The notes under the pieces are model-generated. The model had not been told where the DNA came from. It ran no database searches and was given only the letters and a program-made list of their open reading frames with translations. Shown in pieces: positions 1 to 64,000 of a stretch of DNA of 64,000 nt. Source of the stretch: Paucidesulfovibrio longus DSM 6739. GTDB taxonomy: Bacteria > Desulfobacterota > Desulfovibrionia > Desulfovibrionales > Desulfovibrionaceae. Position 1 is the first letter of the stretch; each line of letters starts with the position of its first letter. Both the position numbers and the translations under genes were made by a program. The stretch covers positions 1 through 64,000 of the forward strand of contig NZ_ATVA01000019.1 in the NCBI RefSeq assembly GCF_000420485.1, in the 5' to 3' direction.

Positions 1-45
1 TACCTATTCCAAAATCGTGTTTAGTCTTGCGGAGATCCCACAGGA

Positions 46-621
46 ATGCGCTATCGCCCCACAACCCGACGACCGATGTCCGGTCTGGGCATTGCAGAAG
101 GCCACGTCTTGGAAGACCAGCGCGACGACCAGGGACAACCCATTCAAATTCTTCTGCATATGGACCATATCGGCAGTGTGCGTATGGTTGAATTCCCGAC
201 CGAAGGCATGGTAAAGGAAATCCTGTACGACTGGGATACGGGACGGGTCCGCTTCGGCTGGCGGGATTACGATCCGGATACCGGACGCTTCACAGCCAAA
301 GACCCCATCGGCGCTGCTGGAGGGGATTCGGAATGGTATGGGTATTGTTCGGATGATCCAGTCAATGGGCGGGATCCGCAGGGGTTGGAGACGAATTCAA
401 CGCAAGAACGAACTTGCGAGGAAAAAAATCCATACTGCAAAGGGAACGAATGTACGGAAGAATGCCAAGTCACAGGCACGTACCAACCGATTACTGAGAG
501 AGACGCTCGTGAGATACTGGAGTTTCCAATACCGGTGACTCTTGGATCAGGAGTGGGCTTGAGGCAATCTTTGGCAAGAAATCATCTGATGAGTAGCCCA
601 TCGATCAATTTCAAGAAATAA
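46..621 (+). CDS. RHS-repeat core C-terminal fragment with short variable tip (partial, likely decayed)
   Basis: This is the end of an RHS/YD-repeat polymorphic toxin. The core motif is clear around residues 40-115: DHIGSVRM, GWRDYDPDTGRFTAKDP and WYGYCSDDPVNGRDPQGL. After the core comes an unrecognised, cysteine-containing tip of about 78 residues, the usual position of the toxin domain. The frame closes upstream at a TAG at 22-24, so the long N-terminal repeat region is not continuous with it here. Desulfovibrio RHS cores normally carry about 23-25 residues (YD-x-FGN...GFAGGLHD) between EILYD and WDTG. Here the two are joined directly, so the core is internally deleted in frame. Probably an orphan or displaced tip rather than a full toxin. 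Family call is firm; activity is doubtful. Confidence 0.75.
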   Translation: MRYRPTTRRPMSGLGIAEGHVLEDQRDDQGQPIQILLHMDHIGSVRMVEFPTEGMVKEILYDWDTGRVRFGWRDYDPDTGRFTAKDPIGAAGGDSEWYGYCSDDPVNGRDPQGLETNSTQERTCEEKNPYCKGNECTEECQVTGTYQPITERDAREILEFPIPVTLGSGVGLRQSLARNHLMSSPSINFKK

Positions 622-626
622 AATAT

Positions 627-980
627 ATGCTGAAAAAATACCTGTTCACGATAGAAGTGCTTGTAAGTGTTAAGGCGGTTTTCCTCCTGCCGCATCTCTA
701 TACCCTCTTTGCCATGGGGCCATTACTTTTTTGGGCAAGGATAGTCGATAGTGCTTTCATTTTTCCAACTGCATACTATGCGCTCAAGGGGAAAAAAGTA
801 GCGCTTACTGGAGTAGCAATTTATCTACTGGCCATATACGCGCATGATTTATACATTAATGTGTTCATAGGATCTATGCCTCCGTTTCTAAAGGCATACC
901 GAGTGTTGCTTGCGCTTTACTTTTTCACAGGTGCGGCACTCATGCTTCGGGATGTTTTTCATAAATCTTCAACAGAATAG
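627..980 (+). CDS. small integral membrane protein, candidate immunity protein for the RHS tip
   Basis: A protein of 117 residues with about four hydrophobic segments (roughly residues 6-25, 29-50, 58-78 and 88-108). It starts five bases after the RHS fragment stops, so the two are very likely co-transcribed. Base composition is clearly more AT-rich than the housekeeping genes of the window, as is usual for recently exchanged toxin-immunity cassettes. No family is recognised. The position immediately 3' of an RHS tip is where immunity genes lie, and a membrane immunity protein would fit a tip acting at the inner membrane. That role is inferred from context only. Confidence 0.55.
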   Translation: MLKKYLFTIEVLVSVKAVFLLPHLYTLFAMGPLLFWARIVDSAFIFPTAYYALKGKKVALTGVAIYLLAIYAHDLYINVFIGSMPPFLKAYRVLLALYFFTGAALMLRDVFHKSSTE

Positions 981-990
981 AATGCTTTCT

Positions 991-1019
991 TGCCCCGGTG
1001 TCAGATCCTCACCGGGGCA
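991..1019 (+). terminator. hairpin after the RHS/membrane-protein pair
   Basis: Perfect 10-bp inverted repeat (991-1000 TGCCCCGGTG with 1010-1019 CACCGGGGCA) and a 9-base loop, eleven bases after the stop of the membrane-protein gene. There is no T-run, so it may be a weak terminator or a processing hairpin. Confidence 0.45.
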
Positions 1020-1082
1020 CTCCTCGGCATGTTAATCCAACGTGCTGCTCGTTGACTTGAGCTCTTGCTGGTTGAAGTTTTC

Positions 1083-1239
1083 TCTTACCGTGACGCAACG
1101 AACAACTTAGACGTGGTGGACATAAATCCGCACGACTTCTTCGGCAATGTCGTGAAAGACGGCAACCCGTACTTGCGCTCGCCCCTCGGCCTCCATCACA
1201 TATTATGACGGCGGCCTGCACGACTGGGATACCGGGCCT
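1083..1239 (+). pseudogene. decayed RHS core remnant
   Basis: Reading from 1083 gives a segment with VVDINPHDFFGN followed by VVKDGNPYLRSPLGL, then a stop. A one-base shift at about 1200 continues as YYDGGLHDWDTGP. Together these match the RHS core stretch between EILYDxFGN and GGLHDxDTG. This is the stretch missing from the RHS fragment at 46-621. No start codon or ribosome site is visible, and the remnant runs into the 3' end of the lon-like gene on the other strand. It is a broken second RHS copy left at the edge of the locus. Confidence 0.6.
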
Positions 1240-1248
1240 TATCTCCCG

Positions 1249-3363
1249 TCAGGACACCTCGGCAGACGCGACCCGTTCCGTCTCCGGCAGCAAAGCCAGC
1301 TCCGCGGCCTGCTCCATGCTCTCCACCAGCTTCACGTCCAGGGCGGCCAGCACTTCCGGCTCCACGCCCTCCACGGCCCCGGCGCACCCGGCAGGCAGCA
1401 GCACCGTGGCAAAGCCCGCCTGCACAGCGGCCATGAGCTTCTCGCGCACGCCGCCCACGGGCAGCACCTCGCCCAGGAGCGAAAGCTCCCCGCTCACGGC
1501 CACGTCCGGGCGCACCGGGCGGCCCGTAAGCAGCGAGAGCAGGGCCAGGGTGATGGTCACGCCCGCGGAAGGCCCCTCCTTGCTCACGGCTCCGGCGGGA
1601 ATATGCACGTGGATGTCGGATGATTCGTAGAAATCGGCAGGGATGCCGTATTGCGCGGCGCAGCTGCGGATGTAGCTCAGGCCCGTGCGCGCGGACTCGC
1701 GCAGCACCTCGCCAAGAGAGCCCGTGAGCATCAATTGCTGGTTGCCTGGCATGCGCGCGGCTTCCACGAGAATGATCTCGCCGCCGTTCTCGGTCCAGGC
1801 CAGACCCGCGGCCAGGCCCACGCGCGGCTTGGTCCGGGCCGAGGCGCGGAAATGGGGCGAAGGTCCGAGCAGACGCTCCACGTCCTCGGCGCTCACGCTG
1901 ATGCCTTCGGGTCCGGGATTCTTTTCGAGCACCTGGCGGGCCAGCTTGCGGCAAAGCGAGGCCACCTGCCGCTCCAGCCCGCGCAGCCCGGCCTCGCGGG
2001 TATAGTCGGCCACGATCTTGCGCACGGCCTCCGGCTCGAACCGGACCTCGCCCGGCTCCAGGCCATGCTGGCGAAGCTGCTCCGGCACGAGGTGGCGCAC
2101 CGCGATCTCGGCCTTCTCGTCCGGGGTGTAGCTGGTGAACTCGATGACCTCCATGCGGTCGCGCAGGGGACCGGGCAGCCGCTCCACGACGTTGGCCGTG
2201 GCGATGAACATGGCCCCGGAAAGATCGAAGGGCAGGCCCAGGTAGTGGTCGCCGAAGGCCGCGTTCTGCTCCGGGTCGAGGATTTCGAGCAGCACCGAAG
2301 CCGCGTCACCCTGAAAGTCCTGGACCACCTTGTCCATCTCGTCGAGCATGATCACCGGGTTGCGCGCCCCGGCCTTGACCACGCCCTGAAGGATGCGGCC
2401 CGGCATGGATCCCACATAGGTGCGCCTGTGGCCGCGCAGCTCGGCCTCGTCGCGCAGGCCGGCCAGGGAAAGCCGGAAGAACTTGCGGCCCAGGGCCTCG
2501 GCAATGGCCTTGCCGATGGAGGTCTTGCCCGTGCCCGGAGGCCCGGAAAAGCAGAGCACCGGCCCGCGCAAAAAGCGCGCCCGCCCGCTGCGCAGCAACA
2601 GCTCGTCCACATGCGCCCGCAGCTTGGTCAGGTTCACGGGCTTGCTCAGATATTGATCCGCGCCCTGCCGCATGGCCGTGACAGCGCTCTTCACCGTGGC
2701 ATAGCCCGTGAGCATGATCACTCCGGTGTCGGGCCAGCCCTTGCGCAGTTCCTGGAGCAGCTCCAGCCCGTCCATGCGTTCCATCTTCAAGTCCGTGACC
2801 ACCACGTCCGCAGGCTGCTCGCGCATGGCCTCCAGCGCTTCCAGGCCGTTGGACACGGCGCGGACCTCGTGTCCGTCCTTCTCGAAGACGATGGTCAGGT
2901 TCTCGCGGGCAATGGCCTCGTCGTCCGCGAGCAGAATTCTGGCCTGGCGGCGGCTGCGCAGGCTCTTCACGGCGAGGAACTCCAGGATGCGCTCCTTGAC
3001 GCGGCCCAGTCCGAAGTGGCGCGCGTCGAGCAGGGCCGAAGCCCGCTCCAGGTCCAGGTCGTCCTTGGTGCTCACGTTCCAGGGCAGGGAAAGCAAAAAT
3101 TCAAGATAGTTGCAGCTCAGCGCGTATTCCGGGGAGGAGCGGTCCACCTTGGCCAGCCGCTCGCACTCGTCCCGCGCCGCAGAGCGCGCGTGGGCCGGAA
3201 GCCCCGCGGACTCGACGCGGGCGCGCAGATCCTCCAACACGGGATCCTGTTCCGGCAGACGCTCCAACCGTTCGCTGCGCGGCGAAGCATCCGCCTTGTC
3301 CGTCCGCTCCGCCGCCGACGCAGGCGCGGCCTGCTCCTCGCTCTTTCTCCAGAACCAGCTCAT
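1249..3363 (-). CDS. Lon-type ATP-dependent protease with an internal response-regulator receiver domain
   Basis: 704 residues. The usual N-terminal LON substrate domain is missing; the protein begins near the linker helix before NYLEFLLSLPWN. After VKERILEFLAVKSLR, where a normal Lon goes straight to its Walker A, a complete receiver domain (about 140-257) is inserted. It has acidic D147/D148, phospho-acceptor D191 in VVVTDLKM, the LTGYA threonine and K241 in LSKP. The AAA+ module follows (Walker A GPPGTGKT at 274-281, Walker B MLDEMDK), then the S16 protease with the Ser599/Lys642 dyad in KEGPSAG and REKLMAA. The 43-residue Ser-Lys spacing equals that of classical Lon. Phosphorylation probably gates ATPase or proteolysis, which is inferred. 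No histidine kinase is adjacent. The housekeeping Lon is presumably encoded elsewhere. Confidence 0.93.
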   Translation of the reverse strand: MSWFWRKSEEQAAPASAAERTDKADASPRSERLERLPEQDPVLEDLRARVESAGLPAHARSAARDECERLAKVDRSSPEYALSCNYLEFLLSLPWNVSTKDDLDLERASALLDARHFGLGRVKERILEFLAVKSLRSRRQARILLADDEAIARENLTIVFEKDGHEVRAVSNGLEALEAMREQPADVVVTDLKMERMDGLELLQELRKGWPDTGVIMLTGYATVKSAVTAMRQGADQYLSKPVNLTKLRAHVDELLLRSGRARFLRGPVLCFSGPPGTGKTSIGKAIAEALGRKFFRLSLAGLRDEAELRGHRRTYVGSMPGRILQGVVKAGARNPVIMLDEMDKVVQDFQGDAASVLLEILDPEQNAAFGDHYLGLPFDLSGAMFIATANVVERLPGPLRDRMEVIEFTSYTPDEKAEIAVRHLVPEQLRQHGLEPGEVRFEPEAVRKIVADYTREAGLRGLERQVASLCRKLARQVLEKNPGPEGISVSAEDVERLLGPSPHFRASARTKPRVGLAAGLAWTENGGEIILVEAARMPGNQQLMLTGSLGEVLRESARTGLSYIRSCAAQYGIPADFYESSDIHVHIPAGAVSKEGPSAGVTITLALLSLLTGRPVRPDVAVSGELSLLGEVLPVGGVREKLMAAVQAGFATVLLPAGCAGAVEGVEPEVLAALDVKLVESMEQAAELALLPETERVASAEVS

Positions 3364-3453
3364 GCTGCCGACCTCCCGCCGCTTTATCCGTTGCTGCGCA
3401 TGCCGCCTCGGCCCCCTCTCCGCCGGAGGCGGCGTCTGATGCCGCCGATAGTC

Positions 3454-3482
3454 TGGATAGCACGCTGTTCACGGGGTGTTAA
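3454..3482 (-). promoter_or_regulatory. possible sigma-70 promoter of the REC-Lon gene
   Basis: On the minus strand TTAACA (3482-3477), a 17-base spacer and TATCCA (3459-3454), placing a start about 80 bases upstream of the ATG at 3363. The match is moderate. Confidence 0.3.
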
Positions 3483-3701
3483 CATTGCACATTGCAACAG
3501 GCGAAAACCAACCTGAAAGCCTCCCTCCCGCAGACATGGCAGCGGCCTCCTCAGACGAGGCCAATAACAGCTCAACACGCCGTATTGTTTGGTTTTAATC
3601 CGAAAAAGATTTCGAGAAAAGTTTCCCAAGCAGGGCAAATCCCGTGTCCAGCTCCTGCTTCGCGCGCTGGAATCGCCTTTTTGCGGGCCTTGGTTTCAAT
3701 C

Positions 3702-3790
3702 TGCAACACCGATTATGCAACACGTCATTGATGCTGTAATTTAAGGATTTTTATTTTCAAGGGCTGCAACACCGTTACGATCTGCAACGC
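3702..3790 (+). repeat. paired TGCAAC direct repeats, candidate activator-binding sites
   Basis: Two 25-base units, each with two TGCAAC boxes: TGCAACACCG at 3702 with TGCAACACG at 3716, and TGCAACACCG at 3765 with TGCAAC at 3783. The units start 63 bp apart (six helical turns) and lie about 100-190 bp upstream of the predicted sigma-54 start, the normal place for enhancer-protein sites. Function is inferred from placement. Confidence 0.5.
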
Positions 3791-3863
3791 AAAACCGCCC
3801 CCCCCTGACGCGCATATTTCCCGCAGGGCAGGAATCCGTGGAATTATAAGGCCTGCCGGGTCT

Positions 3864-3879
3864 TGGCACGGCTCTTGAT
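3864..3879 (+). promoter_or_regulatory. sigma-54 (-24/-12) promoter of the stress-protein/SLC13/NhaB operon
   Basis: TGGCACG, four bases, then TTGAT. It matches the consensus TGGCACRNNNNTTGCW at every fixed base except the last C of TTGC. Predicted start near 3890, about 20 bases before the ATG at 3911, with the ribosome site GGGAGG in between. Confidence 0.6.
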
Positions 3880-3910
3880 ATTTTCAGGGCAAAACACAGG
3901 GAGGCTCCCC

Positions 3911-4528
3911 ATGAACATCGGCAAGACGGCCAGAAGACTTTTCAACGGGCACTACGAGACCATGGCGACCGACCATTGCAACACCTGCCACGTGGGAACG
4001 TGGTTCATCAATCGCCAGCAGCACCTGGCCGAAGAAGCAGGAGGGTTCAAGTTGAAGACTTTATTCGACCGCTTCCGAAACAAGGGCCGCGCTTCCGCCA
4101 CCAAGAAGGCCGCCACCCCCGCCGCCGCCAGAACCGCGACCCAGACCGTCGCGGCTCCCCGCGCCGCCTGCAAGATCCTCGTGGTCAGCAAGGGCACGTC
4201 CTTCTCCAACGAAGTCATGGAATACGCCATCGACATGGCCTCCAAGACCAGAAGCTCGCTGGTCGCCCTGAACCTGGACGAGAACGGACACAATTTCTCC
4301 CAGTTCGAGAACACCTGCGCCTCCAACATCGACGGCTTTTCCTGCCGCGCGGCCGAGGCCGGGCTCCGCTTCAACCATCTGGTGCGTTCCGGCGCCGAGG
4401 ACCACGTCGTCGCCGATCTGCACAAGGAAGATTCCGAGTTCCGCTACGTCATGAACGACGTCGTCAGCGAGTCCTCCACGAGCCGCTCCATTCCCGTCTA
4501 CACCCGCGCCACCCTGCGCGTCCGGTAG
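3911..4528 (+). CDS. universal-stress-protein-like protein with N-terminal CxxCH motif
   Basis: 205 residues from the ATG after GGGAGG. The N-terminal 30 residues contain DHCNTCHVGTW, a CxxCH motif. There is no signal peptide, so this is more likely a metal-binding site than a covalent heme site. A basic Ala/Lys-rich linker (about 55-80) leads to a Usp/HUP-fold domain (about 85-170: KILVVSKGTSFSNEVMEYAIDMA). The normal Usp nucleotide motif GxxGxxG is not evident, so it may be of the non-ATP-binding type. It heads a likely operon with an SLC13/RCK permease and NhaB, suggesting a regulatory role in ion or anion transport. The overall call rests on the domain. Confidence 0.7.
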   Translation: MNIGKTARRLFNGHYETMATDHCNTCHVGTWFINRQQHLAEEAGGFKLKTLFDRFRNKGRASATKKAATPAAARTATQTVAAPRAACKILVVSKGTSFSNEVMEYAIDMASKTRSSLVALNLDENGHNFSQFENTCASNIDGFSCRAAEAGLRFNHLVRSGAEDHVVADLHKEDSEFRYVMNDVVSESSTSRSIPVYTRATLRVR

Positions 4529-4583
4529 ACGCACTCCCACTCACGCGACCGCTCCAGCACGAACACACGCAAGGGTAGACTCC

Positions 4584-6383
4584 ATGACGCCTGAAATCAT
4601 CACCGTAATGGCCATCCTCGCCTTCGCCGTCCTGCTCTTCATCTTCGAATGGGTCCGGGTGGACGTTGTCGGCATCATCATGATGGTGCTTTTGCCTCTT
4701 CTCGGACTCGTGACGCCCAAGCAGGCCATCAGCGGCCTGAGCAGCAACGCGGTCGTCTCCATCATCGCCGTCATCATCATCGGCGCGGGCCTGGACAAGA
4801 CCGGCGTCATGAACAGCATGGCCAGGATCATCCTGCGCTTCGCCGGAAAAAGCGAAACCCGGATCATGACGCTCATCGCGGGCACCGTGGCGTTCATCTC
4901 CGGGTTCATGCAGAACATCGGGGCGGCGGCGCTCTTCCTGCCCGCGGCCAAGCGCATCGGCAACCAGACCGGCGTTCCCGTTCCCCGGCTGCTCATGCCC
5001 ATGGGCTTCTGCGCCATCATCGGCGGCTGCCTGACCCTGGTCGGTTCCAGCCCGCTGATCCTGCTCAACGACCTCATGGTCGTGGGCGGCAAGCACTACG
5101 ACCCCTTCGGGCTCTTCGGGGTCACGCCCATCGGCGTGCTGCTGGTGGTTGCGGCCCTGATCTACTTCGCGGTCTTCGGACGCTTCATCCTGCCGAGCAA
5201 GAGCGAAGAGGACCAGAGCGGTCCCATGTCCTCCATCCTGGCCGCCACGTACGGCGGCCTCGGCTCCCTCTTCGAGCTGCACGTTCCCGAAGGCTGGGAA
5301 GGCTCGCGCAGGCTCACGGCCCTGGAGCTGCGGCCCATCTACTTCTGCACCGTGGTGGCCATCGCCCGCGACAAGGGGCGCACCCACCTCTTCGCCCCCG
5401 GTCCCGACATGGACATCAAGCCCGGCGACGACCTCGTGGTCGTCGGCCCGCACGAATTCGCCGAGCGCATGGCCGAGGATCTCGGCTGGGAGCTGCGGCC
5501 GGAGCTGATCTCCTTCGCCGAGGAGCTTTCCCCGAACAACGCGGGCATCATGGAAGGCATCGTCACCCCCCGGTCCGAGCTGGTGGGCAAGACCCTGGCC
5601 ACCCTGCACCTGCGCGACCGGCTCCAGGTTTCGCCCCTGGCCATCTTCCGGGGCGAGAAGATCTTCATCAGCGGTCTCGTGGACATGGTCATCCGCCCCG
5701 GAGACGCCCTGCTCCTGCACGGCCGCTGGGAGATGTTCCACCTGCTCAAGGACAAGCCGGACCTCGTGTTCACGGAAGCCGTCAAGGGCGAAATCCTGCG
5801 CACGGAAAAGGCCAAGGTCGCCCTGTTCTGGCTGGCCGTTTCCCTGGTGCTCATCCTCGGCCTGCACATTCAGCTCTCCATCGCGCTGCTCACGGGCGCG
5901 CTGGGCATGGTCCTGACCAAGGTCATGACCATCGACGAGGCCTACCAATCCGTGGACTGGATGACCGTCTTCCTCCTGGGCGGCCTGATTCCGCTGGGCA
6001 TGGCCTTCGAAAACACGGGCGCGGCCAAGTTTATCGCCGACACGATCATGGCGGCCCTGGGCACCCCAAGCCCGCTGCTGCTGCTCACGGTCATCGGCAT
6101 CCTGACCTCGTTCTTCACCCTGGTCGCCTCCAACGTGGGCGCCACGGTGCTGCTGGTTCCGCTGTCCATGAACATGGCCCTCAACGCCGGGGTGGACCCG
6201 CGCGTGGCCGCGCTGACCGTTGCCGTGGCCGCCTCGAACACGTTCGTTCTGCCGACGCACCAGGTCAACGCCCTGATCATGCGTCCCGGCGGATACCGGA
6301 CCATCGACTACGTGCGCTCCGGAGCAGGCATGACGGTCATCTATATGGTCGTGATGATTTCGGCGCTCATGTTTTTCTACTAG
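4584..6383 (+). CDS. SLC13/DASS-type permease with two RCK_C (TrkA-C) domains
   Basis: 599 residues. N-terminal membrane segments run to about residue 215. A cytoplasmic insert (about 225-400) contains two TrkA-C-like regulatory domains, seen as DIKPGDDLVVVGPHEF and VIRPGDALLLHGRWE. A second membrane half follows to the C-terminus, ending ISALMFFY. This is the layout of the SLC13 permeases with RCK_C inserts (ArsB/NhaD superfamily), which take up dicarboxylates, sulfate or similar anions with sodium. The substrate cannot be read from sequence; sulfate is attractive in a sulfate reducer. RCK_C domains usually bind small ligands and gate transport. It follows the Usp gene by 55 bp and precedes nhaB. 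Confidence 0.85.
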   Translation: MTPEIITVMAILAFAVLLFIFEWVRVDVVGIIMMVLLPLLGLVTPKQAISGLSSNAVVSIIAVIIIGAGLDKTGVMNSMARIILRFAGKSETRIMTLIAGTVAFISGFMQNIGAAALFLPAAKRIGNQTGVPVPRLLMPMGFCAIIGGCLTLVGSSPLILLNDLMVVGGKHYDPFGLFGVTPIGVLLVVAALIYFAVFGRFILPSKSEEDQSGPMSSILAATYGGLGSLFELHVPEGWEGSRRLTALELRPIYFCTVVAIARDKGRTHLFAPGPDMDIKPGDDLVVVGPHEFAERMAEDLGWELRPELISFAEELSPNNAGIMEGIVTPRSELVGKTLATLHLRDRLQVSPLAIFRGEKIFISGLVDMVIRPGDALLLHGRWEMFHLLKDKPDLVFTEAVKGEILRTEKAKVALFWLAVSLVLILGLHIQLSIALLTGALGMVLTKVMTIDEAYQSVDWMTVFLLGGLIPLGMAFENTGAAKFIADTIMAALGTPSPLLLLTVIGILTSFFTLVASNVGATVLLVPLSMNMALNAGVDPRVAALTVAVAASNTFVLPTHQVNALIMRPGGYRTIDYVRSGAGMTVIYMVVMISALMFFY

Positions 6384-6410
6384 AATCGTAAGCTTCGCAG
6401 TCGTAGAATC

Positions 6411-6450
6411 CCCTCCGCCCGGCGACCACGAGAATTCGCCGGACGGGGGG
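6411..6450 (+). other. intergenic hairpin between permease and nhaB
   Basis: Inverted repeat with 15-base arms (6411-6425 and 6436-6450, two mismatches) and a 10-base loop, with no T-run. It may stabilise or uncouple parts of a shared mRNA rather than end it. Confidence 0.45.
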
Positions 6451-6523
6451 GAATGCGCCTTCGAGCCCCCTCGGCGGTTCAAGGCAAGGTCATCCTGATC
6501 CCGTTTTCAAGGAGAATGAAACA

Positions 6524-8146
6524 ATGCAGCCCACGCTTGCGCAATCGTTCAGCAGAAACTTTCTCGGCAACGCCCCGGTCTGGTACAAACAGGTCATCCT
6601 GGGTTTTCTCATCCTCAACCCTCTGCTTCTGCTGACCACCACGCCCTTTGTGGCGGGGTGGGCGCTCATAGCCGAATTCATCTTCACCCTGGCCATGGCC
6701 CTGAAGTGCTACCCGCTGCCCGCGGGCGGCCTGCTGGCCATCGAGGCCGTGATCATGGGCATGACCTCTTCCGAGATGGTCTACCATGAGGCGCTCAAGA
6801 ACTTCGAAGTCATCCTGCTCCTGATCTTCATGGTCGCGGGCATCTATTTCATGAAGGACTTCCTCCAGTTCACCTTCACGCGCATCCTGGTCCAGATCCG
6901 CTCCAAAAAGCTCATCGCCCTGCTCTTCTGCCTGGCGGGCGCCTTCTTGTCCGCGTTCCTGGACGCCCTGACCGTCACCGCCGTGATCATGGCCGTGGCC
7001 TACGGGTTCTACAACGTCTACCATCGCTACGCCTCGGGCGCGGCCATGCAGGACACCCACGACCTCGGCGACGACAACAAGGTCGCGGAACAGGCCCGGG
7101 CCGACCTGCTCGAATTCCGCGCCTTCCTGCGCAACCTCATGATGCACGGCGCGGTGGGCACGGCCCTGGGCGGCGTCTGCACCCTGGTGGGCGAGCCGCA
7201 AAACCTGCTCGTGGGCGGCGAAATGGGCTGGCACTTCGTGCCCTTCCTCATCGAGGTCGCTCCGGTGACCATGCCGGTCCTGGTCGTGGGCCTGCTGACC
7301 TGCCTCGCCGTGGAGCAGTTCCACCTCTTCGGCTACGGCGCCCAGCTTCCCGGCAACATCCGCTCGCTGCTCTTCGAGACCGCGGTGCGCATGGAAGAGG
7401 AACAGGGACGCCAGGGCCAAGCCCGCCTGATCATCCAGGCCCTCACGGGCATCTGGCTCGTGGTCGCCCTGGCCCTGCACCTCGCCGCCGTGGGCATCAT
7501 CGGCCTCTCGGTCATCGTCATCCTCACGTCCATCAACGGCGTGGTCGAGGAGCACCAGCTCGGCAAGGCCTTCGAAGAGGCGCTGCCCTTCACCGCCCTG
7601 CTCGTGGTCTTCTTCGCCATCGTGGCCGTGATCCACGACAACGAACTCTTCGCGCCGATCATCAACTACGTGCTCAGCCTCAAGGGACAGTCCCAGCTCG
7701 CGGCCTACTACGCGGCCAACGGCGTGCTCTCCTCCATTTCGGACAACGTCTTCGTGGCCACGGTCTACATCTCCGAGACCAAGCTGCACTTCATCCAGCT
7801 GCTCGGCGCCATTCCGGACATCGGCATGACCGGCGCGCAGCTCATGGACAAGCTCACCGACCCGCACGTGGCCCGCGCCGACGTGCTGGCCACCCTGCCC
7901 CCGGCGGCGGCGGCCCAGGCCGGACAGCTCATGGCTCACCTGGACAAGCTGGCCGTGGCCATCAACACGGGCACGAACATCCCCAGCGTGGCCACGCCCA
8001 ACGGCCAGGCCGCGTTCCTGTTCCTGCTCACCTCCGCCCTTGCACCCGTCATTCGGCTCTCCTACGGCCGGATGGTGATGCTGGCGCTGCCGTACACCAT
8101 CACCATGTCCCTCACCGGACTGGCGGCCGTGTACTTCTTCCTCTAG
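6524..8146 (+). CDS. nhaB: Na+/H+ antiporter NhaB
   Basis: 540 residues, full length for the family. It follows Escherichia coli NhaB closely through the N-terminal part: [48 protein letters not shown], and the Asp-bearing [12 protein letters not shown] motif that is essential in NhaB. About 12 membrane segments. It exports sodium in exchange for protons at the inner membrane. Placed directly after an SLC13 permease, which normally imports its anion with sodium, NhaB would expel the sodium brought in; this coupling is inferred. Ribosome site AAGGAG upstream. A strong terminator follows. Confidence 0.93.
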
Positions 8147-8165
8147 CGTCCAGCCCCTCATATGG

Positions 8166-8213
8166 CCCGGCCCCGCTGCGTCTGCCCGCGACGCGGGGCC
8201 GGGTCCCTCTTTT
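8166..8213 (+). terminator. rho-independent terminator after nhaB
   Basis: Stem CCCGGCCCCGC (8166-8176) with GCGGGGCCGGG (8193-8203), then TCCCTCTTTT. Lies 20 bp after the nhaB stop. Confidence 0.75.
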
Positions 8214-8535
8214 CCCGGTCCGCTTGTCCGCCCCCGTTTTCTTCCTTCCTCCGCCTTTTCCCGCACTCCGCGCACACCGCTCTGATTCCATTGCTTCCGG
8301 CTCCGCCCGCGGAAAAGGCGGTCCACATGCCGCAAAATCGATTTCTTGTATTCATTCGTATATTAGGGTAAAAACATGTCAAGCAATTTATGGCTTCCTT
8401 TTTCCGGCCATTTTTGCCCGTTCTCATCCGTTCTCACACCCCCGCAAGGGAGCACGCAAAAGCCGTGGTACGGTTTTCAGCAAAGAGCGGCGCATTGCAG
8501 GCGCACCTGAAAACCATAACCAGGAGTGATGCTTC
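8214..8535. other. gene-free AT-richer spacer
   Basis: No gene is seen. A 9-bp inverted repeat GGTTTTCAG (8472-8480) / CTGAAAACC (8507-8515) lies just before the ribosome-site-like CAGGAG at 8521. The stretch 8330-8400 is AT-rich and may hold a promoter, but no clean -35/-10 pair is visible. Confidence 0.4.
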
Positions 8536-8586
8536 ATTAGTGAGAAATGGGTTCAGCACATCGGAGACGACCAGCTTGTTTACGGC

Positions 8587-9045
8587 ATGCCCAAGCACAT
8601 GTCCGGAAGTTCGGGAGGCGTGCAGCCGGGATATTGGCATTACCTTCCAAAGCCAACGGCCTGTGAGAAATGCCGGGCCATGGAAGGATTATGGTTCAAG
8701 GAGCGTCCCGGACCCGTGCATCCGAACTGCAAGTGCGAAGTGCGGCAGGAGCCGATGCCGCGCGTCGGCATCGTCAACACGTTGCAGGGCTTTGAGGACC
8801 ACGCCACGGAGAAGTTCGACGCGGGGCAAAAGATTACGGTTACCATCCGAAATCTGGGGCCGTTTTGGGCAGGAGCGAGAATTTGGGTTGATCGAACGAA
8901 ATGGAAATCCACTTCATACCTGAAAGCAGGTAAATCCGAAGTATTTGTGTTCACCAAATTCAGCGAGCTTCCTGTTCCGTGGGAAGTTTTTATAATCATC
9001 GCCGTTGGCGACAATTCGACCCTCCAATACACCATCCAGGGGTAA
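8587..9045 (+). CDS. protein with MuF-like C..C...HPNCKC zinc motif, unknown function
   Basis: 152 residues from the first ATG. The N-terminal third has ACEKCRAMEGLWF and PVHPNCKCEV, the Cys/His pattern of the C-terminal domain of phage minor-head (SPP1 gp7/Mu F) proteins, also found in polymorphic toxins. The remainder (about 60-152) looks like an all-beta domain. The reading frame is open back to 8530, and the only good ribosome site (CAGGAG, 8521-8526) is nine bases before an in-frame ATT at 8536. Initiation at ATT would add 17 residues. No phage genes surround it, so it may be a stray effector-like gene. Function unknown. Confidence 0.55.
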   Translation: MPKHMSGSSGGVQPGYWHYLPKPTACEKCRAMEGLWFKERPGPVHPNCKCEVRQEPMPRVGIVNTLQGFEDHATEKFDAGQKITVTIRNLGPFWAGARIWVDRTKWKSTSYLKAGKSEVFVFTKFSELPVPWEVFIIIAVGDNSTLQYTIQG

Positions 9046-9052
9046 GCCCACC

Positions 9053-9496
9053 ATGCACAGACTCGTTTTCCTCCTCCTTTTGCTGCTGCCAGGGGCGGCC
9101 TTTGCCCAGCCGAGCTTCGACGTCTCCTGCGAGAACGTGGTCCAAATCACGATCACCAGGATCAAGGACACTTATTGGAACGTGGACTCCTATCAGGGGC
9201 ATTTTCATATTCTGGACCTGACGCTGACGCCCGAAGCGGCCCGGAAAGCAGTCAAGCTGCGCGATGCCACACCCACGGAACACATCCGCTACCGGGGAGA
9301 GGACTACTACAAGCCCCGCATCGTGATCACGGCCCATGGCGTTCCGCTTCAAGATGATACCCCTGCCCTCTCGGGTTTTGTGGATCAAGGAGCGGCAATC
9401 GGCATCATCCGCGAAGAAGACGCCTTTGACGCGGCAAGGGCGGTCTGCCCGGCCTTGGTTCCGGACAAGGTGCTCATCGACGGACAAGTGGAGTAG
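9053..9496 (+). CDS. secreted protein, tandem copy 1
   Basis: 147 residues with a signal peptide (MHRLVFLLLLLLPGAAFAQ) and a mature domain of about 128 residues with two cysteines (in VSCENVV and AVCPALV) likely to form a disulfide in the periplasm. It starts seven bases after the previous gene. The copy at 9608 has the same length and differs at about 20 residues. No family recognised. Differences cluster in the signal peptide and in the segment near residues 88-115; the last 32 residues are identical. Confidence 0.65.
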   Translation: MHRLVFLLLLLLPGAAFAQPSFDVSCENVVQITITRIKDTYWNVDSYQGHFHILDLTLTPEAARKAVKLRDATPTEHIRYRGEDYYKPRIVITAHGVPLQDDTPALSGFVDQGAAIGIIREEDAFDAARAVCPALVPDKVLIDGQVE

Positions 9497-9607
9497 CGGG
9501 ACAAATGGAAGAGCCGGGCAGGCGCAATATTGCCCAAACACCACGATCAATCGCGGCAGGCCCTTGGCCCGACCTCAGTGACTTGCCGCTTCACGGATGC
9601 CCTCGCC

Positions 9608-10051
9608 ATGCACAGACTCGTTTTCCTCCTTCTTTTGCTGATGCCAGGGGCGGCCCTGGCCCAGGCACGCTACGATGTCTCCTGCGAGAACGTGGTCCAA
9701 ATCACGATCACCAGGATCAAGGACACTTATTGGAACGTGGACTCCTATCAGGGGCATTTCCACGTGCTCGACCTGATACTGACGCCCGAAGCGGCCAGGG
9801 AAGCAGTCAAGCTGCGCGATGCCACGCCCACGGAACACATCCGTTACCGGGGCGAGGACTACTACAAGCCCCACATCTTGATCACGGTCCGGGGGCTTCC
9901 ACTTCAAAAGGATGTCCCGGCCCTCTCAGGCATTGCGGATCATGGAGCAGTCATCACAATCATCCGCGAAGAGGACGCTTTTGACGCGGCGAGGGCGGTC
10001 TGCCCGGCCCTGGTTCCGGACAAGGTGCTCATCGACGGACAGGTGGAGTAG
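9608..10051 (+). CDS. secreted protein, tandem copy 2
   Basis: 147 residues, paralog of the gene at 9053, with a signal peptide ending ALAQ and the same two cysteines. Segments DVSCENVVQITITRIKDTYW and EEDAFDAARAVCPALVPDK are unchanged between copies. Unlike copy 1 it has no clear ribosome site close to the ATG, so its translation is less certain. Function unknown; retention of both frames suggests both are, or recently were, under selection. Confidence 0.6.
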   Translation: MHRLVFLLLLLMPGAALAQARYDVSCENVVQITITRIKDTYWNVDSYQGHFHVLDLILTPEAAREAVKLRDATPTEHIRYRGEDYYKPHILITVRGLPLQKDVPALSGIADHGAVITIIREEDAFDAARAVCPALVPDKVLIDGQVE

Positions 10052-10102
10052 GCAGGCAGCGGAAATCCCTCCCCAAATGGCGCACGATCAAACGCCGCAA
10101 GT

Positions 10103-10124
10103 CCTTGGATAGCCACGTCCAAGG
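10103..10124 (+). terminator. weak hairpin after the duplicated genes
   Basis: CCTTGGA (10103-10109) pairs with TCCAAGG (10118-10124), followed by a modest T-rich tract. The rest of 10125-10290 shows no gene. Confidence 0.35.
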
Positions 10125-10290
10125 GCCTGTTTCGTTTCGGCGGCATGTCCCCGGCAGTCCAGCCTCGGACAATTCTTTCGCCGCCCTGCCCCGACGCATG
10201 ATTTTCATTGAACGTAACGCGGTTGGCATCGATGGTTGCCCATTTACCGGATACACCGTCTTCACGACACGGGATACGGAGGAATGGTGC

Positions 10291-11007
10291 ATGGTCAGGA
10301 ATTATTCCCCGCTCTGGCGGCTGGTGCGCGACGAGCTGGCCGAGGAGATTCGGCGCGGACGACTCGCGCCCGGCGATCTGCTGCCCACGGAGCAGCAATT
10401 GGGCGAGCGATTCGACGTGCATCGTCACACGATCCGCAGGGCATTGCAGGAACTGCGCGAGATGGGACTCGTCCGCACGGCGCAGGGGCGCGGCAGCGTG
10501 GTCCTGGAGCAGCCCCTGGACCACAAACGCCCCCGGCGAACCCGGTTCAGCCAGGAACTCGGCCTGGGCGGCCTCGACGTGCGGTTCCACTTTCTCCACG
10601 GCGACCTGATGCACGCCTCCGATGTCGTGGCCGAGCATCTGGGACTTCGGCCCAACGCGCGCATCAACTACATTGAAAGCCTGGGCGAGGTGCAGGGCAG
10701 GCGGCTCTTCATCGTCTCGCACTTCCTCCCGCACGCGGGCATGGAAGGGCTCATCGAGCACTACAGGCAATCCGGCTCCCTGAGCCGGTGCCTGAACCTC
10801 TACGGCGTGGAGGCGACCTTCCGCGCGGTCAGCCGGATCAGCACGCGCATGGCCAGCGACGAGGAAACGCGCCACCTGCGGCATAGGGAAAAGCGGCCTG
10901 TGCTCGTGGTCGAATACGTGAATGCGGACAGCAACGGCCGCCCGGTGGAATTCGGCATCGCCCGCTTCTGCGGCGACAAGATGGAGCTGGTGGTGCCGGG
11001 CGGCTGA
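10291..11007 (+). CDS. GntR-family regulator with UTRA domain (HutC/PhnF type)
   Basis: 238 residues from the ATG after the ribosome site GGAGG. The N-terminal winged helix (about 5-70) has the GntR signature: LRDELAEEIRRGRLAPGDLLPTEQQL, then HTIRRALQELREMGLV (quoted in parts). The C-terminal UTRA effector domain (about 85-235) ends VEFGIARFCGDKMEL, typical of PhnF/HutC members. Length equals PhnF (about 240). It normally represses neighbouring genes until a small ligand binds, but no phosphonate or histidine genes lie next to it. Target and ligand unknown. Confidence 0.85.
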   Translation: MVRNYSPLWRLVRDELAEEIRRGRLAPGDLLPTEQQLGERFDVHRHTIRRALQELREMGLVRTAQGRGSVVLEQPLDHKRPRRTRFSQELGLGGLDVRFHFLHGDLMHASDVVAEHLGLRPNARINYIESLGEVQGRRLFIVSHFLPHAGMEGLIEHYRQSGSLSRCLNLYGVEATFRAVSRISTRMASDEETRHLRHREKRPVLVVEYVNADSNGRPVEFGIARFCGDKMELVVPGG

Positions 11008-11139
11008 CCTCGGCGCACCAGGCATCCAGGCGGATTTTCCGGTTATTTTTTTGTTCTTGGAACGTCCCTATATTTCACGATATTCTTATCTTGCCGGAGT
11101 GATTTCCGGCTTCACCCCGCCAGAACCCTCGGTCAGTCT

Positions 11140-11168
11140 TTGACAGCTTCCTTCGGCGTGGTTATCAG
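11140..11168 (+). promoter_or_regulatory. sigma-70 promoter of the TetR-EmrAB operon
   Basis: TTGACA (11140-11145), 17-base spacer, TATCAG (11163-11168). Predicted start near 11175, just before the operator palindrome. A GGTCAGT half-site (11131-11137) overlaps the -35 flank. Confidence 0.55.
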
Positions 11169-11182
11169 TTCCATTCGCCAAA

Positions 11183-11196
11183 ACTGACCAGTCAGT
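11183..11196 (+). promoter_or_regulatory. palindromic operator, likely bound by the TetR regulator
   Basis: ACTGAC-CA-GTCAGT: perfect 6-bp arms with a 2-bp centre, about ten bases downstream of the predicted start and 80 bp before the tetR-type gene. Autoregulation is inferred from position. Confidence 0.55.
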
Positions 11197-11277
11197 ACTG
11201 TTCCGGGCCGGACGGCCCTGCCGAAGCCCATCGGGCGCTCGCAGATCTTTATTTAAGGATGGAGGCGGTTCTCCAGG

Positions 11278-11853
11278 ATGAAAGCTTACAGCGACGACAA
11301 GCGGACGCGGATATTGGACGCGGCGGCGGAACTCTTCGCGGGCAGGCCCTTCCACAAGGTGCTGCTCAGCGACGTGGCCAAGGCCGCCTCCGTGGGCAAG
11401 GGAACCTTGTATCTTTACTTCGAGAGCAAGGACGAACTCTATCTCGCCGTGCTCTTCCGGGAGTTCGCCGGACTCGTGGACCGGCTGCGGGCGCAGGTTT
11501 CCCATGCGGACGGCCCCGCGGACGAGCAGATGGCCTGCGCCGTGCGGGAAATCGTCCGGCACCTCTTCGGCAAGGCCGTCATCGTCGAGCTGCTGCGCGG
11601 CGCAGTGGTCAACTGCCCGCAGACCGGAGAATGGAACGAGAAGCGGCTGGAACTGCGCGGCATCATCGAAGCCGTCATCCGGCGCGGCATCGCCCAGGGC
11701 GTCTTCGAGGACGAACATCCCCGGCTGACCGCGCAGTACATTCCGGGACTGATCCGCTCCGTGTGCCTGTTCCGGCCCGAAGGCACGGACGCGGAAACCG
11801 TCTGCCGCCACGCGGAAGCCTTCGTGCTCAAGGCGCTGCGCAAAATCGGCTGA
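11278..11853 (+). CDS. TetR/AcrR-family transcriptional repressor
   Basis: 191 residues. The N-terminal helix-turn-helix (about 8-55) is typical: RTRILDAAAELFA, LSDVAKAASVGKGTLYLYF and ESKDELY. The helical C-terminal part would bind the inducer, probably an efflux substrate. First gene of an operon with emrA- and emrB-type genes (84 bp to the next start) and preceded by a palindromic operator. Likely local repressor of the pump. Confidence 0.88.
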   Translation: MKAYSDDKRTRILDAAAELFAGRPFHKVLLSDVAKAASVGKGTLYLYFESKDELYLAVLFREFAGLVDRLRAQVSHADGPADEQMACAVREIVRHLFGKAVIVELLRGAVVNCPQTGEWNEKRLELRGIIEAVIRRGIAQGVFEDEHPRLTAQYIPGLIRSVCLFRPEGTDAETVCRHAEAFVLKALRKIG

Positions 11854-11936
11854 CAGGAACCGCCCCCGCGCCAAAAGCGCGAACCCTGCGCCGCAGACGG
11901 GCGACAACGCCAGATATCGAACTTCAAGGACACCGA

Positions 11937-13175
11937 ATGAGCCAGAACAACACCGAATCCGCGCAATCCGCCCCCGGCAAGGGGATCAAGGCCCGCCTCA
12001 AGCTGCCGAAGGGCCGCCGCTCCAGGATCATCCTCGGTATGGGAATCACGGCGCTGCTGCTCGCGCTGGCCCTGCCCTTCTACCTGCACGCCATTTCCCA
12101 CGAGTCCACGGACGACGCATTCGTGGAGGCGCACGTGGTCAGCATGAGTCCGCGCGTCGCCGGACACGTCGCCCGCGTGCTGGTGGAGGACAACCAGCTG
12201 GTCAAGGAAGGCGACCTGCTGGCCGAGCTGGACCCGCGCGACTTCCAGGTGGCGCTCGAAGCAGCCCGGGCGCGGCTGCGCTCGGCCCAGGCCGCCGTAA
12301 CCGAGGCCCAGGCCAAGGCGTCCGCCGCGCAGAACGTCCTGGCCCAGAAGGAGGCGGGCCTCTCCTCCCAGCACGCCGGACTGGCCCAGGTTCAGGCCGA
12401 GGTGGCCGAGGTGCGCGCCGGATACGAGCGGGACGAGAACGACCTGGACCGCATGCGGAAGATCGTGGAGGCCGGAGCCGTAAGCCGCCAGGAATTCGAC
12501 CACGTCAAGGCCCAGGAAGCCATGACCCGCGCCAAGCTCAATTCGGCCAAACGCCAGGTGGACACCCATTCAGCGGAGATCCGGCAGGCCCGCGCCACCG
12601 TGGCGGCCGCCGAGGACGAACTGCGCCAGGCATACGCGCAGGTGGACATCCGCACCGCGGAACTGCATGAGGCCGAGGCGGAGGTCGAACAGGCGGAGCT
12701 GAACCTTTCCTACACCCGGATCACCGCTCCCTGCGCGGGCCACGTGACCAAAAAGGCCGTGGAGCCGGGAACCTACGTCCAGGTCGGGCAGAAGCTCTTC
12801 TCCATCGTCAGCCCGGACGTCTGGGTCGTGGCCAACTTCAAGGAAACCCAGCTCGCGGACATCGCGTCCGGACAGCCCGTGGACATCGAAGTGGACGCCT
12901 ATCCCGACGTGACCTTCCACGGCCATGTGGACAGCATCCAGCGCGGCACGGGCTCGCGGTTCACGCTGCTGCCCCCGGAAAACGCCACGGGCAACTTCAT
13001 CAAGGTCGTGCAGCGCATCCCGGTCAAGATCGTTCTGGACGCCTCGGAAGCGGACAAAAACTACGTCCTGGCTCCGGGCATGTCCGTCATGCCCAGCGTG
13101 GACATCTCCGAGGCGGGGGGCGCAGGCTCGCTGCGCGCGGAAGGAACTTCCGCCCAGGCTCCCGCGGCCCGGTAG
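11937..13175 (+). CDS. HlyD/EmrA-family membrane fusion protein
   Basis: 412 residues from the ATG after CAAGGA. A short basic cytoplasmic head precedes one membrane helix (about 30-50). Next come a lipoyl half-motif (STDDAFVEAHVVSMSPRVAG), a long alpha-hairpin (about 100-260, Ala/Glu/Gln-rich), the second half-motif (LSYTRITAPCAGHVTKK), and a beta-barrel with WVVANFKETQL. These are EmrA features. It bridges the inner-membrane EmrB-type pump to an outer-membrane channel; no TolC gene is in the window. The gene ends two bases before the pump gene. Confidence 0.9.
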   Translation: MSQNNTESAQSAPGKGIKARLKLPKGRRSRIILGMGITALLLALALPFYLHAISHESTDDAFVEAHVVSMSPRVAGHVARVLVEDNQLVKEGDLLAELDPRDFQVALEAARARLRSAQAAVTEAQAKASAAQNVLAQKEAGLSSQHAGLAQVQAEVAEVRAGYERDENDLDRMRKIVEAGAVSRQEFDHVKAQEAMTRAKLNSAKRQVDTHSAEIRQARATVAAAEDELRQAYAQVDIRTAELHEAEAEVEQAELNLSYTRITAPCAGHVTKKAVEPGTYVQVGQKLFSIVSPDVWVVANFKETQLADIASGQPVDIEVDAYPDVTFHGHVDSIQRGTGSRFTLLPPENATGNFIKVVQRIPVKIVLDASEADKNYVLAPGMSVMPSVDISEAGGAGSLRAEGTSAQAPAAR

Positions 13176-13177
13176 GC

Positions 13178-14755
13178 ATGTCCATGTACAAAGACCTGGA
13201 GGAAACCTCCCCGTCAGAGCGGTGGATCATCGCGTTCACGGTCATGTTCGGCGCGTTCATGGCCGTCATGGACACCAGCGTGGTCAACGTTTCCATGCCC
13301 CACATGATGGGCAGCTTCGGCGCGGACCTCTCCTCCATCACCTGGGTGGCCACGAGCTACAGCATCGCCGAGATCATCATGGTCACCATGTCCGGCTGGT
13401 GGAGCGCTCTCGTGGGCCGCAAAACCCTCTACCTCGCCTCCTTCGCCCTGTTCACGGTGGGCTCGATTCTCTGCGGCACGGCCACGACCTTCACCCAGAT
13501 GATCGTCTACCGCGTCATCCAGGGCATCGGCGGCGGCGCGCTGATTCCGGTTTCCCAGGCCATCCTGCGCGAGACATTTCCCCCGGCGCAGCAGGGCATG
13601 GCCATGGCCCTGTACGGCATGGGCGTGGTTCTGGCCCCGGCCCTCGGCCCCATCTGCGGCGGCTGGCTCACGGACGTCCTGGGCTGGCCGTGGATCTTCT
13701 ACATCAACGTGCCCGTCTGCATCATCGGCATGGCCCTGACCATGAAATTCGTGCACGACCCGCCCTACCTGCGGCGCGGCGTGCAGTCCGTGGACTGGCT
13801 CGGCATCTTCCTGCTCTCCGTGGCCCTCACGGGCATGCAGATCGTGCTGGAGCGCGGCCAGGGCGAAAACTGGTTCGAGTCTGACATGATCCTGGCCGGA
13901 ACCATCGCCACGGTGCTCGCGTTCCTGGCCCTGATCTACTGGGAGCTGCGCTGCCCGGATCCGGTGGTCAACCTGCGGGTGCTGAAGGACCGCAACCTGA
14001 CCCTCGGCTCGACCATGGGGCTCATCTTCGGCGTGTCCCTGTTCGGCACGACCTTCATCCTGCCGCAGTTCACGCAGGAGCTGCTCGGCTACCCCGCGTT
14101 CCAGGCGGGCCTCGCCCTGGCGCCCCGCGCCGTGACCCTGCTGCTCTTCATGCCCGTGGCGGGCTGGCTCTACCAGCGCGTCGGAGCCAGGGCGCTCGTG
14201 CTCGCAGGCATCGTCATCATCGTCTGGTCCTACTACGACCTCATGCAGCTGAACATTCAAGCGGGCTTCCTGAACCTCATTCCCCCGCTGCTGATCATGG
14301 GCGTGGGCATGCCGTTCATGTTCGTGCCCCTGAGCACCGTCTCGCTCTGCACGGTTTCTCGCAGCGACGTAACGGACGCATCCAGCATCTACACCCTGGC
14401 GCGCCGCGTCGGCGGCAACATCGGCTACGCCCTGGTGGCGACCCTGCTCGACCGGGGCATCCGCGTGCACCGGGGCTACCTCGCCGAGCACATCAGCGAC
14501 CTGAGCCAGAACACCCAGGACTACCAGGCCACGCTCGTGCAGCTGCTGCACAACCTCGGCGTGGACGCGGTCAGCGCCTCCAAGCTGGCCCTGGGCATGC
14601 TCGAGAAACTGCTGATGCGGCAGGCCACCATGCTCGCCTACAACGACATCTCGTTCATCTTCGGCTGCCTCTTCTTCCTGCTCGTGCCCATGGTCGCGCT
14701 CCTGCCGAGCAAGGCCAGAATTCTCGCGCTCTCCGCAACGCGCCCAAAGAAATAG
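13178..14755 (+). CDS. EmrB/QacA-type MFS multidrug exporter (DHA2 family)
   Basis: 525 residues with about 14 membrane helices, the DHA2 number. Characteristic stretches include LDTSVVNVSMPHM-type motif D1 (here MDTSVVNVSMPHMMG), YRVIQGIGGGALIP, and motif C-like GMGVVLAPALGPICGGWL. Expected to export lipophilic toxicants with protons through the EmrA-type partner. Two bases separate it from the upstream gene, and a strong terminator follows 22 bp after the stop. Confidence 0.9.
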   Translation: MSMYKDLEETSPSERWIIAFTVMFGAFMAVMDTSVVNVSMPHMMGSFGADLSSITWVATSYSIAEIIMVTMSGWWSALVGRKTLYLASFALFTVGSILCGTATTFTQMIVYRVIQGIGGGALIPVSQAILRETFPPAQQGMAMALYGMGVVLAPALGPICGGWLTDVLGWPWIFYINVPVCIIGMALTMKFVHDPPYLRRGVQSVDWLGIFLLSVALTGMQIVLERGQGENWFESDMILAGTIATVLAFLALIYWELRCPDPVVNLRVLKDRNLTLGSTMGLIFGVSLFGTTFILPQFTQELLGYPAFQAGLALAPRAVTLLLFMPVAGWLYQRVGARALVLAGIVIIVWSYYDLMQLNIQAGFLNLIPPLLIMGVGMPFMFVPLSTVSLCTVSRSDVTDASSIYTLARRVGGNIGYALVATLLDRGIRVHRGYLAEHISDLSQNTQDYQATLVQLLHNLGVDAVSASKLALGMLEKLLMRQATMLAYNDISFIFGCLFFLLVPMVALLPSKARILALSATRPKK

Positions 14756-14777
14756 AGCACCCTTCCGCACGAATTCA

Positions 14778-14810
14778 GGCCGGGGATTGCCTCCCCGGCC
14801 TTTTTTGTTT
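14778..14810 (+). terminator. rho-independent terminator of the efflux operon
   Basis: GGCCGGGG (14778-14785) / CCCCGGCC (14793-14800), then TTTTTTGTTT. Confidence 0.88.
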
Positions 14811-15019
14811 CGGCACCCCACGGCTGCACCCCTTGCGGCAAAAGCTCCCCGCGCATTCCCGCATGAACCGCGAGCCCAACCGCGTGCGGGTTTCACCTCA
14901 AGATCAGCACCGTTTCTCCAGAATTTCAGTCGAGAACCGCTTCGAAGTGATGCCCCCTGCCCGGGAATTGTGGTAGGGTGGCCTTACCCCGTAACCGACA
15001 ACCGCCATCGAGGAAGACC

Positions 15020-15604
15020 ATGAACAATCTCACTGATATTCTTGAGCGAATTCAGGTTCTGGAACGGGAGTTGACAGAGGAACTCTCCAGAAAGCGCGAA
15101 GAGGTGCACTACACCATTGAGAAGAAGAAAGTCTGGTTCAGCGAGGAGGTTTCCCTTCGGCACAAGAAGCTGGCAAAGCGTTTGTCGGAATACGTCTACG
15201 ATTCCGGATTTCTGATCATCCTGACCATTCCCATCATCTGGGCAGCGCTCATTCCCGCCCTGTTTCTGGACCTCGTGGTCTGCGTGTATCAATTCATCTG
15301 CTTTCCGGTCTACGGCATCCCGCGCGTGAAGCGCGGCGAATACGTGGTCATCGACCGCCAATCCCTGCAATACCTCAACTGGCTGGAAAAGCTGAACTGC
15401 GTCTATTGCGGCTATTTCAACGGGCTGATGAGCTTCGTCCGCGAGGTGGCGGCCCGCACCGAACAGTTCTGGTGCCCGATCCGCCATGCCCGGGCGGTCA
15501 AGTCCGTGCACAGCCGCTACGTGCATTTCTTCAAGTACGGCGATGCCGAAGAGTACCGCGAAGGCCTGGAGGCCTTGCGCAAGAAGTTCGACGACGTGGA
15601 ATAG
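15020..15604 (+). CDS. conserved hypothetical protein, coiled coil plus one membrane hairpin
   Basis: 194 residues from the ATG after GAGGAAG. Residues 1-50 are charged and predicted coiled coil. Residues 58-100 are strongly hydrophobic and could cross the membrane once or twice (FLIILTIPIIWAALIPALFLDLVVCVY, in part). A cytosolic part has cysteines in LNCVYCGYFNGL and FWCPIRHA, possibly a metal site. Homologs of this layout are known in other Proteobacteria without assigned function. It stands alone; no partner gene is evident. Confidence 0.7.
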   Translation: MNNLTDILERIQVLERELTEELSRKREEVHYTIEKKKVWFSEEVSLRHKKLAKRLSEYVYDSGFLIILTIPIIWAALIPALFLDLVVCVYQFICFPVYGIPRVKRGEYVVIDRQSLQYLNWLEKLNCVYCGYFNGLMSFVREVAARTEQFWCPIRHARAVKSVHSRYVHFFKYGDAEEYREGLEALRKKFDDVE

Positions 15605-15811
15605 GACGAAGCGAAATAGGGGCGGTGACGGTCCTCAAGGAGCGATCAAAGACTGCCCCTGGAATCCTGCGCCGGATTCGCCCGGCCGCCCTCCTGCCGG
15701 GATCGCTGCTCAGGCCTGCTCCGGTGCGCCCTCCGCCGAAGAAAACGCTTCTGCTTGCTTCAGTTATTCAGACCTTGGCAACTTATAGGCGAAGGCGTAT
15801 GGAAACCTAAA

Positions 15812-16651
15812 ATGAACACACCTCAATACCACGAAATGCTAATCCCCACCCTCAAGGTCATCGAAGAACTTGGGGGGTCAGGAACCATCCAAGAAATCGC
15901 CGAAGGAGTTATTCAGCTTCTTGGCCTTCCGGAAGAGGTTACTTCGCAGCCTCACAATCCAGAAAAATCCAGCCAAACCGAAGTTGAATACCGCCTTGCC
16001 TGGGCGAGAACCTACCTGAAAAAATACGGGTTGATCGACAATTCAGAGCGAGGTGTTTGGTCGTTCACCGACAAGCACCAACGCGGGATGCGACTTGACC
16101 CGGAAGAAATCGTCCAGACCGTGCGCGGACTGGCCAAAAATGCCAAGAAAAGAGTGATCAACGAGGAACCAGACGCCATTCCGGAAGCAAAGGATTGGCG
16201 GGAGGTCATCCACCAAGCTATCCTCTCCCTTGAACCAAGTGCCTTCGAACGTCTGACAAAACGGATCCTTCGGGAAATCGGTTTCGTTCAGGTCGAAGTC
16301 ACCGGCAAGTCTTGCGACGGCGGCATTGACGGCAAGGGAATCGTGAAGATTCAGGATGTCCTGAGCTACCACGTCGTCTTCCAGTGCAAACGCTACAAAG
16401 GGTCCGTCGGACCTGGAGCAATCCGGGACTTCAGAGGCGCCATGATCGGCAGAGCAGACAAGGGGTTGTTCATCACGACCGGAACCTTTACCCGCGAAGC
16501 GACCAAAGAAGCCACCCGTGATGGAGCCTCACCGATTGATCTAATTGACGGTGATGACCTCGTTGAAATGCTCAAGAAACTCCGACTCGGTGTGAATGTT
16601 CGTATGGTTGAGGAAGTTGAAGTCGATGGTCAATGGTTTGAGAATATCTAG
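15812..16651 (+). CDS. mrr: Mrr-type restriction endonuclease
   Basis: 279 residues. N-terminal Mrr winged-helix domain (about 5-90: MLIPTLKVIEELGG, WARTYLKKYGLI). C-terminal PD-(D/E)xK nuclease (about 140-265) with AFERLTKRILREIGF, DGGIDGKG (catalytic D173) and VVFQCKRYKG (QxK, K193), then the glycine-poor ...AMIGRADKGLFITTGTF stretch typical of Mrr. It cleaves methylated or otherwise modified DNA (type IV restriction) in the cytoplasm. Clearly more AT-rich than its neighbours, consistent with gene transfer. Followed after 60 bp by an AT-rich RusA-like gene, next to tRNA-Asp. Confidence 0.88.
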   Translation: MNTPQYHEMLIPTLKVIEELGGSGTIQEIAEGVIQLLGLPEEVTSQPHNPEKSSQTEVEYRLAWARTYLKKYGLIDNSERGVWSFTDKHQRGMRLDPEEIVQTVRGLAKNAKKRVINEEPDAIPEAKDWREVIHQAILSLEPSAFERLTKRILREIGFVQVEVTGKSCDGGIDGKGIVKIQDVLSYHVVFQCKRYKGSVGPGAIRDFRGAMIGRADKGLFITTGTFTREATKEATRDGASPIDLIDGDDLVEMLKKLRLGVNVRMVEEVEVDGQWFENI

Positions 16652-16711
16652 AACTCCACTCTAGCACAACAACATCCTACAGAAAACAATTACGTTACCA
16701 TATTATCCAAA

Positions 16712-17395
16712 ATGAAAACAGAAGATTATACTAACGCAGAGATCCAAGATTGGAAAATGAGGATAGCGGGATCGGCAAGTGATAACTATGGGCACTTCCC
16801 CCCAACGAAGAGCCGAATAGACTTGACTGGTCCGACACCTGTTAGCTTTCAGGGAGGAGGAACAAAAAAAGCACTGATCAAAGAAATGCTCCAAGCTCAA
16901 ACAATAGAAATCCCTTGGATTTGGGTGGAAGATGTAGAAGTTCAGATTGAATGGAGGATAAACGATTTAGAAAGATATGAATATCCTAAGACACCAGACT
17001 TAGACAACATTTTAAAACCGATCATTGACGCACTATGTGGACCAAATGGAATAATTATCGATGACTGCCAAATCGTATCAATTACCGCCACGTGTCTTGG
17101 TGGTTTTGTTGAAGGATACAATGGATTTGATGTCTCATTATTTTTCCCTGACATCTACTTCCAAAACAACAGATATATCCTCAAAAACAATCTTGAGTTT
17201 GTTGACATAGGCCAAGGGCTATTCGTACCAATAGATAGACTATCAAGTCAAAATAACGAATATATTAAGAAATTTCTCGTTTGGGCTAACTCAAGACATG
17301 CCAACAGAGATGAAGGTTCTATGATGCTGAATAGATTCTATCACAAATCAAGAGTCATGGACTTTAAACAAGTGCCTGCCCATAATTACCTTTGA
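16712..17395 (+). CDS. RusA-like Holliday-junction resolvase domain protein
   Basis: 227 residues. The RusA catalytic pattern is at about 92-130: KTPDLDNILKPIIDAL (D96, D98) and GIIIDDCQIVSITAT (D117/D118), the acidic residues that bind magnesium in RusA. RusA itself is about 120 residues; here a C-terminal extension of about 90 residues of unknown fold is added. Strongly AT-rich codon use sets it apart from the chromosome. RusA proteins usually come from prophages, so this and mrr probably arrived as a mobile remnant. No integrase is visible. Confidence 0.7.
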   Translation: MKTEDYTNAEIQDWKMRIAGSASDNYGHFPPTKSRIDLTGPTPVSFQGGGTKKALIKEMLQAQTIEIPWIWVEDVEVQIEWRINDLERYEYPKTPDLDNILKPIIDALCGPNGIIIDDCQIVSITATCLGGFVEGYNGFDVSLFFPDIYFQNNRYILKNNLEFVDIGQGLFVPIDRLSSQNNEYIKKFLVWANSRHANRDEGSMMLNRFYHKSRVMDFKQVPAHNYL

Positions 17396-17583
17396 GCTTA
17401 TCAAAACATATAGAGCCTCAATCAAAAGCTGACACATCATACTTCCCAGGCAAATCCGATAGGATAAGTGCATGTAACCGGAAGTCGCAGAGAAACTGCA
17501 CATTACAAACATACGCGATTATTACTTAAAACAACACATAGCCGACAAATAAGCATGGTGCTTTCCGGACCGGCACCAAAGAA

Positions 17584-17615
17584 AAAGGGCATCAATCTTT
17601 CGATTGATGCCCTTT
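17584..17615 (-). terminator. terminator of the tRNA transcript (bidirectional)
   Basis: Perfect 14-bp inverted repeat (17584-17597 / 17602-17615) with loop TTTC. Read on the minus strand it is followed by CTTTTTC, so it ends the tRNA-Val/tRNA-Asp transcript. It could also serve the RusA-like gene. 17396-17583 shows no gene. Confidence 0.8.
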
Positions 17616-17622
17616 GACTATC

Positions 17623-17699
<77 letters not shown>

Positions 17700-17741
17700 G
17701 CGTATATTATATGAAGGGACTTTCTCCCTACATATCAAAGA

Positions 17742-17817
17742 TGGTGGGCGGAACAGGGCTCGAACCTGTGACCCTCGGCTTGTAAGGCCGATGCTCTCCC
17801 AACTGAGCTACCCGCCC
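17742..17817 (-). tRNA. tRNA-Val (TAC)
   Basis: 76 nt with encoded CCA. Acceptor GGGCGGG, D arm TAGCTCAGTTGGGAGAGC, anticodon loop CTTACAA (TAC, Val), T arm CAGGTTCGAGCCCTG. First gene of a two-tRNA transcript with tRNA-Asp, 42 bp apart. Confidence 0.96.
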
Positions 17818-17829
17818 GTGGGAGTTCGG

Positions 17830-17859
17830 CTTGTAGCCGTCCCGCAGGAACTTGTCAAG
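17830..17859 (-). promoter_or_regulatory. sigma-70 promoter of the tRNA-Val/tRNA-Asp transcript
   Basis: On the minus strand TTGACA (17859-17854), 17-base spacer, TACAAG (17835-17830). Predicted start about 6 bases upstream of tRNA-Val. Confidence 0.7.
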
Positions 17860-18007
17860 CTCTCTTGCTCGACTGCGGCGGCTTCGTTGGAAGCTCCGTT
17901 CGTCCGCGGCGGAAGGAACGTATTTCACAGCCGGGGGCTTTTTGTCAAACCCTTTTTTCGAAAAAATAGTATTTTTTGCAAGGATCGAAATTTGTTCGAG
18001 TTATTCC

Positions 18008-19279
18008 TCAGCTTTCCGTCCAGAGCACCCGCTTGCCCTTGCGCGCGGCCCAGCCCAGCGGGAGCCCCCGGAAATACAGCGGCACGGGTCCGTCGCCCGG
18101 CGGCGACGCCAGCGCACGGCCGGACATGAGCCCGACGATTTCATCCGCATCCTGCACGTCGAGCGCGCCCTCGCCCGGTTCGGACGGCATCAGCGCCCGG
18201 CAGAACGGATCGGGCCGAAACACGTCCTTGTTCAGCTTGCCCAGGGTCGCGCCCTGCCAGCGCATCCCCGCACCGATCAGGCGCAGGGCCTCCGCATGCA
18301 GAAAGACCACCTTGCCCGCGAACTCGCAGAGCTCTCCGGGCGGAAGCCCGGCCCAGTCCAGCCCCTGCGGCCCGCGCAGGCGTTCCGCGCGCAGCCGTCT
18401 CCCCCCGGACGGAGCCCCCGTCCCGCGCCGTTCGGCCGTCGCCCCCTGGGAGTCCGTTTCTGGCTTGCGCAGCGCGGCCACGAAAAACCCCTCTCCTTCG
18501 GATTCCTCGGCCACGCGCAAGACGCCTGCCGGGCAGCCCAGCCGGGGCTCGTCAAACACGAAGCCGGGCGGCGCGGGCAACGGCTCCAGCTCCAGGCCGA
18601 GCGTCTCAAGCGCCCGAAGCACCTGGGCTTCGTTCTCGTACTCGTTGGTGGTGCAGGTGGAATAGACCAGCTTTCCGCCGGGCAGGAGCAGCTCCGCGGC
18701 CCGCTCCAGCAGCGCCCGCTGAAGGCGCAGCAGGGGCTCGACCTTTTCCCCGGACCAGAGGCTGCGCGCGCGGGGGTTCTTGTCCTCGGTGCCCCAGCCG
18801 CTGCACGGCGGGTCGAGCAGGACATGCGCAAAGGCGGGACCGCCGAAATCGAGCCGCTCGGAAGCCCCGTGCAGGGTCACGGTCTGGACGGCCCCGGCCC
18901 GGCGCAGATTGGCGCGCAGCGTGGCGATGCGTCCGGTGGAAGGCTCGCAGCCGAGCACGAAACCCTGCGGTCCGGCGAGCCGCGCGAGCAGTCCGGTCTT
19001 GCTGCCGGGAGCGGCGCACATGTCCAGCACGCTCGCGCCCGCAGGCGGATCGAGCGCCAGGGCCGGAAGCATGGACGAGCGGTCCTGGATGTAGACGCGG
19101 CCGAACCGCGCCGCAGCGCTGGTGCCCAGGGGCGACGGCTCGCTGGTCAGCACGCGGGCCAAGGGCGAAAACGGCTCCTGCTCGAAGCCGAAGCCTTCGG
19201 CCCGGAGCAGCGCCTCCACCAGGGGAGCCCGCTGTTCGGAACAGACGAGACGGAAATTGCGGCGTGATTCGTTGCCCAT
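18008..19279 (-). CDS. RsmF/NOL1-type rRNA m5C methyltransferase
   Basis: 423 residues. The start at 19279 is preferred (AAGGTG six bases upstream) over an in-frame ATG 45 bases earlier that has no ribosome site. SAM motif I is VLDMCAAPGSKTG; motif IV LLDPPCSGWGTEDKNP and motif VI YSTCTT carry the two active-site cysteines of RNA (cytosine-5) methyltransferases. A C-terminal domain (about 290-420: GAGMRWQGATLGKLNKDVFR) resembles the RNA-binding tail of RsmF. Expected to methylate one cytosine of 16S rRNA using S-adenosylmethionine. The exact position is not deducible. Confidence 0.87.
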   Translation of the reverse strand: MGNESRRNFRLVCSEQRAPLVEALLRAEGFGFEQEPFSPLARVLTSEPSPLGTSAAARFGRVYIQDRSSMLPALALDPPAGASVLDMCAAPGSKTGLLARLAGPQGFVLGCEPSTGRIATLRANLRRAGAVQTVTLHGASERLDFGGPAFAHVLLDPPCSGWGTEDKNPRARSLWSGEKVEPLLRLQRALLERAAELLLPGGKLVYSTCTTNEYENEAQVLRALETLGLELEPLPAPPGFVFDEPRLGCPAGVLRVAEESEGEGFFVAALRKPETDSQGATAERRGTGAPSGGRRLRAERLRGPQGLDWAGLPPGELCEFAGKVVFLHAEALRLIGAGMRWQGATLGKLNKDVFRPDPFCRALMPSEPGEGALDVQDADEIVGLMSGRALASPPGDGPVPLYFRGLPLGWAARKGKRVLWTES

Positions 19280-19509
19280 TGCATCACCTTGTTTTTTCCT
19301 GGCGCGGGGAGTATGAAATTTCACCCGCTGTCAGCCTTACCCGGCCCGAATAGTGCGTTTTGACGGGATGATCAACCAACGCATCTGGACGGTCCGAATC
19401 ACGTATGTTTTGCAACCCGGCCCACATCTTGATAAGAGGGCTCATACCGCGCTCGGCGAGCGCGGCCACGATGAACACGCGCAACACGCGTTGCAACCGG
19501 AGGAATCGA

Positions 19510-21156
19510 ATGCGTTCCAAAAGCCTCATCTGCCTGCAAACTCTGGCCTGTCTGCTGCTGACCTGGGCGCTGCTTCCCGGTCCGGCCGCCGCTCAGGTCA
19601 AGACCTTCGTGGTCTTTCCCTTCAACTATATGGGCCCTGAGAAATATCAGCATTACGGCAAAGGCGCGAGTTCGCGCATCAAGCGCAAGCTGACCGTGCC
19701 CGGCACTCTGGAGCCCGCCCAGGATTCCGTGGCCCTGGCCCTCGGCCAGGAAGCCCCGGCCAACAGCAGCGCCGCCCGCAACACGCTCGCCGGCACGGGA
19801 ACCGACTACCTCGTCTGGGGCAACATCGGCGTCTCCGGCGACAAGGTCTCCCTGGAGGTCACCCTCCAGAGCCTGAACAGCGACCCCATCGTCAAGAACT
19901 CCGAAGTTCCGTTGGACGAGGTGACCATGGAACTCGACCGCATGGCGGGCGAGATCACCAGCCAGCTCTTCAACACCGCGCAGCAGGCCGAGGCCGACCA
20001 GCAGCAAGGCGCCAGCGCCAGCGCCGCCAACCCCTCGTTCCTCGACGCCCAGGCCACGGCGAACCAGCAGCCCACCGTATCCTCGGTGAACCCGCAATTC
20101 CGCTACGAGGGCGGCACGCACAACACGGGCCGCTGGCAGAGCCAGGGCCTGCGCTTCGCCTCGCGCAGCATGGCCGTCTGCGACGCCACGGGCGACGGCA
20201 AGAACGAAATCTTCCTGCTCAAGGACCACTCCCTGGAAGCCTACAGAATCGAGCAGGACCGCCTCATGCCCATGGGCGAGGTCACCTTCGCGTCCAAGGC
20301 CGACCTGATCTCGCTTCAGTCCATCGACCTGGACAAGGACGGAGCCAGCGAACTCGTCGTCACCACCTACCGCGACGAAGCGCCGCTTTCCTACATCTAC
20401 CGCTTCAACGGCTCCGGCTTCTCGCCCGTGGTCGAGGACGTCCGCATGTTCCTGAACGTGGTGCGCATGCCCCCGACCTTCACCTCGATCCTCATCGGGC
20501 AGCCCAAGGGCAGAAACAACCTGCTTGATTCCGACGACGTGCACGAGGTCTACGTCTCCGGAAAGTCCGTCATCGAAGGCAAGAAGGTGGCAATGCCGCC
20601 CTTCGGCAACATCTACAACTTCGCCTACCTGCCGGAAAAGGGCACCTACAAGGTGGCCATGCTGGACTCCTTCGGCAGAATCCAGATCTTCTCCGCGGAC
20701 CTCAAGCCCGAATCCGTGTCCCAGGAAACCTACAACAGCTCGGCCATCCCCCTGGAGCTGCCCACGGCCGTGGTTCCCGGCCTCGGCTCCCACCGCGACG
20801 TCTCCGAGCAGCAGTACTACTACATTCCCATGCCCATGCTCGCCACCAACCTGATGACCGGCACGGACAAGTACGAACTGCTCCTGAACCGGGACATCTC
20901 CGTGGCGGCCCAGGTCTTCAAGCGCTTCCGCACCTTCACCCAGGGCGAAATCCACTCGCTGTTCTGGGACGGCACGGGCATGAGCCTGTCCTGGAAGACG
21001 CGGCGCATCAACGGCACCGTGGTGGCCTACGACATCGTGGACTACAACAACGACGGGCAGCTCGACCTGATCGTGCTGGTGAACACCTATCCCGGCGCAA
21101 TCCAGCTCGACTACCGCAAGACCGTGCTCTTCGCCTACGATCTCAACCTGAAATAG
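19510..21156 (+). CDS. secreted FG-GAP/VCBS beta-propeller protein
   Basis: 548 residues from the ATG after GGAGGAA. Signal peptide to about residue 29 (ending PAAAQ). Residues 30-175 resemble a periplasmic domain built like other bacterial outer-membrane assembly helpers (KTFVVFPFNYMGPEKY). From about 215 on there are FG-GAP-like calcium motifs: AVCDATGDGKNEIFLL, IDLDKDGASELVV and DYNNDGQLDLIVLV. These loops build an integrin-like propeller. Likely periplasmic or surface-exposed; no enzymatic role is evident. Single-gene unit with a strong terminator. Confidence 0.75.
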   Translation: MRSKSLICLQTLACLLLTWALLPGPAAAQVKTFVVFPFNYMGPEKYQHYGKGASSRIKRKLTVPGTLEPAQDSVALALGQEAPANSSAARNTLAGTGTDYLVWGNIGVSGDKVSLEVTLQSLNSDPIVKNSEVPLDEVTMELDRMAGEITSQLFNTAQQAEADQQQGASASAANPSFLDAQATANQQPTVSSVNPQFRYEGGTHNTGRWQSQGLRFASRSMAVCDATGDGKNEIFLLKDHSLEAYRIEQDRLMPMGEVTFASKADLISLQSIDLDKDGASELVVTTYRDEAPLSYIYRFNGSGFSPVVEDVRMFLNVVRMPPTFTSILIGQPKGRNNLLDSDDVHEVYVSGKSVIEGKKVAMPPFGNIYNFAYLPEKGTYKVAMLDSFGRIQIFSADLKPESVSQETYNSSAIPLELPTAVVPGLGSHRDVSEQQYYYIPMPMLATNLMTGTDKYELLLNRDISVAAQVFKRFRTFTQGEIHSLFWDGTGMSLSWKTRRINGTVVAYDIVDYNNDGQLDLIVLVNTYPGAIQLDYRKTVLFAYDLNLK

Positions 21157-21163
21157 CTTCACG

Positions 21164-21195
21164 AGGCCCGGCGGTTCGCTGCCGGGCCTTTTTTT
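21164..21195 (+). terminator. rho-independent terminator
   Basis: AGGCCCGGC (21164-21172) / GCCGGGCCT (21181-21189) followed by a run of T to 21195, nine bases after the FG-GAP gene. Confidence 0.9.
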
Positions 21196-21214
21196 AAACA
21201 ATAAGGGGAGGGAC

Positions 21215-22291
21215 ATGAAACGCATTTTTCTTCTGACGGCGCTGCTCGGCGCGCTGCTGCTCGCCGGATGCGGGGGCTCGGGCGACCAGCAGGCCGCCCA
21301 GAAATCCGAGACGCAGACTGAAGGCCAGCCCGCGGCCGAGGCTCCCGCCAAGCCGGAACCCGTCAAGCTGACCTACGCCAACTTTCCGCCCGCCTTCACT
21401 GTGCCCTGCGTGCAGATGGAGCGCTGGAAGGACGAGGTGCAAAATCGCAGCGACGGCGCCGTGGCCGTGGAAACCTTCCCCGGCGGCACCCTGCTCAACG
21501 CCAAGAACATGCTGCGCGGCGTCATCGAAGGCCAGGCCGACATCGGCTGCGTGGCCATGTCCTACATGCCGGGCGTGTTTCCGCTCTCCTCCGTGGTGGA
21601 GATGCCTGTCGGCTTCCACTCCGGCAAGACGTCCTCCCAGGTGCTCTGGGCCATGTACGAGAAGTATCAGCCCGCCGAGCTGAAGGACGTCAAGGTGCTG
21701 ACCCTCTTCGCCACCCCGCCGAGCAACATCATGTCCCGCACCCCGGTGAAATCCATCGCGGACATGCAGGGCCTGGAGCTGCGCGGCAACGGCACCTCCG
21801 GCAAGTTCCTCGACGCCCTCGGCGCCGTGACCGTGAGCATGCCCATGCCCGAGGTGCCGGACGCGCTCCAGAAGAGCATCGTCCAGGGCCTGTACACCTC
21901 CCTGGAAGTGCTCCAGGACATGAAGTTCGCGGAGTTCTGCCCCTACGCCACCATCACCGACGGCCCGGTCTACATCTTCGCCGTGGTCATGAACAAGGCC
22001 AAGTGGGACGCCCTGCCCGAAGCCGCCAAGAAGGCCATGGACGGTCTCTCCGCCGAACAGGCCGCCTGGACCGGCGAGTACTGGGACACCCACACGGCCG
22101 AGGCCGTGGAATGGGCCATCCAGAACCACGGACTCCAGGTCTTCGAGTTCTCCGACGAGGACAAGGCCACGGCCCGGGAAAAGTCCGCCGCCATCATCGA
22201 CGCCTGGAAGCAGTCCGCCACCGCTGCGGGCCTTCCCGCCGATCAGATCATGGACGACCTGCTCGCCTTCAAGGCCCAGTTCGCAAACTAG
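21215..22291 (+). CDS. TRAP transporter substrate-binding lipoprotein (DctP family)
   Basis: 358 residues after the ribosome site GGGGAGGG. Lipoprotein signal with lipobox LLLAGC, then a Gln/Glu/Ala/Pro-rich linker (about 22-50) and the DctP fold (about 52-350): LTYANFPPAF, FPGGTLLNAKNMLRGVIEGQ (in part) and ELRGNGTSGKFLDALGA, which includes the conserved Arg that binds carboxylates. Binds an organic acid outside the membrane and delivers it to the DctQM permease encoded next. Substrate is not known. Lipid anchoring, rather than a free periplasmic protein, is notable. Confidence 0.92.
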   Translation: MKRIFLLTALLGALLLAGCGGSGDQQAAQKSETQTEGQPAAEAPAKPEPVKLTYANFPPAFTVPCVQMERWKDEVQNRSDGAVAVETFPGGTLLNAKNMLRGVIEGQADIGCVAMSYMPGVFPLSSVVEMPVGFHSGKTSSQVLWAMYEKYQPAELKDVKVLTLFATPPSNIMSRTPVKSIADMQGLELRGNGTSGKFLDALGAVTVSMPMPEVPDALQKSIVQGLYTSLEVLQDMKFAEFCPYATITDGPVYIFAVVMNKAKWDALPEAAKKAMDGLSAEQAAWTGEYWDTHTAEAVEWAIQNHGLQVFEFSDEDKATAREKSAAIIDAWKQSATAAGLPADQIMDDLLAFKAQFAN

Positions 22292-22304
22292 CCGCAACCG
22301 TTTC

Positions 22305-22334
22305 GCCGCGCTCCCTCTTGCGGGGGAGCGCGGC
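22305..22334 (+). other. mRNA hairpin between dctP and dctQ
   Basis: GCCGCGCTCCC (22305-22315) with GGGAGCGCGGC (22324-22334), no T-run. Such hairpins usually stabilise the binding-protein message and lower expression of the permease genes. Confidence 0.55.
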
Positions 22335-22351
22335 GCTTCATCGGACCGCCA

Positions 22352-22852
22352 ATGCAGACGCTCCTTCGCCATCTCGACGCCGCGGCCGGACGCATGGCCA
22401 CCGCCCTGGCGGTGCTCGCCGGAATATTCCTCGTGGCCGCCATGCTCCTGGCCTGCGCCAACATGATCCTGCGCGCCGTGGCCGAACCCATCCAGGGCAC
22501 CGTGGAACTGGTCGGCTTCTTCGGCGCGGTGCTGACGGCCTTTTCCCTGGGATTCGCCCAGCGCAAGCGCGGGCACATCTTCGTGGGCCTGCTCACGGAG
22601 CAGATGCCCAAGGCGCTCCAGCGCGGTTCCGACGCGATCCAGTATCTCGTCTCCTGCGCCTTCTTCGCGCTGGCCGCCGAGGAAACCATGGACTGGGGAA
22701 TGGATCTGATCCGCACCGGGGAACTCTCGCAGACGCTGCGCATCCCCTACCATTTCTTTGTTTTCGCCGCGGCCTTCGGCTGCCTGGCCATGGCCTTCGT
22801 CCTCTTCGTGGACTTCCTCAAAACCCTGCTCCCGCAGGAAATCCAGGGCTGA
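22352..22852 (+). CDS. TRAP transporter small permease (DctQ family)
   Basis: 166 residues with four membrane helices (about 18-45, 52-72, 92-115 and 132-155). It has the family segment GTVELVGFFGAVLTAFSLGFAQRKRGHIFV (quoted in halves: GTVELVGFFGAVLTAF and SLGFAQRKRGHI). Partner of the DctM permease; the next gene begins one base after its stop. Confidence 0.9.
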   Translation: MQTLLRHLDAAAGRMATALAVLAGIFLVAAMLLACANMILRAVAEPIQGTVELVGFFGAVLTAFSLGFAQRKRGHIFVGLLTEQMPKALQRGSDAIQYLVSCAFFALAAEETMDWGMDLIRTGELSQTLRIPYHFFVFAAAFGCLAMAFVLFVDFLKTLLPQEIQG

Positions 22853-22853
22853 C

Positions 22854-24155
22854 ATGGATCCGACCAGCATCGGCCTCGCAGGCATCGTCCTGCTCCTGGC
22901 CGTCATCTTTCTCTTCCGCATTCCCGTGGGCTTCGCCATGGGCGTGCTCGGCTTCGCGGGCTACGCCCTGATCCTGAACATGAACGCGGCCCGCGCCATG
23001 CTCGGCACCGTGGTCTGGGACACCTTCTCCAGCTACGGGCTGACCGTGATCCCCCTGTTCATCCTCATGGGCCAGATCTGCTTCTACTCCGGGGTCAACG
23101 AGCGGCTCTACAAGACCGCCTACGTCTGGATGGGACAGATCCGGGGCGGCATGGCCATGGCCACGGTGCTGGCCTGCGGCGGGTTCGCCGCCATCTGCGG
23201 CTCGAACACGGCCACGGCCGCGACCATGAGCTCCGTGGCCCTGCCGGAAATGAAGAAATACGGCTACAGCCCGGTGCTCTCCACGGGCGTGGTGGCCGCC
23301 GGGTCCACCCTGGGCGTGGTCATCCCCCCGTCCGTGGTGCTGATCATCTACGGCTTGCAGGTCGGCGAGAGCATCGGCAAGCTCTTCTGGGGCGGCATGG
23401 TGCCGGGCATTTTGCTCCTGGCGCTCTTTCTGGGAACGGTCTGGGCGCTCTGCCTGCGCCACCCCGCCTGGGGCCCGGCCGGACCGCGCACCTCCTTCCT
23501 GGACAAGCTGCGTTCCCTGCCCGGCTCCCTGGAAATGATCGTGCTCTTCGGCCTGGTCATGGGCGGGCTCTTCGCCGGGCTCTTCTCGCCCACGGAAGTG
23601 GGCGCGGCAGGCTCGGCCCTGGCGCTCCTGCTCGCCGTGGCCACAGGCAAGATGACCGTGAGCAAGTTCATCCAGGCCCTCAGCGACACCATCAAGATAT
23701 CCTGCATGATCCTGGTGATCATGATGGGCGCGGTGATCTTCGCCAAGTTCCTGACCATCGCCCGGCTGCCCACGGAAATCGCCGCCTTCGTGACCTCCCT
23801 GCCCGTGCCCGCCTGGACCGTGATCGTGCTCATCTGCCTGATCTACGCCGTGGGCGGCATGGTCATGGACGCCCTGGCCCTGCTCCTGGTGACCATCCCC
23901 ATCTTCCAACCCGTGGTCCAGGCCATGGGCTACGACCTGATCTGGTTCGGCGTGCTCATCACCGTGGTCACGACCATGGGAGCCATCACCCCGCCCGTGG
24001 GCGTGAACACCTTCATCGTGGCCTCCATGGCCCAGGACGTGCCCATGCGGCATGTTTTCGCCGGGGTGAGCTACTTCCTGGCCTGCTATGCGGTCGTGGT
24101 CGCCCTGCTGATGATCTTCCCCGCCCTGGTGCTCTACCTGCCCGGCCTGATGTAG
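22854..24155 (+). CDS. TRAP transporter large permease (DctM family)
   Basis: 433 residues. Start ATG immediately after the dctQ stop (TGACATG). About 12 membrane segments. DctM marks include ILMGQICFYSGVNERLY, AICGSNTATAATMSSVALPEM, GSTLGVVIPPSVVLIIYG and TPPVGVNTFIVASMA. It catalyses sodium-driven uptake of the acid handed over by DctP. A GC-rich hairpin without a T-run lies at 24171-24190. Confidence 0.93.
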   Translation: MDPTSIGLAGIVLLLAVIFLFRIPVGFAMGVLGFAGYALILNMNAARAMLGTVVWDTFSSYGLTVIPLFILMGQICFYSGVNERLYKTAYVWMGQIRGGMAMATVLACGGFAAICGSNTATAATMSSVALPEMKKYGYSPVLSTGVVAAGSTLGVVIPPSVVLIIYGLQVGESIGKLFWGGMVPGILLLALFLGTVWALCLRHPAWGPAGPRTSFLDKLRSLPGSLEMIVLFGLVMGGLFAGLFSPTEVGAAGSALALLLAVATGKMTVSKFIQALSDTIKISCMILVIMMGAVIFAKFLTIARLPTEIAAFVTSLPVPAWTVIVLICLIYAVGGMVMDALALLLVTIPIFQPVVQAMGYDLIWFGVLITVVTTMGAITPPVGVNTFIVASMAQDVPMRHVFAGVSYFLACYAVVVALLMIFPALVLYLPGLM

Positions 24156-24222
24156 CCCGGCATGGTGCATGGCGGGCCGCAAGGCCCGCCGCACAAGGGT
24201 TCCGCACCCCGCAAAAAAACGC

Positions 24223-24251
24223 TTGCCTCCCCACCCGCCCCCTGATAGACC
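24223..24251 (+). promoter_or_regulatory. promoter of the TPP-riboswitch/thi4 unit
   Basis: TTGCCT (24223-24228), 17-base spacer, TAGACC (24246-24251). Predicted start near 24258, at the beginning of the aptamer. Confidence 0.45.
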
Positions 24252-24258
24252 GCCCCTG

Positions 24259-24344
24259 TCCGGTTGGGGTGTCCCGCTCATCTGCGGGGCTGAGAGCACA
24301 CCCATCGAACCTGCTCCAGTTCACACTGGCGAAGGGAACTCGGA
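24259..24344 (+). ncRNA. TPP riboswitch (THI element)
   Basis: The conserved parts of the thiamine-pyrophosphate aptamer are present in order: GGGGTG (24266-24271), GGGGCTGAGAG (24286-24296), ACCC, GAACCTG (24307-24313), ACTGGCG and AGGGAA. The ends pair as P1 (CCGGTT with AACTCGG). It precedes a terminator hairpin at 24398-24424 and thi4, so thiamine pyrophosphate should shut off thi4 by termination. Confidence 0.95.
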
Positions 24345-24397
24345 TTCCAAAGGGGGCCATTGGCCCCTCATCCATCTCCCTCTTTGTCAGAACGCTG

Positions 24398-24424
24398 GGG
24401 CGCGAACGTTTCGCGCCCTTTTTT
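24398..24424 (+). terminator. riboswitch-controlled terminator upstream of thi4
   Basis: GGGCGCGAA (24398-24406) / TTCGCGCCC (24410-24418) then six T. It lies between the aptamer and the ATG at 24493. A further GGGGCC/GGCCCC element at about 24353-24367 may be part of the switching stem. Confidence 0.85.
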
Positions 24425-24492
24425 GCGTACCCCCATCGGCGTCTTGCTCCGCACCGGCGGAGCCAACCTTATCTCGCTTAAGGAGGACGCTC

Positions 24493-25302
24493 ATGAACCC
24501 GAATCAACCCAAACCCCTGGACGAACGCGTCATCACCGAGGCCATCGCGGACCGCTACTTCGCCAAGTTCAAGTCCTGCCTGGACCTGGACGTGGCCATC
24601 GTGGGCGGCGGCCCTTCCGGCCTGACCGCCGCCTGGAAGCTGGCTTCCGAAGGCTTCAACGTGGGCCTGTTCGAGCGCAAGCTGTCCCTCGGCGGCGGCA
24701 TGTGGGGCGGCGGCATGACCTGGAACATGGTCGTGGTCCAGGAGGAAAGCCGCCACATCCTCGAAGAGGCGGGCGTGCCCGTGGAACTCTACCGCGACGG
24801 CTACTACACGGCCGACGCCGTGACCTGCACCACCACCCTGGCCTCCCGCGCCTGCGTGGCCGGGGCCAAGGTCTTCAACTGCACCACGGTGGAAGACGTC
24901 TGCATCCGCGAGGAAGCGGGCGGCAAGCGCGTGACCGGACTGGTCATCAACTCCTCGCCCGTGGAAATGGCCGGGCTGCACATCGACCCCGTGGTGCTCG
25001 GCTCCAAGTGCCTGATCGAGGCCACGGGCCACGCCACCGAAGTGCTCAAGACCCTGGTGCGCAAGAACGACGTGCGCCTGAACACGCCCTCCGGCGGCAT
25101 CGAGGGCGAGCAGTCCATGTGGGCCGAGCGCGCCGAGACCACCACGGTGGACAACACCCGCGAGGTCTTCCCCGGCATGTGGGTCGCGGGCATGGCCGCC
25201 AACGCCACCTACGGCTCCTACCGCATGGGCCCCATCTTCGGGGGCATGCTCCTCTCCGGACTGAAGGTGGCCGAAGAGATCGCCAAACAGCTGCGCGGCT
25301 AG
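24493..25302 (+). CDS. thi4: thiazole synthase Thi4, sulfide-dependent type
   Basis: 269 residues from the ATG after AAGGAGG. Rossmann motif VAIVGGGPSGLTAAW (about 34-48), LFERKLSLGGGMWGGG, and a C-terminal GMAANATYGSYRMGPIFGGM. Thi4 builds the thiazole phosphate carboxylate of thiamine from NAD and glycine. In yeast the sulfur comes from an active-site cysteine and the enzyme acts once. In archaeal and anaerobe enzymes that residue is histidine and free sulfide is used catalytically. Here the segment reads EMAGLHIDP with H163, so the sulfide-using type is predicted, fitting a sulfate reducer. Expression is under a TPP riboswitch. Confidence 0.93.
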   Translation: MNPNQPKPLDERVITEAIADRYFAKFKSCLDLDVAIVGGGPSGLTAAWKLASEGFNVGLFERKLSLGGGMWGGGMTWNMVVVQEESRHILEEAGVPVELYRDGYYTADAVTCTTTLASRACVAGAKVFNCTTVEDVCIREEAGGKRVTGLVINSSPVEMAGLHIDPVVLGSKCLIEATGHATEVLKTLVRKNDVRLNTPSGGIEGEQSMWAERAETTTVDNTREVFPGMWVAGMAANATYGSYRMGPIFGGMLLSGLKVAEEIAKQLRG

Positions 25303-25318
25303 CGCGACATTCCAACAA

Positions 25319-25346
25319 GGGGGGAGCTTCGGCTCCCCCTGCTTTT
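25319..25346 (+). terminator. terminator after thi4
   Basis: GGGGGAGC-TTCG-GCTCCCCC stem-loop (about 25320-25339) followed by TGCTTTTG. Confidence 0.75.
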
Positions 25347-25477
25347 GCCTGCCGCGCGAAACGCAGGGACGCCTTTGGCGTTGACGAAGGCCCCCGACCT
25401 CGGCGACCATGCGCCATGCCCGAACGACATCGCCCGAACCGAGCCGCCGCCGCGCCCGGCACCGGAAAGGAAGCGCC

Positions 25478-26497
25478 ATGCCCGGCGTGACCACCCTGAC
25501 CGTGAGCCGCGCCGAGGACGGCCAGAAGCTGCTGCAATACCTGGAGCGCCGCCTTCGGGGCGCTGTGCCGCGCTCGGCCATCCAGAAATGGATCCGCACC
25601 GGGCAGGTGCGCGTGGACGGCGGGCGCAAAAAGCCCTTCGACCGCATCGCCGAGGGGCAGCTCGTGCGCATTCCCCCCTACGACGCCCCGGCCCCGGAGG
25701 GACAGGAGCGCGGAAAGGACAGAAAGCCGGACGCGCTGGACGCCGGGAGCCGGACAGGGAGCCGCAAGCCCGCCCCTGGGCTGCGCGTTGTCCACGAGGA
25801 CGACGACCTCGTGGTGCTGGCCAAGCCCGCGGGACTGCCCGCCCACGGCGGCACGGGCCACGACGATTCCGTGGCCGCTCGGCTGGCCGCCCGCCACGCG
25901 GGCAGCGACTTCGCCCCCACCCTGGCCCACCGCCTGGACCGCGACACCTCCGGCCTGCTCCTGGCCGCCAAGACCTACAACAAACTGCGCGAGCTGAACG
26001 ACCTGATCGCCTCCGGCGGACTGCGCAAGACCTACCTGGCCTGGGTGCGCGGGCGCTGGCCCCACGCCGGGGAAATCACCCTGGAAGACCGTCTGGAAAA
26101 AAGCGGCGCCCCCGGAGAGGAGCGCGTCACCGCCGGGAGCGGCAAGGTCGCCCTGGCCAGGGTTCGGCCCCTGCTCCTGCCGGATGCGGACTGCGGGGAA
26201 AAGGGCGTCAGCCTTTTGGCCGTGACCCTGCTCACGGGCCGCACCCACCAGATCCGCGTGCAGCTCGCCGAGCGCGGCCATCCCATCGTGGGCGACCGGA
26301 AATACGGTCTTCAGGACGGTCGGAACGCCAAGAAAAACATATCGAATTCAGCGATGTATCTGCACGCCTTCCAACTCGTCCTGCCGGGTCTGGAGCTGCG
26401 CCTGCCGCCCCCCTGGCAGGGCCGCTACGCGGTCCCGGAACATATCCTGCATACTTTTCCGGCAGATAGGCAACCGGACCCTTCCGCGGCGCGCTGA
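25478..26497 (+). CDS. RluA-family 23S rRNA pseudouridine synthase (RluC/RluD type)
   Basis: 339 residues; ATG at 25478 after GGAAAGGAAG. S4-like RNA-binding domain (about 10-70: AEDGQKLLQYLERRL, VRVDGGRKKPFDRI), a charged linker, then the catalytic domain with LVVLAKPAGLPAHGG and HRLDRDTSGLLL. The Asp of HRLDRDTSG is the nucleophile. LLTGRTHQIRVQLAERGHPIVGD (here GRTHQIRVQLAE and GHPIVGDRKYG) completes the family signature. Isomerises one or more uridines of 23S rRNA. Target sites cannot be inferred. Confidence 0.9.
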   Translation: MPGVTTLTVSRAEDGQKLLQYLERRLRGAVPRSAIQKWIRTGQVRVDGGRKKPFDRIAEGQLVRIPPYDAPAPEGQERGKDRKPDALDAGSRTGSRKPAPGLRVVHEDDDLVVLAKPAGLPAHGGTGHDDSVAARLAARHAGSDFAPTLAHRLDRDTSGLLLAAKTYNKLRELNDLIASGGLRKTYLAWVRGRWPHAGEITLEDRLEKSGAPGEERVTAGSGKVALARVRPLLLPDADCGEKGVSLLAVTLLTGRTHQIRVQLAERGHPIVGDRKYGLQDGRNAKKNISNSAMYLHAFQLVLPGLELRLPPPWQGRYAVPEHILHTFPADRQPDPSAAR

Positions 26498-26632
26498 GGC
26501 CGCCCGGTCCGTCCGCCGCGCCGTATCCGTTCCTCCAAAAAGGTCCGGAAGCTCATTGCGCGCGGTCCGTGATTGCGAGATACTGCGCCCTCCGTGCGCA
26601 CCCCATTCACCCTTTTGGAGGAATCCCCGAAC

Positions 26633-27214
26633 ATGCCCCGCACGCTCTCCGCTCCGCTCCGCCTGCTCTGCCTGCTCTCTCTCGCCGTCCTTGCGGGCTG
26701 CAATCCCTACACGTCCGGATACAAATACGCCTCCGACCCCCGCGAAACCAGCGTTCTCGCCGGAGACAAGGCCATTTCCACGGAGATTCTGGCCCGCTTC
26801 GCGGACAACGAAGCGGTGGGCATGACGGACCTTTCCGCCTCGGCCTACGATGGGCAGGTCTACCTCGTGGGCGAATACCTGAACACCGCGCAGCTGGAAG
26901 CGGCCAAGCGCATCGCCGCCAAGGTCGAGGGAGTGCGTGGGGTCACGGTCTACGCCCGGCCCCGGTCCGAGCGCGAGGATTGCAGCGACCTCGCCAATCT
27001 CGCCCTGGCCCAGGAAGTGGGCGCGCGGCTGGTTGCCGACGACATCGTGCACGGATACAACGTGGACGTGAAGGCCCTTCAGTGCCGGACCATCGTGCTG
27101 CTCGGCCTCGTGGCCGATAAGGCCGAAATCGCCCAGGCCAAGGCCGTTGCCGCCAAGGTCCAAGGCGTGGACAACGTCGTTTCCTATCTCAAGGTCTACA
27201 CACAACAGAACTAG
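26633..27214 (+). CDS. BON-domain lipoprotein 1
   Basis: 193 residues after TTTGGAGGAA. Lipobox VLAGC, then two BON domains (about 46-110 and 123-190), each with the GxVxLxGxV-type pattern: DGQVYLVGEYLN and CRTIVLLGLVAD. One cysteine follows the first domain (REDCSDL) and one is in the second (ALQC), possibly a disulfide. BON lipoproteins such as DolP bind phospholipid and keep the envelope stable. The next gene, 12 bp downstream, has the same architecture, so the pair comes from a gene duplication. Confidence 0.82.
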   Translation: MPRTLSAPLRLLCLLSLAVLAGCNPYTSGYKYASDPRETSVLAGDKAISTEILARFADNEAVGMTDLSASAYDGQVYLVGEYLNTAQLEAAKRIAAKVEGVRGVTVYARPRSEREDCSDLANLALAQEVGARLVADDIVHGYNVDVKALQCRTIVLLGLVADKAEIAQAKAVAAKVQGVDNVVSYLKVYTQQN

Positions 27215-27226
27215 AGGGAGTCGCCC

Positions 27227-27781
27227 ATGCGCACCATCGCCAAATTTCTTTTCCTCGTCGCGGCCCTGGCCTCGCTCGCCGGCTGCACCGTCTACAAGGC
27301 CGCCATGGACGAACGCAGCCTCGGCCAGATCTACGACGACGAGCAGATCACCTTCCTGATCGACAAGGAACTGCTTGCGGACAAGGACGTCAACTACATG
27401 GACTACAAGGCCTTCACCTACCTGGGCCGGGTCTATCTCGTCGGCGAGTACGAGAGCGACACCCAGCGCAACAGGGCCATCCGCCTGGCCCGCGACGTGG
27501 AAGGCGTGCGCTCCGTGACCACCTACCTGCTGCCCAAGCAGGAGGTCGCCAACTGCGGCACCTCGGACCAGCTGCGCATCGCCGCGGAACTGGACAAGGA
27601 TCTGCTGGAGGACGAGAGCGTCAACGGCACCAACGTGGACACCAAGATCGTCCAGTGCCAGGCCGTGCTGCTCGGTCTCGTGGGCTCGCAGCAGGAGATC
27701 GACCGGGCGCAGGCCATCGCCGGACAGGTTCCGGGCGTGACCGCGGTCAAGAGCTTCCTGCACGTCTATACGGACCGCTGA
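27227..27781 (+). CDS. BON-domain lipoprotein 2
   Basis: 184 residues. Lipobox SLAGC; BON domains at about 36-100 (FTYLGRVYLVGEYESD) and 112-180 (QCQAVLLGLVGSQQ). The two cysteines are placed as in the upstream paralog. Same operon, followed after 34 bp by an NlpC/P60 lipoprotein gene, which suggests a shared role in cell-envelope maintenance. Confidence 0.82.
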   Translation: MRTIAKFLFLVAALASLAGCTVYKAAMDERSLGQIYDDEQITFLIDKELLADKDVNYMDYKAFTYLGRVYLVGEYESDTQRNRAIRLARDVEGVRSVTTYLLPKQEVANCGTSDQLRIAAELDKDLLEDESVNGTNVDTKIVQCQAVLLGLVGSQQEIDRAQAIAGQVPGVTAVKSFLHVYTDR

Positions 27782-27815
27782 TCGCGCAGCGAGTGCGCGC
27801 CGCAAGGAGGACGAG

Positions 27816-28394
27816 ATGCTTTGCCGGATACGACAAGCCCGGACCCGCCTTCCCCTGAGGGAAAACGTCATCCGCCTGAGCCTGCTCTGTCTGGCGCTGC
27901 TGGCCCTGAACGCCTGCTCGGTCATGGACATGGGCAAGGCCCGCATCCCGCCGGGCGCGTCCTACGGAACGCCCGGCCGCCAGAGCGCTCCCGGCTACAA
28001 CGGCGCAGGCTACAGCGTGGTGGACACCGCGCTCTCGACCATCGGCACGCCCTACCGCTGGGGCGGCGATTCGCCGAACGAGGGCTTCGACTGCTCCGGG
28101 CTGGTCTATTGGGTCTACGCCCGGCACGGAGTTCGCGTGCCCCGTCCGAGCTGGGAGCAGATCAGGACCGGAACGCCCGTGGGCCGAAGCGAGCTGATGC
28201 CCGGCGATCTGGTTTTCTTCAAGATCGCCCGGGGCAGCGGGTTCCATGTGGGCATCTACGCCGGGCGCGGCGTCTTCGTGCACAGCCCCAAGTCGGGCCA
28301 GCGCGTGCGCGAGAGCAGCCTCTCGGACGACTACTGGCGCAGCCACTACGTGGGAGCGCGGCGCATTCCCGCGCCGCTGCGCGCCACCCGCTGA
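27816..28394 (+). CDS. NlpC/P60 peptidoglycan endopeptidase lipoprotein
   Basis: 192 residues; start after AAGGAGG. The signal ends in lipobox LALNAC (Cys34). The NlpC/P60 domain (about 68-185) has its catalytic Cys93 in FDCSGLVYW, His144 in GFHVGIY and a polar third residue at His156 (FVHSPKSG). It cuts the D-Glu-to-diamino-acid bond of peptidoglycan stem peptides (Spr/MepS-like). It ends an operon with two BON lipoproteins, a pairing also seen for MepS-type enzymes and envelope-stability factors in other Proteobacteria. Confidence 0.9.
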   Translation: MLCRIRQARTRLPLRENVIRLSLLCLALLALNACSVMDMGKARIPPGASYGTPGRQSAPGYNGAGYSVVDTALSTIGTPYRWGGDSPNEGFDCSGLVYWVYARHGVRVPRPSWEQIRTGTPVGRSELMPGDLVFFKIARGSGFHVGIYAGRGVFVHSPKSGQRVRESSLSDDYWRSHYVGARRIPAPLRATR

Positions 28395-28437
28395 TCCCTA
28401 TCCCTGAGGCGGAGTCCGTGCGGCTCCGCCTTCGCCG

Positions 28438-28671
28438 CTACTTGTTGAGCTTCTCCCCGGAAGAGGTCACGGCCTTGCGGACCATCGTGTAATACGTTCC
28501 ACGGTCCATGCCCACGCGCCGCCCGCAGGCGCAATACAGCCCGTCTTCCCGCGCCTCGGCGCCGTAATAGCGCTCGATGCGTTCCTTGTGGCAGCGGTGC
28601 ACCTCGCCCTGGCCTATTTTCCGATAGCGGATGAGCTTCTTGCGGCAGGCCGCGCATTTCATGACCAGCAT
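28438..28671 (-). CDS. small zinc-ribbon protein
   Basis: 77 residues from the ATG preceded by GGGGG; an ATG nine bases later (28662) gives MKCAACRKK and is also possible. Two pairs of cysteines, CAAC near the N-terminus and CAC in LYCACGRR, plus His/Cys in VHRCHKERI, look like a zinc-binding fold. The mid-part is basic. Possibly nucleic-acid binding; no family is recognised. Convergent with the NlpC gene. Confidence 0.6.
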   Translation of the reverse strand: MLVMKCAACRKKLIRYRKIGQGEVHRCHKERIERYYGAEAREDGLYCACGRRVGMDRGTYYTMVRKAVTSSGEKLNK

Positions 28672-28775
28672 GCCCCCAGAATACGCAATCGCCCGTTGGC
28701 GGTCCAGAACCCGCGAGGCCGCGCGAAGCACGCGGACGCCCGCCACCCGAATGCGGGAAATGCGGGGTCATGCCC

Positions 28776-28803
28776 TTGACTTGCCAAGTCCGCTGCTTAT
28801 TGT
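28776..28803 (+). promoter_or_regulatory. promoter of groESL
   Basis: TTGACT (28776-28781), 16-base spacer, TATTGT (28798-28803), about 85 bp upstream of groES. The -35 flank CCCTTGACTTG could also suit a sigma-32 holoenzyme. No CIRCE inverted repeat (TTAGCACTC-N9-GAGTGCTAA) is present. Confidence 0.45.
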
Positions 28804-28888
28804 CCCACGAGCGCACATGCGCGGCGGCGCGCGAAGCCGCCCGTTCCGCCATCAATACATCCCCGTGAACCTTTAAGGAGAGACCGAG

Positions 28889-30773
<1,885 letters not shown>

Positions 30774-30801
30774 AACTCCCGCGCCAAGCGGGCAGTAGCC
30801 T

Positions 30802-30842
30802 GACCGGGCCGACGCGACTTGTCCGTCGGCCCGGTCCTGATT
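30802..30842 (+). terminator. terminator of groESL
   Basis: GACCGGGCCGACG (30802-30814) / CGTCGGCCCGGTC (30824-30836), followed by CTGATTTT. Confidence 0.8.
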
Positions 30843-30874
30843 TTGCAAAACTGGAACCCACCGACGCTTGAGTC

Positions 30875-30903
30875 TTGACCCTGGGATGCCGCCGGACTAT
30901 GCT
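30875..30903 (+). promoter_or_regulatory. sigma-70 promoter of the 53-residue gene
   Basis: TTGACC (30875-30880), 17-base spacer, TATGCT (30898-30903), about 18 bases upstream of the ribosome site AAGGAGG. Confidence 0.55.
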
Positions 30904-30926
30904 TCCCGGCACTCAAGGAGGCTGCC

Positions 30927-31088
30927 ATGACCCAAAAAGAAACGACCTACAAGCTCGTGATCATCGTCAACGACGTTGAAACCACGCTCTTTGTGTCCAA
31001 GAATCTTCGCGAAGTGGAACTGCAACGCCAGATCCACATTCGCTCGCTCGCCCCCGGCCTTGCGGAAATCCGCGAGGTTCAGGAGTAG
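30927..31088 (+). CDS. 53-residue protein of unknown function
   Basis: Small but well framed: own promoter, ribosome site AAGGAGG nine bases before the ATG, and a strong terminator 28 bp after the stop. The protein reads as a short alpha/beta unit (YKLVIIVNDVETTLFVSKN, then charged residues, ending EIREVQE) without cysteines or membrane parts. No family recognised. Confidence 0.7.
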   Translation: MTQKETTYKLVIIVNDVETTLFVSKNLREVELQRQIHIRSLAPGLAEIREVQE

Positions 31089-31116
31089 CCGACCCGGATC
31101 CTCTCCGGAAAAAGGA

Positions 31117-31149
31117 AGCGGCCAGGCAAATGCCTGGCCGCTTTTTTTT
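31117..31149 (+). terminator. terminator of the 53-residue gene
   Basis: AGCGGCCAGGCA (31117-31128) / TGCCTGGCCGCT (31131-31142) then eight T. Confidence 0.92.
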
Positions 31150-31274
31150 GGCCGGTTCATCGTCACTCGTGCCCCTCATGACGATGAACCGGCTCCGGTC
31201 CTTCCGCGGAGCCGGGCCGATGTGGTCCCTCCCCCGACACCGCGAAAGGCCGGAAAGTGCGCCCTCTCGTTCAA

Positions 31275-33263
31275 TCAATACCTCTCGAATTCCTCGTCGT
31301 CCCGCTCCGGGTCCGTGCGGCCCGCTTCCAGGCGTCCGGCGGGCTTGGTCCGCGCGACCAGGGCGCGCCTTTCCCCGCCGCCCTTTTCCGACTTGAAAAA
31401 CTCCATGGTCTGCTGAAGCTGCTCTGCCTGTCCGGCCAGTTCCTCGGAAGTGGAAGCCATTTCCTCGGCGGCGGAGGCGTTCTGCTGCACGACCTGCTCC
31501 ATCTGGTTCACGGCCCGGGCGATCTGGTCCACGCCAGCATTTTGTTCCTTGCTGGCCGCGGCGATCTCCTGCACGAGGTCCGCGGTCTTGCGAATCTCCG
31601 GCACCAGTTCGCGGAGCATGCCTCCTGCGCGCTCGGCGACCTTGGTGGAGCTGGCGGAAAGCTCCCCGATCTCCCCTGCGGCCTGCCCGCTGCGCTCGGC
31701 CAGCTTGCGGACCTCGGCGGCCACCACGGCGAAGCCCTTGCCGTGCTCGCCTGCCCGAGCGGCTTCGATGGCCGCGTTCAAGGCCAGCAGGTTGGTCTGG
31801 CGGGCGATCTCCTCGATGATGGAAATCTTTTCCGCGATGTTCTTCATGGCCCGCACCGCCTCGACCACGGCTTCACCGCTTTCCGCGGCCTTGCCTGCCG
31901 CGCTGTTGGCAATGCTTTCGGTCTGCACCGCGTTGTCCGCGTTCTGGCGGATGTTGTCGCCCATCTGCTGCATGGACGCCGAAACCTCTTCCACCGAGGC
32001 GGCTGATTCCGTGGCTCCCTGGGAAAGAGCCTGGGCCGTCGCGGAAAGCTCCTGGCTGCCGGAGGCCACGTTCTGGGTGGCCATGTTCACCTCGGCCACG
32101 ACCCGGCGCAGCTGCCCGACCATACTCCGCAGCGCCCCGGCCAGAACGCCGACCTCGTCCTTCTGGTCCACGTCCACCTCGGCCGTGAGGTCGCCGTTGC
32201 TGACCACCTCGGCAAAAGCCACGCCCTTGCGGATCGGAGCCACGATGCCCCTGGCGATGACCCAGGCCAGCAGCACGCCCAGCAGCAGGGCCGCGCAGCC
32301 CACCACCACGATCATGGAACGGGTGGAGGATGCGCTGGCCAGCATCTCGTCGTCGGTCATGATGTTCTCGGCCACGACCTTGCGCGTCTGCGTGAGCAGC
32401 TCCTGCACCTGGTTCAGGGCGGGCATGGTCTTCTCAACGTAGATCTTCTTGGCCTCGTCGAGCTGGGCGGTCTTGCCGTCGTGCCAAGCGATCAGCTCGT
32501 CGAGCACGCCCAGCGTCTCGTGGGCGTAATGCTCGGTCGTGCCGTAATAGACGCGCATGGCCCCGGCGAAGTCGCCCGCGGCCAGGAGCTTGTCGACCTC
32601 GTGCACGGACTCGTGCAGCTTGATGTGCGGCTCGAAAATGGGGGCGAGGTGCTTGGCGAATTCCGGATCGTCCCGCTGCATCCGGGCGACCCCCTCGGAA
32701 TAGAGCCACTTGCCGAGCCCGCAGAGCTTCGGATCCTCCTGCACGCCTGCGCTGCTCTTGTGCTCGACGATGGCGTCCATGACGGAGTTGGTCCAGAGCA
32801 GATGGTCCACCTGCTTGGCGTAGAAGAACTTGGCAAGCCCAGGATCGACGATCACGAAATTCTCGGCGATCTCAACGGCGCTCTCGTGCAGGTGCTTGTG
32901 CGGCTCCTCGATGCGGGCCATGAGCGGCTTGATCTCCGGCACGAGCTTTTCCGCAAGGGCGCGGCCTTCGCCGTAATACCACTTGCCGAAGGCGCATTTG
33001 TGCGGATCGGTTTCCACGGTCAGCTTCGTGACCTTGGCATCGGTGAGCAGGGCGCTGACCTGCTCGGACCACTTGAGGTGGTCCACGATGCGCTGCACGA
33101 AATCGCCGCGCAGCTTGTTGCCGTCGATGACCTCTTCCGCGTTCCCGACGATCCCCCCGATGCCGACGACGGCCCAGACGGCAAGCAGGGAGAGCAGGCC
33201 GAGCACAAGCCCGAACCCGACCCCGAATTTTCTGCTGAGCCGCAAATCTTTCCAGCGCGTCAT
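31275..33263 (-). CDS. methyl-accepting chemotaxis protein with two periplasmic CZB zinc domains
   Basis: 662 residues. Membrane helix 1 at about 14-38 and helix 2 at about 316-340 enclose a periplasmic region of about 275 residues. This contains two chemoreceptor zinc-binding motifs. CZB1: H62 (DHLKW), C90 (CAFGKWYY), H122 and H126 (HxxxH). CZB2: H154 (DHLLW), C181 (CGLGKWLY), H213 and H217. Next come HAMP (about 340-395) and the signalling hairpin with the MCP core [22 protein letters not shown] (in part). CZB is normally cytoplasmic and single. The start codon overlaps the stop of the thioredoxin-fold gene (ATGA), so the two are translated together, under a sigma-54 promoter. Confidence 0.93.
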
Positions 33264-33610
33264 TTTCCATCTCCCGTGGTGAAAGCGTTCCGCCGCAAGT
33301 CCCCGGAGCTGATAAAGCGTCTGAGCAATCGGGAGTCGGCCCGGCCCTCAAGGCGGTCAAGCTCGCCTCCCTCGTCGTCCAGCAGCAGATACGTTGGCGT
33401 GCCGTGGATGGCGAAGACCTTCATGAACCCCGGCGAGAGCCTGGGCTCGGTCCAGAGCGCCGAGAGCCTGTCCTCGAAGGCCCGTGCGACGTTCTCCACC
33501 TCGCGCCGGTGCTCCTCGTATTCCTCGTCCCGATGCACGCAGGCGACCAAAACCCTCTTTCCGGGCTTCAGGTGGGCCTTCACGTCGTCAGGATGAATGT
33601 CGAAGAGCAT
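33260..33610 (-). CDS. thioredoxin-fold protein without CxxC
   Basis: 116 residues from the ATG after GAGAGGAAAGCG; a longer frame upstream has no ribosome site. The fold is suggested by [15 protein letters not shown], then [26 protein letters not shown], which contains the cis-proline region (GTPTYLLLD) of thioredoxins. The CxxC motif is missing, so it is more likely a binding or scaffold protein than a reductase. No signal peptide, so cytoplasmic. Its stop overlaps the MCP start (ATGA), indicating a common function with the CZB receptor. Confidence 0.65.
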
Positions 33611-33632
33611 CGCTTTCCTCTCTGCGCAGACA

Positions 33633-33648
33633 GGCAATCCCTGTGCCA
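33633..33648 (-). promoter_or_regulatory. sigma-54 (-24/-12) promoter of the thioredoxin-fold/MCP operon
   Basis: On the minus strand TGGCACA, GGGA, TTGCC: all fixed consensus bases match. Predicted start near 33622, giving a 12-base leader that consists of the ribosome site. The activator gene and its likely binding palindrome are directly upstream. Confidence 0.8.
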
Positions 33649-33727
33649 CTTTCATCAGCTCAAAACTTCGGCAAATTATTCCGGCAGGTTGCCCCCTCGA
33701 CGACCTGCCGCGCAAAATCACTTTAAC

Positions 33728-33766
33728 TGTCCCATGAGACAATGTGTCATGGGACATTTTGTCTCA
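33728..33766. promoter_or_regulatory. palindromic upstream activator site
   Basis: TGTCCCATGA (33728-33737) and TCATGGGACA (33747-33756) form a perfect 10-bp inverted repeat with a 9-bp centre. A second, interleaved one is TGAGACAA (33735-33742) / TTGTCTCA (33759-33766). It lies about 105-145 bp upstream of the predicted sigma-54 start and nine bases after the activator gene, a standard enhancer position. Confidence 0.65.
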
Positions 33767-33774
33767 AATGTACA

Positions 33775-35658
33775 TCAAGGAAATCCCAGTTCTTCCAGCC
33801 GCCGGTAGAGGCTGCTGCGGCTGATGCCCAGCAATTTGGCGGCGCGGGTCCGATTCCAACGCGTCGACTCCAGGGCCGCGACCAGTTCCTCGCGGTCCAG
33901 GCTTTGCGGACGCCGACGGCCTCCGGCTCCCCGAACGCTTCCCCGGATTTCCTGCGGGAAGTGCTCCGGCCGCAGCGGGCCGCCCCGGCAAAGGATGCAG
34001 GCGTGCTCCACGGCGTGGCGCAACTCGCGCACGTTTCCGGGCCAGGTCTGGCTCATGAGCAGGTCCAGGGCCTCCGGAGAAACCCCGGCGATGTCCTTGT
34101 TCATCCGCGTGCGGAAAAGCTCCGCGAAGTGGTTGGCCAGCAGGGGGATGTCCTCGCTGCGCCGACGCAGGGGCGGCAGTTGCACGACCATGACCTTGAG
34201 CCGATAGTAGAGATCTTCGCGGAAAAGGCCCCGGCGGACCTTGGCGCCCAAGTCCGCGTTGGTCGCCGCGACCACGCGCACGTTCGCCGTGCGCGTCACG
34301 GATTCGCCCACGCGCTCATATTCGCGGCTTTCCAGAAAACGCAGCAGCTTGAGCTGGGTGCGCACGGACACGTCGCCGATCTCGTCCAGAAAGATGGTTC
34401 CGCCTTCGGCTGCCTGAAACCGTCCCACCCGGTCGCGGATGGCTCCGGTGAACGCGCCCTGGACATGGCCGAACAGCTCGCTCTCGAGCAGGTCGTCCGT
34501 GAGCGCGGCGCAGTTGACCTTGACCAGCGGACCGCCCGCCCGCGGCCCGTGCCGATGCAGGGCTTCCGCGGCCAGCTCCTTTCCCGTGCCCGACTCGCCC
34601 AGGAGCAGCACGGTGCTGTCCAGGTCGGAAAGGCGTTCCAGAAGGGCGAAGACCTCGAGCATGGGCCTTGATTGGCCCACGAAGTCGTGAAAGCGGTGTT
34701 TGCGGGCCAGCTCGCTCTCCAGCCGGGCCAGCCTGGAAACGTCGCGCAGGATCAGCACGGCTCCATTGAAGCCGTCGCCGCTGCCCTCCAGCAAGGCCGT
34801 GTTGACGACCACGACCTTGTCGTCGCGGCGCTCGTCCAGACACTCGAAACGATATTCGCGCACGGGCCGCCCGGTTTCCACGGTGCGCCGGAGCATCTTC
34901 AGGCAGCCTTCCAGGCAGGAACCGGGCTCGCCCCGCAAAGGGCTCCCCAGAAGACCGCTGCGGCGGGAACCGCTGATGCGTTCGAAGGCGCTGTTGGCCT
35001 CCAGCACGGTCATGTCCGGGGCCACGATGAGCAGCCCTTCGGGCAGGCTGGTGAAAATCGCCTCCAGGTTCCGGCGGTAGCCCTCCACGCGCTGGCGCAG
35101 CCGCTGTCCGGCCCGGTCCGCCTCCACCCATTCGGTCACGTCCTTGGAATACACGGCCACGCGCCGCACCCGCCCGCTCGGATCAGGCACGGGATAGAGA
35201 TGGTTTTCCAGGTGCATGCCCTGGCGCTCGTCGCGCAGCACAACGAGGCTTCTGGTCTCCAGGGCCTGCTCAAAGGCTTTGCGCCGCCCCTCGACGATCT
35301 CTTCGGGGAAAAAAACGAAGCAGCTCCGGCCCAGCAGATCTTCGACGCCGCGCCCCAAACGGGCCGCGCCCGTGGCATTGATGGTCAGGATCTTGCCTGT
35401 GGGGTCCAGGAGCATGATCGAGTCGGCCGTGGCGTCGAGTACCGCCCGCAAGGCCTCGTCGCGCTCGCGCAGCGCGTCCCGCACGGCGCCCAGCCCTTCG
35501 GCCTCGGCGCCGGCATCGGCGCAGGCATCGGCGCAGGCATCGGCCCAAAGCCTGCTCTCAAGCGTCAGGACGCGCGCCCGGAGAAGGTCGCGCTCTTCTT
35601 CCAGCGCAGCGATACGCTTCTCAGAATCCAGTCCAGCCATATCGGAACGCAGCTCCAT
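33775..35658 (-). CDS. sigma-54-dependent activator, PAS-PAS-AAA+-Fis
   Basis: 627 residues. N-terminal coiled coil with a [11 protein letters not shown] low-complexity patch (about 38-49), PAS1 (about 65-180), PAS2 (about 195-310), then AAA+ (about 330-570): Walker A GESGTGKE, the sigma-54 contact loop GAFTGA near residue 400, Walker [12 protein letters not shown]-finger region. A Fis-type helix-turn-helix ends the protein ([21 protein letters not shown], in part). No receiver domain, so it senses a small ligand or redox state through PAS rather than a kinase. It probably binds the palindrome just downstream and switches on the thioredoxin-fold/MCP operon. Start at 35658 or 35640 (ATGGCTGG); neither has a strong ribosome site. 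Confidence 0.92.
35512..35547. repeat. 12-bp tandem repeat, three copies, inside the activator gene
   Basis: GGCATCGGCGCA occurs twice, followed by GGCATCGGCCCA. The repeat is in frame and encodes the Asp-Ala-Cys-Ala repeats before PAS1. Copy number could vary without a frameshift. Confidence 0.75.
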
Positions 35659-35728
35659 GCGATGCGGACTTCAAATTCATACCCATATACTCTTGTACTC
35701 CATGCGTGCGCAGAATAAAAGCATCTCA

Positions 35729-35757
35729 TTGACGCTGCCGCATCAGCAACGTACCTT
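35729..35757 (+). promoter_or_regulatory. possible promoter of the WAP-like gene
   Basis: TTGACG (35729-35734), 17-base spacer, TACCTT (35752-35757); about 35 bp to the ATG at 35794. Confidence 0.4.
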
Positions 35758-35793
35758 GCGGCTCATTCCCAGCCCAAGCCAAGGAGACAACGC

Positions 35794-36108
35794 ATGCGCC
35801 GAATGCTTTTCCCCATCCTCGCCGCCCTGCTGTTTTGTCCGGCTCTGCCGGCCATGGCCGCTTCCCCTTCGGGAGAGGCAACCGCGCATCCGGAAAAACA
35901 TGCTGGCCTTTCGATCCATTTGCAGAAATCGGGCCTGGAAGCCGGAGCCGCTCTCCTGGCGGAATGGCCGGGCGCGCCCTGCATCAACGACGCGGATTGC
36001 GGCGAACTGAAATGCTGCGACAAGATCTGCGCGGATTCGTGCCGCGACGCCGCTCCGCTGTCCGGCGGATCGGCCGCGTCCCTCCGGTCCCGCGCCTGTC
36101 TCCGCTGA
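35794..36108 (+). CDS. small secreted cysteine-rich protein with WAP-like motif
   Basis: 104 residues after AAGGAGA. Signal peptide to about 22 (cleavage after AMA). The mature part is disordered, then has Cys63-x5-Cys69-x4-Cys74-Cys75-x3-Cys79-x3-Cys83 (CINDADCGELKCCDKICADSC, in part). The C-x5-C...CC-x3-C-x3-C pattern with Asp before the second Cys is the C-terminal six-cysteine part of a whey-acidic-protein four-disulfide core. The first two WAP cysteines are missing. One further Cys (102) is near the end. Probably a disulfide-bonded periplasmic or extracellular peptide; protease inhibition would be the animal analogy but is not shown. Confidence 0.65.
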   Translation: MRRMLFPILAALLFCPALPAMAASPSGEATAHPEKHAGLSIHLQKSGLEAGAALLAEWPGAPCINDADCGELKCCDKICADSCRDAAPLSGGSAASLRSRACLR

Positions 36109-36235
36109 CCTCCCGCCGACCTCCTTTTCTTGTCGTGGGCCGTTCCCTGCGGGCGGCTCTTGTGCTATGCATTGAAATGTGCCCGCTCGTCGCGGCAAGC
36201 TTGTGAAGAACCCAGAAGAACGGGAGCCTGATACC

Positions 36236-38440
36236 ATGACCAAGACAATCAAATGGCTGCTCATCATCGTCGGAGGACTGGCCGCGCTGCTCGTGGCCGC
36301 CATGATCCTCGTGGCGCTTTTCGTCGATCCCAACGACTACAAGGACCGCATCGCCCGGACCGTGCAGGAGGCCACGGGCATGGAGCTGACCATCGAGGGC
36401 GACCTCTCCCTGCGCGTCTTCCCCTGGCTCGGAGTGGACACCGGGGCCGTCCGCCTCGGCAATCCCCCCGGATTCGGCGACGAGCCCTTCGTCAGCCTGA
36501 ACAGCTCCTCGGTGAGCCTCCAGGTGCTTCCGCTTCTTTCCGGCTCGATCAAGGCCGGACAGATCGACGTGCAGGGCCTGACCGTGAACCTGCTCCGCCG
36601 CAAGGACGGCGCGGCCAACTGGGAAGCCATCGGCGGGAACAAGCCGGAGCAGCAGGAGTCGGCGCAGGGCGCTGCGGACGGTTCCGGCGGCAAGCTCGAT
36701 CTTTCCATCGGCGGACTGAGCGTGAACGACGCGAACATCGTCTTCAACGATCTCCAGGCGAACAAGCGCTTCTCCCTGGACGGGCTGAACCTGACCCTCG
36801 GCGAAGTCTCGCCGGGCGAGCCCTTCGACATGGAAGCGGCCCTGGGACTCGCGAGCAGCGAGCCGCAGGTCAAGGCGGTCGTGCGGGTCAAGGCCGTGGC
36901 CGCCCTGGACCTGGACAAGCAGATTTATGAACTCCGCGACCTCGACGCCACGGTGAGCGCCGAAGGCGACGTGGTTCCCGGCGGCAAGACCGACGTCACG
37001 GCCAAGGCCGTCAGCGTGCTCGCGGACATGGGCAAGCAGCTCGTGACCACCGAGGGACTGACCGTGACGGCCTACGGCGTGGACGTGGCCGCGGACGTGG
37101 CCGCCTCCGAGCTGAAGACCGGCCCCAAGGCCAAGGGCAGCCTCACGGTCAAGCCCTTCGACGTCAAGAAGCTCCTGACCGCCCTGGGCCAGACCCCGCC
37201 GGAAACCACCGACCCCACGGCTCTGACCAACGTCAGTCTAGCGCTCGACTTCGACTACGGCCCGGCCGCGGCCACGGCGCGCAACGTCGTCCTGAACCTG
37301 GACGGCCAGGAGATCACCGCCGAGGCGTCCATGATCGCGGGCAACGTGCCCAGCTACGGATTCAAGGTCCAGGCCGCGTCCCTTGATCTCGACCCCTACC
37401 GCGCGCCCAAGAAGGACGAGCAGGCGCAGCCCGCCGAGACGCAGAGCGCCGACCCCGCCTCCGCGAACCAGCCCCTGCTGCCGGAATCCGTGCAGGAGCA
37501 GCTGCGCAAGCTGCGGCTCGACGGCCAGATCAAGATCGGGCGGCTCAAGGCTTCCCCGGCGGAGATCACCAACCTCCTCGTGCTGATCACGGCGCGCGAC
37601 GGTCTGCTCAAGATCGAACCGGCCTCGTTCACCTTCTACGAGGGCGACCTCAAGTCCGCCATATCCATGGACGTGCGCGGCACGGTGCCGAACTACGGCT
37701 TCAACGCCGACCTCAACGGGCTGGCCATCGGCCCGCTGCTGGAAGCGCTCCAGGGCAAGGAATCCCTGAGCGGCAAGACCAACGCCGAGGCCGCCCTGAC
37801 CGTGCGCGGCAACACCGTGGACGAACTCAAGCAGACCCTCAACGGCAACCTGCGCTTCGACATCCACGACGGCGTGTTTCCCGGCGTGGACCTCGCCGGG
37901 GTGATGACCAAGGCCTACAAGAGCCTCCAGGCCAAGGCCGACGGCGAAATCCAGACCCAGGAAGACGCCCGGACCCAGTTCGGGCTGGTCCAGGGCTCGG
38001 CCACCATCGTCAACGGGCTGGTGGACAACCGCGACCTGCTCTTCAAGTCGCCCTTTCTCCAGGCGGACGGCGCGGGCGAGGTCAGCCTGCCCGAAAACTC
38101 CATCAACTACCTCGTGGTCGGGGCCATCCTGGCCTCCACCGAGGGGCAGGGCCGCGGCGACAAGGCCGACTACGTCGGCATCGGCATTCCCATCCGCATC
38201 AAGGGCAACTTCGACAACCTGCACTTCTGGCCCGACCCCGTGAAGTGGGCCGAGATGATCGCCAAGGGCGCGCTGAACATCGTGGGCGACGGCGCCAACG
38301 GGGTGCTCTCCGCTCCGGGCGCGCTGCTCGATGCCGTCACCGGCGGCTCCAAGAGCGAGAGCGGCGGAACGGATCAGCCCGCCGAGAAGAAGACCACGCC
38401 CCTCGAGGACATCGGAGGCGCGGTCAAGGGCCTCTTCTAG
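36236..38440 (+). CDS. AsmA-family envelope protein
   Basis: 734 residues; start after CGGGAGCC. N-terminal membrane anchor (about 4-28), then the AsmA N-terminal block: FVDPNDYKDRIARTVQEATG (in part), LTIEGDLSLRVFPWLGVDTG, VRLGNPPGFG. A long beta-rich periplasmic part follows, with the C-terminal repeat of the family (about 480-690: LNGNLRFDIHDGVFPGVDL, LLFKSPFLQADGAGEV). AsmA-like proteins are thought to move phospholipids between membranes. Length fits E. coli AsmA (617) plus an Ala/Gln-rich linker near 410-430. Confidence 0.9.
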   Translation: MTKTIKWLLIIVGGLAALLVAAMILVALFVDPNDYKDRIARTVQEATGMELTIEGDLSLRVFPWLGVDTGAVRLGNPPGFGDEPFVSLNSSSVSLQVLPLLSGSIKAGQIDVQGLTVNLLRRKDGAANWEAIGGNKPEQQESAQGAADGSGGKLDLSIGGLSVNDANIVFNDLQANKRFSLDGLNLTLGEVSPGEPFDMEAALGLASSEPQVKAVVRVKAVAALDLDKQIYELRDLDATVSAEGDVVPGGKTDVTAKAVSVLADMGKQLVTTEGLTVTAYGVDVAADVAASELKTGPKAKGSLTVKPFDVKKLLTALGQTPPETTDPTALTNVSLALDFDYGPAAATARNVVLNLDGQEITAEASMIAGNVPSYGFKVQAASLDLDPYRAPKKDEQAQPAETQSADPASANQPLLPESVQEQLRKLRLDGQIKIGRLKASPAEITNLLVLITARDGLLKIEPASFTFYEGDLKSAISMDVRGTVPNYGFNADLNGLAIGPLLEALQGKESLSGKTNAEAALTVRGNTVDELKQTLNGNLRFDIHDGVFPGVDLAGVMTKAYKSLQAKADGEIQTQEDARTQFGLVQGSATIVNGLVDNRDLLFKSPFLQADGAGEVSLPENSINYLVVGAILASTEGQGRGDKADYVGIGIPIRIKGNFDNLHFWPDPVKWAEMIAKGALNIVGDGANGVLSAPGALLDAVTGGSKSESGGTDQPAEKKTTPLEDIGGAVKGLF

Positions 38441-38463
38441 ACGCCCGAAACAATGACCGACCC

Positions 38464-38496
38464 AAGGGCGGCCCGGAATCCGGGCCGCCCTTTTCG
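38464..38496 (+). terminator. terminator after asmA-type gene
   Basis: AAGGGCGGCCCGG (38464-38476) / CCGGGCCGCCCTT (38480-38492) followed by TTCG. Confidence 0.75.
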
Positions 38497-38557
38497 TTTC
38501 CCCCGGAACCGCGCAGCGAAACGCACGCGGGAATGCGGGCGCATCGGAACGCGCGTA

Positions 38558-38585
38558 TTGACAGGTTTCTCCCCTGGCATAATAA
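38558..38585 (+). promoter_or_regulatory. sigma-70 promoter of the M48 peptidase gene
   Basis: TTGACA (38558-38563), 16-base spacer, TAATAA (38580-38585), in an AT-rich pocket 55 bp before the ATG. Confidence 0.6.
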
Positions 38586-38640
38586 TTGTTAAGAAATCAG
38601 AAATCACGGGCGCGCACGCGAACCGCCAGGAGGACCGAAC

Positions 38641-39993
38641 ATGGCCGGACAATTCCGAAAAGACCTGGAACGCAGAGGCATCGGCAGGCGCGAATTCCTG
38701 CGGCTGGCCTCCACCGTCACCGCCGGGGCGATCATGGCCCCGCTTCTCGGCGGCTGCGCCGTGAACCCCGTCACGGGCCAGAGCCAGCTGATGCTCATGT
38801 CCGAGCAGCAGGAAGTGGCCCTTGACCAGCAGCACTCGCCCCACCAGTTTTCCGCGGACTACGGTCCGGTCCAGGACGCGGCGCTGAACAACTACGTGGA
38901 CTCCGTGGGCCAGAAGCTGGCCAGGGTCAGCCACCGACCCAACATGCCCTATTCCTACCGCACGGTGAACGCCACCTACGTCAACGCCTACGCTTTTCCC
39001 GGCGGGTCCATCGCGGCCACGCGCGGCATTCTCCTGGAGCTGCAGAACGAGGCTGAACTGGCCGCCCTGCTCGGCCACGAAACCGGCCACGTCAACGCCC
39101 GGCACACGGCTTCGCGCATGAGCAAGGGCATCCTGCTCTCCGCGGTCATGGCCGGGGCCACGGCCTACGCCACGTCCCAGGCTGGCAGCGGCTGGCAGCC
39201 GCTCATCGCCGGCCTCGGCAGCCTGAGCACGGGCGCGCTCCTGGCCTACTACAGCCGGGAGGACGAACGCCAGGCCGACGACCTGGGCATGGAATACTCC
39301 TCGCGGGGGGGACTGAGCCCCGAAGGCATGATCGGCCTCCAGCAGATCCTGGTGAACAAGAGCAAGAGCCAGCCCACCCTGCTGGAACAGATGTTCGCCT
39401 CCCACCCCATGAGCCAGGAGCGGTACGAGACCGCCGTGGCCGCCGCCAACAACAAATACAAGGACTACCTCGGATTGCCGCTGAACCGGGATCGCTTCAT
39501 GGACCACACCGCCCGGCTGCGCCGCATGCGCGAGCCCATCGAGGAGATGCAGAAGGGCATGGAGCTGATGGCCAAGAAGGAGCCGGACAAGGCCGAAGGC
39601 CTCTACGGCAAGGCCCTGAACGAAGCGCCGCACGACTACGCAGGCCTGCTGATGATGGCCGACTGCCAGACCGCCCTGGACAGGCCCCGCAAGGCCGAAT
39701 ACTACGCCGAGCGCGCCAGCGAGGTCTATCCGCAGGAAGCCAGGGCCTACCACTCCCTGGGCGTGGCCCGGCTGATGAACGAGAAGTACGACGCGGCCTA
39801 CCAGGCCTTCGCCCGCTACGACCAGGTGCTGCCGGGCAACCCGCAGCTGCTGTTCCTCGAGGGGCTTTCCATGGAAGGCGCGGGGCAGAAGCGCAAGGCC
39901 GCCGAGCTGTATTACGGCTTTCTGCAGAAGGTGAACCAGGGCGACCACGCGCAATACGCCTACGGCCGTCTGAAGCAGTGGGGCGTGTTATAA
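38641..39993 (+). CDS. M48-family metallopeptidase with TPR tail, Tat-exported lipoprotein
   Basis: 450 residues. N-terminal RRGIGRREFLRLAS contains a twin-arginine motif and ends in lipobox LLGGC, so it is probably folded before export and then lipidated. Peptidase domain about 60-260: zinc motif LLGHETGHVNARH (HExxH) and the third ligand in REDERQADDLGM. TPR-like helices (about 300-440) follow, as in BepA. BepA-type enzymes degrade or rescue misassembled outer-membrane proteins. The gene is monocistronic. Confidence 0.9.
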   Translation: MAGQFRKDLERRGIGRREFLRLASTVTAGAIMAPLLGGCAVNPVTGQSQLMLMSEQQEVALDQQHSPHQFSADYGPVQDAALNNYVDSVGQKLARVSHRPNMPYSYRTVNATYVNAYAFPGGSIAATRGILLELQNEAELAALLGHETGHVNARHTASRMSKGILLSAVMAGATAYATSQAGSGWQPLIAGLGSLSTGALLAYYSREDERQADDLGMEYSSRGGLSPEGMIGLQQILVNKSKSQPTLLEQMFASHPMSQERYETAVAAANNKYKDYLGLPLNRDRFMDHTARLRRMREPIEEMQKGMELMAKKEPDKAEGLYGKALNEAPHDYAGLLMMADCQTALDRPRKAEYYAERASEVYPQEARAYHSLGVARLMNEKYDAAYQAFARYDQVLPGNPQLLFLEGLSMEGAGQKRKAAELYYGFLQKVNQGDHAQYAYGRLKQWGVL

Positions 39994-40098
39994 ACTTTCG
40001 GGCCTTGGGCGCAAATCCCGGCCGGACACTGCGCAGAAAACGTACGCATGGCTTGCGCTTAAACCCAAAATAGCGAACAAGGGCGGCCTGCGCGAAGA

Positions 40099-40114
40099 TG
40101 GCACGAGGGTTGCT
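40099..40114 (+). promoter_or_regulatory. sigma-54 (-24/-12) promoter of the cytochrome c3 gene
   Basis: TGGCACG-AGGG-TTGCT, a full consensus match. Predicted start near 40125, about 70 bases upstream of the ATG. A sigma-54-class response regulator is encoded convergently downstream. Confidence 0.8.
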
Positions 40115-40194
40115 TTCCCCTTTTCAACACCCTGCTGGATGGGGTACGGGATGAACTTGGATTCCGTTCTCATCCAACGAAGAGGAGGATAGTC

Positions 40195-40614
40195 ATGAGA
40201 AGGATCATCGTGCCCGTTTTCGTGCTGACGGCCCTGTTCTGTCTGCTGGCCGCGAGCGCGGCCCTGGCCGCACCCGAAGCGCCCAAGGACCCCGTGGAAA
40301 TGAAGTACCCGGACGACGGCAACAAGTATGCGCCGATCATGTTCATGCACACGGACAAGCACCTCGGCGTCGCCGGAGGCTGCGCGACCTGCCACCACAA
40401 GTGGGACGGCAAGGCCGAAATCACCGGCTGCCGGGTCGAGGGCTGCCACAGCGACACCAGCCGCGAGATGAAGCGCGAGCCCACGTCCTACGATTCGGCC
40501 TTCCACAGCAAGGACGCCAAGATGAGCTGCGTCGGCTGCCACACGGCCAATCTCAAGGACAACCCGGACTTCAAGGGCCCGAAGAAGTGCAACGACTGCC
40601 ACAGCAAGAAGTAG
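40195..40614 (+). CDS. tetraheme cytochrome c3 (class III)
   Basis: 139 residues; signal peptide to about 26 (ending ALA). Four heme sites: C63-x2-C66-H67, C79-x4-C84-H85 (the long CxxxxCH spacing typical of c3 heme 2), C112-x2-C115-H116 and C132-x2-C135-H136. Four more histidines (H52, H56, H68, H104) provide the sixth ligands for bis-histidine heme coordination. Periplasmic electron carrier, usually between hydrogenases/formate dehydrogenases and transmembrane redox complexes in sulfate reducers. D. vulgaris c3 has CxxxxCH also at heme 4; here heme 4 is CxxCH. Ribosome site AGGAGGA. Confidence 0.95.
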   Translation: MRRIIVPVFVLTALFCLLAASAALAAPEAPKDPVEMKYPDDGNKYAPIMFMHTDKHLGVAGGCATCHHKWDGKAEITGCRVEGCHSDTSREMKREPTSYDSAFHSKDAKMSCVGCHTANLKDNPDFKGPKKCNDCHSKK

Positions 40615-40637
40615 CCTTCCACCAAGCCTGAAACGCC

Positions 40638-40671
40638 AGCGGCCCGCTTCCGGACACGGAGGCGGGCCGCT
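40638..40671. terminator. bidirectional terminator between cytochrome c3 and the response regulator
   Basis: AGCGGCCCGC (40638-40647) / GCGGGCCGCT (40662-40671), with an inner TCCG/CGGA pair extending the stem. Confidence 0.6.
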
Positions 40672-40692
40672 CGATTTCCGGGCGGGCGGGAC

Positions 40693-42054
40693 TCACTCGC
40701 CGTCCGGCTCCACGAATCCGTATTTATTGATCTTATAATGGATTGCCCGGCGGCTGATGCCGAGCAGGTCCGCGGCTGCGGTCTTGTTCCAGCGCGTGTG
40801 CTTCAAGGCCCGGAGGATGGTCTCGCGCTCGTTTTCCTCCAGGGAGAGCGCCTCGCTTCCCGGTGCGGCCCCAGCGCCGCCAGCCGTCTGCGCGGAGCAG
40901 GATTCCTCCAGTTGCAGGTCCGAGGGCCGCACCACCCCGTCCGTGGCGAAGACAGCGCCCGCTTCCACGGCGTGGCGCAGTTCGCGCACGTTGCCCGGCC
41001 AGGAATGGGAACGCAGCAGCTCCAGAGCTTCGGGCGCGAGGCGCAGCGGCTCGACTCCCTGCTCCTCGCAGGCCCTGGCCAGAAAGCGCTCCGCCAGCAG
41101 GGGGATGTCTTCCCGGCGCTCGCGCAGGGGCGGCACCACCAGGGTCACGACCTTGATCCGGTAATAGAGGTCTTCGCGGAACTCGCCCCGCCGGACCATC
41201 TCGCGCAGGTCCGCGTTGGTGGCCGCCACCACGCGGCAGGAAACCTTGACGTCGCGCGTGTCGCCCACGCGGCGGATGGTGCCCTCCTGAAGAAAGCGCA
41301 GCAGCCGGGTCTGCATCTCGGCGGAGACGTTGCCGATCTCGTCCAGGAAAAGCGTGCCCTTGTCCGCCTCGCTGATGAGGCCCTTCTTGTCCTTGATGGC
41401 GTGGGTGAAGGAGCCTTTGACATGGCCGAAAAGCTCGCTCTCCAACAGGCTGGGCGGGGTGGAGCCGCAGTCCACGACCACGAACGGGCCGTCCGAGCGC
41501 GGGGAAAGCCGGTGCAGCAGCCGGGCCACCAGTTCCTTGCCCGTGCCGGACTCGCCGACCACGAGCACGCCCACCTCGGTGCGCGCGACGCGCTCGAGCA
41601 GCTGCTGGAACCGCTGCATGGCCGGGCTTTTTCCGCCCCAAAGCACCTCGCGGATCTCGGCGCAGCCGTCCCGGCCGGCAGGAGCCTGGGCCGGGAGCAG
41701 CTCCTTGACGCGGCGCAGCAGCTCCTTGCCGTCGAAGGGCTTGGTCAGGTAGTCTGCGGCCCCCGAACGGATCAGGGCCACGGCGTCCGGAATGGTGCCG
41801 TAGGCCGTGAGCAGGATCACGGGCACCTGGGGCCACTTGTCGCGCACCGCGGCCAGCAGCCCCTCGCCGCCCATGCCGGGCATCTTCATGTCCGAGACGA
41901 CGAGGTCCACGGGCCGCTCCGCAAGCAGTTCCAGAGCCTCTTCCGCGCTCCTGGCCGCGAGCGTGGCCAGACCGGCGGAAGCCAGCCGGGCCTCGACCAC
42001 GTCGAGGATGCCCGGATCATCGTCCACCACAAGAATCATACGTTTTTCGGCCAT
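40693..42054 (-). CDS. NtrC-family response regulator with altered GAFTGA loop
   Basis: 453 residues. Receiver (about 5-120) with DDD, phospho-acceptor D55 in VVSDMKMPG, LLTAYGT and YLTKPF. AAA+ domain (about 140-370): Walker A GESGTGKE, Walker B GTLFLDEIGN. Fis-type helix-turn-helix at the end (WNKTAAADLLGISRRAIHYK). The loop that touches sigma-54, normally GAFTGA, reads GSFTHA near residue 215. The Thr is kept but both Gly positions are changed, so sigma-54 activation may be altered or replaced by another function. Pairs with the kinase encoded 36 bp upstream. Confidence 0.92.
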   Translation of the reverse strand: MAEKRMILVVDDDPGILDVVEARLASAGLATLAARSAEEALELLAERPVDLVVSDMKMPGMGGEGLLAAVRDKWPQVPVILLTAYGTIPDAVALIRSGAADYLTKPFDGKELLRRVKELLPAQAPAGRDGCAEIREVLWGGKSPAMQRFQQLLERVARTEVGVLVVGESGTGKELVARLLHRLSPRSDGPFVVVDCGSTPPSLLESELFGHVKGSFTHAIKDKKGLISEADKGTLFLDEIGNVSAEMQTRLLRFLQEGTIRRVGDTRDVKVSCRVVAATNADLREMVRRGEFREDLYYRIKVVTLVVPPLRERREDIPLLAERFLARACEEQGVEPLRLAPEALELLRSHSWPGNVRELRHAVEAGAVFATDGVVRPSDLQLEESCSAQTAGGAGAAPGSEALSLEENERETILRALKHTRWNKTAAADLLGISRRAIHYKINKYGFVEPDGE

Positions 42055-42090
42055 GTCTCGCTTTCCGTTTTCGTTCGCCCCTTCAGGGGC

Positions 42091-43527
42091 CTATTGCCCG
42101 CCGCGCGCCGGAAGCAGGAAGCGGAACGCGCTGCCCGGCCCGTCCGGTCTGCCCTCGACCCACATGCGCCCGCCGTGCGCTTCCACGATGCTCCGGGAGA
42201 TATACAGCCCCAGGCCCGCGCCTTCCACTGTTCCGGCCGCGCCGCGATACCACTTCTGGAAGACCAGCTCCCGCTCGGCCTCGGCCACGCCCGGTCCCTG
42301 GTCCAGGACCGTGAAGACCGCGCCTTCGTCGGCTCGCTCCAGTTCGAGGGCCACCTCCCCTCCGCGCGGGGAAAACTTGACCGCATTGCCGAGGAGGTTG
42401 ACCAGCACCTGCCCGACCTGCCCGGCGTCGGCCCAGACCACCCCCCAGCCGCCCGGGTCGTACGGTCCGCCCGACAGGGTCACGCCCTTGGCCTCGGCCG
42501 CCGGGCGGACCCGCTCCAGCGCGGTTCGCGCCAGCAGGGCGGGATCCTCCTCGGCGGGGCAGACCTCCATGCGCCCGGCCTCCAGCCGGGAAACGCGCAT
42601 CAGCCGCTCCAGAAGGTCCGAGAGGCGCTCGGCCTCGCGGGCCGCGATGTCCAAAAACTTCTTCTGCCTGGGGTCCACGTCGCCGAAGGCCCCTTCGCCC
42701 ACCAGGTCCACGGACTCCCGGATGCTGGTCAGGGGCGTGCGGATTTCGTGGCTGAGCATGGAGATGAAGTCCGCGCGCATCTGTTCCTCGCGCTCCAGCC
42801 GCGCCGTGAGCCGGTCCAGGGCCTGGGCCAGCTCGCCCAGCTCGTCGCGGCTGCGCACGTCCACGGAGGTGGCCCGGCCCGTGCGGCCGAACTCGCGCAG
42901 GGCCGTGCGGATGCTGCGCAGGGAGCGGTTCAGGCCGAAGGCGAAAAGCAGCGACCCCGAAAGCCCCAGCGCGATGATCAGCCCCAGCCCCATCAGCCCC
43001 CGGCGCGAGGCGCGGGAGGCCGCCTCGTTGAGCGCGCCGAGCCGCCGCTCCATGGCCTGCTGGTTCTCGTCGCGAATCTCCCGCAGCCGCTGCATCCAGG
43101 CGGCCACGGTCTGGTCCGGCATGAGCAGGCGCACGGGGTCCGCGCCCTTTTTCAGGGTGATGGTGTACTCGCGGGTCAAGAGTTCCAGGTCGTCCTGGTA
43201 TTCCGGGTGCGCGGCCAGGGTTTCCTCGAGCATATCGCCGAGTTCGGAAAGATCCTGGACCACAGCTTCCATGTAGGCGTCGTCCTGGAGTATTTCGTAG
43301 CGCTTGCGGTCGTCCTCCAGCTTGGAGAGCTGCTGGAGCATGCGCTGCACGGCCACGCCGATTTCATGGTTGGTGTGCACGATTTCCGCGGACTCGGCCA
43401 CGATCACGTCGATGCCGGAAAGCAGGTAGGCGGTGGTGGCGTAGAAGATGGCGATCAGGACCAGACACCAAAGCAGCAGGCGGGCCGTGATGCCCATGCG
43501 GATGCGTTTTCTGATGCGTGCGAGCAA
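42091..43527 (-). CDS. membrane sensor histidine kinase
   Basis: 478 residues if started at the TTG at 43527, which has GGAG five bases upstream. The first in-frame ATG (43497) has no ribosome site and would begin inside the basic leader. Membrane helix 1 (about 15-36), a periplasmic helical bundle of about 150 residues, helix 2 (about 190-210), HAMP, then HisKA with H260 in MLSHEIRTPLTS and HATPase with NLLGNAVKFSPRGG, DQGPGV and GAGLGLYIS. Autophosphorylates and passes phosphate to the response regulator encoded directly downstream (40693-42054). Signal unknown. Confidence 0.88.
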   Translation of the reverse strand: MLARIRKRIRMGITARLLLWCLVLIAIFYATTAYLLSGIDVIVAESAEIVHTNHEIGVAVQRMLQQLSKLEDDRKRYEILQDDAYMEAVVQDLSELGDMLEETLAAHPEYQDDLELLTREYTITLKKGADPVRLLMPDQTVAAWMQRLREIRDENQQAMERRLGALNEAASRASRRGLMGLGLIIALGLSGSLLFAFGLNRSLRSIRTALREFGRTGRATSVDVRSRDELGELAQALDRLTARLEREEQMRADFISMLSHEIRTPLTSIRESVDLVGEGAFGDVDPRQKKFLDIAAREAERLSDLLERLMRVSRLEAGRMEVCPAEEDPALLARTALERVRPAAEAKGVTLSGGPYDPGGWGVVWADAGQVGQVLVNLLGNAVKFSPRGGEVALELERADEGAVFTVLDQGPGVAEAERELVFQKWYRGAAGTVEGAGLGLYISRSIVEAHGGRMWVEGRPDGPGSAFRFLLPARGGQ

Positions 43528-43985
43528 GGCCTCTCCGGGAACGGGGTTGGCCGCCTCGGCGGCGGGGCGACGATGGGCGCGAGGGTACACCGAAGCCGCG
43601 TTCCGGTCCAGACGCCGCAGCCCGCAATGCGCCTGCGCGCGGAAACGGATGAGGCCCGCCCCCGATGGGCGGGCCTCGCGGCGAAGTGAGAGTGTAACGC
43701 GTGATGAATCATGCATCCTCGCCGTCGTCGCCCCCCGCTGCCCGTTCCGCATGGTCGGGGGAGAAGACGCAAGGAGAAAGCAACCCGCGTGCCACATGGG
43801 CAGCGCAATGAACAGCCCGGAATTGCGCGTTTTTTCCGGCTCCTGCGAAAAAGGGACGGGGAGCGGACGAACAGGGAGGGCAAAGTTTGCGCGGCGCTGC
43901 GCACCGAAACGAAGAAGAAAAAGGCCGGAGCCCGAAAGCCCCGGCCGGAAATGGCGGAAGAAAAGAACAGGAGGCCTGTCCGGAG
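43528..43985. other. 458-bp gene-free region upstream of the two-component operon
   Basis: No gene is visible. A hairpin GAGGCCCGCCC (43651-43661) / GGGCGGGCCTC (43667-43677) and the terminator of the next minus-strand gene (43911-43946) lie here. The promoter of the kinase gene is probably between them but is not obvious. Confidence 0.55.
43911..43946 (-). terminator. terminator of the 171-residue protein gene
   Basis: On the minus strand GGCCGG...CCGGCC (43946-43941 / 43928-43923), with part of the loop also paired, then TTTTTCTTCTT. Confidence 0.7.
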
Positions 43986-44501
43986 CTATTGCAGGGTGTC
44001 CGGCTCGGCCGTGTTTTGCTGGCCGCCGAGCACCAGCTTTTCGCGGTATTGCTGGACCTCTTCCAGCTTGCTCCACTCCGAGAACATCTCCTCCCACTCC
44101 TCGAAGTCGTGGAAGCGCTCGTCCAGATATTTCTCGTGGCCCCGGTTCCAGAGCTGGAACATGTAGAGATCCACCTTGAAATCCTTGGAATCGAAGGCCT
44201 TGGGCAAAATGTCCGGGGCGAACTTCTGTCCGTCCAGCCGCGAGCTGGCGAAGGCGCAGACCGTGGCCTGACATTTCTCGTAGGTCACGTCGTCCCCGTT
44301 CATCATTTCGGCCAGGGGCAGGAGGTCGGGCTGCTTCTCCTGGATGCGTTCGAGGGCCTCGGCAGGCACATCCACATAGAGCGTGCCCTCGCGGTCCACG
44401 AGGAAATAGAAGCGCACCCACTGCTCAAACATCATGATGCGCAGGATTTCCTTGCCGGCCTTGCCCACGTTCATGCTTTTCAGGTTCAGGTTATGGTTCA
44501 T
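43986..44501 (-). CDS. conserved hypothetical cytoplasmic protein
   Basis: 171 residues, no signal peptide or membrane segment. Acidic and aromatic-rich (FYFLVDREGTLYVDVP, LYMFQLWNRGHEKYLDERF, EEWEEMFSEWSKLEE). Two cysteines in EKCQATVCAFA. No family recognised. Its own terminator follows, and it is divergent from the 36-residue basic protein, so it is probably monocistronic. Confidence 0.6.
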   Translation of the reverse strand: MNHNLNLKSMNVGKAGKEILRIMMFEQWVRFYFLVDREGTLYVDVPAEALERIQEKQPDLLPLAEMMNGDDVTYEKCQATVCAFASSRLDGQKFAPDILPKAFDSKDFKVDLYMFQLWNRGHEKYLDERFHDFEEWEEMFSEWSKLEEVQQYREKLVLGGQQNTAEPDTLQ

Positions 44502-44672
44502 TCAGCTCTCGATGGTTGGTCGTTTATCAGGAAGGAGGATAATGGTCATGATCCGCCCCGGCGTCAACCCCGGAGCAGCGAGACTGGACTGGACAAGCGC
44601 ATGCGGGTAATGTATGGCTGTTCGCTTCCGAACACCACCCGTGTTGACACCGCCATAAGGAGGATTATTTCA

Positions 44673-44783
44673 ATGGCCAGACATAAGAAGCATGAACGCA
44701 AGAAGGAACTTGACCGCCGCCGCAAGCGCCGTGAAGAGCGCATCAAGGCCCGCATCCGCGAGGCCATGGCCGCGGGCAAGTAG
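44673..44783 (+). CDS. 36-residue highly basic protein
   Basis: Starts eight bases after AAGGAGGA. About half the residues are Lys or Arg (MARHKKHERKKELDRRRKR, then REERIKARIREAMAAGK) with heptad-like spacing, so it should form one long basic helix. Possibly binds RNA, ribosome or DNA. It lies 56 bp before an FmdB-type zinc-ribbon gene and may share its message. No database family can be named from memory. Confidence 0.65.
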   Translation: MARHKKHERKKELDRRRKRREERIKARIREAMAAGK

Positions 44784-44839
44784 CCTGCCACTCCGCCTGC
44801 AAGGGGCGGAAAGCTACTTCATTTCCAAGGAGGATGGTT

Positions 44840-45202
44840 ATGCCCATCTACGAATACGAGTGCGAGGACTGCAAACAGATCTTCGAGGAATGGCAGCAGG
44901 GCTTCGATGATCTCGACCTCGACTGCAAGGTCTGCGGCGCCAAGTGCCATAGGCTTATTTCCAACACCTCGTTCGTCCTCAAGGGCTCGGGCTGGTACGT
45001 GACCGACTACGCGGGCAAGACCCCCAGCGGGGCCTCGGCAGGCGAAGGCGGAAACGGGAACGGAAATGGGAACGGCAACGGCAACGGCGATAGTGCCAAG
45101 CCCGCCGAGACCAAAGCGGCAAAACGGGAAGAGGCCAAATCGTCCGCCTGTCCCGGCAAGGCCGCGAGCCCAGGAACGGCCGGCATCGACACCTCCGCCT
45201 AG
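44840..45202 (+). CDS. FmdB-family zinc-ribbon protein
   Basis: 120 residues. The start at 44840 is seven bases after AAGGAGG; an in-frame ATG six bases upstream is too close to it. N-terminal MPIYEYECEDC and CKVCGAKC form the FmdB/CxxC zinc ribbon, followed by SFVLKGSGWYVTDYAGK, as in all FmdB members. The tail is low complexity with a (Gly-Asn) run (about 72-84) and Ala/Lys-rich end. Role unclear; members are often called putative regulators. Confidence 0.88.
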   Translation: MPIYEYECEDCKQIFEEWQQGFDDLDLDCKVCGAKCHRLISNTSFVLKGSGWYVTDYAGKTPSGASAGEGGNGNGNGNGNGNGDSAKPAETKAAKREEAKSSACPGKAASPGTAGIDTSA

Positions 45203-45210
45203 GAGACGGC

Positions 45211-45236
45211 AAGGCAGCCCCGGCTGCCTTTTTTTT
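45211..45236 (+). terminator. rho-independent terminator
   Basis: AAGGCAGCC (45211-45219) / GGCTGCCTT (45222-45230), followed by T to about 45236. Confidence 0.88.
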
Positions 45237-45265
45237 CGTGACCCCCATCCATAGGGAGCCTCCCC

Positions 45266-46564
45266 ATGATCGAACGCTACTCCCGCCCGGAAATGGCCGC
45301 GCTCTGGACGCTTGAAAACAAGTTCCGGGCCTGGCTGGAAGTGGAGTTGGCCGTCTGCGAAGCCTGGTGCGAGCTGGGCGTCGTCCCCGCCGAGGACATG
45401 CGGATCATCCGCGAGAAGGCGGACTTCGAGCTGGACCGCATCCTCGAAATCGAGGAACGCACCAAGCACGACGTCATCGCCTTCCTCACCGCCGTGGAAG
45501 AGAAGGTCGGACCGGCCTCGCGCTGGATTCACCTCGGCTGCACCTCCTCGGACATCGTGGACACGGCCAACGGGCTGCTGCTGACCCGCGCGGGCGCGAT
45601 CATCGCCGAGGATCTGGACAAGCTCCTGGCCGTGCTCCGGCGCATGGCCGACGAGCACAAAGGCCGCCTCTGCATGGGCCGGACCCACGGCATCCACGCC
45701 GAGCCCACCACCTTCGGACTCAAGCTGACCGGCTTCTACGCCGAGTTCAAACGCCACAAAGCCCGGCTCGACGCCGCGCGCGAGGGCGTCCGCGTGGGCA
45801 AGATTTCCGGCGCGGTCGGCACCTACGCCCACCTCTCCCCGGAGCTGGAAGAACGCGCCCTGAACATCCTCGGCCTCGCGGTCGATCCCGTGTCCACGCA
45901 GATCATCCAGCGCGACCGCCACGCGCACTTCTTCACGGCCCTGGCCCTGCTCGCCGGGGGCATCGAGCGGCTGGGCACGGAACTGCGCCACCTCCAGCGC
46001 ACGGAAGTGCTGGAAGTGGAGGAAGGCTTCTCCAAGGGGCAGAAGGGCTCCTCGGCCATGCCGCACAAGAAGAACCCCATCTCCGCCGAGAACCTCTGCG
46101 GCCTCTCCAGGCTGGTGCGCACCAACGCCCTGGCCTCCATGGAGAACATGCCGCTCTGGCACGAGCGCGACATCTCCCACTCCTCGGTGGAGCGCGTGAT
46201 CATGCCGGATTCGACCATCCTCATGGACTACATCCTCGCCCGCATGACCGGCCTGCTCGACCGGCTCAAGGTCAACGCGGACAACATGGACCGCAACCTC
46301 CAGGGCTCCTTCGGCCTGTTCTACTCGCAGCGCCTGCTGATGAAGCTGCTGGACAAGGGGCTGAAGCGCCAGGAAGCCTACGAAATGGTCCAGGCCGTGG
46401 CCATGCGCTGCTGGGAAGAGCGCAAGGCGTTCCAGACCGAGGCCGCGGCGGACGAGGGGCTTCGCGCGCATCTTTCCCCCGAAGAATTCGCCGATACTTT
46501 TGACCCTTCCTATTACCTGCGGTATGAAAACGTGATATACGACCGAGTATATCGGGAGGACTGA
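45266..46564 (+). CDS. purB: adenylosuccinate lyase
   Basis: 432 residues. The fumarase/aspartase superfamily signature [16 protein letters not shown] is present, along with [14 protein letters not shown] and [14 protein letters not shown] (catalytic His). Cleaves adenylosuccinate and SAICAR in purine synthesis. Three bases before pyrE, so the two are co-transcribed, linking purine and pyrimidine supply. Confidence 0.97.
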
Positions 46565-46567
46565 GTC

Positions 46568-47125
46568 ATGGACGACCTGAAGCGGCGCCTTGCGCGCCTG
46601 CTCCTGAACCTCTCCTACGTGGAGGGGGAGGTTACGCTGACCTCGGGCAGAAAAAGCGATTACTACTTCGACTGCAAGCAGACCGCCCTGCACCCCGAAG
46701 GCGGATGGCTCATCGGCTCCCTGTTCCTGGAAATGCTCCAGGGGAAAGGCGTGGCGGGCGTGGGCGGCATGACCCTCGGCGCCGATCCTCTCGTCAGCGC
46801 CGTAAGCGTCCTCTCCTACGAAAAAAATTGTCCTCTGCCCGCTTTTATTATAAGAAAGCAGTCTAAAGGGCATGGAACCAATCAGTTCCTGGAAGGCATG
46901 AAGAACTTCGCCCCCGGAAGCCGCGTCGCCCTTCTGGAAGACGTGGTCACCACCGGAGGAACCCTGCTCACCTCCGTGGAGCGGGTCCGTGAGGCGGGCT
47001 ACGAGGTCGATTCCGTGCTCTGCGTGCTGGACCGCGAGGAAGGCGGACGCGAACGCCTTGCCGATGCGGGACTCAGCCTGGACGCCATCTTCACCCGCGC
47101 CGAATTGCTGGCGGCGGGGAAATAA
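46568..47125 (+). CDS. pyrE: orotate phosphoribosyltransferase
   Basis: 185 residues. PRPP-binding motif VALLEDVVTTGGT, substrate loop with FIIRKQSKGHGT, and TSGRKSDYYFDCKQTAL at the N-terminus. Joins orotate to PRPP to give OMP. Overlapping transcription with purB upstream; the cell-shape genes start 32 bp downstream and may be read from the same message. Confidence 0.96.
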   Translation: MDDLKRRLARLLLNLSYVEGEVTLTSGRKSDYYFDCKQTALHPEGGWLIGSLFLEMLQGKGVAGVGGMTLGADPLVSAVSVLSYEKNCPLPAFIIRKQSKGHGTNQFLEGMKNFAPGSRVALLEDVVTTGGTLLTSVERVREAGYEVDSVLCVLDREEGGRERLADAGLSLDAIFTRAELLAAGK

Positions 47126-47157
47126 TAGCGAAAAGCCTCTTAACCGACCGGATACGT

Positions 47158-48420
47158 ATGAAGGGACTAACGCCCCCCGCCCTGCTCCTGATCCTGTTCC
47201 TCGTTGCGGGTACGGCCCGTGCCGACGGTTGGTCGCCCGTATTCAGCTCCCACGACCAGGGCCCGGAGATCATGGTCGCCGTGGACAAGGATTCGCAGAC
47301 CCTCTACGTGCTCGGCCGCCACAGCCCGCTGGAAGTGGTCCGCAAGCTGCCCTGCACCACGGGGCAAAGCGACGGGGACAAGGTCGAACGCGGCGACCTG
47401 CGCACGCCCGAAGGCGTCTACTTCATCGAAGGCCGACTGGACCAGGGGCTCGACTGGGAGCTTTACGGCGACGTCGCCTACCCCCTGAACTATCCCAATC
47501 CCGTGGACCGCATCCGGGGCAAGTCCGGCTCCGGCATCTGGCTGCACGGCCGAGGCAAGCAGCTCGTCCCGCGCGACACGCGCGGCTGCGTCGCGCTTGC
47601 CGATCCGGATATCGACGGTCTCGGCAAGGATCTCTTCACGGACATGCCCGTGGTCATCGCGGGCAAGGTCGCCTGGACCGAGACGGGCGGAAAGGACGCG
47701 CAGGAAGCGGCCGACCTCGTGCATGAAGTGCGCGAGTGGGCCAAAAGCTGGAGCGCCAGGAGCGAGCATTTCTTCGATTTCTACGCCCCGAAGCTTTTGA
47801 GCGCCTCCGGCATCGACTTCGACGGCTTCCGCGCGCACAAGCGCAACATCTTCAAGAGCCAGCCCTGGATCGACGTGATGGTGGACAATGTCAAGGCGCT
47901 CCAGGGGCCCGGATACTGGGTGACCTGGTTCGACCAGTACTACCGCACCGGGAGCCTGACCTCCGCCGTGGGCAAGCGGCTCTACTGGCAGCAGGACGAA
48001 TCCGGAAACTGGCGCATCGTGGGCAGGGAAATCACCTCGGCCAGCGACGACCTCGCCGACAAGTACCTCTCCTCCCGCTCGGAAGAGCTCCGCGGCCTGA
48101 TACATTCCTGGGCCGAAGCCTGGCAAAAGGCCGACCTCAAGGACTACGCCTCCTTCTACGACAAGGCGGCCGTTCAGGACGGACGGCGCGGAGCCGACGA
48201 CATCGCCGCCTACAAGGCGACTCTCTGGGCCGAACGTCCGCCCAGAGTGGTCGATGTGCAAGACATAGAGATACGCCCCCACGAAATGGGCCTCATGGCC
48301 AGCTTCGTCCAGACCTACCGCGACGCTTCGGGCTACGAGGACAAGGGCCGCAAGACCCTGATCCTCACTCCCACCCCCGACGGCTGGCGTATCGTCAATG
48401 AGCAGTGGAGAGCCTTATGA
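47158..48420 (+). CDS. L,D-transpeptidase-fold protein with C-terminal NTF2 domain, Csd6/Pgp2-like
   Basis: 420 residues; signal peptide to about 22. YkuD/Ldt catalytic domain (about 35-170): SGSGIWLHGRG with H130 and DTRGCVAL with the nucleophile C144. A linker and a C-terminal NTF2-like domain follow (about 300-420: LIHSWAEAWQKADLKDYASFY). This two-part layout is that of H. pylori Csd6 and Campylobacter Pgp2, which use the transpeptidase fold as an L,D-carboxypeptidase that trims tetrapeptides and sets cell curvature. Its stop overlaps the next start (ATGA). The third gene of the run is a Csd4/Pgp1-like enzyme, supporting a shape role. Plain transpeptidase activity remains possible. Confidence 0.85.
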   Translation: MKGLTPPALLLILFLVAGTARADGWSPVFSSHDQGPEIMVAVDKDSQTLYVLGRHSPLEVVRKLPCTTGQSDGDKVERGDLRTPEGVYFIEGRLDQGLDWELYGDVAYPLNYPNPVDRIRGKSGSGIWLHGRGKQLVPRDTRGCVALADPDIDGLGKDLFTDMPVVIAGKVAWTETGGKDAQEAADLVHEVREWAKSWSARSEHFFDFYAPKLLSASGIDFDGFRAHKRNIFKSQPWIDVMVDNVKALQGPGYWVTWFDQYYRTGSLTSAVGKRLYWQQDESGNWRIVGREITSASDDLADKYLSSRSEELRGLIHSWAEAWQKADLKDYASFYDKAAVQDGRRGADDIAAYKATLWAERPPRVVDVQDIEIRPHEMGLMASFVQTYRDASGYEDKGRKTLILTPTPDGWRIVNEQWRAL

Positions 48421-49145
48421 ACGACGCCAAGTACAGCATCCTCTTCATGCGGGACGACCTCGACGTCCGCCGTTTCCGGCTCAACCCCTTCTGGCTCAAA
48501 TCGATCTTCGTCAGCCTGACCCTGCTGGTGCTGGTCGCCGCGGCGGGCATCTACTTCGGCGCGACCTCGCTTCGGGACAACCTGCGCCTGCGACACGAGA
48601 ACAAGGAACTTTCCCAGCGCCTCGACGAGGCCGAACTGCGGCTGAGCACCCTGGGCAACATGGAGAAGATCCTCGAATCCTACGACACCAAGGAACTCCA
48701 GAGCCTGCTCAGCCCGGAGAAGGCCGAGACCCCGGAAGCCGAAGCCAAGCCGACGGCCCCCTCCGAACCGGCCAAGCCCGCCGTGGACCTCTCCTCCATT
48801 TTCGCCAAGACCGACACGGGAGCCGTGCGGCTCGAAGACGTCCGCCTGGAAATCGAACAAAAGCAGGTGCTCGTCAGCTTCAATCTGCTCAACAACCTGG
48901 GCAACACCCAGCTCAGCGGCGACACGCGGCTCGCCCTCGTGGCCAACAACGGCGAGGTCATCGAACTGCCCGCCAAGAACGCCGACCTCTCGTTTCAGAT
49001 TCAGCGGCGCAAGCCCATCCGAGCCAGAGTTCCCCTGCCGGACGGCCTGGACAGGGCCAACGTCTTCGGCCTCCGGTTGACGGTCACCCGCGAAGACGGA
49101 AAGGTCGTGTTCAGTGAAACGTACCCTCAATATCGCGTGGATTAG
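48417..49145 (+). CDS. single-pass membrane coiled-coil protein between two peptidoglycan enzymes
   Basis: 242 residues, start overlapping the upstream stop by ATGA. One membrane helix (about 25-50) follows a short cytoplasmic head with positive charge. Next come a heptad-like helix (about 55-85: LRHENKELSQRLDEAELRL), an acidic Pro/Glu/Ala linker and a C-terminal beta domain (about 125-240). Its 3' end overlaps the carboxypeptidase gene by 32 bp. No known family. The position suggests a scaffold that localises the flanking Csd6- and Csd4-like enzymes, as Csd5/Csd7-type proteins do in Helicobacter; this is inference. Confidence 0.65.
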   Translation: MNDAKYSILFMRDDLDVRRFRLNPFWLKSIFVSLTLLVLVAAAGIYFGATSLRDNLRLRHENKELSQRLDEAELRLSTLGNMEKILESYDTKELQSLLSPEKAETPEAEAKPTAPSEPAKPAVDLSSIFAKTDTGAVRLEDVRLEIEQKQVLVSFNLLNNLGNTQLSGDTRLALVANNGEVIELPAKNADLSFQIQRRKPIRARVPLPDGLDRANVFGLRLTVTREDGKVVFSETYPQYRVD

Positions 49146-51030
49146 CCTTTTTCTGCTGCTTTGCGCGGCGTCGGGCGCGTTCGCCGCTTCCGAGCGCTAC
49201 GTCTTCACGTTCTTCGAGGGGACGCAGTATCCCTTGACCGTGGTGTTTTTGCGCGGCGAGGAAAACGGTCCGACCATCATGGTCCAGGGCGGCATCCAGG
49301 GCGACGAGCCTTCCGGGTACATCACGGCCCAGATCCTTTCCCGTTCCCACGTCCGCAAGGGCAACCTCATCGTGGTGCCCCGCGCCAACGTGCCCTCCAT
49401 CAACCTGCGCACGCGGCAAGTCAACGTGGACATGAACCGCCGCTTCGACCGGGACTACAATCTCTTCTACGAAGACCGGCTCGCCCGCGTGGTCCGCTTT
49501 CTCCTGGCCCAGTCCGACGCGCTCATCCACCTGCACGAGGGCAGCGGATTCTACCACCCCACCTACGTGGACAATCTCCGCAACCCCATGCGCTACGGCC
49601 AGTCCATCATCATCGACACCCTGGTCTACGGGCGCTGGAACCTGGGCCGCACGGTGGACGACGTGCTGGCCAAGCTGAATCCCGGCATTTCTCCGGAAAT
49701 CTACCGCTTCCAGCTCTTCAACACGCGCACCTTCGACGACCAGACCAACTACTCGGAAATGCGCAAATCCCTGACCTGCTATGCGCTGACAGCCCTGAAC
49801 ATCCCGGCCATGGCCGTGGAGGTCAGCAAGAACATCACCCAGCTCGACTGGAAGGTGCAGCGCCAGCTGGAAGCCACGGAGGCCCTGCTGCGCCACTACG
49901 GCGTGGACCTGGACGCCCCGGAGGTCAGCTCCAGCATGGTCGCGGACTATGCGGACGACGTGCGCGTGCGCATCAACGGCAAGACGCTCTCCCCCGGCCA
50001 GACCATCGACCTCGCGCCCGGCGCGCCCCTGACCGTGGAAACCGAAAACGAAAGCAACGTGCTCTCCCCGGCCGTTTCCGTGTTCGCCTCGGACCGTCCC
50101 GGCGTGAACCTGATCAACACGCCCCGCCTCGCGCTGGACTCCTTCCAGAAGCTGGAGGTGCGCTCCGACGGCAAGATGGTGGCCTCGGCCCGCGTGCGCG
50201 TCCAGGGCCGGCTTTCCGGCGGGGAAGACATGCGCCCGCCCGTGTTCGTCTGCTGGCTGAACGGCAAGCCCCATTTCGTGCGCGAGGGAGAAACCCTCGC
50301 CGCCCTGGTGGGCGACCAGCTCATCCTCGAAGGAATCTGGGGCTCCTCGCGCGAGGAAGTCCTGAACTTCAAGGGCTACGTGGCCCAGCGCAGCCCCAAC
50401 GACGGCCAGGACTGCGGCTGGGAAATCATTCTCGACCCGGACAACTTCATGGACAAGTATCGCCTCGACGAGGAAGCCGACCACGACCGCGACCGGGCCG
50501 AAGACGCCCTGGCGCGCTGGGCGGGCCGCGCTCCCGAACAGGACGCCGCACGCTTCCGCATCGTCCGCGAGACGCCGGGGCAGCCCCGCTCCGAATTCTA
50601 CGTCGCGGTGCGGCCCCGCACGGTGCACGCCCTGCGCCTGCTCGACGACCAGGGCAAGAGCGTGGTCGTGCCCTGGCGGCCCGGCGACGAGTTTCGACTG
50701 CCCGAAGGCAGCTACGTGCTGGAGGACGCCTGGAGCAACGGCTCCGCGGACAAGCTCCTGACCACGGCCAACGACATGCCCGTGCGCACCGGCGCTTCGG
50801 TGCGCGTCTCCAAAGACTCGATCCTGCGGCTCTGCCTGCGGCAGGCCACCACCTTCGCCTCCATGGGCTCCATGACGCTCACGGCGCGCGGCTCCAAGGC
50901 CGATCCGGCATCCGCCGCCGATGCAGCCCGGACCGCCTCGCCGCAGCGGCCCGCCTCCGCAGACGCAAAGCGCGCCAGACCGGCACAGGCCGTCGTCGCC
51001 GAACCGCCCGTGCATCACGCCACCCGCTGA
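49114..51030 (+). CDS. M99-type peptidoglycan carboxypeptidase, Csd4/Pgp1-like
   Basis: 638 residues, GTG start after GGAAAGG, overlapping the upstream gene by 32 bp. Signal peptide ends AFA (about 24). The M14-like domain (about 28-270) has MVQGGIQGDEPSGY: Gln62-x-x-Glu65 where ordinary M14 enzymes have His-x-x-Glu, and the later His in IHLHEGSGFYHP. A Gln zinc ligand is the known mark of Helicobacter Csd4. Beta-rich domains follow (about 280-590), including GKPHFVREGETLAALVGDQL, then a disordered Ala/Pro tail. Expected to cut tripeptides to dipeptides in the periplasm and thereby shape the cell. Confidence 0.85.
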   Translation: MKRTLNIAWISLFLLLCAASGAFAASERYVFTFFEGTQYPLTVVFLRGEENGPTIMVQGGIQGDEPSGYITAQILSRSHVRKGNLIVVPRANVPSINLRTRQVNVDMNRRFDRDYNLFYEDRLARVVRFLLAQSDALIHLHEGSGFYHPTYVDNLRNPMRYGQSIIIDTLVYGRWNLGRTVDDVLAKLNPGISPEIYRFQLFNTRTFDDQTNYSEMRKSLTCYALTALNIPAMAVEVSKNITQLDWKVQRQLEATEALLRHYGVDLDAPEVSSSMVADYADDVRVRINGKTLSPGQTIDLAPGAPLTVETENESNVLSPAVSVFASDRPGVNLINTPRLALDSFQKLEVRSDGKMVASARVRVQGRLSGGEDMRPPVFVCWLNGKPHFVREGETLAALVGDQLILEGIWGSSREEVLNFKGYVAQRSPNDGQDCGWEIILDPDNFMDKYRLDEEADHDRDRAEDALARWAGRAPEQDAARFRIVRETPGQPRSEFYVAVRPRTVHALRLLDDQGKSVVVPWRPGDEFRLPEGSYVLEDAWSNGSADKLLTTANDMPVRTGASVRVSKDSILRLCLRQATTFASMGSMTLTARGSKADPASAADAARTASPQRPASADAKRARPAQAVVAEPPVHHATR

Positions 51031-51083
51031 GGCCCCTTCTTCCGGCCTCTGTCCCGCCTCCGGACGGACGGCCTTCCCTTCCC

Positions 51084-51113
51084 TTGACATGCATTCGCAT
51101 TGCGCTGTATTCA
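51084..51113 (+). promoter_or_regulatory. promoter of the arsR-type gene
   Basis: TTGACA (51084-51089), 18-base spacer, TATTCA (51108-51113). Predicted start at or just before the ATG at 51119, so the message may be leaderless or nearly so. Confidence 0.55.
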
Positions 51114-51118
51114 GAGGA

Positions 51119-51457
51119 ATGACGCTTGGCGATTCTACCAAATGTTGCACGCTGCCCCGTCCGGAAACCAACGGTCCGGAACGGTACGCGGCCAGGGCAA
51201 AGGTGATGAAGGCCATGGCGCACCCTTCGCGATTGATGCTCGTGGACGAGTTGTCGCGCGGAGAACGCTGCGTCTGCGACCTGACGAACCTGGTCGGCCA
51301 CGACATTTCTACGGTTTCGAAGCATCTGGCCGTGCTCAAGAAGGCCGGGCTCGTGGAGGACGAGAGACGCGGCAAGCAGGTCTTTTACCGCATGCGGGTT
51401 CCCTGCGTGCTGAATTTCTTTCAATGCCTGGAGGCGGTGCTGGCTGCGGACCGATAG
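51119..51457 (+). CDS. ArsR-family metalloregulator
   Basis: 112 residues. Winged helix with ERCVCDLTNLVGHDISTVSKHL; the CVCDL pair in helix 3 is the classic As/Sb-binding site of ArsR. A CC pair near the N-terminus (TKCCTL) may add a ligand. The ATG at 51119 lies almost on the ribosome-site-like AGAGGA, while an in-frame ATG at 51090 would lie inside the promoter, so a near-leaderless start at 51119 is favoured. Two matching palindromes, one inside this gene and one before the next, mark its regulon. Confidence 0.85.
   Translation: MTLGDSTKCCTLPRPETNGPERYAARAKVMKAMAHPSRLMLVDELSRGERCVCDLTNLVGHDISTVSKHLAVLKKAGLVEDERRGKQVFYRMRVPCVLNFFQCLEAVLAADR
51126..51143 (+). promoter_or_regulatory. ArsR operator copy 1
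   Basis: TTGGCGATTCTACCAAAT, matching the copy at 51478 at 15 of 18 bases. It is just after the predicted start, within the first codons of arsR, so binding would block its own transcription. Confidence 0.55.
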
Positions 51458-51477
51458 CTTTTTTTTCGCCTTGATAA

Positions 51478-51495
51478 TTGGCGATATTGCCAAAT
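51478..51495 (+). promoter_or_regulatory. ArsR operator copy 2
   Basis: TTGGCGATATTGCCAAAT with TTGGC/GCCAA arms. It occupies the spacer of a TTGATA (51471-51476) to AT-rich -10 promoter upstream of the redox-disulfide gene. Confidence 0.6.
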
Positions 51496-51522
51496 AAACA
51501 TACAACGAATCACGGAGGCATC

Positions 51523-51753
51523 ATGAAAATTCAGGTTTTTGGTCCGGGCTGCGCAAAGTGCACCCAAACGGAAAAAGTCGTCCGCGAGGCGCTGGCGGAA
51601 TCCGGCGTGCAGGCGGATGTGGTCAAAATCACGGACTTTCAGGAAATCGCGTCCTTCGGCGTGTTCTCAACGCCCGCCGTGGCCGTGGATGGCGAGGTAA
51701 AGCTCGTCGGCGCGGTGCCGACGAAAAACGACGTGCTGGGCTGGCTGAAATAA
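51523..51753 (+). CDS. redox-active disulfide (thioredoxin-like) small protein
   Basis: 76 residues from the ATG after ACGGAGG. The protein starts KIQVFGPGCAKC, with the CxxC redox pair at residues 10-13, and has the cis-Pro element FSTPAVAVDGEV. Known small family usually placed next to ArsR-type regulators and metal or organoarsenical genes. Likely reduces a partner in the cytoplasm. Its promoter carries the ArsR-like operator. Confidence 0.88.
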   Translation: MKIQVFGPGCAKCTQTEKVVREALAESGVQADVVKITDFQEIASFGVFSTPAVAVDGEVKLVGAVPTKNDVLGWLK

Positions 51754-51781
51754 CCGACCGACCTACCTGGGAGAAATGGAC

Positions 51782-52156
51782 ATGTCATCGAACTGCTCTT
51801 GTTCCTGCGGTGAAGCCCCGAAATTCGTGTTTTCCTGCTCCGGTGCGGCGGATGTCGGTGAGATCGCGGACCGGGCCGCCCGCGTCGTCTCCCGCGAGGG
51901 AGCCATCAAGATGTTCTGCCTCGCAGGCATCGGAGGCCGTGTTTCCGGCATCGTCAAAAGCACGGAGGCCGCCGCCCTGGTCGTGGCCGTGGACGGCTGC
52001 CCGCTGAACTGCGCCAGAAAGACCCTGGAGCAGGCTGGAATCACCGACGTGAAGCACGTGCAGCTGCACGAACTCGGCCTGAAGAAAGGGGAATCCCCGG
52101 CCACCGAAGAGCGCATCGAGCAGACCGCGCAAGCGATCCGCTCCCTGCTCGGCTGA
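51782..52156 (+). CDS. DGC-domain putative zinc-binding protein
   Basis: 124 residues from the ATG at 51782 (eight bases after GGGAG; an ATG at 51776 is too close). Cys-rich head SSNCSCSCGEAPKFVFSCSG, then the family motif DGCPLNCARKTLEQAG at about 73-88. Metal-binding protein of unknown action; commonly encoded with thioredoxin-like and ArsR proteins, as here, so probably part of the same metal or arsenic response. Confidence 0.85.
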   Translation: MSSNCSCSCGEAPKFVFSCSGAADVGEIADRAARVVSREGAIKMFCLAGIGGRVSGIVKSTEAAALVVAVDGCPLNCARKTLEQAGITDVKHVQLHELGLKKGESPATEERIEQTAQAIRSLLG

Positions 52157-52166
52157 ACACCTTTCC

Positions 52167-52198
52167 GCGGAATGGCCGTCTTTTCGCGGCCATTCCGC
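52167..52198 (+). terminator. hairpin after the DGC gene
   Basis: GCGGAATGGCCG (52167-52178) / CGGCCATTCCGC (52187-52198), with TTTT only in the loop. Weak or processing-type terminator. 52199-52361 shows no gene. Confidence 0.5.
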
Positions 52199-52361
52199 CT
52201 GCCCCCGCCTCCGGGCCTTCGGATGGCTCCCCCCTCCGGCGAAGCATTGCGCAATTCCTCCTGATCCGCGTCCCTTCTTGCACTCGCGGGACATTCGTCC
52301 TACAAAAAACAGCGGTTGCGCCCTGCCTCACGGGTGCGGCGAATCATGGAGGAACGCACGC

Positions 52362-53072
52362 ATGGAAGGAATGGCCGAGAGCGGATTCTGGTCGCTGCTG
52401 CTGGAAACCGGGCCGGTGATCAAAGTGGTCTTCGCGGTGCTGCTGGCCATGTCCCTGGCCAGCTGGAGCCTGATTTTCCTGAAATGGCACGAACTGCGCA
52501 AGGCCCAGGCCCAGGCCCGCGAGGACAGGTCCGCCTTCGAGGCCGCCTCAAGACTGGACCAGGCCATGACCTCGACCCGCACGCGCCCGGACCAGGGCGT
52601 GTCCCGCCGGGTGGCGGAAACGGGCATGGACGAACTGCGCCGCCTCGCCGACCTGGACCTCGACCCCGCGGTCAAGGGCAGAATCATCCTCGAAAGCGTG
52701 CGCCACACCTTGCAGGACGAAGCCCAGGCCCAGGCCGACAGGCTCCACGGCTCCCTGGCCCTCCTGGCCACGGTGGGCAACGTGGCTCCGCTCCTCGGCC
52801 TTTTCGGCACGGTCTGGGGCATCATGAATTCCTTTTCCAGCATCACGGGCGGCGCGGACATCGTCACGGGCGTGGCTCCCGGCCTTGCCGAGGCGCTTTC
52901 GACAACGGCCCTCGGCCTGATCGTGGCCATTCCCGCGGTCCTGGCCTACAACGCCTTCCTCAAGCGCCTGGGCGACATCGAAGGCGAGCTGGCGCGGCTT
53001 TCCAGCGCGTTCATGAACCGGGTCAAGGAGGAATTCTCCAGCATCCTGACCTGCGCTCCCAGGGAGAATTGA
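52362..53072 (+). CDS. TolQ/ExbB-family proton-channel subunit
   Basis: 236 residues after GGAGGAAC. Three membrane helices (about 18-40, 140-165 and 180-200), and the family core GNVAPLLGLFGTVWGIMNSF and GLAEALSTTALGLIVAIPAVL. With the ExbD/TolR protein encoded next, forms the proton-driven motor in the inner membrane. Confidence 0.92.
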   Translation: MEGMAESGFWSLLLETGPVIKVVFAVLLAMSLASWSLIFLKWHELRKAQAQAREDRSAFEAASRLDQAMTSTRTRPDQGVSRRVAETGMDELRRLADLDLDPAVKGRIILESVRHTLQDEAQAQADRLHGSLALLATVGNVAPLLGLFGTVWGIMNSFSSITGGADIVTGVAPGLAEALSTTALGLIVAIPAVLAYNAFLKRLGDIEGELARLSSAFMNRVKEEFSSILTCAPREN

Positions 53073-53073
53073 G

Positions 53074-53496
53074 ATGGCTCCCCGCGCCCGCCGCCGCTTC
53101 CTTTCCGAGATCAGCACCACACCCTTCGTGGACGTCATGCTCGTGCTCCTGGTCATCGTCATGGTCGGCACGGCGGTCAAGGGCAAGGGAGTGGAGGTCG
53201 AGCTGCCGCGCACCCGCACCGTGCAGTCCCTGCCCAAGGGCAGCGGCCATTTCGTCCTGAGCATGGACGCGGACGGCAGGATTTTCATGGACACGGAGGA
53301 AGTGGACCGGGACCATCTCAAGGAATATCTGGTCCAGCGCGTGCTCAAGCAGGACAAGGCCGTGTTCCTGCGCGCGGACAAGGACGTGCCCTACGGCGAG
53401 GTCGTCAGGGTCATGGCCGAAATCCGCGAGGCAGGCGTCCCGCGCATAGGAATCGTGGCCGAACCCGAAGACCAGGCCGCTCCGGGCAGCGACTGA
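53074..53496 (+). CDS. TolR/ExbD-family protein
   Basis: 140 residues, start one base after the tolQ-type stop. One membrane helix (about 15-38) with the essential Asp in TTPFVDVMLVLLVI, then a periplasmic domain with RADKDVPYGEVVRVM. Works with the TolQ/ExbB protein. Confidence 0.92.
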   Translation: MAPRARRRFLSEISTTPFVDVMLVLLVIVMVGTAVKGKGVEVELPRTRTVQSLPKGSGHFVLSMDADGRIFMDTEEVDRDHLKEYLVQRVLKQDKAVFLRADKDVPYGEVVRVMAEIREAGVPRIGIVAEPEDQAAPGSD

Positions 53497-53497
53497 G

Positions 53498-54151
53498 ATG
53501 CGCGCGCGCACCGTTTCCTGGCTGCTCTCCCTGGGCCTGCACCTGGCCGCGCTTGTCCTGGTCCTGGTCCTGGCCCCGCCGGACTCGCTGCGCGCCATGC
53601 TCGGCGCGGAGCTGACAGACGAAGAGCTGGCCGCGATGCTGCCGCCCGAATACGCCGCGCCCCCGGACGAGACGGTCTACATCCCCATCAGCCCGAACAA
53701 GGTGCTCGTGACCTACGGCGGGCGCAACGCCACCGAGGAGGAGCTCTTCCGCGAGTTCGCCGAGGGCGGCGGTCTGGTGGGCGGCCTGGACCAGACCTCC
53801 TACGGACCCAAGATCCGCTTCGGAACCACCCTTTTCGAGCACTACCATTCCTATTACGTCAGCGGCCTTGTGGGCCACTTCCGCACGGACGACGGGCTGG
53901 ACGTCTACATCGTGGACGGGCGCAAGGATCCGCGCGTGAAAAAGCTCCTGCTGCACGTTCCCTCGCGCGGCTTCACCCGCGCCCTCACCGAGTACAACAG
54001 CCGCTACATCTATTCCTACGGGCCGAGCCTGCTTTCGACGGAACCGATCCAGGGCTCGGTGATGTTCATGGGCGACGGCGACAAAATCTATCGCCTGATG
54101 TGGATTCCAAAGGCGGGCAAGGCGCTCTACCCGGAGCGCGTCTATAAATGA
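53498..54151 (+). CDS. third component of the TolQR unit, atypical TonB/TolA-like
   Basis: 217 residues, one base after the tolR-type stop. One N-terminal membrane helix (about 7-27). It lacks the Pro-rich or long helical spacer and the C-terminal fold motif of TonB/TolA. The periplasmic part (about 60-215) has TYGGRNATEEELFREFAEGG, GLVGGLDQTSYGPKIRFG and FTRALTEYNSRYIYSYG. By position it should transmit force to the envelope, but sequence does not place it in a known family. Confidence 0.6.
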   Translation: MRARTVSWLLSLGLHLAALVLVLVLAPPDSLRAMLGAELTDEELAAMLPPEYAAPPDETVYIPISPNKVLVTYGGRNATEEELFREFAEGGGLVGGLDQTSYGPKIRFGTTLFEHYHSYYVSGLVGHFRTDDGLDVYIVDGRKDPRVKKLLLHVPSRGFTRALTEYNSRYIYSYGPSLLSTEPIQGSVMFMGDGDKIYRLMWIPKAGKALYPERVYK

Positions 54152-54203
54152 CCCTGCGTGTCCGGGGTCGCGCCGGGCGTTTTCGGACGCCCCCCTCCGG
54201 CGG

Positions 54204-54962
54204 CTAGGCTTCGGGCAGTTCCCGATAATCGAAGGTTTTCCCGTGCAGCTCCATGCAGGTCCGGTTCAGCAGGTCGGCCAGCTTTTCCGCGGCCTGCTCC
54301 GGGGTCACGAGCATGCCCTTCTCCTTCCAGGGACGAAACGCGCCCTGGACGTTTTCGGACTGTCCGCCTTCCGCGTTGCGCCCCTCCTTCTGCATGCGCG
54401 TCTCCACGATGCCGGGCCGGTACACGAACGCGGTGACCCGGTCCGTTTCCGCTGCGAGCTGGCGCATGTAATGCTCCTCGGCAGCCTTGGCCGCGCAATA
54501 GGCAGCCGTGCCGGGCAGCGTCTTCCGCGCCGCTCCGGACCCGAAGAACACGGCGAAGCCGGAGCCCTGGCGAAGCAGGGGAGGATAGCTGAAGCGCGCC
54601 AGCTGATAGGCCGCCTTGACGCTGGCGTCCATGACGTCGCAAAAAAGATTCTCCGGCAATTCCCAGGCCGAGGGTCCGGGAGCGAGCACCCCGGCCGCGT
54701 GGATGAATCCCTGGAAATCGCCGAGATCGCAGGCGCGCAGCACGAGGCGCTCCGCGACTTCGGCCTCGGCCGCGTTGCCGTGGACGCATTTGGCGCGCAC
54801 GCCCAGGTCGCGGCAGGCCTCGCAGGACTCCTGCAAATCGGATTCGGAACGGGCCGAAAGCACGAGGTTCACGCCCCGCGCCGCCAGGATCAGGGCCAGA
54901 GCCCGGCCTATCCCGCGCGACGCGCCGGTAACGATGAGGGTTTTGTTCCGGAAAAAACTCAT
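54204..54962 (-). CDS. short-chain dehydrogenase/reductase
   Basis: 252 residues. NAD(P) motif TGASRGIGRAL near the N-terminus, HAAGV, and the catalytic YxxxK as YCAAK. The Ser is in the FFGSGAA segment. Substrate not known. Convergent with the TolQR third gene and divergent from the aminotransferase, with only 53 bp between starts. Confidence 0.9.
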   Translation of the reverse strand: MSFFRNKTLIVTGASRGIGRALALILAARGVNLVLSARSESDLQESCEACRDLGVRAKCVHGNAAEAEVAERLVLRACDLGDFQGFIHAAGVLAPGPSAWELPENLFCDVMDASVKAAYQLARFSYPPLLRQGSGFAVFFGSGAARKTLPGTAAYCAAKAAEEHYMRQLAAETDRVTAFVYRPGIVETRMQKEGRNAEGGQSENVQGAFRPWKEKGMLVTPEQAAEKLADLLNRTCMELHGKTFDYRELPEA

Positions 54963-55015
54963 ATACGTTCACCCTTGGTTTAACGGATACCATTATTTCA
55001 GACAAGGATTCCATC

Positions 55016-56173
55016 ATGCCGATACGGCAAAGCAACCGTTGCGATCTTGTTAAACAATCGGACATCCGAAGCATGACCCTGGCCTGCGCCGAGCGGGGAG
55101 GCATCAACCTGGCCCAGGGAGTCTGCGACCTGGACGTGCCCGAACCCGTGCTCCAGGGAGCCGCCGACGCCATGCGCGAGGGCTACAACGTCTACACCCG
55201 CTTCGACGGCCTGCCGGAGCTGCGCCTGGCCATTGCCGAAAAGCAGCGCCGCTTCCAGGGGCTGAACCTGGACCCGGAAACGCAGATCGTGGTCAGCGCC
55301 GGGGCCACGGGCGCGTTCCAGGCCGCCTGCACCGCCTTGCTGGAGGCGGGCGACGAGGTGCTGCTCTTCGAACCCTACTACGGATACCACGTCAGCACGC
55401 TGCGGGCCATGGACGTGACCCCGCGCTTCGTGCCCCTGCACGCGCCGGACTGGAGCTTCGACGACGCCGAGCTGGAAGCCGCGGCCTCGCCCCGGCTGCG
55501 CGCCGTGGTCCTGAACACGCCCTGCAATCCCTGCGGCAAGGTCTTCAGCCGGGCCGAACTGGAACGCGTGGCGGACTTCTGCCAGGCCCACGATCTCTTC
55601 CTCTTCACGGACGAGATCTACGAACACTTCGTCTACGACGGCCTGGAGCACGTCTCCCCGGCCTGCCTGCCCGGCATGGAGGAACGGACCATCGCCATCT
55701 CCGGCGCGTCCAAGGTCTTCGCGGTCACGGGCTGGCGCCTGGGCTGGGCCTCTTGCCATCCCCGCTGGCGCGAGCCCATCGGCCACTTCAACGACCTCTA
55801 CTACGTCTGCGCCCCGGCTCCGCTCCAGATCGGCGTGGCGCGAGGCATCACCGGGCTGGGACAGGAATATTACCATGAGCTTGCCGAGGACCACGGCAAA
55901 AAGCGCGACCGCTTCTGCGAGGCCCTGAAAAACGCCGGGCTCGCGCCGCACGTTCCGCAGGGAGCATACTACGCCCTGGCCGACATTTCGAGCCTGCCGG
56001 GCCGGGACAGCCGCGAGCGGGCCATGCACCTGCTGGAGCGCACGGGAGTCGCCTGCGTTCCCGGCCGGGCCTTCTGGCACGACGGCGCGGGCGAGGGGCT
56101 GGCGCGGTTCTGCTTCGCCAAGCGCTGGCCGGAGCTGAACCAGGCCTGCGAACGGCTGGAGCGCCTGTCATGA
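55016..56173 (+). CDS. class I/II PLP aminotransferase
   Basis: 385 residues. PLP lysine K233 in SGASKVFAVTGWRLGW, NTPCNPCGKVFSR and FTDEIYEHFVYDG, close to the kynurenine/methionine-type (KAT/YbdL-like) group. Substrate is probably an amino acid with an aromatic or sulfur side chain; not certain. Its stop overlaps the methyltransferase start (ATGA). Confidence 0.88.
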   Translation: MPIRQSNRCDLVKQSDIRSMTLACAERGGINLAQGVCDLDVPEPVLQGAADAMREGYNVYTRFDGLPELRLAIAEKQRRFQGLNLDPETQIVVSAGATGAFQAACTALLEAGDEVLLFEPYYGYHVSTLRAMDVTPRFVPLHAPDWSFDDAELEAAASPRLRAVVLNTPCNPCGKVFSRAELERVADFCQAHDLFLFTDEIYEHFVYDGLEHVSPACLPGMEERTIAISGASKVFAVTGWRLGWASCHPRWREPIGHFNDLYYVCAPAPLQIGVARGITGLGQEYYHELAEDHGKKRDRFCEALKNAGLAPHVPQGAYYALADISSLPGRDSRERAMHLLERTGVACVPGRAFWHDGAGEGLARFCFAKRWPELNQACERLERLS

Positions 56174-56859
56174 GCGAGGATCCCAACCGAACCGACGAGT
56201 ACGCGGGCATCGCGCGGGCCTACGACCCGTTGCTGAACCCTTTTCTGGACCGGCCGCGCCTGGGCGTGACCGAACTGGTGCTGCGCTGCCTGCGTTCCTT
56301 CGAATCCGAGGAGGAGCAAGGCTCCGCAGCCGCCCCGCCTCCCCCTGTTCTGGACCTTTGCTGCGGCACGGGCAGGCAGGCCGTGCTGCTGCGGCGCGAG
56401 GGGCTGCGCGTCCAGGGAGTGGACATCTCCCCGGCCATGCTCGACGTGGCCCGCAGGCAAAGCCCCCCGGACATCGTATATTATGAAGAGGACGCCTCGG
56501 CCACGCACTTCGCGGACCGCAGCTTCGGCTGCGTCTGCGTTTCCATGGCCCTGCACGAAAAGGCTCCGGCCCTGCGCGAGGCCATCGTGGAGGAGGCCCT
56601 GCGCCTGCTCCTGCCGGGAGGCTCGCTGGTCCTGCTGGACTACCGTCTGCCGGAAACCTGGAGCGGCCGGGCAATGATGCGGCTGAGCGCGCTCGTGGAA
56701 CGCATGGCCGGGCGGGAGCACTACGCCAACTATCGGCAGTTCCTGGCCGGAGGCGGCATGCGCGCCCTGCTGGGAGCCTCGCGCCTGCCCTTCCGGCGTG
56801 TGGAGACGTACTTCCAGGGCGCGCTGGGCCTCTACCGCGTCTTCACCAGGGATGAATGA
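56170..56859 (+). CDS. class I SAM-dependent methyltransferase
   Basis: 229 residues. Motif I VLDLCCGTGRQAVLL, then VQGVDISPAMLDVAR and a motif IV region FGCVCVSMALHEK. Similar to small-molecule methyltransferases of the UbiE type. Substrate unknown. Sits between the aminotransferase (4-bp overlap) and an SRAP gene. Confidence 0.82.
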   Translation: MSEDPNRTDEYAGIARAYDPLLNPFLDRPRLGVTELVLRCLRSFESEEEQGSAAAPPPPVLDLCCGTGRQAVLLRREGLRVQGVDISPAMLDVARRQSPPDIVYYEEDASATHFADRSFGCVCVSMALHEKAPALREAIVEEALRLLLPGGSLVLLDYRLPETWSGRAMMRLSALVERMAGREHYANYRQFLAGGGMRALLGASRLPFRRVETYFQGALGLYRVFTRDE

Positions 56860-56861
56860 CC

Positions 56862-57644
56862 ATGTGCGGACGGTTCGGATTCAACCTGACCAAGCGGGAC
56901 ATCGAGGACGGCTTCGGGGTGTTCGTGGAAGGGGACGGCCCCGCCCCGGACTACAACATCGCGCCCGACCCCACGGGCCTGCGGCCTGTCCTGGCCGTGC
57001 TGCGCATGGGCCGGGAGCGTCTGCTGGCGGGCATGGCCTGGGGACTGGTCCCGCCCTGGTCGCAGGACCGGCGTCGCCACTTCGTCAACGCCCGCGCGGA
57101 AACGGCCCTGGACAAGCCCTCCTTCAAGCACGCCATGCGTCACCGCCGCTGTCTGGTGCCCGCGGGGCTGTATTATGAATGGAAGACGGAGCCGCGCCTG
57201 GTGCCGGGCAGCCTGCCGGGAACGGCGGCCTCCGGGAGCGGGAAGGCTCCGGCGGAAGGCGGGACGAAGCGCCGCCCCGCAGCGGGAGCGAAAACGCCCT
57301 GGGTCTTCACCCTGCAAGGCGGCGCGCCCTTTGCCCTGGCCGCCATCTGGGAACACAACGAGAACGCCGGCTCCGGACTGGCCGTGCTGACCACTCCGGC
57401 CAATGCCCTGGTCGCGCCCGTGCATGACCGCATGCCCCTGATTCTCCCGCCCGAAGCCTACGACGCCTGGCTTGACCCGTTCGCGCCCCTCGACGAGATC
57501 GCCCCTTTGCTCGCGCCCTTTCCGGCGGAAAAAATGCGCGGCTGGCCCGTGTCCCGCCGGGTCAACAACCCGTCGAACCACGGGCCGGAACTCATGGAGC
57601 GGCTTGCGGACGAAACGCCCGCAGAAAGAGAAAAACGGGGATAA
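56862..57644 (+). CDS. SRAP/YedK-family DNA-protein crosslink protein
   Basis: 260 residues. The ATG at 56862 is chosen over 56856 because SRAP needs Cys as residue 2 after Met removal (MCGRFG). That Cys links to abasic DNA. Further family residues: FVNARAET (Asn/Glu), YYEWK (Glu) and PVHDRMPLIL (His). A disordered insert (about 115-140) is present. Protects abasic sites in single-stranded DNA. Confidence 0.92.
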   Translation: MCGRFGFNLTKRDIEDGFGVFVEGDGPAPDYNIAPDPTGLRPVLAVLRMGRERLLAGMAWGLVPPWSQDRRRHFVNARAETALDKPSFKHAMRHRRCLVPAGLYYEWKTEPRLVPGSLPGTAASGSGKAPAEGGTKRRPAAGAKTPWVFTLQGGAPFALAAIWEHNENAGSGLAVLTTPANALVAPVHDRMPLILPPEAYDAWLDPFAPLDEIAPLLAPFPAEKMRGWPVSRRVNNPSNHGPELMERLADETPAEREKRG

Positions 57645-57653
57645 AACCGGGAA

Positions 57654-60600
57654 TCAGCCCTTGTCCTTGCCGATCCTGTTGCGCAGCTTGGCCAGCCGCC
57701 GGGCGCGGCGGCCGAACCGCAGGATCTCCTCGCGCCAGTTCAGGGCGGCCAGGGTCAGCACGTTCATGATCAGGCCCATGCTCAGCAGCACGAGCGCGTT
57801 GTAGATCGTGGTGCTGCCCCAGACGTTGACGAAGGGCAGCATCTTCTGCGGCACGAACATGGGATACGGCAGGTTCCAGTCCTTCATGGCCCCTTCCAGC
57901 CCGGTTTCGGCCCGCGCCGGGTCGAGGTCCATCTGCTCGCGCACCAGCTCCTCGAACTTCTTCTCCCCCAGGGTCACGGCGTCATGGATGTTCTTGTTGC
58001 CGTACTTGTACTTGTGCGTCTCGCGGAAAGTCTCCAGCTCCGCCTCCAGGCGTGCGCGCTCCGCGGCCAGCCCCGGCTCCTCCGGGGTTCCCTGGGCATC
58101 GTGCAGCTCCAGCTTGACCTGCCGCAGCTCGTCCGAAAGCTCGGAGTGCCGCGAGTGGTAGCTGTTGTTGTTCTCCTGGAGCACCAGCAGCCCCTCGTAG
58201 GCCCAGCGCGATGGCATCATCTGGCAAATCTCGGGGATCGGGCTGTTCTCCACGATGGTCAGGCTCTTGTTCATCTTCTCGTATTCGATGAGCGCGCCGC
58301 CCAGGATGATCTGGGGCACGAGCATCAGGGGCACGATGTTCTGCGCGGCCCGGCCCGAAAGGCGCGGCAGCGAGGAGATGAACAGTCCCGCGGAAAGGCT
58401 CGTATAGGAAAGCAGCGTCAGATAGGCGATGTACGGCAGGGCCAGCTCGCGCACCTCCACGATGAGGAACCCCAGAAGCACGAAGAGCACGTTCTGGGCC
58501 AGTGCAAAGGGCAGAAGCACGAGCAGCTTGGCCGCGAGATAGGTCCGGCTGGTCATGTCCAGCATGCGCTCGCGCATGAACAGGGAGGAATCCCCGATGA
58601 TCTCGCCCACGGAGTTGGTCATGGACAGGAACAGGGTCACGATCACGGCCACGAAGAGAAAGATGCCGAAGAGGTCGTTGGTGTAGAGCGAGTAGTCCCC
58701 CGCCGGGGTGTAGCGCAGGATGAAGCCCACGCCCGCTCCGAGCAGCGGCGCTTCCAGAAAGGTGATCAGCAGGTTGGAGCGGTCGCGGATCTTGCTGCGG
58801 TAGTTGCGGGAGAGCAGCGTGCGGAACTGCACGAAGCGCTCGCGCGCGCCGATGGCGGGCTTGGGCGGCAGGATGTCCGAGCTGGGCAGCTTGATGCTCG
58901 AAAGCCAGGCGTCGATGGCCGTGCTCTCGTACTCCCGCTTCCAATAGGCCGGGGAATATTTCCGCTTGCCGAGCACGCTGCCGTCGATGTCGCGCAGGGA
59001 CTCCTCCAGGCTGTCCAGCAGGATGTTCGGCTGCACGGTCTTGCAGTTCGGACACTCCACCACGATGCGGCCCTTGCGCGCGTCGCGCTCCATGTGGCGC
59101 TTGAAGTATTCCAGCCCGGCATAGGCCGTGCCGTAGAAGGCCAGCTTGCCGCCGTGGTCCAGCAGCACGACCTTGTTGAAGCTCTTGTAGATCTTGGAGC
59201 TGGGCTGATGGATGACGCAGACCACGATCTTGCCGCGCAGGGTGATGTCCGCCAGCAGCTCGATGATTTTTTCCGAATCCTTGGACGAGAGGCCGGACGT
59301 GGGCTCGTCGAGCATGTAGATGTCCGCGTCCGTGAGCAGCTCCAGGCCGATGTTCAGCCGCTTGCGCTCGCCGCCGGACAGGGTCTTGTCCGTGGCGTCG
59401 CCCACGCGCAGGTCGCGCCGCTCGGTCAGGCTGATGTCGCTGAGGGTCACGTCGATCTTGGCGTTGAGTTCTTCCTCGCTCTTGTCCGGAAACCGCAGCT
59501 TCGCGTAATAATACAAATTTTCGTAAACAGTGAGATTCGCCAGCAGCAAGTCCTCCTGGGGCACATAGCCCAGGTGGTGCTTGAGCATGGAATATTCGTC
59601 GTGCAGGTCGTACTCGTCCACGCGCACCTGGCCGGAAGTGGGCTTTTCCAGCCCGCTCATGACCCGCAGGACCGTGGATTTTCCGCTGCCGCTGGGGCCC
59701 ATGATCGCGGCCAGCTCGCCGTACTCGATGTCGAAGGACACGCCGTCCAGGCCCACGGTGCCGTCCTCGAAGACGTGGTGCAGCTTGTCCGCCACGAGCT
59801 TGTTGAAGCTGAACGCGGCCTTGCGCAGCCTGCCCGCCTCCAGGTCCAGGGTCAGGTAGTTGCCGTGCACGAACAGGGTGTCGCCGTGCCGCAGCTCCAG
59901 CGGCCCCCGGCTGGGCCGATTGTTCAGGTAGACCTGATAGGGGCAGTCCTGCGGGTCGAAGCGCACCCGGCCCCGCTCGCGGTCCACCCGGAACAGGGCG
60001 TGCCAGCGGTCCGGCAGCTCGTCATGGATGAAGAGGTCGCCGCGCACCGAGTTGCTCAGGCGGTATTCCTCGCGTCCGTCGTCCAGGGAAAGCTCCCGCT
60101 TGGCGTTCAGCGAGTAGAACAGCTCGCGCAGGTTCATGCGGAAGCCGTTGACGAAGATGTCGTCGTCCAGATTGACCTGGACCGCGTCGCGCACGAGCTG
60201 GTCGTTGACGTTGACCACGGCGAAGGGGTCGAGCATCTTCAGGCCGATGCGCGCGCCCCGGAACTCCAGCTTGAGCACGTCGTTCTCGCCCGGCTGCTCG
60301 CTGTAGCCCGGCTCCAGGTCGTTCTGGGTCACGTAGCGGTCCGCGTTCAGCGGGTTGACCTTGTTCTCGAAGTAGGCCTTGAGGTCGTGGTGCTTGAGCG
60401 AGTAGCCGTCGAAGAGAATGCGGTAGTTGTGGGAAACGCGCGTGGAGATGTTCTTGCGCAGCTCGTAGCCGTCCACCACGACTTCGTGGCCGTCGCACTT
60501 CTTGGTGATGCAGTAGAGGTTGCGGATCTTGTAGATCAGCACGTCCAGGCCGGGAAAGGGCAGATACACGTCGGCCGTTTCCAGGTCGCCGGTGACGCGC

Positions 60601-61073
60601 AGGGAGATGATGCTCGACCTGCGGAAGATTTCCGGGTCGGCCTCGGTGAGGCCGAAATTCGCCTCGATGAAGCGCATGTCCCACTCGGAAACCTGGAGCA
60701 GCTTGGCCATGGCCCTGGCCAGGCGGCGCTCCACGCTTTCGGCCGTATCCGCGATGATGAACTCGTAGACGATGATCAGGCAGTAGAGTTTTTCCTGATA
60801 GGAGAGCCGCCCGTCCAGGGTGCGGCAAACCGCGCCCAGGTCCAGGCTGCGGGAGAGGAATTCCTCGAACTGGTCGCGGAAATGGCTGACCACGTCCGAG
60901 GGGTAGAGGTGGCCGTAGAAACTATCGATGAAGTCGCGGCGCTGTTCCGAGACCTTTTTCCCGGCCTGGGCGATGAGCGCGAGAAGCTTGAGCACCTCTG
61001 CGGCGAGGCTGTCCTCGAAGTGTTCCTCGGTGCGGGAGCGACCGTTGCGGCGGCCTGGGGCTTGCCGAAGCAT
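57654..61073 (-). CDS. fusion of TerB-like, FHA-like, ABC ATPase and ABC-2 permease domains
   Basis: 1139 residues; the start at 61073 has GGAGAAGA in front. Order: TerB-like helical domain (about 20-145), a beta-rich region ending in an FHA-like fold (about 340-425: LSNSVRGDLFIHDELPDRWH (in part), LNNRPSRGPLELRHGDTLF). ABC ATPase follows (about 430-690): Walker A GPSGSGKST, signature LSGGERKRL near 564, Walker B MLDEPTSGLSS, H-loop VIHQPS. The ABC-2 permease (about 780-1139) has a long coiled coil between its last two helices. The NBD-before-TMD order is ABCG-like; Mycobacterium Rv1747 also has FHA-ABC-ABC2. Exported substrate unknown; phospho-regulation through FHA is inferred. A phosphatase and STAS gene lie upstream in the same direction. 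Confidence 0.87.
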   Translation of the reverse strand: MLRQAPGRRNGRSRTEEHFEDSLAAEVLKLLALIAQAGKKVSEQRRDFIDSFYGHLYPSDVVSHFRDQFEEFLSRSLDLGAVCRTLDGRLSYQEKLYCLIIVYEFIIADTAESVERRLARAMAKLLQVSEWDMRFIEANFGLTEADPEIFRRSSIISLRVTGDLETADVYLPFPGLDVLIYKIRNLYCITKKCDGHEVVVDGYELRKNISTRVSHNYRILFDGYSLKHHDLKAYFENKVNPLNADRYVTQNDLEPGYSEQPGENDVLKLEFRGARIGLKMLDPFAVVNVNDQLVRDAVQVNLDDDIFVNGFRMNLRELFYSLNAKRELSLDDGREEYRLSNSVRGDLFIHDELPDRWHALFRVDRERGRVRFDPQDCPYQVYLNNRPSRGPLELRHGDTLFVHGNYLTLDLEAGRLRKAAFSFNKLVADKLHHVFEDGTVGLDGVSFDIEYGELAAIMGPSGSGKSTVLRVMSGLEKPTSGQVRVDEYDLHDEYSMLKHHLGYVPQEDLLLANLTVYENLYYYAKLRFPDKSEEELNAKIDVTLSDISLTERRDLRVGDATDKTLSGGERKRLNIGLELLTDADIYMLDEPTSGLSSKDSEKIIELLADITLRGKIVVCVIHQPSSKIYKSFNKVVLLDHGGKLAFYGTAYAGLEYFKRHMERDARKGRIVVECPNCKTVQPNILLDSLEESLRDIDGSVLGKRKYSPAYWKREYESTAIDAWLSSIKLPSSDILPPKPAIGARERFVQFRTLLSRNYRSKIRDRSNLLITFLEAPLLGAGVGFILRYTPAGDYSLYTNDLFGIFLFVAVIVTLFLSMTNSVGEIIGDSSLFMRERMLDMTSRTYLAAKLLVLLPFALAQNVLFVLLGFLIVEVRELALPYIAYLTLLSYTSLSAGLFISSLPRLSGRAAQNIVPLMLVPQIILGGALIEYEKMNKSLTIVENSPIPEICQMMPSRWAYEGLLVLQENNNSYHSRHSELSDELRQVKLELHDAQGTPEEPGLAAERARLEAELETFRETHKYKYGNKNIHDAVTLGEKKFEELVREQMDLDPARAETGLEGAMKDWNLPYPMFVPQKMLPFVNVWGSTTIYNALVLLSMGLIMNVLTLAALNWREEILRFGRRARRLAKLRNRIGKDKG

Positions 61074-61200
61074 TCTTCTCCTGCCGTTCCGGAGTCTGCG
61101 CCGGGGCGGCGGCGCCACGGCCCGAAACTTCGGGCGCGCCCGGCCGGGGCGGAGGCCCCCGCCGGATCACGCCCGGATCAAAGTTCTTCGGAAGGCGCGG

Positions 61201-61626
61201 CTACTTGTAGCCGGCCAGGATGAACCAGTAGTCGAGATCCCCCTCGCAGTCCACGAGGGTGGCCTTGACGTGGAACGTGCCGCTCCACTCCGGCTTCACC
61301 GTTACGGACACGGGAATCCCCTTGCCCGAACTCTCGGCCACGACCTTCCAGTTCTCGTCGAACATCTGGAGCTTGATCTCCTTGACGCCGACATCGCCCT
61401 GGAAGTGGAAGAAATAGTCGATGCCCGTGGTCAGCTGGGTGTCGAAATAATAGGACTTGCCCTTGCCCAGCTCGCCGATCTGGATATCGTCCTTGACGCT
61501 GTATCCCTCGTTCTCGTACTTGAGCACCTGCTCGTAGGCAGGCTTGCGGATGTCCATGCGTCCGGCCAGTGCCAGCGCGGGAACGAGCAGGAGCGCCGCC
61601 AGGATTGCGATTGTGCGTGCCTTCAT
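61201..61626 (-). CDS. small secreted protein
   Basis: 141 residues, signal peptide ending LALA (about 21). The rest is a beta-rich domain (YYFDTQLTTGIDYFFHFQGD, WSGTFHVKATLVDCEGDLDY) resembling periplasmic binding or lipid-handling modules; single Cys. Four bases after the upstream secreted protein. No known family. Confidence 0.7.
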   Translation of the reverse strand: MKARTIAILAALLLVPALALAGRMDIRKPAYEQVLKYENEGYSVKDDIQIGELGKGKSYYFDTQLTTGIDYFFHFQGDVGVKEIKLQMFDENWKVVAESSGKGIPVSVTVKPEWSGTFHVKATLVDCEGDLDYWFILAGYK

Positions 61627-61630
61627 GTCC

Positions 61631-62437
61631 CTACCCTCTCTCGATCATGGCGACCAGCTCCGAGGAGATCTGGTTCAGGCGCTTGATGTTCTCCGCGGGA
61701 ACCGGGTTGCGGTACCCGACGTTGACCAGCCGGCGCAGTTCGGGCAGGGCCGTGAGAATGGCCTGCACGGCCGGATTCCGCTTGGCTTCGGGCTCCATGC
61801 CGCTGAGCTGCTTCTCGAAGTAGTCCGCCAGATTGGGCTGGTAGAGAACCGAGGAGCTGTGTTCCGGATAGATGCCCTTGGCCAGCTGCTGGGAGGTGAC
61901 GCGCAGGCCCTCGAGCCAGCCGCCCACCCGCACCAGCGTGGCCACGTCCTGGTCGCCGAGCTGGTCCATCTCCATCTCGATGAGGTAGCGCAGGGCGTCC
62001 AGCTCGTCGCGCAGCTCGTCCCAGCGGCCCTGGTTGGCCAGATCCTCGAAGGTCTTGCTGCGGTCGAGGATGGTCTCCTGGACCTGAAGTTCCTCGGCCA
62101 GGGTGATGACGATGACGATGACCTGTCCGAGCTTGGTCTTGTCCTCGGCCAGAATGGCCACGAGGCCGTCCGCAGCGCGCACGCCCAGGTTCATGGCGCG
62201 CATGTAGTTGTCCTGATAGTCGTACCGCTCGTTGAAGACGGCCGCCTCGTTCCAGTTGGTGTCCCCGAGCCTGTCGATGGCCAGAAACATTTCCGCCGGG
62301 GACGGCAGGGCCACGTTCAGGGAAAACTCCTTCTTCTCGGCCTCGGTGAGAGACTGCGAGAAGGCCGGGCCGGCGGCCAGCACGAGCTGGGCCAGCAGGA
62401 CGGCGAGGAGAACAAGGGTGGTCGATCGCTTGCTCAT
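61631..62437 (-). CDS. secreted helical protein of unknown function
   Basis: 268 residues from the ATG after AGAGG; signal peptide to about 27 (ending AFSQ). The mature chain is mostly alpha-helical with conserved-looking segments YQDNYMRAMNLGVRAADG, ELQVQETILDRSKTFEDL and IKRLNQISSELVAMIE. Probably periplasmic, same transcript as the next secreted protein and the ABC fusion. Confidence 0.7.
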   Translation of the reverse strand: MSKRSTTLVLLAVLLAQLVLAAGPAFSQSLTEAEKKEFSLNVALPSPAEMFLAIDRLGDTNWNEAAVFNERYDYQDNYMRAMNLGVRAADGLVAILAEDKTKLGQVIVIVITLAEELQVQETILDRSKTFEDLANQGRWDELRDELDALRYLIEMEMDQLGDQDVATLVRVGGWLEGLRVTSQQLAKGIYPEHSSSVLYQPNLADYFEKQLSGMEPEAKRNPAVQAILTALPELRRLVNVGYRNPVPAENIKRLNQISSELVAMIERG

Positions 62438-62560
62438 GCGTATACCTCTGCTCGAATGTTCATCACAGGGCAATGCCGCGAAAAGGACGCGTACCCCGCC
62501 ATAGTGGGGCAAGATACCAGTAGGGAATGGAAATGTAAAACGGCAAGGACGATTCCGTCG

Positions 62561-62905
62561 TCACTCCCCGCGCGCGCGGCTTGCGGCCGCCTCCGGGTCG
62601 TGCTCGATGGGAATCAGCTGCTGAAGCCCGGCGATGTGCATGACCTCCTCCACCAGCGCCTGAGGCCGATAGAGCACCATGCGCAGGCCTTTCCCGGCCA
62701 GAGCGCGGGCGTTGCGCAGCAACAGCCCCATGCCCATGGAAGCCATGAACGACACTCCGCCCATGTCCACGACCACGGAGCGTCCGACCTGGGCCACGCC
62801 CCGGGTGAAGGCGGACTCGATGTCCTTGATGCCCGCGGCGTCCATGCGCCCGGACAGGGCCACCCGGTTCAGCCCGTCGGCGTCTTCCAAGACAGTGAAC
62901 TCCAT
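62561..62905 (-). CDS. STAS-domain anti-sigma factor antagonist
   Basis: 114 residues after AAGGAGGAGGA. STAS fold with the phospho-site region VSFMASMGMGLLLRNA (the Ser of ASMG corresponds to the SpoIIAA/RsbV site). ATP-dependent partner-switching proteins bind such antagonists; no anti-sigma kinase gene is in the window. Lies 155 bp after a SpoIIE-type phosphatase gene that could dephosphorylate it. Confidence 0.87.
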   Translation of the reverse strand: MEFTVLEDADGLNRVALSGRMDAAGIKDIESAFTRGVAQVGRSVVVDMGGVSFMASMGMGLLLRNARALAGKGLRMVLYRPQALVEEVMHIAGLQQLIPIEHDPEAAASRARGE

Positions 62906-63060
62906 TCCTCCTCCTTGGCGTCCCGGCGGCACGCGCCGAAAGACGTTCCGGCCCGACGGGCCGGATGCGCGCAAAAAGCCGCCGAGGCATTATGTATCCG
63001 GCTTTTCGGGGGAAGGCAACCGGGACGGGGAGAGTGCGCCATGTTCCCGGAAGAGAAAAA

Positions 63061-64000
63061 TCAGGTCCGCTTGACCACGGCCAGGGTCACATCGTCTTCG
63101 CAGTGCGTGCCGCCGCGGAAGCTTTCCAGCGCGGCAAGCACGGCCTGGACGATCTCGGCGGCGCTCTTGTCCGCGTTGCGGCGGACCACGTCGAGCATCC
63201 TGTGGCGGCCGAAGGTTTCGCCCTTGGCGTTCATGGATTCCCAGACGCCGTCCGTGGCCAGCAGGGCGAACTGGCCGCGCCGGTCGAATCCGCGCTCCCG
63301 CTCCTCGAATTCGGTGTCCTCCAGAAATCCGAGGCTGACGCCCTCGCCGCGCAGTTCTTCGAATTCCCCGGTCCAGGGATCATAGAGCCAGGCGGGCTCG
63401 TGGCCGGCACGCACCCAGCGGATGCGCCCCAGCGCCGTGTCGAACTCCGCACAGAAAAGCGTCATGAACCGCCCCGTGGGGGCCACGTCCGCGTAGAGCT
63501 GGCGGTTGACCAGGGCCACGCGCTCGGCAAGCGAGCGGTGGGTTTCCGATGCGGCGCGAAGCATGGCCCGCACCGTGGCCATGAGCAGGGCCGGGGCCGC
63601 GCCGTGGCCGGAAACGTCTCCCACGGCGACGGCCATGCGCCGTCCCGCGTGGCCCGGCAGGGCAAAGGCGTCGTAGTAGTCGCCGCCCGTTTCGTCGCAG
63701 AAGAGAATGGTTCCGGCCACGTCCAGGCCGGGCATCTTGGGGGAGCTGCGCGGCAGGAGGTTCTGCTGCACCTCGCGGGCCAGGGCCATGGACCGGCTCA
63801 GGCGCATGTGGTCTGCGAGCTTGGGAACGGTCTCGTTGAAGGCCTCCACGAGCAGGTCACGCTCGTCCCCGGTATGCATGCGCAGCCGGGCGGTGAAATC
63901 GCCCCCGGCCAGCCGCTGCCAGGCGCCGACCATATGCGTGACCATGTCCGAAGCGCGCTTGGCCGCCAGGAAGGACAACAGCGCCGCGCCGCCCACGGCG
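63061..64000 (-). CDS. SpoIIE/RsbU-type serine phosphatase with HAMP (5' end beyond the window)
   Basis: Open to the window edge. The visible part, about 313 residues, starts with the end of a membrane helix (LLSFLAAKRASD), then HAMP (MVGAWQRLAGGDFTAR) and a PP2C-type phosphatase: ETGGDYYDAF, VAVGDVSGHGAAPALLMA and ATDGVWES carry the metal-binding Asp residues. Dephosphorylates STAS antagonists; the next gene encodes one. The missing N-terminus probably holds a sensor. Confidence 0.88.
   Translation of the reverse strand, partial: AVGGAALLSFLAAKRASDMVTHMVGAWQRLAGGDFTARLRMHTGDERDLLVEAFNETVPKLADHMRLSRSMALAREVQQNLLPRSSPKMPGLDVAGTILFCDETGGDYYDAFALPGHAGRRMAVAVGDVSGHGAAPALLMATVRAMLRAASETHRSLAERVALVNRQLYADVAPTGRFMTLFCAEFDTALGRIRWVRAGHEPAWLYDPWTGEFEELRGEGVSLGFLEDTEFEERERGFDRRGQFALLATDGVWESMNAKGETFGRHRMLDVVRRNADKSAAEIVQAVLAALESFRGGTHCEDDVTLAVVKRT

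Follow-up and report, generated by a model that had tools for sequence, protein, structure and literature searches.

Three overlapping genes of Paucidesulfovibrio longus DSM 6739, here called genes 1, 2 and 3, form a conserved unit, which in some lineages lacks gene 2. They lie in the first 64,000 nucleotides of contig NZ_ATVA01000019.1 (the window) and specify a putative LD-carboxypeptidase of the Csd6/Pgp2/Bd1075 type, a single-pass membrane protein whose family is undescribed and a putative DL-carboxypeptidase of the Csd4/Pgp1 (M99) type. On balance, we favour the view that the operon combines a two-step stem-peptide trimming pathway with a dedicated membrane scaffold, and that uneven trimming would bend the cell.

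The three open reading frames delimited in the first-pass annotation are all present on the forward strand (Table 1), and both of its overlaps were seen: an ATGA at 48417–48420, where the stop codon of gene 1 (48418–48420) meets the ATG of gene 2 (48417), and 32 bp at 49114–49145, between the GTG of gene 3 (49114) and the stop of gene 2 (ending at 49145), the start codons being predicted. That the three genes make one unit agrees with their conserved order across loci, but the unit had been drawn too narrowly, since purB and pyrE belong to it as well. The gap between purB and pyrE is 3 bp and that between pyrE and gene 1 is 32 bp; the transcription unit probably begins upstream of gene 1 and includes both. 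The name pyrE is itself a probable one, read from a Pfam match and the conserved position. A terminator-like hairpin between a zinc-ribbon (FmdB-type) gene and purB may bound the transcription unit on its upstream side; the scan gave four terminator-like sites versus 6.3 in shuffles, that is, no excess, and returned no promoter-like site.

Table 1. Features of the purB–pyrE–gene 1–2–3 region (positions in the window)
Feature	Position	Strand	Remarks
Terminator-like hairpin	45211..45230	+	8 pairs followed by TTTTTT; matches the consensus only
purB, adenylosuccinate lyase	45266..46564	+	Pfam Lyase_1 9e-55, ADSL_C 4e-22; order conserved
Phosphoribosyltransferase, probably pyrE	46568..47125	+	Pfam Pribosyltran 2.8e-07; order conserved
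Gene 1	47158..48420	+	Putative secreted Csd6/Pgp2/Bd1075-type LD-carboxypeptidase, two NTF2-like domains (P0001)
Gene 1 YkuD catalytic domain	47275..47622	+	H130, G131, C144, A146
Gene 1 NTF2-like domain a	47716..48021	+	K228, K273 align with Pgp2 K257, K307
Gene 1 NTF2-like domain b	48097..48405	+	K353, K399, E415
Gene 2	48417..49145	+	Single-pass membrane protein, undescribed family (P0002 from fifth residue)
Gene 2 N-terminal beta-hairpin	48417..48482	+	Model; conserved R12, D13, R21; presumed cytoplasmic
Gene 2 continuous helix	48486..48680	+	Model; membrane-spanning segment, presumed coiled coil
Gene 2 C-terminal Ig-like beta domain	48810..49133	+	Model
Gene 3	49114..51030	+	Putative secreted Csd4/Pgp1-type M99 DL-carboxypeptidase, extra C-terminal part (P0003)
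Gene 3 catalytic domain	49258..49908	+	Q62, E65, H141 metal; R101, N108, R109; E236 base (Csd4 alignment)
Gene 3 C-terminal beta-rich part	49966..50934	+	Model; ~100 modelled residues beyond the end of the Csd4 alignment
Gene 3 Ala/Pro/Arg-rich low-confidence tail	50935..51027	+	pLDDT < 50 at residues 608–638

The gene 1 product matches YkuD at residues 40–155 (Pfam, 7.9e-13) and the Csd6_C NTF2 family (PF24125; 4.7e-28, 98.1 bits versus a cut-off of 27) over two stretches, which points to two NTF2 domains rather than one; the C-terminal NTF2 fold of the first-pass annotation is present, but as a pair. Its best PDB-sequence matches are Bd1075 (7o21, 2.5e-33), Csd6 (4xzz, 3.8e-21) and Pgp2 (6xj6, 7.7e-19). 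Profile and PDB-sequence comparison support the Csd6/Pgp2 identity first proposed, here widened to a Csd6/Pgp2/Bd1075-type LD-carboxypeptidase, and at the sequence level the protein does not fall with plain transpeptidases. H130 and C144, already named as catalytic, are kept together with G131 in 29/29 aligned rows. At the Cys+2 position (A146 here) 27 of these rows have Ala, one has Val and one, from Cloacimonadota, has Arg; this residue is reported to be Ala in Csd6, Pgp2 and YafK versus Arg in most transpeptidases (PMC8938487). By a correspondence with Pgp2 counted by hand on a pairwise alignment, K228 and K273, the equivalents of the pocket lysines, occur in 29/29 rows, while the active-site residues Y130 and W155 become Y103 (28/29) and W128 (29/29). 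The K307A variant of Pgp2 reportedly shows weak peptidoglycan binding (PMC8038945). Pgp2 active-site E107 falls on R78, where Glu is found in 19/29 rows; since E77 adjoins it, a register shift in the alignment is possible. Gene 1 is the only YkuD match in its genome.

The closest solved relative, Bd1075 of Bdellovibrio bacteriovorus (7O21), shares with gene 1 a signal peptide and an LD-carboxypeptidase plus NTF2-like domain, and is reported to generate the curvature of the vibrioid cell (PMC8938487). It has one NTF2 domain, Val at Cys+2 and a monocistronic gene, whereas gene 1 has two such domains, Ala and an operon. Csd6 of H. pylori and Pgp2 of C. jejuni have in common with gene 1 the HG...C catalytic residues, the Cys+2 Ala and the lysines of the NTF2 pocket; unlike it, they carry a single NTF2 domain and, at the N-terminus, a further domain or helix. 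The H. pylori genes csd6 (HP0518) and csd4 (HP1075) are distant from each other by locus number, whereas their counterparts are joined in one operon here.

Gene 3 contains a Peptidase_M99 domain (Pfam, 4.2e-33), scoring 117.8 bits versus 255.8–299.9 for the canonical copies in Desulfovibrionales. Gln62-x-x-Glu65 had been taken as the mark of Csd4, and this reading holds: Q62 is found in 34/35 rows (His in the Cloacimonadota row) and E65 and H141 in 35/35, so that the metal site is retained. On the alignment, with residues counted by hand, these equal the metal residues Gln46, Glu49 and His128 of Csd4, and R101, N108, R109 and E236 equal Arg86, Asn93, Arg94 and Glu222, each kept in 35/35 rows; the roles of the Csd4 residues are those given in PMC4220969. 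Csd4 is also the top fold match of the model (Foldseek 7.7e-24; VIA Z 26.1, 275 aligned, rmsd 3.5), the next match other than Csd4 reaching Z 20.1. It superposes over residues 40–363 at 3.5 Å, and out to residue 500 only at 15.6 Å. Profile, PDB-sequence and fold comparison support the assignment of gene 3 as a putative Csd4/Pgp1-type M99 DL-carboxypeptidase, one that differs from Csd4 and Pgp1 in its lower M99 score, its roughly 100 further C-terminal residues and its separate clade. The operon copies of M99 in Desulfovibrionales are set off from canonical M99 as a clade of their own (100/100).

The product of gene 2 had been described as an unknown single-pass coiled-coil protein, which fits what was found, the coiled coil being presumed. 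One hydrophobic segment was detected, as in 39/39 aligned rows, starting at residue 22–34. The model places a helix at residues 24–88 and a beta domain at 137–237, and the hairpin side of the membrane is presumably the cytoplasm. The predicted Ig-like domain matches a portion of a GH2 enzyme (VIA-align Z 11.1, 95 aligned, rmsd 2.2). For this protein itself, no Pfam-A family scored above its curated cut-off (best 17.1 bits versus 25); among 39 members, at E-values up to 0.01, each Pfam family matched at most two (best 8.1e-4) and the SH3 model was absent. In its N-terminal half the protein is similar to the anchor found in M23 endopeptidases (hhalign probability 95.6), and the gene 2 profile also matches an M23-like protein in locus L212 (23.0 bits). 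Its hairpin, transmembrane segment and coiled-coil region align in register with those of a membrane-anchored M23 endopeptidase encoded in this genome (L136, P0004); the peptidase has an M23 domain where gene 2 has the Ig-like domain. By description, the layout also resembles that of H. pylori Csd5, a single-pass inner-membrane protein with a short cytoplasmic N-terminus and a periplasmic C-terminal domain; Csd5 is non-enzymatic and contacts the wall through a C-terminal SH3 domain, (PMC9448923), whereas the gene 2 product combines a long helix with a predicted Ig-like domain. As modelled, gene 2 is laid out like a membrane scaffold, and its position ties it to genes 1 and 3.

A search for conserved order among the Desulfovibrionales found 1-2-3 in 39/49 named loci, with purB–pyrE just upstream in 35 of those 39 (35/49 overall), counts in which related genomes are not independent and the named loci and the genome set partly comprise the same contigs. 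Such recurrence indicates that the order is not due to chance. Gene 1 lies directly upstream of gene 2 in 37/38 Desulfovibrionales loci examined, overlapping it by 4 or 1 bp in 33/37. Far from being special to this bacterium, the module occurs in many families across the phylum. Outside the order, gene 1 is upstream in 31/38 M99 regions examined, and a gene-2-like protein stands between genes 1 and 3 in 24/38 (20 by profile, four more as an ORF of like layout). In the 40 regions examined outside the order, the gene 2 profile matched 22 separate ORFs. Of these, 20 stand between genes 1 and 3, while the remaining two, one behind pyrE at a contig edge and one an M23-like protein, come from regions chosen for such a match.

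Genes 1 and 3 are directly adjacent without gene 2 in 5/49 named loci and in 7/38 regions outside the Desulfovibrionales, so gene 2 is not indispensable to the two enzymes. Among 98 Desulfovibrionales genomes with gene 2, 56 gave no operon-type gene 3; of these, 36 carry a canonical M99 at another place and 20 lack any M99 match, and gene 2 therefore cannot always serve a complex of genes 1 and 3. In genus g25, gene 2 follows pyrE without gene 1 (L064), gene 1 is elsewhere (L064, L065), and the two are also apart in the other genomes of the genus.

In the scheme that we favour, gene 1 would remove D-Ala from the tetrapeptide (tetra to tri), gripping the wall through its two NTF2 pockets, and gene 3 would shorten the tripeptide by its meso-DAP (tri to di). 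Gene 2, seated in the inner membrane, with its conserved N-terminal hairpin, coiled coil and periplasmic Ig-like domain, would most likely hold both enzymes at particular wall sites and join them to a partner in the cytoplasm, bactofilin or the elongasome. A like role is suspected for Csd5 in Helicobacter, in placing Csd4 and/or Csd6 (PMC3844677); Csd5 is a binder of bactofilin and peptidoglycan. The uneven peptide trimming would then bend the cell. In C. jejuni the substrate of Pgp1 is reportedly supplied by Pgp2 (PMC3961634, PMC8038945); since the counterpart of gene 1 there feeds that of gene 3, from tetra- to tri- to dipeptide, a coupled pathway with a scaffold seems most likely here. The genome has four bactofilin matches, one of which is part of a larger, different sort of protein, and six M23 matches. 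Homology suggests the role in curvature, and it is plausible, as first described, that the operon is a curvature module that brings its own scaffold. A bolder version, which we put forward tentatively, is a phylum-wide transmembrane machine in which gene 2 physically couples the LD- and DL-carboxypeptidases into one tetra-to-dipeptide trimming complex and its cytoplasmic hairpin positions this complex by binding a cytoskeletal protein, one operon setting curvature. Just as conjectural is that the gene 2 family of this machine arose by joining the anchor of an M23 endopeptidase to an Ig-like domain.

The YkuD domain of gene 1 and a weak match to the DpaA model (21.9 bits versus a cut-off of 365) would also suit an LD-transpeptidase or a DpaA-like lipoprotein amidase. 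YafK-like enzymes share the Cys+2 Ala, so this residue alone does not exclude an amidase; its prevalence, the two PF24125 stretches and the three LD-carboxypeptidases as best PDB matches nevertheless make this reading very improbable. We are less dismissive of gene 2 as an independent envelope protein, for example an M23 endopeptidase or elongasome partner, that is merely co-transcribed. The M23-like N-terminal half, the L212 match, the 20 of 98 genomes with gene 2 and no M99 match and the displaced gene 1 of g25 are in keeping with such independence, which is nonetheless rather doubtful given the almost invariable position of gene 1 directly upstream in Desulfovibrionales and of gene 2 between genes 1 and 3 outside them.

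Trimming may also be real and serve general peptidoglycan maturation or recycling, curvature being one outcome in some lineages. The spread of the module over many families fits this, as does its place immediately after purB and pyrE, two nucleotide genes, which resembles that of growth-linked housekeeping genes; C. jejuni dipeptides, moreover, reportedly rise also in the helical-to-coccoid change (PMC6767375). Against it, Csd6, Pgp2, Bd1075, Csd4 and Pgp1 are reported as determinants of curved or helical shape, and Pgp1 as conserved mainly in helical and vibrioid epsilon- and delta-Proteobacteria (PMC3310789), and we judge this explanation unlikely.

Among the literature matches listed, the titles and abstract openings held neither a description of the operon nor a paper on curvature genes in Desulfovibrio. 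What gives trimming enzymes an asymmetric distribution on the wall is an open question in the field, and the Bdellovibrio authors state that they know of no mechanism that targets one side wall (PMC8938487). Here, throughout the phylum, genome organisation links the two enzymes with a protein that is a candidate for placing them, and the recurrence of the trio offers a testable genetic handle on how bacteria of this phylum acquire their shape.

The three open reading frames proposed in the first-pass annotation were recovered at the same coordinates, and their junctions are as it had described them: an ATGA between genes 1 and 2, and an overlap of 32 bp between genes 2 and 3. Gene 1 starts 32 bp past the phosphoribosyltransferase gene (pyrE), which itself starts 3 bp past purB. 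A scan revealed no plus-strand terminator-like site from purB to the end of gene 3. Since it gave 4 terminator-like sites overall against 6.3 in shuffled sequences, and no promoter-like ones, the borders of the transcription unit are provisional, and purB-pyrE-gene 1-gene 2-gene 3 is used as a working unit. The genes that follow include an ArsR-family regulator (HTH_5, 4.2e-14) and an envelope energy module close to the wall operon. A dsrA match in the genome (616.3 bits; cut-off 392.85) fits a sulfate or sulfite reducer.

Coordinates of the features discussed (nucleotides of the window unless another sequence or residues are named)
Feature	Sequence	Position	Strand	Remark
Terminator-like hairpin and T run	window	45211-45230	+	between zinc-ribbon (FmdB-type) gene and purB
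Gene 1	window	47158-48420		candidate LD-carboxypeptidase
Gene 2	window	48417-49145		single-pass membrane protein
Gene 3	window	49114-51030		candidate DL-carboxypeptidase
ArsR-family regulator	window	51119-51454		directly 3' of the operon, same strand
Thioredoxin_3 protein	window	51523-51750		after the ArsR-family gene
DGC-domain protein	window	51776-52153		after the Thioredoxin_3 gene
MotA/TolQ/ExbB and ExbD/TolR pair	window	52362-53493		downstream of the operon
Hairpin	gene 2 protein, residues	6-22		predicted structure
Single helix	gene 2 protein, residues	24-88		predicted structure
Low-confidence linker	gene 2 protein, residues	99-116		predicted structure
Beta domain	gene 2 protein, residues	137-237		predicted structure
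Gene 1 ORF, Candidatus Cloacimonadota	L135, WRIO01000113.1	1041-2516		outside the phylum; beside the gene 3 ORF
Gene 3 ORF, Candidatus Cloacimonadota	L135, WRIO01000113.1	2560-4350		outside the phylum; beside the gene 1 ORF
Gene 3 homolog, 713 aa	L042	4850-6991		long Lys/Ala-rich C-terminal tail

The product of gene 1 matches YkuD (7.9e-13) and, in two stretches, Csd6_C (PF24125; 4.7e-28), and is the sole YkuD match of its genome. Its top PDB sequences are Bd1075 (2.5e-33), Csd6 (3.8e-21) and Pgp2 (7.7e-19 and 2.3e-18), the next being a YkuD-domain protein at 0.0022. The catalytic H130 and C144 named in the first-pass annotation are present in all 29 rows of an alignment built from 29 of 45 reference sequences, as is G131. 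At the position two past the cysteine, 27 rows have Ala, one has Val, and the Cloacimonadota row has Arg; according to PMC8938487, this position is Ala in Csd6/Pgp2 and the YafK-like hydrolases and Arg in most transpeptidases. On the PDB ranking, the NTF2 domains and this Ala, a plain LD-transpeptidase was rejected as the identity of gene 1. The active-site acid E107 of Pgp2 is aligned with an Arg in gene 1, where a register shift is possible.

Both K228 and K273 of gene 1, conserved in 29/29 rows, align with K257 and K307 of Pgp2 by a hand count on the PDB-sequence alignment, its register anchored by H157 and C174. In PMC8038945 these lysines of the NTF2 pocket were examined for their part in helical shape and in the binding of peptidoglycan, which K307A binds weakly. 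W318, W322, K353, K399 and E415 of the second NTF2 domain are kept in 28 of the 29 rows; the Cloacimonadota row alone has a gap there. Since conserved residues lie in both NTF2 domains, gene 1 would have two candidate wall grips, which sets it apart from the solved relatives. The Cloacimonadota gene 1 (L135) has a long extra stretch ahead of YkuD and lacks the second C-terminal NTF2 domain, in addition to its Arg at Cys+2. Four gene 1 ORFs (L054, L055, L062 and L063, in genomes G078, G116, G113 and G097) measure 749-950 aa against the usual ~420, and in G078 and G116 their NTF2 matches are separated by about 1 kb; an inserted domain or an overlong ORF start is possible.

Gene 3 belongs to Pfam M99 (4.2e-33), and its best PDB sequence is Csd4 (4.7e-25). 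Comparison of its predicted model (mean pLDDT 84.8) with known folds also placed Csd4 first (Foldseek 7.7e-24), in keeping with the likeness claimed earlier; VIA gave Z 26.1 over 275 aligned residues at 3.5 Å, the best non-Csd4 structure reaching Z 20.1. Succinylglutamate desuccinylase/aspartoacylase, the other candidate, was rejected because M99/Csd4 outscored it in all three comparisons (Pfam, PDB sequence, fold). Extending the Csd4 alignment to residue 500 raises the rmsd to 15.6 Å, which means that the C-terminal domains differ in placement or in kind, and some 100 modelled gene 3 residues lie further on. The residues aligned with those that PMC4220969 identifies as serving metal, substrate and catalysis in Csd4 are conserved in at least 34 of 35 rows (34 of 46 reference sequences plus the Cloacimonadota one); the metal Gln is His in the Cloacimonadota relative. 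The closest named record, at 79% identity, is titled Desulfovibrio sp. The Lys/Ala-rich tail of the L042 homolog perhaps binds wall or LPS; the L102, L104 and L113 homologs are about as long as that of L042.

Gene 2 resisted assignment. Among its 39 aligned members no Pfam family (E up to 0.01) occurred in more than two, the best match being 8.1e-4; PHROGs gave zero matches, NCBIfam nothing better than E 0.16, and a PDB-sequence profile search nothing better than E 0.74 and 0.75. Foldseek matches to its predicted model (mean pLDDT 86.4, pTM 0.51) were weak and mixed (best 4.6e-04). VIA-align returned mainly parts of GH2 enzymes (Z 8.9-11.1), which we take to be Ig-like; on the model, these matches say that gene 2 carries a probable beta-sandwich and do not indicate a function. 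Every one of the 39 rows of the alignment (the window protein and all 38 full-length ORFs, excluding L092, in two pieces, and the truncated L126) contains a single hydrophobic segment, which begins at residue 22-34. Conservation of R12 (37/39), D13 (39/39) and R21 (38/39) in the hairpin indicates strong constraint on the short, presumably cytoplasmic, end.

The anchor half of gene 2 aligned in register with that of a membrane-anchored M23 endopeptidase (P0004) of the same genome (hhalign probability 95.6). Reversing the M23-side columns lowered this to 2.0 and shuffling the transmembrane and coiled-coil columns alone to 8.6-10.1, shuffling the hairpin columns alone left 86.0-92.0 (five shuffles each), and the hairpin alone gave 41.8. 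The score therefore comes mainly from the transmembrane segment and coiled coil, a region in which composition contributes, and common descent of the two anchors is hence suggestive and not proven. In L212, from another family of the phylum, a separate protein matches the gene 2 profile (23.0 bits, 3.2e-06), its C-terminus being read by eye as an M23 domain.

Among 150 genomes of the Desulfovibrionales, M99 was found in 90, PF24125 in 120 and gene 2 in at least 98, a lower bound, a later profile having found gene 2 in three genomes (G011, G016, G031) earlier scored empty. Gene 1 lies directly upstream of gene 2 in 37 of 38 fetched loci; these two are therefore the steadier pair, whereas gene 3 is missing from some genomes and in others has its place taken by a canonical M99 at another site. 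In two loci of family f5 (L065, L086), remote from purB-pyrE, lie two adjoining ORFs that distantly resemble gene 1 and match PF24125 strongly; in L064 gene 2 still follows pyrE, without gene 1.

The order 1-2-3 is conserved in 39 of 49 named loci, mostly titled Desulfovibrionales, which were found by a gene 3 seed and so include gene 3 carriers only; 35 of the 39 lie behind purB-pyrE, and in two a gene is broken into two pieces (gene 2 in L092, gene 3 in L134). Five keep genes 1 and 3 without gene 2 (L124, L125, L128, L131, L135), three have gene 3 alone, L126 ends before gene 1 and L133 is fragmented. Where both the gene 1 and the gene 2 ORF measure >=200 aa (38 loci, of which 37 were counted, L099 having no start codon), the two overlap by 4 bp in 20 loci and by 1 bp in 13, gene 2 starts being the script-chosen nearest ATG/GTG ahead of the motif. 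The start of the gene 3 ORF precedes the stop of gene 2 in 34 of 38 loci and comes past it in four. Several contigs are common to this set and the order genomes.

Kinship ignored, canonical M99 (>200 bits) occurs in 43 of the 150 order genomes, the operon kind (<200 bits) in 47 and both in none. Of 48 operon-kind copies, 41 follow gene 2 immediately on its strand, at a distance of up to 1000 bp, against 0 of 43 canonical copies. The mutual exclusion of the two kinds suggests that one carboxypeptidase lineage has displaced the other, again with kinship ignored. Outside the order, one genome of the phylum (G352) has both, as against zero in the order. In a tree of 87 sequences from fetched loci (midpoint-rooted, with a long-branch warning), a fully supported branch splits 10 canonical from 40 order-operon sequences; five operon-like or solitary sequences from other parts of the phylum, two with gene 1 upstream, fall loosely on the canonical side.

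M99 is present in 51 of 247 genomes of the phylum, 43 of these outside the order. From 37 of the 43 (G322, G350, G150, G189, G220 and G227 excluded) 38 regions were obtained, and gene 1 lies upstream on the same strand in 31. Between genes 1 and 3 these 31 show a gene 2 profile match in 20, an ORF of like layout in four (L204, L211, L214, L220) and direct adjacency in seven. Two of the seven regions without gene 1 carry canonical M99, and purB or pyrE is upstream in some regions. Gene 2 matches outside the order are weak (14.6 to 45.2 bits); in 40 fetched regions 22 separate ORFs matched, 20 of them between genes 1 and 3 and two in regions fetched for that very match.

Among the matches listed (titles and abstract starts), no paper dealt with the operon, or with what Csd4/Csd6 or Pgp1/Pgp2 do in Desulfovibrio or the phylum; the negative is limited, since the search covered neither bioRxiv preprints nor most of the subscription literature. 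Relatives of Pgp1 were reported from delta-Proteobacteria in 2012 (PMC3310789). The csd4 and csd6 genes of H. pylori are HP1075 and HP0518, and bd1075 is monocistronic (PMC8938487); the joined gene 1-gene 3 form is therefore unlike these studied systems. With no enzyme signature, a single membrane pass and a place between genes 1 and 3, gene 2 resembles Csd5 in layout. PMC9448923 reports that the cytoplasmic end of Csd5 binds the bactofilin CcmA, that its outer domain contacts the wall and that CcmA clusters still form without it; its loss abolishes curvature and leaves muropeptides unaltered (PMC3844677). Four bactofilin matches occur in the genome, one of them within a larger protein of another kind; gene 2 may bind any of these. 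In C. jejuni, Pgp2 converts tetrapeptides to tripeptides and thereby supplies the substrate of Pgp1 (PMC3961634; PMC8038945). Because genes 1 and 3 are counterparts of Pgp2 and Pgp1 encoded head to tail, the simplest reading is that their products would form a coupled pathway trimming tetra- to tri- to dipeptides.
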